A stretch of DNA of 22,620 nt from IMG/VR virus record IMGVR_UViG_3300042541_001090, positions 1 to 22,620 of that record; one strand, written 5' to 3'. The DNA comes from a virus. This document shows positions 1 through 22,620 of the stretch, piece after piece (positions within the stretch are counted from its first letter, which is position 1; each line of letters begins with the position of its first letter). A model generated the notes under the pieces. It was not told the DNA's origin. It searched no databases and saw only the letters and a program-made list of their open reading frames with translations. A program made the position numbers and the translations under genes.

Positions 1-158
1 CCGGAATGCCAGCCGCTACGACAGTAGCTATTGCCATATTTGATGCTTCAACATCGGGCAATATGCTTGTTCATGGGACACTTACTACGAATAAAACAAC
101 AGATGCTGGAGATACTTTAAGAATTGCGACAGGCGATCTTGATATCAGCATAGATTAA
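1..158 (+). CDS. C-terminal part of a small phage tail-fibre-like structural protein (partial)
   Basis: An open frame enters from the left edge (codons begin at base 3) and stops with TAA at 156-158, leaving about 51 residues. The visible end reads FDASTSGNMLVHGTLTTNKT and continues to a DLDISID terminus. This resembles the C-terminus of a common ~130-aa phage family usually annotated as 'phage tail fiber protein', in which an IFDA..G.ML..G.LTTSK segment is followed by a GDxxxI..G.LxIxLD end. The next gene starts nine bases downstream behind an AAGGAG Shine-Dalgarno. The role is inferred from family resemblance and position beside other virion genes. The N-terminus is outside the window. Confidence 0.6.
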   Translation, partial: GMPAATTVAIAIFDASTSGNMLVHGTLTTNKTTDAGDTLRIATGDLDISID

Positions 159-167
159 GGAGATATC

Positions 168-509
168 ATGTTGCGAAGAGAATTTAATGGCGCAGTATTG
201 CAGACAGCATTAGCTTCTTCATTGTCTAATTCAGCAACTTCTTTTACCGCAGTAGACGGTTCTACTTACCCAAGCGGCGACAACCCTTTTGTTGTAGTTA
301 TTGATCGCGGTGTTGCTTCAGAAGAAAAAGTTTTAATTTCGTCTAGATCAACTAATGTTTTTACAGTATCTCAAAGAGGGTATGATGGCACAACTGCTGT
401 TGCTCATAACTCTGGAGCACTTGTAGATCATGTTCTTGATGCAATTACTATACAAGATATGAATACCACAACTTACGATAATGAAGTTTTAATGTGGATG
501 GGGGTATAA
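168..509 (+). CDS. Small virion structural protein, tail/fibre-associated
   Basis: A 113-aa protein without signal peptide or membrane segment, rich in Ser, Thr and Val as expected for a beta-structured virion component. It has the layout seen in many phage minor structural proteins: an N-terminal stretch of alternating hydrophobics (SLSNSATSFTAVDGSTYPSG), a central strand pair FVVVIDRG..SEEKVLISS, then VSQRGYDGTTAVAHNSGALV and DHVLDAI. The 'xxRGYDGTTAxAHxxGAxVxHVL' segment is the most recognisable part. The start is set by AAGGAG at 157-162. Its stop abuts the next ATG, so the two are probably translationally coupled. Exact location in the particle is unknown. Confidence 0.6.
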   Translation: MLRREFNGAVLQTALASSLSNSATSFTAVDGSTYPSGDNPFVVVIDRGVASEEKVLISSRSTNVFTVSQRGYDGTTAVAHNSGALVDHVLDAITIQDMNTTTYDNEVLMWMGV

Positions 510-845
510 ATGGCTAATCTAACACCAAAAAGTTTTTATATAGGAACTAGTTCTACGGGTTCTAATGTTTATTCGGTAGCAAATACTGTTGGTGATTATT
601 CAATTATCAAAAATATTAACCTTTGTAATACAACCAGCTCTAACGCTGTGTGCAGTATTCATATTCTTGTAGGGGCTGCTTCCCCTGCGGCTAATAACAA
701 GGTGATAAGCAATGTTACTGTATTGGCAAATAATGTTGTGTATTATAATACATCAGTAGTTATACCTGCTAATAGTAAAATCTATGTAGATCAAGTTACA
801 GCAAATGCTGTTACATTTACCATTAGCGGTGTAGAATATGCCTAA
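510..845 (+). CDS. Small beta-rich structural protein, first of three related ~115-aa proteins
   Basis: A 111-aa protein, strongly beta-predicted, with no catalytic motif. Its plan (N-terminal strand, KNINLCNTTSSNAVCSIHIL, ANNVVYYNTSVVIPANSKIY, then a final strand before the stop) is shared with the proteins at 2358-2711 and 9637-9981. These look like the small 'fibre adaptor or knob' proteins with a loosely conserved N(L/V)xxxNxxxx...V.I..G..P pattern found beside phage tail fibres. The start codon follows directly on the stop of the previous gene. The last eight bases overlap the start of the long fibre gene that follows, which suggests coupled translation and stoichiometric assembly. The function is inferred from context. 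Confidence 0.5.
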   Translation: MANLTPKSFYIGTSSTGSNVYSVANTVGDYSIIKNINLCNTTSSNAVCSIHILVGAASPAANNKVISNVTVLANNVVYYNTSVVIPANSKIYVDQVTANAVTFTISGVEYA

Positions 846-2349
846 TCTTAATAAAGATTTAATTAACGATGCACTCTCTGTTGATTTAGACAGCACACAG
901 ACGCTTTCTAATAAAACACTTACGACCCCGATTATTAATGGACCAACCATTACTGCAACTGGTCAAACTCCAGTTATTCATGGCATCTATCTTCCAGAAC
1001 CCCATGTAATTTATTTTGAAGGTAGCACAGCTGATGATTTTGAAACAATTTTAACAGTTGTAAACCCAACAGCGGACAGGACTGTTAGCCTCCCCGATGC
1101 AAGCGGTACGCTTGCTATATCTGGCTCTATCGCTCTAGGATCAGACACAACAGGCAACTATGTTGCTACGATTGCTGGAACTGCAAATGAAATAACCGTA
1201 TCTGGTTCGGGTTCTGAAAGCGCAGCTGTTACGATAAGCTTGCCAGCCAATGTTACTATACCTAACAATCTTATCGTTACTGGTGATCTAACTGTTAGTG
1301 GGAATACTACTACTCTCAATACTGCAAATCTTAATGTTGAAGATAATTTTATTCTCCTTAACTCTGGTGAAGTAAGCACACCTACATTAAATGCCGGTGT
1401 TGAAGTTGAAAGAGGAACATCAACAAATGTTCAAATTCGGTGGAATGAATCTACAGACAAATGGCAATTCACAAATGACGGAAGCACATATACAGACCTT
1501 GGTGCAGGTGGTGCAACCATCTCTGAGACTGCTCCAGGCGCTCCTGTAGCGGGGCAAGTGTGGTTTGAGTCCGATACAGCCCAAACTTACGTTTATTATG
1601 ATTCTCAGTGGATTGAGATCGGTGCTTCTCCTGGTGTTGCAAGTGTTTCTGAGTCGGCTCCAAGCTCTCCGGCAATCGGTCAATTATGGTTTGATTCAAA
1701 CGCTGGTGCTACAAACATTTATTATGATTCACAGTGGATTGAAGTTGGCGGGGGTGGGACAGTAGTAACTGTTTCTGATACAGCCCCAGCATCTCCTGCT
1801 TTGGGTCAAGTTTGGTTTAACTCTTCAGATGGCGGGACCTACGTTTATTATAATTCTAATTGGGCAGAAATTGGTGCAGTTCCACCAGGTTCATTAAATA
1901 CAGTTGTTGATGCCAAAGGTGATTTACTTGTTGGAACAGCCAACGACACTCTTGCAAGATTAGAAACAGGCACAAACGATCAGGTACTCGTAGTTGACAC
2001 AAGCACTGCTACTGGTTTAAAATGGAGTACACCAACTGTTTATCAAACAGTGGTGGCCAATGTCTCTAATACAGAAATTGGATATTTGGATGGAGTTACA
2101 AGCGCTATCCAAACGCAATTAGATAATAAACAAGCAGTGGTGGCCAATGTCTCTAATACGGAAATTGGATATTTGGACGGAGTTACAAGTGCAATTCAAA
2201 CACAATTAAATAACAAACAGGCAGTGGTAGCCAATGTATCTGACACAGAAATTGGATATCTTGACGGAGTTACAAGTGCAATTCAAACACAATTGGATAC
2301 TAAAGCATCAACTGGTAAGGCAATTGCTATGGCAATTGTCTTTGGTTAA
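838..2349 (+). CDS. Long modular tail fibre protein with collar-type and W-rich repeats
   Basis: A 503-aa fibre. The N-terminus has the widespread phage fibre motif TQTLSNKTLTTPIINGP, followed by NPTADRTVSLPDASGTLAI. Next comes the module GDLTVSGNTTTLNTANLNVE, shared with the fibre at 19675-20676. Three ~36-residue units follow (about 1516-1880), each with SE/DxAPxxPxxGQxWFxS and YYxSxWxEIG. Then come three 29-residue units (2050-2307) with ANVSNTEIGYLDGVTSAIQT, a known tail-fibre shaft repeat. The protein ends in VFG, like the fibre at 8944-9621. It overlaps the upstream gene by eight bases. No enzymatic domain is visible. It is probably a trimeric shaft protein; the receptor-binding head may be supplied by the glycine-rich protein two genes downstream. 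Confidence 0.75.
   Translation: MPNLNKDLINDALSVDLDSTQTLSNKTLTTPIINGPTITATGQTPVIHGIYLPEPHVIYFEGSTADDFETILTVVNPTADRTVSLPDASGTLAISGSIALGSDTTGNYVATIAGTANEITVSGSGSESAAVTISLPANVTIPNNLIVTGDLTVSGNTTTLNTANLNVEDNFILLNSGEVSTPTLNAGVEVERGTSTNVQIRWNESTDKWQFTNDGSTYTDLGAGGATISETAPGAPVAGQVWFESDTAQTYVYYDSQWIEIGASPGVASVSESAPSSPAIGQLWFDSNAGATNIYYDSQWIEVGGGGTVVTVSDTAPASPALGQVWFNSSDGGTYVYYNSNWAEIGAVPPGSLNTVVDAKGDLLVGTANDTLARLETGTNDQVLVVDTSTATGLKWSTPTVYQTVVANVSNTEIGYLDGVTSAIQTQLDNKQAVVANVSNTEIGYLDGVTSAIQTQLNNKQAVVANVSDTEIGYLDGVTSAIQTQLDTKASTGKAIAMAIVFG
2050..2307 (+). repeat. Three 87-bp tandem units encoding a 29-aa tail-fibre shaft repeat
   Basis: Unit starts are 2050, 2137 and 2224, each a GTGGT(G/A)GCCAATGT block; the third is truncated near the gene end. 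The DNA of units 1 and 2 differs only at scattered, mostly synonymous positions, which indicates fairly recent duplication followed by purifying selection on the protein. The repeat is phage-fibre coding DNA, not a mobile element. Confidence 0.9.
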
Positions 2350-2357
2350 GGAGAAAT

Positions 2358-2711
2358 ATGGCAGCACCGAATATAGTTAACGTAGCAACGATTACGGGCA
2401 AAACAGCAGTTCAAGCTGTAACAACTTCTGCGACAGCGATTGTTACTAATTCTGGGTCTAGCGGAAAAGTTTTTAAAGTTAATGCTCTTTATGTTTCTAA
2501 TGTTGATGGCACAAATAATGCGGATATTAATGTTGATCTATACCGTTCTTCAACGGCTTATCATATTGCTAAAACAGTGAATGTTCCCGCAGATGCAACT
2601 TTGGATATTATTTCTAAACCTATTTATTTAGAAGAGGGTGATTCACTTCGTTTAACGGCAAATGCAAACTCTGACCTTGAGGCGGTGTGCTCTTACGAGG
2701 AGATCTCGTAA
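2358..2711 (+). CDS. Small beta-rich structural protein, second ~115-aa family member
   Basis: A 117-aa protein with alternating beta strands: TSATAIVTNSGSSGKVFKVN, ALYVSNVDGTNNADINVDLY, then DATLDIISKPIYLEEGDSLR. The pattern 'strand, xNxDGTxxADIxVxLY, strand, PxYLEEGDSLRL' is common in small phage proteins that sit between a fibre gene and a glycine-rich adhesin gene. It is the middle gene of the cassette 838-2358-2712, which recurs as 8944-9637-9985. Translation starts behind AAGGAG at 2348-2353. The stop codon is directly followed by the ATG of the glycine-rich gene. Likely a virion or fibre-adaptor protein; the exact role is unknown. Confidence 0.55.
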   Translation: MAAPNIVNVATITGKTAVQAVTTSATAIVTNSGSSGKVFKVNALYVSNVDGTNNADINVDLYRSSTAYHIAKTVNVPADATLDIISKPIYLEEGDSLRLTANANSDLEAVCSYEEIS

Positions 2712-3683
2712 ATGGCGCAGTTTCCATCTAGTTCTGGCGCTTCTGGCGTTTGGTCTTTGAAAGAGCAAAGAAACGCCGTTATGGGTAGCAACTGGACAAG
2801 TTTAGCACCACCAGTGCTTACTGTTGATTACCTTGTTGTCGCTGGTGGTGGCGGTGGAGGCGGTAATATCGGAGGTGGCGGTGGTGGTGGCGGTTTACGC
2901 TCAACTGTCACTGCAACAGGGGGTGGGGGTGCATTAGAAACAGCGTTAACACTTGCCGTGAGTACAAGTTATACGCTGATTACTGGAGCGGGTGGTACGG
3001 CAGGGCTATATTCACCTGGAACTGGGGTTCCTGGAAAAGGTTCTAATTCTACATTTGATTCTATTACTTCAATCGGTGGTGGCGGTGGTGGTAACGGCGG
3101 CGGTTTTGCTAGCCCTTCATCGCACAATAACGGTGGTTCAGGTGGTGGTAATGGTGGTAATGAATTTTCTTCAGGTGGTACTGGTACAGCAAATCAAGGT
3201 TTTGCAGGCGCTGCTGGTTATCATACTGGCAGTTACACTGCACGGCGTGGAGGTGGAGGTGGAGGTGCTTCTACGGCTGGGGTTTCTGGTGCAACCATCG
3301 GTGCTGGTGGTGCAGGCGTAGCAACATCAATAACTGGTTCAAGTGTTACTTATGCTGGTGGCGGTGGAGGTGGAATTGATGATGAAACTAGTGGTTCTGT
3401 TAGTCCAGGAGGCACTGGTGGCGGAGGTGCTGGAGGAAAAGGTGCAAACGTTGTAAATTCTATTGCGGGTACAACAAATCTTGGTGCAGGTGGTGGCGCA
3501 GGTGGCGGCAATGGTGGCGGTAATGGCGCAGCAGGTGGTAGCGGTGTAGTCATTCTTCGCTACCCAGAATTATTTACTATCACTATCGGTGCAGGACTTA
3601 CTGGCACAGAGTCATCTGCGTCAGGTGGCTACAAACGGGCAACAATTACTGCTGGTAGCGGAAATGTGAGTTGGGCATTATGA
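2712..3683 (+). CDS. Glycine-rich fibre-tip/adhesin protein
   Basis: A 323-aa protein. After a ~40-residue N-terminal linker with Trp comes VDYLVVAGGGGGGG, then long runs of Gly with GGN, GGA and GGS motifs, GAGGAGVATSITGSSVTYAGG, and the closing strand GGSGVVILRYP. This is the phage and bacterial glycine-rich domain whose strand YLVVAGGGGGG and GxGVVILRY borders are diagnostic. The C-terminal cap (TITIGAGLTGTE to SGNVSWAL) is shared with the fibre at 3723-5732. Such Gly tracts may pack as polyglycine-II helices, as in the gp38 adhesin of Salmonella phage S16; that is an analogy only. No downstream partner is coupled: a short gap with a promoter-like sequence follows. Confidence 0.7.
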   Translation: MAQFPSSSGASGVWSLKEQRNAVMGSNWTSLAPPVLTVDYLVVAGGGGGGGNIGGGGGGGGLRSTVTATGGGGALETALTLAVSTSYTLITGAGGTAGLYSPGTGVPGKGSNSTFDSITSIGGGGGGNGGGFASPSSHNNGGSGGGNGGNEFSSGGTGTANQGFAGAAGYHTGSYTARRGGGGGGASTAGVSGATIGAGGAGVATSITGSSVTYAGGGGGGIDDETSGSVSPGGTGGGGAGGKGANVVNSIAGTTNLGAGGGAGGGNGGGNGAAGGSGVVILRYPELFTITIGAGLTGTESSASGGYKRATITAGSGNVSWAL

Positions 3684-3684
3684 T

Positions 3685-3713
3685 TTGCCCTTTGACCATT
3701 AAAGAAGTATTAT
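3685..3713 (+). promoter_or_regulatory. Candidate promoter before the first FN3 fibre gene
   Basis: TTGCCC (3685-3690), a 17-base spacer and TATTAT (3708-3713) lie just after a stop codon and ten bases before the ATG at 3723. A 6-bp inverted repeat, TGCCCT with AGGGCA, overlaps it. The predicted transcript would have almost no leader. Predicted from sequence only. Confidence 0.35.
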
Positions 3714-3722
3714 AGAGGGCAT

Positions 3723-5732
3723 ATGGCTTTAAACTTTCCTGATAGCCCGACTTTAAATCAAGTTTATTCCGCCGGTGGAAAAACATGGTCTTATAATGGT
3801 TCTAGATGGGTATTGGTTATTGCTACTGCTATCATAGATGTAGCAGATGGATCTATTACAGCCGCAAAAATTGCGGATGGAACTATTGTTGCTGCTGAGA
3901 TTGCCAATAGCGCAATTACAACCGCAAAGATTTTGGATGCTAATGTGACAGCCGCCAAGATTGCTGCTGATGCAGTTACAACAGCAAAAATTGCCGATGC
4001 TAATGTGACAGCCTCCAAGATTGCTTCTGACGCAGTTACAACAGCCAAAATTCTAGATAGCAATGTCACTACAGCCAAGATTCTGGATGCCAATGTGACG
4101 ACTGCAAAAGTTGCGGCTAACGCAATAACTCAAGCAAAACTTGCTAGCAATCTTTCAGCAGTTACTGTAACCACTACAGCCAACAGGGATACAGATATCC
4201 CCACTCCGTTTACAGGGCAACTTGCTGTTTTGACGGACACCAGAAAAATTCAACTTTATGATGGAACATCTTGGGTGAATGTAAGTCTCGCACCACCAGA
4301 AACACCAACTTCGCTAAGCGCTACGGCTTTGGGTACGACATCTGTTTCTGTTGCGTTCACCGCTGGTGGGGCAAATGGTTCACCTATTACAAATTATAAG
4401 TACGCTCTTTCTACTAACGGTGGTTCAACTTATGGCTCATTTACGGCGCTAGACCCAGCAGACGCAACTACCCCGATTACTATTTCTGGGCTAACAGCCG
4501 CAACAACTTATTACATCAAACTTAAAGCGGTCAATGATTTAGGTGATTCTGTTGCGTCATCTGCTGTTTCAATCGGTACTCTCTCAACTCCTGATGCTCC
4601 AACTTCTTTGAGTGCTGGAAGTATTACAACAACTTCTGTTGCTATCTCATTTACACCAGGTTCGGATAATGGTTTTGCAATCACAAATTATCAATACGCT
4701 TTATCAACCAATGGCGGTTCAACTTACGGGTCATTCACTGCACTAGACCCTACGGACGCAACAAGTCCAATAACTATTTCTGGTTTAACAGCCGACACTT
4801 CTTATTATGTGAAACTAAAAGCAGTTAACAGTTCTGGTACAGGAGCAGAATCTTCTGCCGTTTCGTTTAGTACCAATCCTTTATTGGTTGTTAATTATCT
4901 TGTTGTTGCTGGCGGTGGCGGCGGAGGCACTGGTTATTACGCAGGGGGTGGTGGAGCAGGTGGTCTACGCTCAACCGTTACAGCAACAGGCGGCGGTGGT
5001 TCTTTAGAGTCAGCGTTGTCCCCCTCACTAAGCACCAACTACACAGTGACTGTTGGTGCAGGTGGCGGAGGCGGTCCAGACGTTACTACGGCTGGAGTAA
5101 ACGGTAGCAATTCTGTTTTTTCAACCATTACATCGGTTGGTGGTGGTGGTGCAGTATCTAGAAGTCAAAACGTAACTGGTGCAACTGGCGGTTCGGGTGG
5201 TGGTGTTTCATATTTAGGCTCACCAGGTAGCGGTACCGCAAATCAAGGTTTTGCTGGCGGTACTGGTGCATACGGCGGTTCAGGTGGTGGTGCTGGAGCC
5301 GTTGGCAATAGTGGAACTGGGAATAATATTTTAGGTGGTTATTATGGTTCTCCTGGTGCTATAGGTGTAGCAACAACAATTTCTGGTTCAAGTGTTTATT
5401 ACGCAGGCGGTGGCGCTGCTGGGTCAACTGATAATCCTGGTAATGCTGTTATGGCAGGCGGTCAAGGTGGTGGCGGTGCTGGTGGCTTGTCTGGTCTTGT
5501 TTTAGCATCATCGGGGACAACAAACACTGGTGGTGGCGGTGGCGGTGCTGGTGGTCCGCAAGATACTGCTTTTAGTTATGGCGCAGCAGGCGGTAGCGGT
5601 GTAGTTATTCTTCGTTACCCATCTGCTTACACAATCACTATCGGTGCAGGTTTAACGGGTTCCACCGCAAATGTTAGTTCAAACAAGGTTACAACTATTA
5701 CTTCTGGTTCTGGAAATGTGAGTTGGGCATAA
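3723..5732 (+). CDS. Large modular fibre: FPxSP module, decapeptide shaft, two FN3 domains, glycine-rich head
   Basis: A 669-aa protein. Residues 1-31 form an N-terminal module (MALNFPDSPTLNQVY to YNGSRWVL) shared with the genes at 5732 and 8735. Residues 45-144 are ten decapeptide units of the type VTTAKILDAN. Residues ~150-190 carry RDTDIPTPFTGQLAVLTDT and IQLYDGTSWV. Two fibronectin type III domains follow (~191-285 and ~286-383), each with a PxxPTSLSA opening and GLTAxTxYYxKLKAVN. The rest is a glycine-rich head starting YLVVAGGGGGG, closing GVVILRYPS and ending SGNVSWA. It is a virion fibre probably involved in attachment: FN3 and Gly-rich domains are typical of phage tail surface proteins. 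Its stop overlaps the next ATG (TAATG). Confidence 0.75.
   Translation: MALNFPDSPTLNQVYSAGGKTWSYNGSRWVLVIATAIIDVADGSITAAKIADGTIVAAEIANSAITTAKILDANVTAAKIAADAVTTAKIADANVTASKIASDAVTTAKILDSNVTTAKILDANVTTAKVAANAITQAKLASNLSAVTVTTTANRDTDIPTPFTGQLAVLTDTRKIQLYDGTSWVNVSLAPPETPTSLSATALGTTSVSVAFTAGGANGSPITNYKYALSTNGGSTYGSFTALDPADATTPITISGLTAATTYYIKLKAVNDLGDSVASSAVSIGTLSTPDAPTSLSAGSITTTSVAISFTPGSDNGFAITNYQYALSTNGGSTYGSFTALDPTDATSPITISGLTADTSYYVKLKAVNSSGTGAESSAVSFSTNPLLVVNYLVVAGGGGGGTGYYAGGGGAGGLRSTVTATGGGGSLESALSPSLSTNYTVTVGAGGGGGPDVTTAGVNGSNSVFSTITSVGGGGAVSRSQNVTGATGGSGGGVSYLGSPGSGTANQGFAGGTGAYGGSGGGAGAVGNSGTGNNILGGYYGSPGAIGVATTISGSSVYYAGGGAAGSTDNPGNAVMAGGQGGGGAGGLSGLVLASSGTTNTGGGGGGAGGPQDTAFSYGAAGGSGVVILRYPSAYTITIGAGLTGSTANVSSNKVTTITSGSGNVSWA
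3855..4154 (+). repeat. Ten decapeptide (30-bp) shaft repeats
   Basis: Codons 45-144 of the fibre encode ten units with the pattern (I/V)TxAKIxDxx. Two alternating sub-types (ILDAN and IASDA endings) make a 60-bp super-period. Similar repeats lie in the genes at 5732 and 8944. A fibrous, probably trimeric shaft is inferred from the short period and from known phage fibres with AKI repeats. Confidence 0.85.
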
Positions 5733-7708
5733 TGGCTTTTACTTTTCCTTCTTCTCCCGAAACTAACGATACTTTTACAGTAGGATCTCGCACATACACA
5801 TGGACCGGAACAAAATGGGTTTTAAGTGGTGGAGTAATTACTTCTACTCAGATAGAAGCAAATGCTATTACAACAGTAAAGATTTTAGATGGGGCCATTA
5901 CAGCCGCCAAAATCGCTGATGGCACAATCGTTGCTGCTGAGATCGCAAGCAATGCTGTTACTACAGCAAAAATTTTAGACGCAAACGTAACTGCTGCTAA
6001 AATTGCAAGTGATGCTGTTACTACAGCAAAGATTTTAGACGCAAATGTTACAGCTGATAAACTTTCAAGCAATGCTGTTACTACAGCAAAGATTTTAGAT
6101 GCAAATGTTACAGCTGATAAACTTTCAAGCAATGCTGTTACTACAGCAAAGATTTTAGATGCTGCGGTTACTCAAGCAAAACTTGGAACAACTCTTTCAG
6201 CAGTAACTGTTACCACAGCCGCCAATAGAGATACTGCTGTTACCAGTCCTTTTACGGGTCAATTAGTTTTCTTGACTGATACTAAAAAGATTCAGGTGTG
6301 GGATGGTACTAGCTGGATAACTATAACAATAGCTCCACCAGAAGCTCCTACATCTTTAAGCGCTGTTGCGTCAACTACTTCTGCTGCAATTTCATTTACC
6401 CTTGGGGCAGACAACGGTTCAGCGATCACTAACCACAAATATGCTCTTTCTACTGATGGTGGTTCCACATACGGGTCTTTTATTGCGTTAGACCCAGTAG
6501 ATATTACAAGCCCGATAACTGTTTCTGGTTTATCAATGAACACAGAATATTATGTTAAATTAAAAGCAGTGAATGGGGTAGGTGACTCTGTTGCTTCAAG
6601 TGCTGTTACTTTCACAACTGAAGGCGTTCCTGGCGCACCAACTTCTTTGAGTGCTTCAAGCATTACTGGTTCATCTGCTGCTATTGCTTTCACCGCTGGT
6701 GCGGCAAATGGTGCTTCTATAACGAACTACAAATTTGCTGTTTCAACAGATAATGTTACTTATGGTGCTTTCTCTGCACTAGACCCAGTAGATGCTTCTA
6801 CGCCAATAACAGTTACTGGTTTAACTGCTGGAACATTACAATACATTAAATTAAAAGCGGTAAATAGCAATGGTGATAGCGCCGCTTCTGCTGCTGTTTC
6901 CTTTACAACTTTACCAACATTGAGTATTGATGCGCTTATTGTTGGCGGTGGTGGCGGTGGCGGTGGTGTTGGCGGAGGAGATCCGGGTGGCAATGGTAGC
7001 GGAGGAGGCGGTGGCGGACAGGTTGCGACATTATCCACAGCAATATTAGCTGGAGACACATACACAATCACAGTTAGTGGTGGGGGTTCCAGTTCATCTG
7101 CTTTTTCTACTTCTGCTGTTAGGGGTGGCAATGGTGGTGGTGCTGGTTTAGGAAGCACAGGTTACAACAGCGAAGCTGGACAGTACAATAGCGGTGGTGG
7201 TGGCGGTAATGCTGGCGCAAACTCTGGAACAAACAGAACTGGGGGAAATGGTGGCGGTGGAGACACCGCAGGTGGTGGTGGAGGCGCTGGTAATGGCGCT
7301 AACGGAAATAGCGGCTCTGGTCCAAATGGCGGAAGCGGTGGTAATGGTACTTTAAGTGACATAACTGGGTCTAGCACTTATTATGCAGGCGGTGGCGGTG
7401 GTGGCCGAAGTGCTGGCGCTGGCGGCGCTGGCGGTGGTGGTGCTGGCGGCGCTGGCGGTGGGGCAAACGGTTGCGTCACTAGCGACACAACACCTTCAGC
7501 AACCCCAAACACAGGCGGTGGTGGTGCAGGCGGCACGTTTAACAACTGTGGCAGTGGCGGTGGAGCAAGTGGTGTCGTTATTTTTAGAGCACTTACATCG
7601 GCTGTATCGCAAAGAACAGTTACCACGACTGGATCTCCGACAATTACAACTTCGGGATCGTACACGGTGTATAAATACACCGGTAGCGGCACTTTTAATT
7701 GGAGTTAA
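5732..7708 (+). CDS. Large modular fibre, paralogue of the preceding gene
   Basis: A 658-aa protein. I chose ATG 5732, which overlaps the upstream stop, over an in-frame TTG nine bases earlier because MAFTFPSSPETNDTF aligns with the N-termini of the genes at 3723 and 8735. Residues 36-155 are twelve decapeptide repeats. A RDTAVTSPFTGQLVFLTDT segment follows, then two FN3 domains (~191-285, ~286-380) and a glycine-rich head from ALIVGGGGGGGG to GVVIFRA. Unlike its neighbour, the C-terminus is SYTVYKYTGSGTFNWS, which resembles the N-terminal strand of the glycine-rich protein at 9985. Same role as its paralogue: attachment fibre. The tandem pair may give alternative or hetero-oligomeric fibres. 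Confidence 0.75.
   Translation: MAFTFPSSPETNDTFTVGSRTYTWTGTKWVLSGGVITSTQIEANAITTVKILDGAITAAKIADGTIVAAEIASNAVTTAKILDANVTAAKIASDAVTTAKILDANVTADKLSSNAVTTAKILDANVTADKLSSNAVTTAKILDAAVTQAKLGTTLSAVTVTTAANRDTAVTSPFTGQLVFLTDTKKIQVWDGTSWITITIAPPEAPTSLSAVASTTSAAISFTLGADNGSAITNHKYALSTDGGSTYGSFIALDPVDITSPITVSGLSMNTEYYVKLKAVNGVGDSVASSAVTFTTEGVPGAPTSLSASSITGSSAAIAFTAGAANGASITNYKFAVSTDNVTYGAFSALDPVDASTPITVTGLTAGTLQYIKLKAVNSNGDSAASAAVSFTTLPTLSIDALIVGGGGGGGGVGGGDPGGNGSGGGGGGQVATLSTAILAGDTYTITVSGGGSSSSAFSTSAVRGGNGGGAGLGSTGYNSEAGQYNSGGGGGNAGANSGTNRTGGNGGGGDTAGGGGGAGNGANGNSGSGPNGGSGGNGTLSDITGSSTYYAGGGGGGRSAGAGGAGGGGAGGAGGGANGCVTSDTTPSATPNTGGGGAGGTFNNCGSGGGASGVVIFRALTSAVSQRTVTTTGSPTITTSGSYTVYKYTGSGTFNWS
5837..6196 (+). 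repeat. Twelve decapeptide (30-bp) shaft repeats
   Basis: Codons 36-155 encode twelve units. The DNA at 6061-6120 continues with a nearly perfect 60-bp copy at 6121, so at least one two-unit block was duplicated recently. A 39-base block here (5953-5991) is identical to 9153-9191 in another fibre gene. Confidence 0.85.
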
Positions 7709-7713
7709 ATAAT

Positions 7714-8079
7714 ATGGCTACATTTGCATTAGTTGATGAAGATAACATTGTTGTAAAAACAATTGTAATAAATAATGATGTGATAACAGATAAAAATGGA
7801 GTTGAGCAAGAATCTCTAGGTATAGATTTTTGTAATACAATATTTAAAGAAAAAGGGCGCTGGGTGCAAACTTCTTTTAATCATCGTTTTCGTAAACAGT
7901 GTGCGTATGAAGGTTATACATATGATTCAAAAGCAGATGTATTTATTGCGCCTCAACCTTACGCATCTTGGATTTTAAATGAATATTATGATTGGGTTTC
8001 TCCACTGCCAAAGCCAGAAGGGTATTATTGGTGGTCAGAAGAAAATTTATCTTGGGAGCCAATGAATATTGAATCTTGA
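7714..8079 (+). CDS. Conserved ~120-aa phage protein, copy 1 of 3 (RKQ ... YDWxxP family)
   Basis: A 121-aa protein. The ATG at 7714 is chosen because MATFALVDEDNIVVK aligns with its two paralogues (8309, 10632) and GGAG lies at a suitable distance; an upstream in-frame start would overlap the fibre gene. Conserved marks are VQTSFNHRFRKQ, YEGYTYDSKADVFIAPQPY, YDWVSPLPKPEG and a Trp-rich end (WWSEENLSWEP). The same layout occurs in many phages of aquatic bacteria, where it is annotated as hypothetical and lies beside tail-fibre genes. No signal peptide or membrane helix is present. A virion or fibre-assembly role is inferred from position only. Confidence 0.6.
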   Translation: MATFALVDEDNIVVKTIVINNDVITDKNGVEQESLGIDFCNTIFKEKGRWVQTSFNHRFRKQCAYEGYTYDSKADVFIAPQPYASWILNEYYDWVSPLPKPEGYYWWSEENLSWEPMNIES

Positions 8080-8095
8080 TAATTTAAATTATTTT

Positions 8096-8245
8096 TTACC
8101 ATTTGCCAAGAGGGCATTTTTGATTAAATATACGAGCTTTAACTTTCATAAAACACCTACATTCATTACATATATACAATGTTTTAGCTAATCTGGGGCA
8201 ATCAAAGCAAATACTAAGTCTTTTTGATATAATTTTTTCATCCAT
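8096..8245 (-). CDS. Small Cys-rich zinc-ribbon-like phage protein (49 aa)
   Basis: This short minus-strand gene fills most of what looks like a 229-base gap. It starts at ATG 8245-8243, ends at TAA 8098-8096 and encodes 49 residues beginning MDEKIISKRLSICFDCPRL. Six cysteines form CxxC (13, 16), CxxCxC (26, 29, 31) and a final C44 in the end CPLGKW. The arrangement 'RLxxCxxCPRL...CxxCxCFMxVKxRI...CPLGKW' matches a family of tiny phage proteins I recognise from tailed phages, probably a structural-zinc fold; its function is not known to me. There is no Shine-Dalgarno, but TAGTAT lies exactly six bases upstream of the ATG. The gene sits between two paralogues on the other strand. Confidence 0.8.
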   Translation of the reverse strand: MDEKIISKRLSICFDCPRLAKTLYICNECRCFMKVKARIFNQKCPLGKW

Positions 8246-8249
8246 ATTT

Positions 8250-8263
8250 GTATACTAGTATAC
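8250..8263. promoter_or_regulatory. Perfect 14-bp palindrome, candidate operator between divergent genes
   Basis: GTATACTAGTATAC is identical to its reverse complement. It begins five bases upstream of the minus-strand Cys-rich gene and contains that gene's predicted -10 (TAGTAT, + positions 8252-8257). It also lies six bases before the -35 of the divergent + promoter. A dimeric regulator bound here could control both genes; no regulator gene is seen in the window. Confidence 0.5.
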
Positions 8264-8268
8264 TACAA

Positions 8269-8298
8269 TTGGACATAATTCAAAGATTAAGTTATAAT
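8269..8298 (+). promoter_or_regulatory. Candidate promoter for the 8309 gene
   Basis: TTGGAC (8269-8274), an 18-base spacer and a perfect TATAAT (8293-8298). The 14-mer ATTAAGTTATAATA (8286-8299) recurs exactly at 13619-13632 before the lipoprotein gene. AGGAG follows directly and overlaps the predicted start region, so the true transcript start may be a few bases different. Confidence 0.55.
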
Positions 8299-8308
8299 AG
8301 GAGATACT

Positions 8309-8695
8309 ATGGCACATTACGCATTTATTAATTCCGAAAATATTGTGGTTAAAGTAATCACAGGTGTTGATGAAACAGAGACACAAACAGATACCGATGG
8401 CACTGTTGTCGGCGGGTCATCAGAAGCATGGGAAGCTTTTTATGCTTCTCAACCATGGCATGAAGGCTTGACCTGCAAACGCACTTCGTATAACAACACC
8501 ATCCGTAAACAATACGCAGGTATTGGTTTTACTTATGATACTGAAGCAGATGTATTTGTAGCCCCAAAACCTTTCCCATCTTGGACACTTGATTCAAATC
8601 ATGATTGGCAAGCACCTGTAGCCCGACCAGCAGAAGGCATGTGGTCGTGGAATGAAGAAACCTTGGCCTGGGTTGAAATTGTTGCACCAGAATAA
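8309..8695 (+). CDS. Conserved ~120-aa phage protein, copy 2 of 3
   Basis: A 128-aa paralogue of 7714-8079 and 10632-10967. Shared marks: MAHYAFINSENIVVKVI start, RTSYNNTIRKQYAGIGFTYD, ADVFVAPKPFPSWTLD, HDWQAPVARPAEG and WSWNEETLAWVE. An insertion of about ten residues after the first strand pair makes it the longest copy. It has its own promoter-like sequence and AGGAG ribosome site, unlike the other two copies, which are coupled to upstream fibre genes. Separate regulation and the intervening minus-strand gene suggest that it was duplicated and then captured its own promoter. The role is unknown; a virion or fibre-associated function is inferred from the neighbourhood. Confidence 0.6.
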   Translation: MAHYAFINSENIVVKVITGVDETETQTDTDGTVVGGSSEAWEAFYASQPWHEGLTCKRTSYNNTIRKQYAGIGFTYDTEADVFVAPKPFPSWTLDSNHDWQAPVARPAEGMWSWNEETLAWVEIVAPE

Positions 8696-8711
8696 GGTTT
8701 GCGTTTATAAT
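8682..8711 (+). promoter_or_regulatory. Candidate promoter before the 8735 gene
   Basis: TTGCAC (8682-8687), 18-base spacer, TATAAT (8706-8711). The following start has no clear Shine-Dalgarno. A second hexamer, GATAAT (8723-8728), lies exactly six bases before the ATG and could give a leaderless transcript instead. Confidence 0.4.
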
Positions 8712-8734
8712 AAAAAGTGTGAGATAATAAATAT

Positions 8735-8944
8735 ATGGCTGCAATAGACTTTCCAAATTCTCCGGCTTTGAATGATACATTTTCAAATGCGGGAAAAAAT
8801 TGGATCTATAACGGTTATGCATGGACATTGATAGGAGTTTCAACTCTTATCAATCCTGTATTAAGTACTACTGCTTTAGATGGCGGTAGTGCTGACACAA
8901 TTCAGTTTTATGTAATGAGTGCTGTTAATGGAGGAGGAGCTTAA
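8735..8944 (+). CDS. Stand-alone FPxSP N-terminal fibre module (69 aa)
   Basis: A 69-aa protein whose first half (MAAIDFPNSPALNDTFSNAG, then KNWIYNGYAWTLIG) is the same module that begins the large fibres at 3723 and 5732. Here the rest of the fibre is missing: after a ~30-residue tail the gene stops, and the shaft repeats are encoded by the next gene, which starts within the stop codon (TAATG). Either this is a split fibre in which the module works in trans, or it is the remnant of a once-fused fibre. The module probably anchors fibres to the virion or to one another; this is inferred from its constant N-terminal position. Confidence 0.6.
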   Translation: MAAIDFPNSPALNDTFSNAGKNWIYNGYAWTLIGVSTLINPVLSTTALDGGSADTIQFYVMSAVNGGGA

Positions 8945-9621
8945 TGCCAGTTCAAATTCAATTTCGTAGAGATACTGCTGCAGCTTGGACTGCTGCTAAC
9001 CCTGTTCTTGCAGCGGGAGAGCTGGGTCTAGAGACAGATACCACTTATTACAAGATTGGTGATGGCACTACGGCTTGGACTTCTTTGGCTTACGGTTCAA
9101 TTCTGGGAGTTATTTCTAACAACACTATTACAGCAGCAATGATACAAAGCAGTGCTGTTACTACAGCAAAAATTTTAGACGCAAACGTAACAGCTGCTAA
9201 ACTTGCAAGTGATGCTGTTACAACTGTTAAGATTTTGGATGCTAACGTAACTGCAGCAAAAATTGCAAGTGATGCTGTTACAACTGTTAAGATTTTGGAT
9301 GCTAACGTAACTGCAGCAAAAATTGCAAGTGATGCTGTTACAACTGTTAAGATTTTAGACGCAAACGTAACAGCTGCTAAACTTGCAAGTGATGCTGTTA
9401 CAACTGTTAAGATTTTGGATGCTAACGTAACTACTGACAAGCTTGCAAATGCTGCTGTTACATCTGCTAAACTTGCAAATACAGCAGTATCAGCTGGAAC
9501 ATACACAACTGCTGATATTACGGTTGATGCTCAAGGTAGATTGACTGCGGCATCTAGCGGCACTGCTGGAACACCTGTTGATAGCGATCAGGCAATATTA
9601 AGTTCACAAGTATTCGGATAA
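8944..9621 (+). CDS. Fibre with Mtd-like N-terminus and decapeptide shaft
   Basis: A 225-aa protein. Residues 1-50 (MPVQIQFRRDTAAAWTAANP, ELGLETDTTYYKIGDGTTAW) match the N-terminal module of the major-tropism-determinant type found on many phage fibres: RRDTxxxWxxxNPVLxxGExGxExDTxxxKIGDGxTxW. Residues 62-181 are twelve decapeptide repeats. Then VDAQGRLTAAS, shared with the fibre at 19675, and a VFG end like the fibre at 838. It lacks FN3 and glycine-rich domains, which may be supplied by the next two genes. The start codon overlaps the stop of the upstream gene. Confidence 0.7.
   Translation: MPVQIQFRRDTAAAWTAANPVLAAGELGLETDTTYYKIGDGTTAWTSLAYGSILGVISNNTITAAMIQSSAVTTAKILDANVTAAKLASDAVTTVKILDANVTAAKIASDAVTTVKILDANVTAAKIASDAVTTVKILDANVTAAKLASDAVTTVKILDANVTTDKLANAAVTSAKLANTAVSAGTYTTADITVDAQGRLTAASSGTAGTPVDSDQAILSSQVFG
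9127..9486 (+). repeat. Twelve decapeptide repeats with exact 60- to 81-bp duplications
   Basis: Codons 62-181. The 60-bp blocks at 9181 and 9361 are identical, and the identity extends over about 81 bases (9172-9252 versus 9352-9432). The blocks at 9241 and 9301 are identical to each other for more than 50 bases. The A-B-B-A order at DNA level shows recent duplication or gene conversion. Confidence 0.85.
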
Positions 9622-9636
9622 CATAGGAGATAAAAC

Positions 9637-9981
9637 ATGGCAACATTTAGTAAAATAAAATTATCAGAAAGTACAGATGGTCTACCCATTAAAGTCGTTC
9701 AAACTGCTACAGCTGGTACAACAATTCATACAGCACACGCTTCGGCTCTTGACGAGGTTTGGCTTTATGCTTACAACGGTAACAGCGCTGATGTTGTTTT
9801 AACAATAGAGTACGGTGGAGCAACAGTCCCTGACCAAAACATTATTACAACTGTTGTATCAAAAGCAGGACTAGTTCTTGTAGTGCCTGGTCTATTGCTT
9901 ACAAACAGCAAGGTATTGAAAGCATTTGCTGCAACAGCAAATGTTATTACACTCTCTGGGTATATTAACCGGATCGCATAA
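9637..9981 (+). CDS. Small beta-rich structural protein, third ~115-aa family member
   Basis: A 114-aa protein with the pattern 'TAxAGTTIHTA...LDEVWLYAYNGNSADVVLTIEYGG ... VPDQNI ... LVLVVPGLLLTNSKVLKAFA ... VITLSGYINRI'. It occupies the same place as 2358-2711 in a repeated three-gene cassette (VFG-ending fibre, this protein, glycine-rich protein). The 'xxNxxxxxVxLxIxxGG' strand and 'PGLLLTNSxxLKAFA' strand are usual in small phage fibre-associated proteins. It starts behind TAGGAGA (9625-9631). The product is probably virion-associated; the exact role is unknown. Confidence 0.55.
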   Translation: MATFSKIKLSESTDGLPIKVVQTATAGTTIHTAHASALDEVWLYAYNGNSADVVLTIEYGGATVPDQNIITTVVSKAGLVLVVPGLLLTNSKVLKAFAATANVITLSGYINRIA

Positions 9982-9984
9982 GTT

Positions 9985-10635
9985 ATGCGAAACCTTGCTA
10001 GACATAGGTGCGGTGGGTATGTTTCTGAAAGTTCTTTGTCGCACAGAAAGATAGCTGATACTGGTTTAGTTTCCAACTCTGTTGATGGATATCAAGCCCC
10101 CGTTGCAACTGGTGGTACTGTCACAATTGATTCCATAAACGGAGTTAAGTATAAAACCCATGTATTTACTGGTTCCGCTGATTTTGTAGTAAGTGGAAAA
10201 CCAAGAGTTTACGCCACGACTAGTGTTCAAGGTGGTGGTGGTGGTGGTTCTTACCGATGGAACTGGGGCGAACCTGGCGGTAATGGTGGTACTGGCGGTT
10301 TAGGTACATCAAATATTCTTATACCAAGCGGCACAAATTCTATATCTATTGGTGGTGGTGGTGCGCGTGCCGAGTGGACTGGTGGTAGCGGTGGCACATC
10401 AACTGGTTTAGGAAATCAATCTACGGGCGGTGGTGGCGGTTCATGGGCTATGCCACCAAATCATGGTGGCGCTGGTAGTTTTACTGCTGTATCAGGTTCT
10501 CGTAACATCACAGGTGGCTGGGGGTTGAATAGTGATAAAGCACAAGGCGGTGGCGGTGGTGCTGGTGGTAACGAATTTTCAGGCTCTGGTGGGAACTCAG
10601 GAGCGGTAGTTATTCGCTATAGGTTCAGTAAATGA
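9985..10635 (+). CDS. Glycine-rich fibre-tip protein
   Basis: A 216-aa protein. After ~40 residues with an Arg/His-rich start (RNLARHRCGGY), a glycine-rich domain runs in the order HVFTGSADFVVSG, VQGGGGGG, NWGEPGGNGGTGGLG, GAGGNEFSG and SGAVVIRYRF. Here the strand with the FTGSADF signature is N-terminal. In the fibre at 5732 the matching strand (YKYTGSGTFNWS) is C-terminal. No Shine-Dalgarno is obvious at the ATG, three bases after the previous stop, so translation is probably coupled. The last bases form an ATGA overlap with the next gene. Attachment-tip role inferred from the domain and from being third in the repeated fibre cassette. Confidence 0.65.
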   Translation: MRNLARHRCGGYVSESSLSHRKIADTGLVSNSVDGYQAPVATGGTVTIDSINGVKYKTHVFTGSADFVVSGKPRVYATTSVQGGGGGGSYRWNWGEPGGNGGTGGLGTSNILIPSGTNSISIGGGGARAEWTGGSGGTSTGLGNQSTGGGGGSWAMPPNHGGAGSFTAVSGSRNITGGWGLNSDKAQGGGGGAGGNEFSGSGGNSGAVVIRYRFSK

Positions 10636-10967
10636 GTACGTTTGCTGTTGTTGAAAACGGCGTAGTTGTCAATATTGAAGTTGTTGAAGATTTAGACTGG
10701 TTAGATGAACAGCCAAATAGAGAAAACTATTTTGAAACTACTATAGACAATCCAGCAGGTGTTGGTTACATGTATGACAATGGTTTTTTTGTTGAACCTT
10801 CTCCATATTCTGACTGGGTTAAACTAAACACTAAAACGTTGCTAACACCAATGGCCAATACGCCACAATGGTGGGGTCCGCCAACGCCATATCCTACAGA
10901 TCAACTGACTCCCAAGTATGATTGGGATGAAATAAACCATTGCTGGGTTGTCAATCAATCAAACTAA
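10632..10967 (+). CDS. Conserved ~120-aa phage protein, copy 3 of 3
   Basis: A 111-aa, more diverged relative of 7714-8079 and 8309-8695. Shared marks: MSTFAVVENGVVVNIEVVED, GYMYDNGFFVEPSPYSDWV, and the end PKYDWDEINHCWV. The N-terminal half lacks the RKQ motif of the other copies. It overlaps the glycine-rich gene by four bases (ATGA), like a chaperone or cap protein translated with its partner. This placement directly after fibre genes, as for copy 1, is the only clue to function; a fibre chaperone or accessory role is possible but unproven. Confidence 0.5.
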   Translation: MSTFAVVENGVVVNIEVVEDLDWLDEQPNRENYFETTIDNPAGVGYMYDNGFFVEPSPYSDWVKLNTKTLLTPMANTPQWWGPPTPYPTDQLTPKYDWDEINHCWVVNQSN

Positions 10968-10976
10968 AGTTAGGAT
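10948..10976 (+). promoter_or_regulatory. Candidate leaderless promoter overlapping the end of the 10632 gene
   Basis: TTGTCA (10948-10953; five of six match TTGACA), a 17-base spacer and TAGGAT (10971-10976, TANNNT type). The base seven after the hexamer is 10983, the first base of the ATA codon proposed as start of the next gene. AGGA inside the hexamer could alternatively be a Shine-Dalgarno in a read-through transcript. Confidence 0.45.
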
Positions 10977-10982
10977 ACAGAC

Positions 10983-11711
10983 ATAAAACAAATAAAAAAA
11001 ATATGGTTTGAACCATCAGATAAAGAAAATCCTGCAACGCCTCTGCAGTTTGAGCCTGCATCTTTGCATATTCCTGAGTGGTACATAAACATGTCGTCTT
11101 ACAAAACAGGAACTCCTATTTTATCGGGAGGTTCTATTGATAATGCAACGGTTAAACGCTGTGCTCCCGTTTTAGATGCGTTTAATTTTGGTTACATGGC
11201 AGTACTCCATTGTGATGTATCAATAGACACTAAAGAGTTAAGCAATGGAGAGTATGAAGTTGTCGTACAATTTGCTTCCGAGCCAGCACCAATTGCAACT
11301 CGTGAGTACAATAATAAATATTCTTTAACGATGGACAATTCGTATATTCCATTAGAGTTTGTATGGTTATTAAGGTGGCAAATAAACACTGAACCAAATT
11401 CAAGCGTGTTAATCACTCATCCTTTAAACCGTTTGGATTTACCCTTTACGACATCAAGTGGCGTTATGGACACTGATTCTGGATTTATGGTCAATGTAAG
11501 TGGTGCCCCTTTTTACATTAAAAAAGGTTTTAATGGGGTAATTACCGCAGGTACTCCTATGTTTCAGGTTATTCCTTTTGAAAGACAACCTTACAAATAT
11601 GAAGTTCGTGAATTATCAGAAGTTAATAGATATAGACGAACACTGAAATGGACAAAGCATTTTAATAACGGCTATCGCAAAGAACATCGTGCTAAAAAAA
11701 GTTTTAAGTAA
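10983..11711 (+). CDS. Conserved phage protein (DUF6065-like), probable ATA start
   Basis: From ATA 10983 the frame gives 242 residues; from the first TTG (11064) 215. I prefer the longer form. The extra N-terminus (KQIKKIWFEPSDKENP) reads like the first beta strand of the family, AGGA lies seven bases upstream, an in-frame TAG at 10970-10972 bars any earlier start, and no ATG, GTG or TTG occurs before 11064. Family marks: IPEWYINM, NATVKRCAPVLDAFNFGYMA, ITHPLNRLDLPFTT, PFYIKKGFNGVI, AGTPMFQVIPFER and a C-terminus rich in Tyr, Arg and Lys. This resembles an uncharacterised protein common in phages of aquatic bacteria; the DUF6065 name is tentative. It converges on the halogenase gene with three bases between the stops. 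Confidence 0.6.
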   Translation: MKQIKKIWFEPSDKENPATPLQFEPASLHIPEWYINMSSYKTGTPILSGGSIDNATVKRCAPVLDAFNFGYMAVLHCDVSIDTKELSNGEYEVVVQFASEPAPIATREYNNKYSLTMDNSYIPLEFVWLLRWQINTEPNSSVLITHPLNRLDLPFTTSSGVMDTDSGFMVNVSGAPFYIKKGFNGVITAGTPMFQVIPFERQPYKYEVRELSEVNRYRRTLKWTKHFNNGYRKEHRAKKSFK

Positions 11712-11714
11712 TTT

Positions 11715-13235
11715 TTAATGTTTAAGTTTTTGTAAGAAATCATAATGGTTAGTGCAATAAGGCACTGTAATTTTTTGTTCTTCTAAAATTTTTAAATACT
11801 CTTGAGTGTGGTCTACTGGTAGAAACTCGGCATATTTTAATAATTGTTCATTTGTAAGAATGCCCTGACCATACATCACATGATAATAACTATGCACACT
11901 AAACGATTGTTCTAGATATTTGGAATTACTTATATAGCCACCGTCTTTTACAAGCTCAAGTAGGTATTCTACTGCTTCTGGAGTTTTGTTATTTATTTTA
12001 AAATTTTTCCAAAAATCTGTATTTTGTTTATTAGTTAGATAGTGGATATATATAAAGTCAACTATTTCCTCTGTTGCGAGCAAGTATGTTTGATTTAGTC
12101 CATCACGCACATACTCATGAACATTATCTATGTTTCTATGCAATGTAAAAAAATACTTTAAAGTAGATACTGCTTGCCATAAAGATGTTGCTTCTAGCGG
12201 TTCTAAAAAACCAGCAGATAGCCCTATTGCTAGACAATTTTTTATCCAAACCTTTTCATAACATCCTGCATTAAATGAAAATGTTTTGGGCGAGTCGGTT
12301 TCAAAACCAATATATTGATCAATTTCTCTTTTAGCCTCATCATCAGAAATAAAGTCAGAATCAAATACATAGCCGCATCCATATCTATGCTGCAATGGTA
12401 TTTTCCACATCCACCCATAATTCATTGCTATTGACTCTGTATATGGAGGTATCTTTTTATCTATTGGTAAAAAAAATGGAATGGCTCGTTTGGCTGGTAA
12501 ATGTTTTGCGTGTGATTTCCATTTAGATTTATAAAAATCACCAATAATTAAACGTCTAAAACCACTGCAGTCAAATACAAAATCAACAGGAATTATTATA
12601 TCGTTTACTACGAGTGACGTAATGTAATTGTCATCATTATTTTTAATTTCTTTCACCACGCCCTCAACTCTTTTAATCCCTCTTGATTCTCCAACTTGTC
12701 TTAAAAATTTGGCGAGAACTCGTGCATCAAAATGTAAAGACCACAGACCGTAGTTATCAAATTTTTCTAGTGGATTACTCACATTAATTTTATCGTTTTC
12801 AATAAAAGGCACGCAAAAATTGTCTGACATTTGTTGATAAAATACGTGTTCATTAAATTTATGTTTTAATTGTGCTGAATATATTAATGAAAAACATGTG
12901 TCTTTTTCTATAAATGGATTTAATCTATAAGAGTGTGTTTCAGATGCAGACGAATACGAAGCAAATGGATGGTAATAATATTGTGTGTTTGCTGACCAAT
13001 TTGTAAATTTAATACCGTTTTTTATGGTTGCATTACAATTTTTAACTAAATCAGAAAATGGTATTCCTAAAAAATCAAAAAACCCAACAAGGTGAGGAGT
13101 TGTTCCTTCGCCAGCACCCAATATGCCAATCTCGTCACTTTCAATTAAAACTATATTTGTATCTGGATAGATTATTTGCGCGTAAAGAGCAGTCATCCAA
13201 CCCGCAGTCCCGCCACCGACAATAACTACATTCAT
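11715..13235 (-). CDS. Flavin-dependent halogenase (tryptophan-halogenase family)
   Basis: A 506-aa protein of normal length for the family. It would chlorinate, brominate or iodinate an electron-rich substrate using FADH2, O2 and halide. FAD-binding GGGTAG is at residues 7-12. CNATIKNGIKFTNW contains K72, which corresponds to the catalytic Lys (K79 of PrnA and RebH) that carries the hypohalite. The hallmark WxWxIP appears as GWMWKIP (274-280). The active-site Glu region is GFLEPLEAT (342-350). All essential motifs are intact. The substrate is unknown: VirX1, from a cyanophage, is a precedent for a broad-range viral halogenase. No flavin reductase is in the window. It begins one base after the stop of the upstream membrane-protein gene and opposes the surrounding genes. 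Confidence 0.9.
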   Translation of the reverse strand: MNVVIVGGGTAGWMTALYAQIIYPDTNIVLIESDEIGILGAGEGTTPHLVGFFDFLGIPFSDLVKNCNATIKNGIKFTNWSANTQYYYHPFASYSSASETHSYRLNPFIEKDTCFSLIYSAQLKHKFNEHVFYQQMSDNFCVPFIENDKINVSNPLEKFDNYGLWSLHFDARVLAKFLRQVGESRGIKRVEGVVKEIKNNDDNYITSLVVNDIIIPVDFVFDCSGFRRLIIGDFYKSKWKSHAKHLPAKRAIPFFLPIDKKIPPYTESIAMNYGWMWKIPLQHRYGCGYVFDSDFISDDEAKREIDQYIGFETDSPKTFSFNAGCYEKVWIKNCLAIGLSAGFLEPLEATSLWQAVSTLKYFFTLHRNIDNVHEYVRDGLNQTYLLATEEIVDFIYIHYLTNKQNTDFWKNFKINNKTPEAVEYLLELVKDGGYISNSKYLEQSFSVHSYYHVMYGQGILTNEQLLKYAEFLPVDHTQEYLKILEEQKITVPYCTNHYDFLQKLKH

Positions 13236-13236
13236 A

Positions 13237-13527
13237 CTATAGGTAGTGTTTAATTATTGCCGTAATTGCCAAAATTGACCACAATATATTAAACCATATT
13301 AGCGTTGGAATAGTTTTTACGGTTGATGACCATATTAGTCCAACACTAGAGATTAAAGCAAATATGTATAACCACCATATTTCAATATCAAACAACAAAC
13401 CAGGAATAATAATACAAGCCTTGATAACAAATGCTAAAAATTCTATGGTGTTTGCTTTATTCCAATAAGCTTTTACCCTCATTGTTCTGAGGGCTTTTAA
13501 CCATTCAGTACCTTGTTTATTTTTCAT
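13237..13527 (-). CDS. Small membrane protein, three predicted helices
   Basis: A 96-aa protein with a basic N-terminus (KALRTMRVKAYWNK) followed by three hydrophobic segments at about residues 28-44, 49-67 and 73-93. It is first in a two-gene minus-strand unit and its TAG is one base before the halogenase ATG, so the two are almost certainly translated together. I do not recognise the family. No Shine-Dalgarno is visible, but TACTAT lies exactly six bases upstream of the ATG, fitting a leaderless transcript. Possible jobs are membrane anchoring of the halogenase reaction, transport of its substrate or product, or superinfection exclusion; none is shown by the sequence. Confidence 0.7.
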   Translation of the reverse strand: MKNKQGTEWLKALRTMRVKAYWNKANTIEFLAFVIKACIIIPGLLFDIEIWWLYIFALISSVGLIWSSTVKTIPTLIWFNILWSILAITAIIKHYL

Positions 13528-13533
13528 TGCACT

Positions 13534-13539
13534 ATAGTA
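13534..13539 (-). promoter_or_regulatory. Candidate leaderless -10 for the halogenase unit
   Basis: On the minus strand, TACTAT is followed by exactly six bases and then ATG (13527). A good -35 is not seen. The same geometry recurs before other starts that lack a Shine-Dalgarno. Confidence 0.4.
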
Positions 13540-13625
13540 TCATATTGCGTAGTGAAACAGCAGCTTCTCGTATCGCCTTTAAAGGTAAAAGTGTTTTTTA
13601 TTTATCCTAAAAACAACTATTAAGT

Positions 13626-13631
13626 TATAAT
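13626..13631 (+). promoter_or_regulatory. Candidate leaderless -10 for the lipoprotein-nuclease-ferredoxin operon
   Basis: Perfect TATAAT with six bases to the ATG at 13638, placing the expected +1 on the A of the start codon. It lies within ATTAAGTTATAATA, an exact 14-base match to the promoter at 8286-8299. A palindrome CCTTTAAAGG lies further upstream at about 13576-13585. No convincing -35 was found. Confidence 0.5.
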
Positions 13632-13637
13632 ATAGGC

Positions 13638-13823
13638 ATGAATAAACCGGCCCGAATTTTTGTATTTATAGCTATATTTATAGCCGTGTTTGCTCTAAGC
13701 GGATGTTCTCGTTATCGCTATGAATGTCAAGATTATGCAAACTGGGAAAAACCAGAATGCAATCCGCCGATCTGTGTTCCGGATGGGATATGCACAAAAG
13801 ATGTGCTCAAGGAGGCTCCATAA
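13638..13823 (+). CDS. Small phage lipoprotein
   Basis: A 61-aa protein. A basic start and hydrophobic helix (residues 7-20) lead to the lipobox LSGC with C23 as the lipidated residue. The mature part has four further Cys (30, 41, 46, 52) in YRYECQDYANWEKPECNPP and ICVPDGICTKDV, which probably form disulfides outside the membrane. Similar 'CQDPxNWxKPxCxPPxC' lipoproteins are frequent in phages of aquatic bacteria, often near the holin and endolysin. A spanin-like role is conceivable but unproven. First gene of a coupled operon; its stop overlaps the next ATG (TAATG). Confidence 0.7.
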   Translation: MNKPARIFVFIAIFIAVFALSGCSRYRYECQDYANWEKPECNPPICVPDGICTKDVLKEAP

Positions 13824-14131
13824 TGAGTTATGATAAAAAGCGTTATACAGGGGATGAACTTCACGCCCGAATGATTTTTACTGTAGCCATTATTTTGGCA
13901 GCAGTTTTTGCCATAACAGTCATTGGCTTTGTTTATGCTTTGATGTTTGTTACCCAGCCACTCGGACAACAATCACCTAACGACTCTGCGTTTATTGACT
14001 TGCTCAAAACATTGACCGTATTCCTTACCGGTTCGCTTGGTGGTCTGGTCATGTCAAACGGAATGAAATCAAAAAAATCACAAGAAGACAAGGATGGTAA
14101 CGGTATTCCTGATCACCTGGAAGGCGGCTGA
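13823..14131 (+). CDS. Two-helix phage membrane protein with Ca-loop-like C-terminus
   Basis: A 102-aa protein. Start ATG 13823 is chosen because AAGGAGG precedes it and MSYDKKRYTGDELHARMIFT matches the usual N-terminus of this phage family; a longer frame would overlap the lipoprotein gene. Helix 1 is residues 17-43 and helix 2 about 62-77. The soluble end is DKDGNGIPDHLEG (89-101), with the DxDxNGxPD spacing of calcium-binding loops in thrombospondin type 3 and dockerin repeats. The size, two helices and position would suit a holin-like or holin-regulating protein, but another holin candidate lies near the endolysin. TGATG overlap with the nuclease gene. Confidence 0.6.
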   Translation: MSYDKKRYTGDELHARMIFTVAIILAAVFAITVIGFVYALMFVTQPLGQQSPNDSAFIDLLKTLTVFLTGSLGGLVMSNGMKSKKSQEDKDGNGIPDHLEGG

Positions 14132-14535
14132 TGTACGAATACCGTGTAAAGAAAGTTCTTAAAGTTGTTGATGGGGACACTATTGATGTTGACATTGATT
14201 TGGGATTCAGTATTTCTTATACCCAGCGTGTTCGTCTTGCCGGTATTGATACACCTGAATCTCGTACAACAGATAAAGCCGAAAAAGTTTTGGGGTTGGA
14301 AGTAAAAGACAGATTAAAAAAAGCAATTGATGCTGCAACAAATATTGTTATCAAAACCGAAAAGCCAGACAGTTCAGAAAAGTATGGTCGTATTTTGGGT
14401 TGGGTATTTCTTGATGACAACAAAGTGTCTATCAATCAAACATTGATTGATGAAGGCTATGCGTGGGGTTATATGGGCGAAACAAAAGTTAAAGACTTTG
14501 ATGCGCTTTTAAAGAAGAGAAATGGCAAAAAGTAA
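14131..14535 (+). CDS. Staphylococcal-nuclease-like (thermonuclease family) nuclease
   Basis: A 134-aa OB-fold nuclease. All catalytic residues of the family are present: D16 in VVDGDT, R35, D40 and E43 in VRLAGIDTPE, and R87 in KYGRILG; D40, E43, R35 and R87 even share the numbering of mature S. aureus nuclease. It would cut DNA or RNA in a Ca-dependent reaction giving 3'-phosphates. There is no signal peptide, so it probably acts inside the infected cell, for example on host nucleic acid for nucleotide recycling. It is coupled by TGATG to the membrane protein upstream and by TAATG to the ferredoxin downstream. Confidence 0.9.
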   Translation: MYEYRVKKVLKVVDGDTIDVDIDLGFSISYTQRVRLAGIDTPESRTTDKAEKVLGLEVKDRLKKAIDAATNIVIKTEKPDSSEKYGRILGWVFLDDNKVSINQTLIDEGYAWGYMGETKVKDFDALLKKRNGKK

Positions 14536-14780
14536 TGAAGGTTTGGATTGATCAAGACTTATGTACTGGCGATGGACTGTGTGCAGAAATAGCTCCGGAT
14601 GTGTTCATCATGCTGGAGGATGGGTTGGCGTATGTTCAAGAGAATGGGAAAGTATATTCAAAGTTGCGAGGGAACCCAGAAGGCGCAAGTGGGTTGGCTT
14701 CTTTCGCAGACGATAGGCTAGCCGATGTTATTGATGCGGCTGAAGATTGCCCAGGTGAATGTATTTTCATAGAGGAATAA
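14535..14780 (+). CDS. Single-cluster bacterial ferredoxin ([3Fe-4S] or [4Fe-4S] type)
   Basis: An 81-aa electron carrier. The cluster motif is CTGDGLC (C10, D13, C16) and a distant CPGEC (C72-P73, C76). Asp replaces the second Cys of a classical CxxCxxC site, so a [3Fe-4S] cluster, or a [4Fe-4S] with Asp ligand, is expected. The N-terminus MKVWIDQDLCTGDGLC is typical of small actinobacterial ferredoxins that serve cytochromes P450. It differs from the plant-type [2Fe-2S] ferredoxins of cyanophages. No oxidoreductase partner is encoded in the window, so it probably serves a host enzyme or a phage enzyme elsewhere. It could in principle help supply reduced flavin to the halogenase; this is speculative. 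Confidence 0.85.
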   Translation: MKVWIDQDLCTGDGLCAEIAPDVFIMLEDGLAYVQENGKVYSKLRGNPEGASGLASFADDRLADVIDAAEDCPGECIFIEE

Positions 14781-14781
14781 A

Positions 14782-17700
14782 ATGAATACCCCTCGTAAGG
14801 TTAGTTTGGCTTTCCGAAATAAAATATCATGGTTGCCATTCGCATTGGCATTCATGGGACTTATTGCCCCGATACAGCAAGTCAGAGCAGACGAAGATCC
14901 AACTCCAATATCTGATGCTGGCTTTGAAAGTAATTCTTTTTCTGGTTGGTCAAAAGGTAATCAAACCGGAAACTTAAATGCTACAACTATTGGCGGTAAC
15001 GGCACTGGCGTAACTATTTTTAGCGGGTTAAGAACATTTACGCACTCCTCTCATCCGGCTATCGGAAATCCTCTTAAGAACGGTCAACCAAATCCTTATT
15101 ATGCCCCATCTGTTCCAGCGGGTAGTTGGGCATTTCAGCCAAGCGCTGGCGGATACGCTGTTGCTTTGCAACCCAAAGGTGAGCAAACATTTACTCAAGC
15201 AAGAACTGCTCTTGGTCTTTCAAGTGGTGATGAAACAGCAATAAAAGCAATTCTTACAGCAGACTCTCAAGCCGGTCTTGGAGGAGGTTCCAATCCGACA
15301 GACGCTGCGTGGATTACAAGAGAAGTTGAATTAACAGCTGGCACTACATACACAATGTCTTGGAATTATTTGGGGACAGACTATGTACCTTTTAATGACG
15401 GTTCAATAACATCATTAATTTTTGTTTCAGCTACCGCTCCAACAACTACTACCACAAGTAGTACAACCACTATTGAATCAACAACAACCCTTGCGTCAAC
15501 AACTACTATTGCCCCAACTACAACAGTTGAATCAACAACTACAATTGCATCTACAACCACAATTGCTCCAACCACAACTGTTGAGTCAACAACAACAGTT
15601 GCCCCAGCAACAACTGTTGCTCCAACAACTACGGTTGAGTCAACAACAACCGTTGCTCCACCGACTACTGTTGAATCAACAACAACAATTCCAGTATCTT
15701 CTATGGCTAATGAAGAGCCAATTATTACTGTTAACAATTATGTTAGATCATATGCGTTGCTTGGGTTTACAAATCCGGGAACAGGAGATTATTCAACAAA
15801 CTCATATGGCGCAACTGGCTGGCAAACATCAACATATGAAGTTTCAGTTACCGGTATTTATAAATTAGGATTTGCTGTTTTCAATCTTGGCGATACCGCA
15901 TTGTCTCCAATATTGATTATTGATAACACAAATGGTTCAACAGAAAAATGTGTATCTGGAGCTTGCTCGTCATTTGGCGGAGTGCCATCCAATAATTCAA
16001 CAGCCCCAACCGTTGCACCAACGACTACCGCTGACGCTTCTACAACTTCCACATCTACCACCACAACAAGCAGCACAACCACCACTGTTTTTATAAATAC
16101 AACAAACCAGCCAGTAACCCAAACAACTGTAGAAAATGACCCAGAAGAGCCTATAGACCCCTCTGAGACCGATCCAGGGCTAGTAGGTACCACACTCCCA
16201 CAAGTAATAGTGATAGACCCTGAAACAGAATCCACAACGGTGACGCTTCCAACAGAAACATTGCCTGAAACCGGACAAACAGTAGCGACCATTCCAGAAG
16301 ATGGGGAACCAACCGAAACAACCATCCCAGAAGAGTGGGAACCAACAGACACAACTTTGCCCCTAATAGTAATAGACCCAACAAAACCCGGAACGGTAGT
16401 AGTAATAATTCCACCAGATGATTATACCGTCACCGATGTAGAAGACAACGAGCCAATCACGACAGCAATACTGGATAACATTCTTGAAGATACATTCACG
16501 CCTGGCGTTGAAATTACTGCTGATGAAGTTGGTGCTGTTCTTGACACACTTCTTGGGGCGGAGCTTACTGATACTCAGCTTGACAATGTTTTAGAAGCCG
16601 TGTTTACCGAAGATGTTTCGGCAGATGTATTTACTGAAGCACTGACAACAATGCTAGATGCAGACATAACTAGCGAACAACTTATAGCAGTTTTGGATTC
16701 TGCTTTCTCTGAAGATACTTCTGCTGAGAATATGGTGGCGGCTTTGGATTCAATTTTTGATGGCCCAATTAGTTCTGGCGATTTAGATAAAGTTATGGAA
16801 GCTGTGTTTGATGAGGACATTTCTGTTGAGGACACTATGGAAGTGCTTGGCGACTTGCTTGAAACAAATCTCAGTCAAGCAGAAACAGAAGCAGTATTTG
16901 ACAGCGTGTTTGATGCAGATCTTTCCGATGCAGAAACCATTGACCTCATCGTTGATGTATTGAAAGACGGTCTTACCGCAGACAATTTAGGTGCTGCTCT
17001 TGGTGCAGTCTTTGACGAAGAAGTAAGTACTGAGGTTTTGATTGAAACTTTTACTGCCGTCTTGGGCAACGAACTTAACGAAGAATCACTTGGGGTCATC
17101 GTTGATGTTTTGGAATCAGAATCAATTACAAGCGAGCAAGTTGGACAAGTTGTTACGTTGGTAATTGAACAGGAAGGTGGTATTCCTAGTGACCAAGCAA
17201 CAGAGCTGGCAACGAGTCCTAAAGTTCTTGAAAGCATTGACGGTGAACAAGCAACAGAAGTTTTTGCTGCAGTTGTTGTTTCCGAAGTTTCGGCAGAAGA
17301 TGGAGCGGCTATATCTGAAGCACTTATAGAAGCATCTGTTGAAGTTAAGGAATCATTTGAAGAAGAAATAAATGTTTTTACTGGAGTATTTGATACTTAT
17401 ATTGCTGTTGGTTCAGTAGTTGACACTGGTGATCGTAGGTCTTTAATTGCAGCAGCGGCAGCAGTTGCTACTGTTGCTGCAAACGCTGTAGCTGGTGGTG
17501 CTGGTTCAAATGGTTCTGGGGGAAATTCTGGTGGGGGAAGTCCTAGCGGAGATTCTAATCGTGCTGCAAGAAAAGAAGAAGAGCAAGAAATGGCTGGAGA
17601 AATATCTGGCGGAGAAGATGATGATACAGATTATGCTAAAAATAGCATTTTCAGGTATTATATTGAGGAGGGTATAGAGATGAAAAAATTTGATTTGTTA

Positions 17701-17874
17701 GGTTTTGTTAAAAAACTTTGGGATATAACAGCTGGTTTGGCTTTTACAATTGCCGGAAGCGTTGTTGTTTATTACACACTTTCTGGTATGACGCAAAAGA
17801 TTGCTTTATTTTCTACGATAATGGCTTGTGTAGTTCATTATGTGCATCAAATATTTAAAAACGATACCGATTAA
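14782..17874 (+). CDS. Giant secreted, membrane-anchored protein: mucin-like tracts and 17-aa acidic repeats
   Basis: A 1030-aa protein. A signal peptide (hydrophobic ~17-30) ends with a VRA site, cleavage after A36. Residues ~43-215 hold a beta-sandwich with DAGFESNSFSGWSKGN, like bacterial carbohydrate-binding or choice-of-anchor domains. Thr-rich tracts lie at ~216-305 and ~410-443, then an acidic Pro/Thr/Glu linker. Twelve perfect 17-residue acidic helical repeats occupy residues 581-784. Then an RRSLIAAAAAVATVAA segment, a Gly/Ser linker, an RAARKEEEQEMAG charged stretch and two hydrophobic segments near the end (~982-1001, ~1007-1025). I recognise this C-terminal plan from uncharacterised phage proteins but know no function. 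It lies between the ferredoxin and the lysis genes. Cell-surface remodelling or superinfection control is possible. Confidence 0.65.
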   Translation: MNTPRKVSLAFRNKISWLPFALAFMGLIAPIQQVRADEDPTPISDAGFESNSFSGWSKGNQTGNLNATTIGGNGTGVTIFSGLRTFTHSSHPAIGNPLKNGQPNPYYAPSVPAGSWAFQPSAGGYAVALQPKGEQTFTQARTALGLSSGDETAIKAILTADSQAGLGGGSNPTDAAWITREVELTAGTTYTMSWNYLGTDYVPFNDGSITSLIFVSATAPTTTTTSSTTTIESTTTLASTTTIAPTTTVESTTTIASTTTIAPTTTVESTTTVAPATTVAPTTTVESTTTVAPPTTVESTTTIPVSSMANEEPIITVNNYVRSYALLGFTNPGTGDYSTNSYGATGWQTSTYEVSVTGIYKLGFAVFNLGDTALSPILIIDNTNGSTEKCVSGACSSFGGVPSNNSTAPTVAPTTTADASTTSTSTTTTSSTTTTVFINTTNQPVTQTTVENDPEEPIDPSETDPGLVGTTLPQVIVIDPETESTTVTLPTETLPETGQTVATIPEDGEPTETTIPEEWEPTDTTLPLIVIDPTKPGTVVVIIPPDDYTVTDVEDNEPITTAILDNILEDTFTPGVEITADEVGAVLDTLLGAELTDTQLDNVLEAVFTEDVSADVFTEALTTMLDADITSEQLIAVLDSAFSEDTSAENMVAALDSIFDGPISSGDLDKVMEAVFDEDISVEDTMEVLGDLLETNLSQAETEAVFDSVFDADLSDAETIDLIVDVLKDGLTADNLGAALGAVFDEEVSTEVLIETFTAVLGNELNEESLGVIVDVLESESITSEQVGQVVTLVIEQEGGIPSDQATELATSPKVLESIDGEQATEVFAAVVVSEVSAEDGAAISEALIEASVEVKESFEEEINVFTGVFDTYIAVGSVVDTGDRRSLIAAAAAVATVAANAVAGGAGSNGSGGNSGGGSPSGDSNRAARKEEEQEMAGEISGGEDDDTDYAKNSIFRYYIEEGIEMKKFDLLGFVKKLWDITAGLAFTIAGSVVVYYTLSGMTQKIALFSTIMACVVHYVHQIFKNDTD
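15430..15690 (+). repeat. Thr-rich mucin-like low-complexity repeats
   Basis: Imperfect tandem units encode ESTTT(I/V)A(P/S)TTT. The DNA varies at third codon positions, so the repeat is old enough to have diverged and is maintained at protein level. It is probably an extended, possibly O-glycosylated stalk. A shorter Thr-rich tract lies at about 16010-16110. Confidence 0.8.
16522..17133 (+). repeat. Twelve consecutive 51-bp (17-aa) acidic repeats
   Basis: Units run without any insertion or deletion from DEVGAVLDTLLGAELTD to ESLGVIVDVLESESITS. The approximate consensus is xxLxxVLDxVFDEDISx: hydrophobic at positions 3, 6, 7, 10, 11 and 15, acidic at 8, 13 and 14, and Ser or Thr at 16. Degenerate units continue after 17133. 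At DNA level the units are well diverged. Confidence 0.85.
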
Positions 17875-17903
17875 TTTACCTTTAATAGCCAATGTTGTAT
17901 AAT
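17875..17903 (+). promoter_or_regulatory. Candidate promoter for the lysis genes
   Basis: TTTACC (17875-17880), a 17-base spacer and a perfect TATAAT (17898-17903) directly after the stop of the 1030-aa gene. The predicted transcript starts near 17910, at the foot of a hairpin. Confidence 0.5.
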
Positions 17904-17910
17904 GGTAGTC

Positions 17911-17926
17911 GGCACCAATGGGTGCT
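17911..17926 (+). promoter_or_regulatory. 5'-leader hairpin abutting the holin ribosome-binding site
   Basis: GGCACC-AATG-GGTGCT folds into a stem of five Watson-Crick pairs plus a terminal G-U, with a four-base loop. It sits at the predicted 5' end of the transcript and is directly followed by a perfect AGGAGG (17927-17932), seven bases before the ATG. It could stabilise the mRNA or tune holin translation. Confidence 0.45.
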
Positions 17927-17939
17927 AGGAGGATGATCA

Positions 17940-18137
17940 ATGTCTAGTTTGTTGAATGAGAATAATAAGAAAATGTTAGCGTCTTATGCTAGGTCTTGTG
18001 TTGGAGCAGGTCTTGCAGTCTATATGACGGGAAACACAAGTCCAAAAGATATCGCAACGGCAGCATTTGCTGGTTTAGTTCCAGTTATTATGCGTTGGTT
18101 GAATCCAAACGATCCAGCTTTTGGTCGCGGTAAATAA
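17940..18137 (+). CDS. Putative holin
   Basis: A 65-aa protein just before the endolysin, with two short hydrophobic stretches (about residues 14-30 and 38-54) and a basic C-terminus (NPNDPAFGRGK). The N-terminus LLNENNKKMLASYARS and the RWLNPNDPAFGR end match small proteins encoded beside endolysins in related phages. Holins make lesions in the cytoplasmic membrane that time lysis and release the endolysin. The identification rests on size, membrane segments and position. It has the strongest Shine-Dalgarno in the window (AGGAGG) and its own promoter and leader hairpin, which fits a tightly controlled lysis gene. Confidence 0.6.
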   Translation: MSSLLNENNKKMLASYARSCVGAGLAVYMTGNTSPKDIATAAFAGLVPVIMRWLNPNDPAFGRGK

Positions 18138-18156
18138 TTTAAATTAAGGAGTCTAC

Positions 18157-19011
18157 ATGAATAAAAAAGTTGAATGGGACATCATTGTTCCGGTTAAATT
18201 ACCAATTAGTTTAAAAAATGTAGAACCTGGCAAACTCCACCCATCGCTACTCCGTGACATTCCGCAGGGAGGTAAGTTACATTACCTTGCTGCTGATGCA
18301 TGGAATGCGATGGTGGATGCTGCTAAAAAAGATGGTGTTGAATTGAAGCCGACTAGTTCGGGAGATACTTATAGAAGTTATGACGCTCAGAAAGCTGGGT
18401 TTTTACAAAGATATCAATTACAACCAATTCCTGGCCAGAGTACAAAAACTTTTGAAGGTAAGACTTGGTATCTTAAAAAAGGTATGGCTATGCTGGCTAC
18501 ACCAGGCAAGAGTCAACATAATTTAGGTTTGGCTGTAGATATTCATACTGCCGGAGAGCCAAAGCGTTTGAAATGGCTTATCGCTAATGTTTTAAAATTT
18601 GGATTTAGTTGGGAAGTTGTTCCAAGCGAACCATGGCATATACGCTACACAGAGGGTGATGCTGTTCCTCAAGCTGTTAAGGATTGGCTTACTCTTAACC
18701 CCAAACCAGCAGGTATGTTTGGCACACCAGCAGAGCAGAAAGCTGTTGCTGAAACTGTTGTCGCTAAAGCACAAGAGCCAAAAACAATAGATACATCTAT
18801 TGCAAATGGCAAACCAAAAATTATTAAAGATTATAAAGGCAAAGCCGTAAAAGAAGCACAAGATTTACTTACTAAGCATGGTTTTCAATGCCGCCCTGAT
18901 GGTGATTTTGGTCCAAAAACTCAAGAAGTTGTTAAGCAATTTCAAAAATCAAAATCTATTCCTATCACTGGAGAAGTTGACGAATTAACATGGGCGGCTT
19001 TGCTCTCTTAA
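18157..19011 (+). CDS. Endolysin: M15/VanY-type D,D- or L,D-peptidase with peptidoglycan-binding domain
   Basis: A 284-aa enzyme expected to cut the stem peptides of the host cell wall at lysis. The M15 zinc site is complete: SQHNLGLAVD gives ligands H121 and D128, and EPWHIRY gives catalytic E158 and ligand H161. The earlier TYRSYDAQ (71-78) is the conserved substrate-side segment of VanY enzymes. The C-terminal part (about 224-283) is a PG_binding_1 domain: KGKAVKEAQDLLTKHGF, DGDFGPKTQEVVKQFQ, and TGEVDELTWAALL. A Lys/Ala/Pro linker joins the two. No signal peptide is present, so holin-dependent release is expected. Starts behind AAGGAG, 20 bases after the holin stop. Confidence 0.9.
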   Translation: MNKKVEWDIIVPVKLPISLKNVEPGKLHPSLLRDIPQGGKLHYLAADAWNAMVDAAKKDGVELKPTSSGDTYRSYDAQKAGFLQRYQLQPIPGQSTKTFEGKTWYLKKGMAMLATPGKSQHNLGLAVDIHTAGEPKRLKWLIANVLKFGFSWEVVPSEPWHIRYTEGDAVPQAVKDWLTLNPKPAGMFGTPAEQKAVAETVVAKAQEPKTIDTSIANGKPKIIKDYKGKAVKEAQDLLTKHGFQCRPDGDFGPKTQEVVKQFQKSKSIPITGEVDELTWAALLS

Positions 19012-19043
19012 GTGATTTGATATAAAATTACATAGGAGTAATT

Positions 19044-19376
19044 ATGGCTGCAACTAGAAATATTACTATATATCAAGGCGATACTTACGCTCATGAATTG
19101 CGTATAAGAGATAGCGCTAACGCTAATGTTAATATTACTAGTCGGACATACACTGGTCAAATCAGAAAAAAAAGAAATTCAGAAACTGCAGCCGCTACTT
19201 TTTCATCAGAAATAACCAGCGCTGCCAATGGCGTTGTTGTTATGTCTCTGTCTTCAGCTAATACGGCAAATATTGCGGCTGGAGTTTATGTGTATGATTT
19301 TCAAGAAACAAACGGTAATGCTGTTACAACACTTATAACCGGAGTTTGCACAGTCACTGGTGAGGTCAGCCGATAA
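19044..19376 (+). CDS. Small phage baseplate/fibre protein (BppU-N-like)
   Basis: A 110-aa beta protein beginning MAATRNITIYQGDTYAHELR and continuing with TSRTYTGQIRKK, GVVVMSLSSANTANIAAGVY and VYDFQETNGN. The plan 'IYQGDTxxxxLRxxDSxGxxxDLTGxTxxxQIRxx...AGxYxYDLxxT..G.VxTLxxGxxxVxxxVSR' is that of the small domain found at the N-terminus of upper baseplate proteins and as stand-alone phage proteins. Translation starts behind TAGGAG (19033-19038), with TATAAA at 19021-19026 as a possible -10. The stop overlaps the next ATG (TAATG). Confidence 0.65.
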   Translation: MAATRNITIYQGDTYAHELRIRDSANANVNITSRTYTGQIRKKRNSETAAATFSSEITSAANGVVVMSLSSANTANIAAGVYVYDFQETNGNAVTTLITGVCTVTGEVSR

Positions 19377-19675
19377 TGGCTGCTGATATAACTACCGTTC
19401 AGATAACTAGTGGCGATATAACCTCTCTTTCCGTTACGAATGATATTTCAAATGTTACTGTTGCTAGTGAAATTACAGCAATTACTGTGCAAACAAATGA
19501 CACAACTGTTTTGACACAATCGGCAGGGACAATTAATTTAGCAAGTTTAAGTTTAAGTAATACGGCTCCAGCAGATATCGCAAGAACTGCTAGTGCTGGG
19601 TCAAGCAATGTGGCGGCTAGAGCCGACCATGTTCATAACGCAGCAAATCTGCTTATGGATGGAGGAAACTATTAA
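19376..19675 (+). CDS. Small virion protein ending in an ARADHVHNA motif
   Basis: A 99-aa protein. The first 65 residues are an alternating V/T/I/S sequence with irregular beta repeats (TTVQITSGDITSLSVTNDIS). The end reads ADIARTASAGSSNVAARADH followed by VHNAANLLMDGGNY. The 'xGxSxxxARADHVHxxxNLLxDGGNY' ending is common in small phage proteins next to fibre genes. It is coupled on both sides by TAATG overlaps (19376 and 19675), so it is probably made in step with its neighbours and assembled with them. Exact position in the particle unknown. Confidence 0.55.
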   Translation: MAADITTVQITSGDITSLSVTNDISNVTVASEITAITVQTNDTTVLTQSAGTINLASLSLSNTAPADIARTASAGSSNVAARADHVHNAANLLMDGGNY

Positions 19676-20676
19676 TGGCAAATACACTAAGGATTAAAAG
19701 AAGGTCATCAGCTGGATCAGCTGGCGCACCAACAAGTCTAGAAAATGCAGAATTAGCTTTTAACGAAGCGGATAATATTCTTTATTACGGAACAGGCAGT
19801 GGTGGCGCTGGAGGCTCGGCAACTTCTGTTATTGCCATTGCTGGTTATGGTGCTTACCTTACTCTTGGAACATCCCAAACGGTTACTGGAGATAAAACAT
19901 TTTCTGGAACTGTTTCTGTCGCAACACCATCAGCTAACGCGCACGCAGCAACTAAACTTTATGTTGACAATGCAATTAGCAATGTAGCAACATCGTTTAC
20001 AGCAGCTGGTGATAGCGGCACGGTTTCTATTTCCAGTGGCACTGATACTCTCACAATTGCTGGCGGTACGGGACTGACATCATCGGCTGGTGCTACAGAT
20101 ACTGTTACAATTAATCTTGATAACACAGCTGTTACGGCCGCAAGTTATGGTGCTGCCGGTACTGTTGGAACATTTACAGTAGATGCGCAAGGTCGTTTGA
20201 CAGCAGCATCTAATTCAACAATCTCAATTACCTCATCACAAATTAGCGATAGGGCAACAACCCTTGTAACTGGTTTGACAGGAACAGCAAATGAAATTGC
20301 AGTATCAAACTCTGGTGTTGGTGCAGTAACACTTAGTCTCCCAGCTAATGTTACCATTTCAAACAATCTTACTGTAACTGGCGATTTGACCGTACAAGGC
20401 AATACAACAACTCTTAACACAGCAACTTTGGTTGTTGAAGATAAAAATATTGTTTTAGCAAATGTTGCAACTCCAACAGACACAACAGCAGATGGTGCTG
20501 GTTTTACCATTAAAGGCGCAAGCGATAAAACTCTTAACTGGGTTGATGCAACAGATGCTTGGACTTCATCAGAGCATTTCAATTTGCTTAGCGGGAAAGT
20601 GTTTAAAATAAACGGCACAACTGTATTAAGCGGAACAAACTTAGACAATGTTACTGTAGACGGTGGTACTTTTTAG
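19675..20676 (+). CDS. Tail fibre protein with cyanophage-type modules
   Basis: A 333-aa fibre. The N-terminus (MANTLRIKRRSSAGSAGAPT, then LENAELAFNEADNILYYGTG) is the short attachment module typical of phage fibres, also seen at 20689. QTVTGDKTFSGTVSVATPSA and ATKLYVDNAISN follow, then VDAQGRLTAAS, shared with 8944, and LTGTANEIAVSNSG to GDLTVQGNTTTLNTATLVVE, shared with the 838 fibre. Towards the end come ADGAGFTIKGASDKTLNW and a short C-terminal strand. No enzymatic motif. Fibre-shaft and attachment role. Coupled to the upstream gene; a spacing of 12 bases with TTAGGAGAG leads to the next. Confidence 0.75.
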   Translation: MANTLRIKRRSSAGSAGAPTSLENAELAFNEADNILYYGTGSGGAGGSATSVIAIAGYGAYLTLGTSQTVTGDKTFSGTVSVATPSANAHAATKLYVDNAISNVATSFTAAGDSGTVSISSGTDTLTIAGGTGLTSSAGATDTVTINLDNTAVTAASYGAAGTVGTFTVDAQGRLTAASNSTISITSSQISDRATTLVTGLTGTANEIAVSNSGVGAVTLSLPANVTISNNLTVTGDLTVQGNTTTLNTATLVVEDKNIVLANVATPTDTTADGAGFTIKGASDKTLNWVDATDAWTSSEHFNLLSGKVFKINGTTVLSGTNLDNVTVDGGTF

Positions 20677-20688
20677 TTAGGAGAGCCA

Positions 20689-20910
20689 ATGGCTAATGTA
20701 ATTAAAATTAAAAATTCTGGAACGACAACGCATGCTCCAGCGTCTTTGGAATATGGGGAAATTGCCATTAACTATGCTGATGGTATCTTATTTTACAAAG
20801 ATGCTAGTAATACAATTGTTTCTTTTAACATATCAGACGCGATAGGTAATGCAAATCTTGATACTAATCTTGCTGATTTAGAAGTATCAGTTGCTATGCA
20901 AACCTTCTAG
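20689..20910 (+). CDS. Stand-alone fibre N-terminal module (73 aa)
   Basis: A 73-aa protein: MANVIKIKNSGTTTHAPASL, then EYGEIAINYADGILFYKDAS. This is the same module as residues 1-45 of the 19675 fibre, followed by only ~25 residues. It parallels the 8735 gene, which is a stand-alone copy of the other fibre N-terminal module. A split or capping subunit seems possible. Start behind AGGAGAG. Confidence 0.6.
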   Translation: MANVIKIKNSGTTTHAPASLEYGEIAINYADGILFYKDASNTIVSFNISDAIGNANLDTNLADLEVSVAMQTF

Positions 20911-20931
20911 GGGTTGGAACAGCTTTTCTGT

Positions 20932-20937
20932 TATAAT
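20932..20937 (+). promoter_or_regulatory. Candidate -10 for the head-tail connector genes
   Basis: TATAAT, eight bases before ATG 20946, with no Shine-Dalgarno between. An inverted repeat AACAG-CTTTT-CTGTT overlaps the hexamer on its upstream side. Near-leaderless expression is likely if this promoter is used. Confidence 0.4.
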
Positions 20938-20945
20938 TGAATATT

Positions 20946-21878
20946 ATGGATGATGTAAAAATAAACACAAGTAAGACATTAACTATTACTTTACCGAGCG
21001 ACCCTACATCTAATATTGTATCTGTAAGTCTTTATCATGAATTTGGTTCATTGGTAAGTGGGCCAACTAATGCGACAAGAACAGGGACTGGCATTTATAC
21101 GATCACATATGGTCAGCAAGCTTCTGGTATTTATATTTTAAATTCAGCGGGGAAGTATAGAGCCGATTTTACCTACACTGTAAGTGGAACATCATATGCG
21201 CAATCTCAATACATAAATGTTTACACTCCGTATATTAATAGTGATACATTTTTTGAAGACCACCCAGAACTAGAAACAGATTGGTCGGATAAATTTGATA
21301 AAATGGAAAAGAAAGTAAGAAATATTATTAATACTTTTTGTGGTCAATCTTTTGATTATTTTCCAAATAAATATATAGAAATTCAAGGCTCTGGTAAAAA
21401 AGTAATTCACCTCCCTATTCCAATTTCTACTTTGAGAAAAGTAACAGTCAATGTTGGGGATTCAGACCAGGCTGTTGTACATGATTACACTGATGCAACT
21501 TTAAATAATATTGAAAAAACTAAAGAGCCTCATAATTTTGGTAGCACATATTATCTACAATATAAGAAATCATTATTAGATAGTATCCAGACTCTTATTG
21601 CAACTGCCAAGTTTGATGCTGAAGATGATTATAAAATTGAAGGTGATTTTGGCTGGCAATTTGTTCCAAATAATATTGAGCAAGCCGCTGACCTACTTTT
21701 AGAAGATATGATGAACGATGATTCTGAATACAGAAGGCATGGAATTTATCGTGTTGACATGGACACTATTGAATACGAAACTAAGAAAGATGTGTCATTC
21801 TACGAATCCACCGGAAATATTGATGCCGATGTTTTATTGATGGACTATACATTGTTTGTAATGGACTATGTGGTTTAA
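20946..21878 (+). CDS. Head-tail connector (adaptor) protein with N-terminal beta domain
   Basis: A 310-aa protein from ATG 20946; an in-frame TTG at 20937 lies inside the -10 and is rejected. Residues ~1-92 form an Ig-like or baseplate-type beta domain (LYHEFGSLVSGPTNATRTGT, GKYRADFTYTVSG). From ~93 the sequence is that of connector proteins: YINSDTFFEDHPELE, FDKMEKKVRNIINTFCGQSF, then beta strands with a GSGKKVIHLPIPISTLRKVT segment and IEGDFGWQFVPNNIEQAADL. The GxxGWxxVPxxIxxAAxLL pattern is typical of gp6/gp15-like adaptors that seal the portal to the neck. It precedes the head-closure gene directly, in the canonical order. The fused N-terminal domain is unusual. Confidence 0.7.
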   Translation: MDDVKINTSKTLTITLPSDPTSNIVSVSLYHEFGSLVSGPTNATRTGTGIYTITYGQQASGIYILNSAGKYRADFTYTVSGTSYAQSQYINVYTPYINSDTFFEDHPELETDWSDKFDKMEKKVRNIINTFCGQSFDYFPNKYIEIQGSGKKVIHLPIPISTLRKVTVNVGDSDQAVVHDYTDATLNNIEKTKEPHNFGSTYYLQYKKSLLDSIQTLIATAKFDAEDDYKIEGDFGWQFVPNNIEQAADLLLEDMMNDDSEYRRHGIYRVDMDTIEYETKKDVSFYESTGNIDADVLLMDYTLFVMDYVV

Positions 21879-22253
21879 ATGTCTAACGGAACTTTTTTAA
21901 AACTTCCGCATGAGATTGATGTTTATACAAAAACAACAACTGTAAATGCAGCAGGGCAAAGGGCGACAACATACGCTTTAGCTGGGACAATTAAAGCCTT
22001 ATATCAGGCGATGTCTTCGGAAAGAAGAACATACCCATATACGGACAATATTGATGAAATAGAATTTTATATTTCTTACAAAGATGCAGCTTATGCTTCG
22101 TATAGCAATCGCATCAGAAATGTGGTTGATAAGTATGGCAATGTTATTGAAGTTGGACCTGTGGAGATTGTAAATATCCATAAACAAATTGGATTTAATG
22201 GTAAAGTCAGACAAGTCCTTTTGACTTGCAGGAAGGTTGTAGAGAATGCTTAA
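21879..22253 (+). CDS. Head-closure / head-tail joining protein
   Basis: A 124-aa protein with the features of SPP1 gp16-like stoppers: an early strand LPHEIDVYTKTTTVNAAGQR, the core ALYQAMSSERRTYPYTDNID, and the end FNGKVRQVLLTCRKV. It forms the neck ring that closes the capsid after DNA packaging and binds the tail. It starts at the base after the connector's stop codon, and eight of its last bases overlap the next gene. The length is usual for the family. Confidence 0.7.
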   Translation: MSNGTFLKLPHEIDVYTKTTTVNAAGQRATTYALAGTIKALYQAMSSERRTYPYTDNIDEIEFYISYKDAAYASYSNRIRNVVDKYGNVIEVGPVEIVNIHKQIGFNGKVRQVLLTCRKVVENA

Positions 22254-22620
22254 AATTTCAATTAATAAAACAGCAAGTGCTCAAATGGAATACGCCGCTC
22301 TTAATACACAAATTTTACCATTAAGATTACAAGCTGCTCAGATGAGAGCGATAAATGCTGCTGAAGAGAAGTTAAAAAATAGACTTCCTGAAATATCAAG
22401 AGCGGCTAGGTATTTAGAAGTAAAAGCTATGCAGTTTGGACCTGTTGGAGCAAAACTGGTGATCTCTCCAGCTAAGAGTTCTAAATCAGGGAGGAATGGA
22501 AGAAATGTTCAGATTGCTTCATCAATAGTTTTAACCGGCAAAAAAGGCGGCGGATATATTTATCCTAAGAAAAAAGATGCTATGAAATTACGTTCAGAAA
22601 GTATCGCTGAAGGTTATGGC
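22246..22620 (+). CDS. HK97 gp10-like neck/tail-completion protein (partial)
   Basis: The frame from ATG 22246 is open to the window edge, giving 125 residues. AGGAAGG lies about ten bases upstream, and the gene overlaps the stopper gene by eight bases. A helical N-terminus (MRAINAAEEKLKNRLPEISR) leads to VKAMQFGPVGAKLVISPAKS, a charged loop KSGRNGRN, IASSIVLTGKKGGGYIYPKK. This matches HK97 gp10-like proteins and minor capsid/neck proteins, which are encoded third after connector and stopper. It is probably nearly complete, because the family is ~130-200 aa long. Confidence 0.65.
   Translation, partial: MLKISINKTASAQMEYAALNTQILPLRLQAAQMRAINAAEEKLKNRLPEISRAARYLEVKAMQFGPVGAKLVISPAKSSKSGRNGRNVQIASSIVLTGKKGGGYIYPKKKDAMKLRSESIAEGYG

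Follow-up and report, generated by a model that had tools for sequence, protein, structure and literature searches.

The window discussed here is the whole stretch of DNA that was analysed, 22,620 nt corresponding to positions 1 to 22,620 of IMG/VR record IMGVR_UViG_3300042541_001090, and its focal open reading frame (14782-17874, plus strand) encodes 1030 residues that include twelve gap-free acidic units in frame. The gene, its parts and its immediate neighbours are the following, where signal-peptide and transmembrane (TM) predictions come from simple hydropathy rules and TM topology from hydropathy and models only.

13724-14131, +: small TM protein of phrog_25359 (PHROG match), in the same gene run
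14131-14535, +: SNase-like nuclease (Pfam, PHROG), in the same gene run
14535-14780, +: 81-aa ferredoxin-like protein, its identity read from the sequence
14782-17874, +: whole focal gene, a predicted 1030-aa exported, membrane-anchored phage protein (ORF and relatives)
14782-14889, +: Sec signal peptide-like N-terminus, residues 1-36, ending VRA before DE (sequence)
14890-15438, +: head, first part, a predicted CBM-like beta-sandwich (AF2, Foldseek, weak NF038132 match)
15439-15717, +: Thr-rich disordered insert within a head hairpin (alignment, pLDDT about 33, tandem repeats)
15718-15996, +: head, second part, with the YALLGFTNPGTGDYS core (alignment)
15997-16461, +: Thr/Pro/Glu-rich linker, or stalk, fast evolving (dN/dS 0.35-0.71)
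16522-17133, +: twelve 17-residue acidic units, equal to six 34-residue helical hairpins (residues 581-784)
17134-17184, +: thirteenth helix in register, at the start of the conserved C-domain (AF2 helix 784-795)
17134-17442, +: conserved juxtamembrane C-domain, FEEEINxFxGxFDxYxxxGSxxxxGxRR (alignment A1)
17425-17496, +: predicted membrane helix after RR, residues 882-905 (AF2 model, hydropathy)
17497-17643, +: Gly/Ser and acidic linker, where fused and split forms differ (comparison of relatives)
17644-17871, +: phrog_29041-like two-TM hairpin, encoded by its own gene in 46 relatives (relatives, PHROG match)
17940-18137, +: 65-aa protein with hydrophobic stretches, a holin candidate (homologues at +1 in 8 loci)
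18157-19011, +: endolysin, VanY peptidase plus PG_binding_1 (Pfam, PHROG)

Relatives were gathered through the C-domain, for which alignment A1 proved too divergent for scans of the collections and a closer alignment, A2, was used instead. Scanning viral contigs twice yielded 159 loci which, together with 3 loci in cellular genomes and 1 in an annotated phage, reduce to 84 non-redundant C-domain proteins; all of the viral sequences are metagenomic contigs. In the window, the genes for the small TM protein, SNase, ferredoxin-like protein, focal protein, 65-aa protein and endolysin form a tight, co-directional run, the ferredoxin-like frame stopping 1 base before the focal start codon, and this shared direction with the lysis genes suggests late expression of the focal gene; promoter-like and terminator-like sites occurred about as often as expected by chance. 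Homologues of the ferredoxin-like protein occur in 13 of the 84 loci, within three genes in 8, and a homologue of the 65-aa holin candidate had no PHROG match. The VanY region of the endolysin (18157-19011) also matches part of the tape-measure family phrog_16823 (E 1.4e-42), which suggests exchange between lysis and tail genes.

The repeat in the window is real and diverged, and is best described as six 34-residue pairs. A sequence-only reading of this DNA had claimed twelve gap-free 17-residue acidic repeats keeping a 51-bp period in diverged DNA, and both claims are borne out: the units occupy exactly 16522-17133, in frame, with 53 D/E versus 2 K/R (net charge -51 per 204 residues), and DNA identity at lag 51 is 0.439 versus 0.315 in codon shuffles (z 6.4). 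The units have diverged, since their mean pairwise identity is 23% for protein and 45% for DNA, too far for Tandem Repeats Finder, among whose listed repeats the array is missing. The 17-residue spacing is likewise real, but the structural unit is a two-helix hairpin of 34 residues: amino-acid identity is 0.193 at lag 17 (0.093 shuffled, z 4.7) and 0.300 at lag 34 (z 9.4 against shuffles), DNA identity reaches 0.478 at lag 102 (z 8.0 against codon shuffles), and because the lag-34 and 102-bp signals exceed those at 17 and 51, the array is read as six pairs. Across the family, a 17-residue profile with its threshold calibrated on shuffled sequence found 783 units in the 84 proteins, and the 574 spacings shorter than 23 residues include 541 of 17 (94%), 26 of 19, 2 of 18 and 3 of 22; in the 19-residue spacings, read by eye, the two extra residues sit in the inter-helix loop. 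Unit length, which the same reading took to be under selection, is conserved strongly though not absolutely, with homologues departing from 17 weakly, in the few spacings of 18, 19 or 22. Family-wide, similarity between units is again highest at lag 2 (0.293 vs 0.250 at lag 1), and acidity is general (mean -25 per 100 residues). The low identity of the units (23%) might suggest that the periodicity arose by chance or that the acidic tract is disordered, but this explanation is already refuted by the z of 9.4 at lag 34, by the 94% of short spacings that equal 17 across 84 proteins and by a mean pLDDT of 90.7 for the predicted fold.

That fold comes from an AlphaFold2 model of residues 560-908 built with 60 family sequences (mean pLDDT 90.7, pTM 0.79), in which helices begin at intervals of about 17 residues and are, for the most part, alternately about 13 and about 11 residues long. 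The model places the block in the alpha-solenoid class, with no specific relative indicated, in agreement with the helical solenoid foreseen from the letters alone; the prediction is confidently helical rather than disordered. Foldseek against the PDB returned TPR, PPR, HEAT-like and designed helical repeats, many at probability near 1, at TM-scores no higher than 0.30 and with E below 0.001 for one match only. The curvature that AlphaFold gives to long solenoids is unreliable. The window protein thus shares with TPR, PPR and designed alpha-solenoids the stacking of 34-residue two-helix repeats, but differs in having no TPR or PPR match in Pfam even at E<=1, in a global superhelix that does not superpose (TM-score at most 0.30) and in its alternation of ~13- and ~11-residue helices with acidic loops. 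The earlier view that no characterised repeat family fits also stands, as sequence searches of Pfam, PHROGs, NCBIfam and the PDB matched none. Sub-threshold Pfam matches to the GatB/YqeY and glycosyltransferase-3 N-terminal (Glycos_trans_3N) domains in many relatives share a short helix-loop-helix; however, these are single helical domains without a solenoid, the matches lie below the curated cut-offs, and both were rejected as the repeat family and taken as a common helix-loop pattern. The acidic 34-residue repeat is a new sequence family among alpha-solenoids. It was also proposed earlier that the acidic repeats perhaps bind calcium, to which the acidic inter-helix loops lend some appeal, but I consider this quite improbable: the fold is confidently predicted without metal, no calcium-binding repeat was returned by sequence (Pfam, PHROGs) or structure searches, the window protein has no EF-hand, dockerin or RTX match in Pfam at E<=1, and a PDB match to calcium and integrin-binding protein is sub-threshold and at chance level (E 0.89).

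Copy number varies within the family. Viral proteins have a median run of 11 units (maximum 15), while no run in the chromosomal relatives exceeds 5 units. In close pairs, solenoid dN/dS is 0.07-0.15, from which the solenoid is judged to be under purifying selection, and the linker evolves faster (0.35-0.71). In one relative (L005) the solenoid is 98% identical although the head is a different one (26% identity), and three others (L012, L004, L019) keep heads that are 89-96% identical above solenoids only 39-47% identical, so that head and rod are exchanged independently.

Below the solenoid lies what looks like a two-part membrane anchor. The alignment shows E, G, D, Y, G, R and A to be invariant in the C-domain, which leads into the predicted membrane helix. 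The two-TM hairpin that follows is fused to the C-domain protein in 37 of the 84 relatives; in 46 of the 47 non-fused relatives it is encoded by a small gene of its own, which in most cases overlaps the C-domain gene or lies just after it, and the sole protein without a hairpin is on a contig that ends there. Both fused and split forms also occur among chromosomal relatives. The constancy of this pairing suggests that C-domain and hairpin act jointly in the membrane, and the combination looks like an undescribed mode of anchoring surface proteins in an actinobacterial lineage. The hairpin matches phrog_29041, a PHROG of unknown function, and the holin phrog_608 only marginally (E 0.066). In some phages the parts are spread over neighbouring genes: at L078 a solenoid/C-domain gene (6684-8729) adjoins an LPxTG-anchored head gene (8723-9913), as also at L061 and L073, and at all three loci the hairpin gene overlaps or follows the adjacent C-domain and head genes. 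The window protein itself has an LPETG within its linker that is not directly followed by a TM segment, and its C-terminus is without LPxTG plus TM plus basic tail.

At the other end, a simple rule recognises a similar signal-peptide-like N-terminus in 76 of 78 relatives, and the head (residues 37-405) is modelled by AlphaFold2 as a beta-sandwich whose Thr-rich insert is missing from most relatives in the alignment; NCBIfam LpxD/LpxA-like matches to residues 216-303 lie in this insert and were set aside as composition artefacts. The top Foldseek match of the head is CBM61 (probability 0.99, E 0.02), a weak resemblance to CBM61/CBM16 at no significant E-value, and the PEP-CTERM family NF038132 in NCBIfam matches weakly at residues 297-382 (26.3 bits, within a range of 26-34 bits for the head, vs a curated cut-off of 90), so the head may be called carbohydrate-binding-like only by weak fold resemblance. 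It was found at 362 viral places, in 0 of 50,697 annotated phage records and in 0 of 222 genomes of one actinobacterial family, with the window's own record as positive control; a plasmid search gave matches confined to the PA14 region of the query. The 73 non-redundant head ORFs include 13 truncated and 60 complete, and all 60 complete proteins carry a surface anchor, which is the C-domain in 49, LPxTG in 9 and a barrel-like C-terminus in 2, one matching Pfam Autotransporter (8.6e-14) and the second identified from similarity together with an aromatic residue at its end. Related phages thus mount the same head domain on LPxTG proteins and on autotransporters, whereas the C-terminus of the window protein uses neither. 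Barrels of autotransporter type bearing the same head lie in other phages at L058 7890-10205 and L062 7914-10226.

The hosts appear to be actinobacteria, an assignment based on WhiB, on chromosomal relatives of the anchor and on the published prediction for phage DSL-LC01 (PMC10611076). WhiB, an actinobacterial regulator that in a control of 14 genomes was positive in Corynebacterium alone, occurs in 26 of 29 large phage records, including a 59.5-kb record that encodes the window protein at 100% identity (L003/G783). The one barrel-anchor record tested (L058/G793) has no WhiB, and hence the anchor appears to follow the host envelope type. None of the 29 large records encodes a tyrosine integrase, and these phages are therefore probably virulent. 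Among the 50,697 annotated phage records the C-domain was found only in Actinomycetia phage DSL-LC01, called lysogenic by its authors (PMC10611076), where the hypothetical protein WJZ48438.1 matches in the C-domain and the two-TM tail, with 48% identity across 185 residues, but has one unit and no detected solenoid array, a different head and no annotation.

The possibility of a purely viral family was rejected once 14 of the 222 genomes of one actinobacterial family proved, by profile search, to carry the C-domain, several with clearly chromosomal neighbours; the phylum-wide (2/396) and order-wide (2/198) searches found the same two genomes, both in the family list. A pattern scan of 84,980 species genomes found 3 C-domain loci. 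Two of them sit among clearly chromosomal genes, which I take from their sequences to be oxidoreductases, a DedA-like protein and mycofactocin-type genes; the third comes from a MAG labelled Gammaproteobacteria, where the surrounding genes are of phage type and recur at viral loci, and is probably a mis-binned phage. The genome and phage searches together indicate that the anchor is common to host-type chromosomes, and that the head and long solenoid are phage features. The sequence-only reading had overlooked both this sharing of the anchor and the place of the phage gene a short way before the endolysin. In chromosomal relatives at L163 (5856-8861), L166 and L170, RCC1 propeller repeats and DUF4082 precede the same anchor.

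From these observations I tentatively favour the reading that the phage makes this protein for display on the actinobacterium it infects, with superinfection exclusion as the most likely benefit. The two parts of this statement differ in strength: display at the host surface is very probable from architecture and comparative evidence, with 76 of 78 signal-peptide-like N-termini, the constant hairpin pairing and 60 of 60 anchored complete heads in its favour, whereas exclusion of other phages as the benefit is a suggestion that I would put somewhat below even. The earlier claims that the protein is anchored and probably exposed on the cell or membrane accord with this, the former through the signal-peptide-like N-terminus and C-terminal hydrophobic segments and the latter through the surface anchors on complete head proteins and their N-termini. 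In outline, the signal peptide would export the protein via Sec; the C-domain with its one TM helix, together with the two-TM hairpin, would form a bipartite module holding it in the membrane; the acidic solenoid of 34-residue hairpins would be a stiff, highly negative rod spanning from membrane to wall; the Thr/Pro/Glu-rich linker would traverse the wall; and the carbohydrate-binding-like head would sit at the cell surface, where it may cover or bind glycans to which phages adsorb, and/or the acidic rod may disturb DNA injection at the membrane, in the way that the acidic repeats of phage TP-J34 Ltp do through their contact with the tape measure protein.

Ltp of Streptococcus phage TP-J34 is the nearest parallel, since it combines a repeat domain with a Ser-rich spacer and a membrane anchor, and negative residues in the repeats matter for its contact with the tape measure protein, at the end of that protein which is positively charged (PMC3952083). 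Both are phage-encoded and exposed at the cell surface, very probably so for the window protein, with an anchor, a low-complexity spacer and repeats (PMC3952083), Ltp anchored outside the cytoplasm and the window protein having a predicted signal peptide and TM segments; but Ltp is a lipoprotein of the lysogeny module, whereas the window protein has TM anchors, lies beside lysis genes and has far more repeats and a large head. No sequence homology to Ltp or to another exclusion protein appeared, in that no solved structure or annotated phage record of this type matched the window protein, which would be an analogue of Ltp and probably not a homologue.

Exclusion proteins of the classical kind work early in infection or from a prophage, and against exclusion the co-directional lysis genes suggest late expression in phages that are probably virulent, while the resemblance of the head to a CBM is weak (E 0.02). 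Virulent phage T5, for its part, makes a surface lipoprotein that blocks its own receptor. If late expression were confirmed, a role in guarding the progeny, or the cell shortly before it lyses, would be a better fit than exclusion at an early stage. One head with anchors chosen according to the host envelope (an autotransporter barrel, a sortase signal or the undescribed two-part membrane module) could perhaps constitute a host-surface display system of aquatic phages, in which the solenoid would be a phage-expanded spacer and injection block, although I propose this with reserve. Actinobacteria are among the most abundant freshwater bacteria, yet the ways in which their phages deal with the host envelope are, to my knowledge, poorly understood; a phage surface protein that is widespread and unannotated, and whose three anchors are interchangeable, would make superinfection exclusion, or phage-driven surface remodelling, testable.

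Display could also bring a different benefit if the head is an adhesin by which infected cells, or the debris they leave, attach to other cells, to particles or to free glycans, helping progeny to spread. The modular heads, with NF038132-like, PA14, fn3-like and beta-helix-like segments, are consistent with this, as are the swapping of heads while the solenoid is kept and the RCC1 and DUF4082 heads of chromosomal relatives, but the proposal is so far without a ligand and predicts aggregation, and I regard it as unlikely, if the most serious alternative. Less likely still is a protein of the lysis module, in which a holin-like hairpin would be joined to a rod that disrupts or senses the envelope at lysis. 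An endolysin-type gene does follow on the same strand, no more than five genes away, in 48 of 84 loci, and the marginal holin match (phrog_608, E 0.066) points the same way; however, the C-domain and hairpin are also found on bacterial chromosomes away from phage genes, many large phages carry the module without an adjacent endolysin, and heads may use LPxTG or barrel anchors instead. A virion role as tail fibre or spike, to which the tail-fibre-like genes upstream in the window and the beta-sandwich-like head might point, was rejected as highly improbable, since the virion proteins of tailed phages, being assembled in the cytoplasm, are not expected to bear signal peptides or cell-surface anchors, of which three kinds are seen here.

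Elsewhere in the window, tail-fibre-like proteins at 3911-4108, 5946-6184 and 9153-9480 contain 20-residue (60-bp) repeats of the type AVTTAKILDANVTAAKIASD, over which the opposite-strand ORFs are probably shadows, and a structural-type protein holds three 87-bp repeats (87% matches) at 2044-2304. Between the tail and lysis genes, on the opposite strand (11715-13235, minus), lies a tryptophan halogenase (Pfam E 3.8e-109), and a tryptophan 7-halogenase homologue is likewise reported by the authors of DSL-LC01 (PMC10611076).
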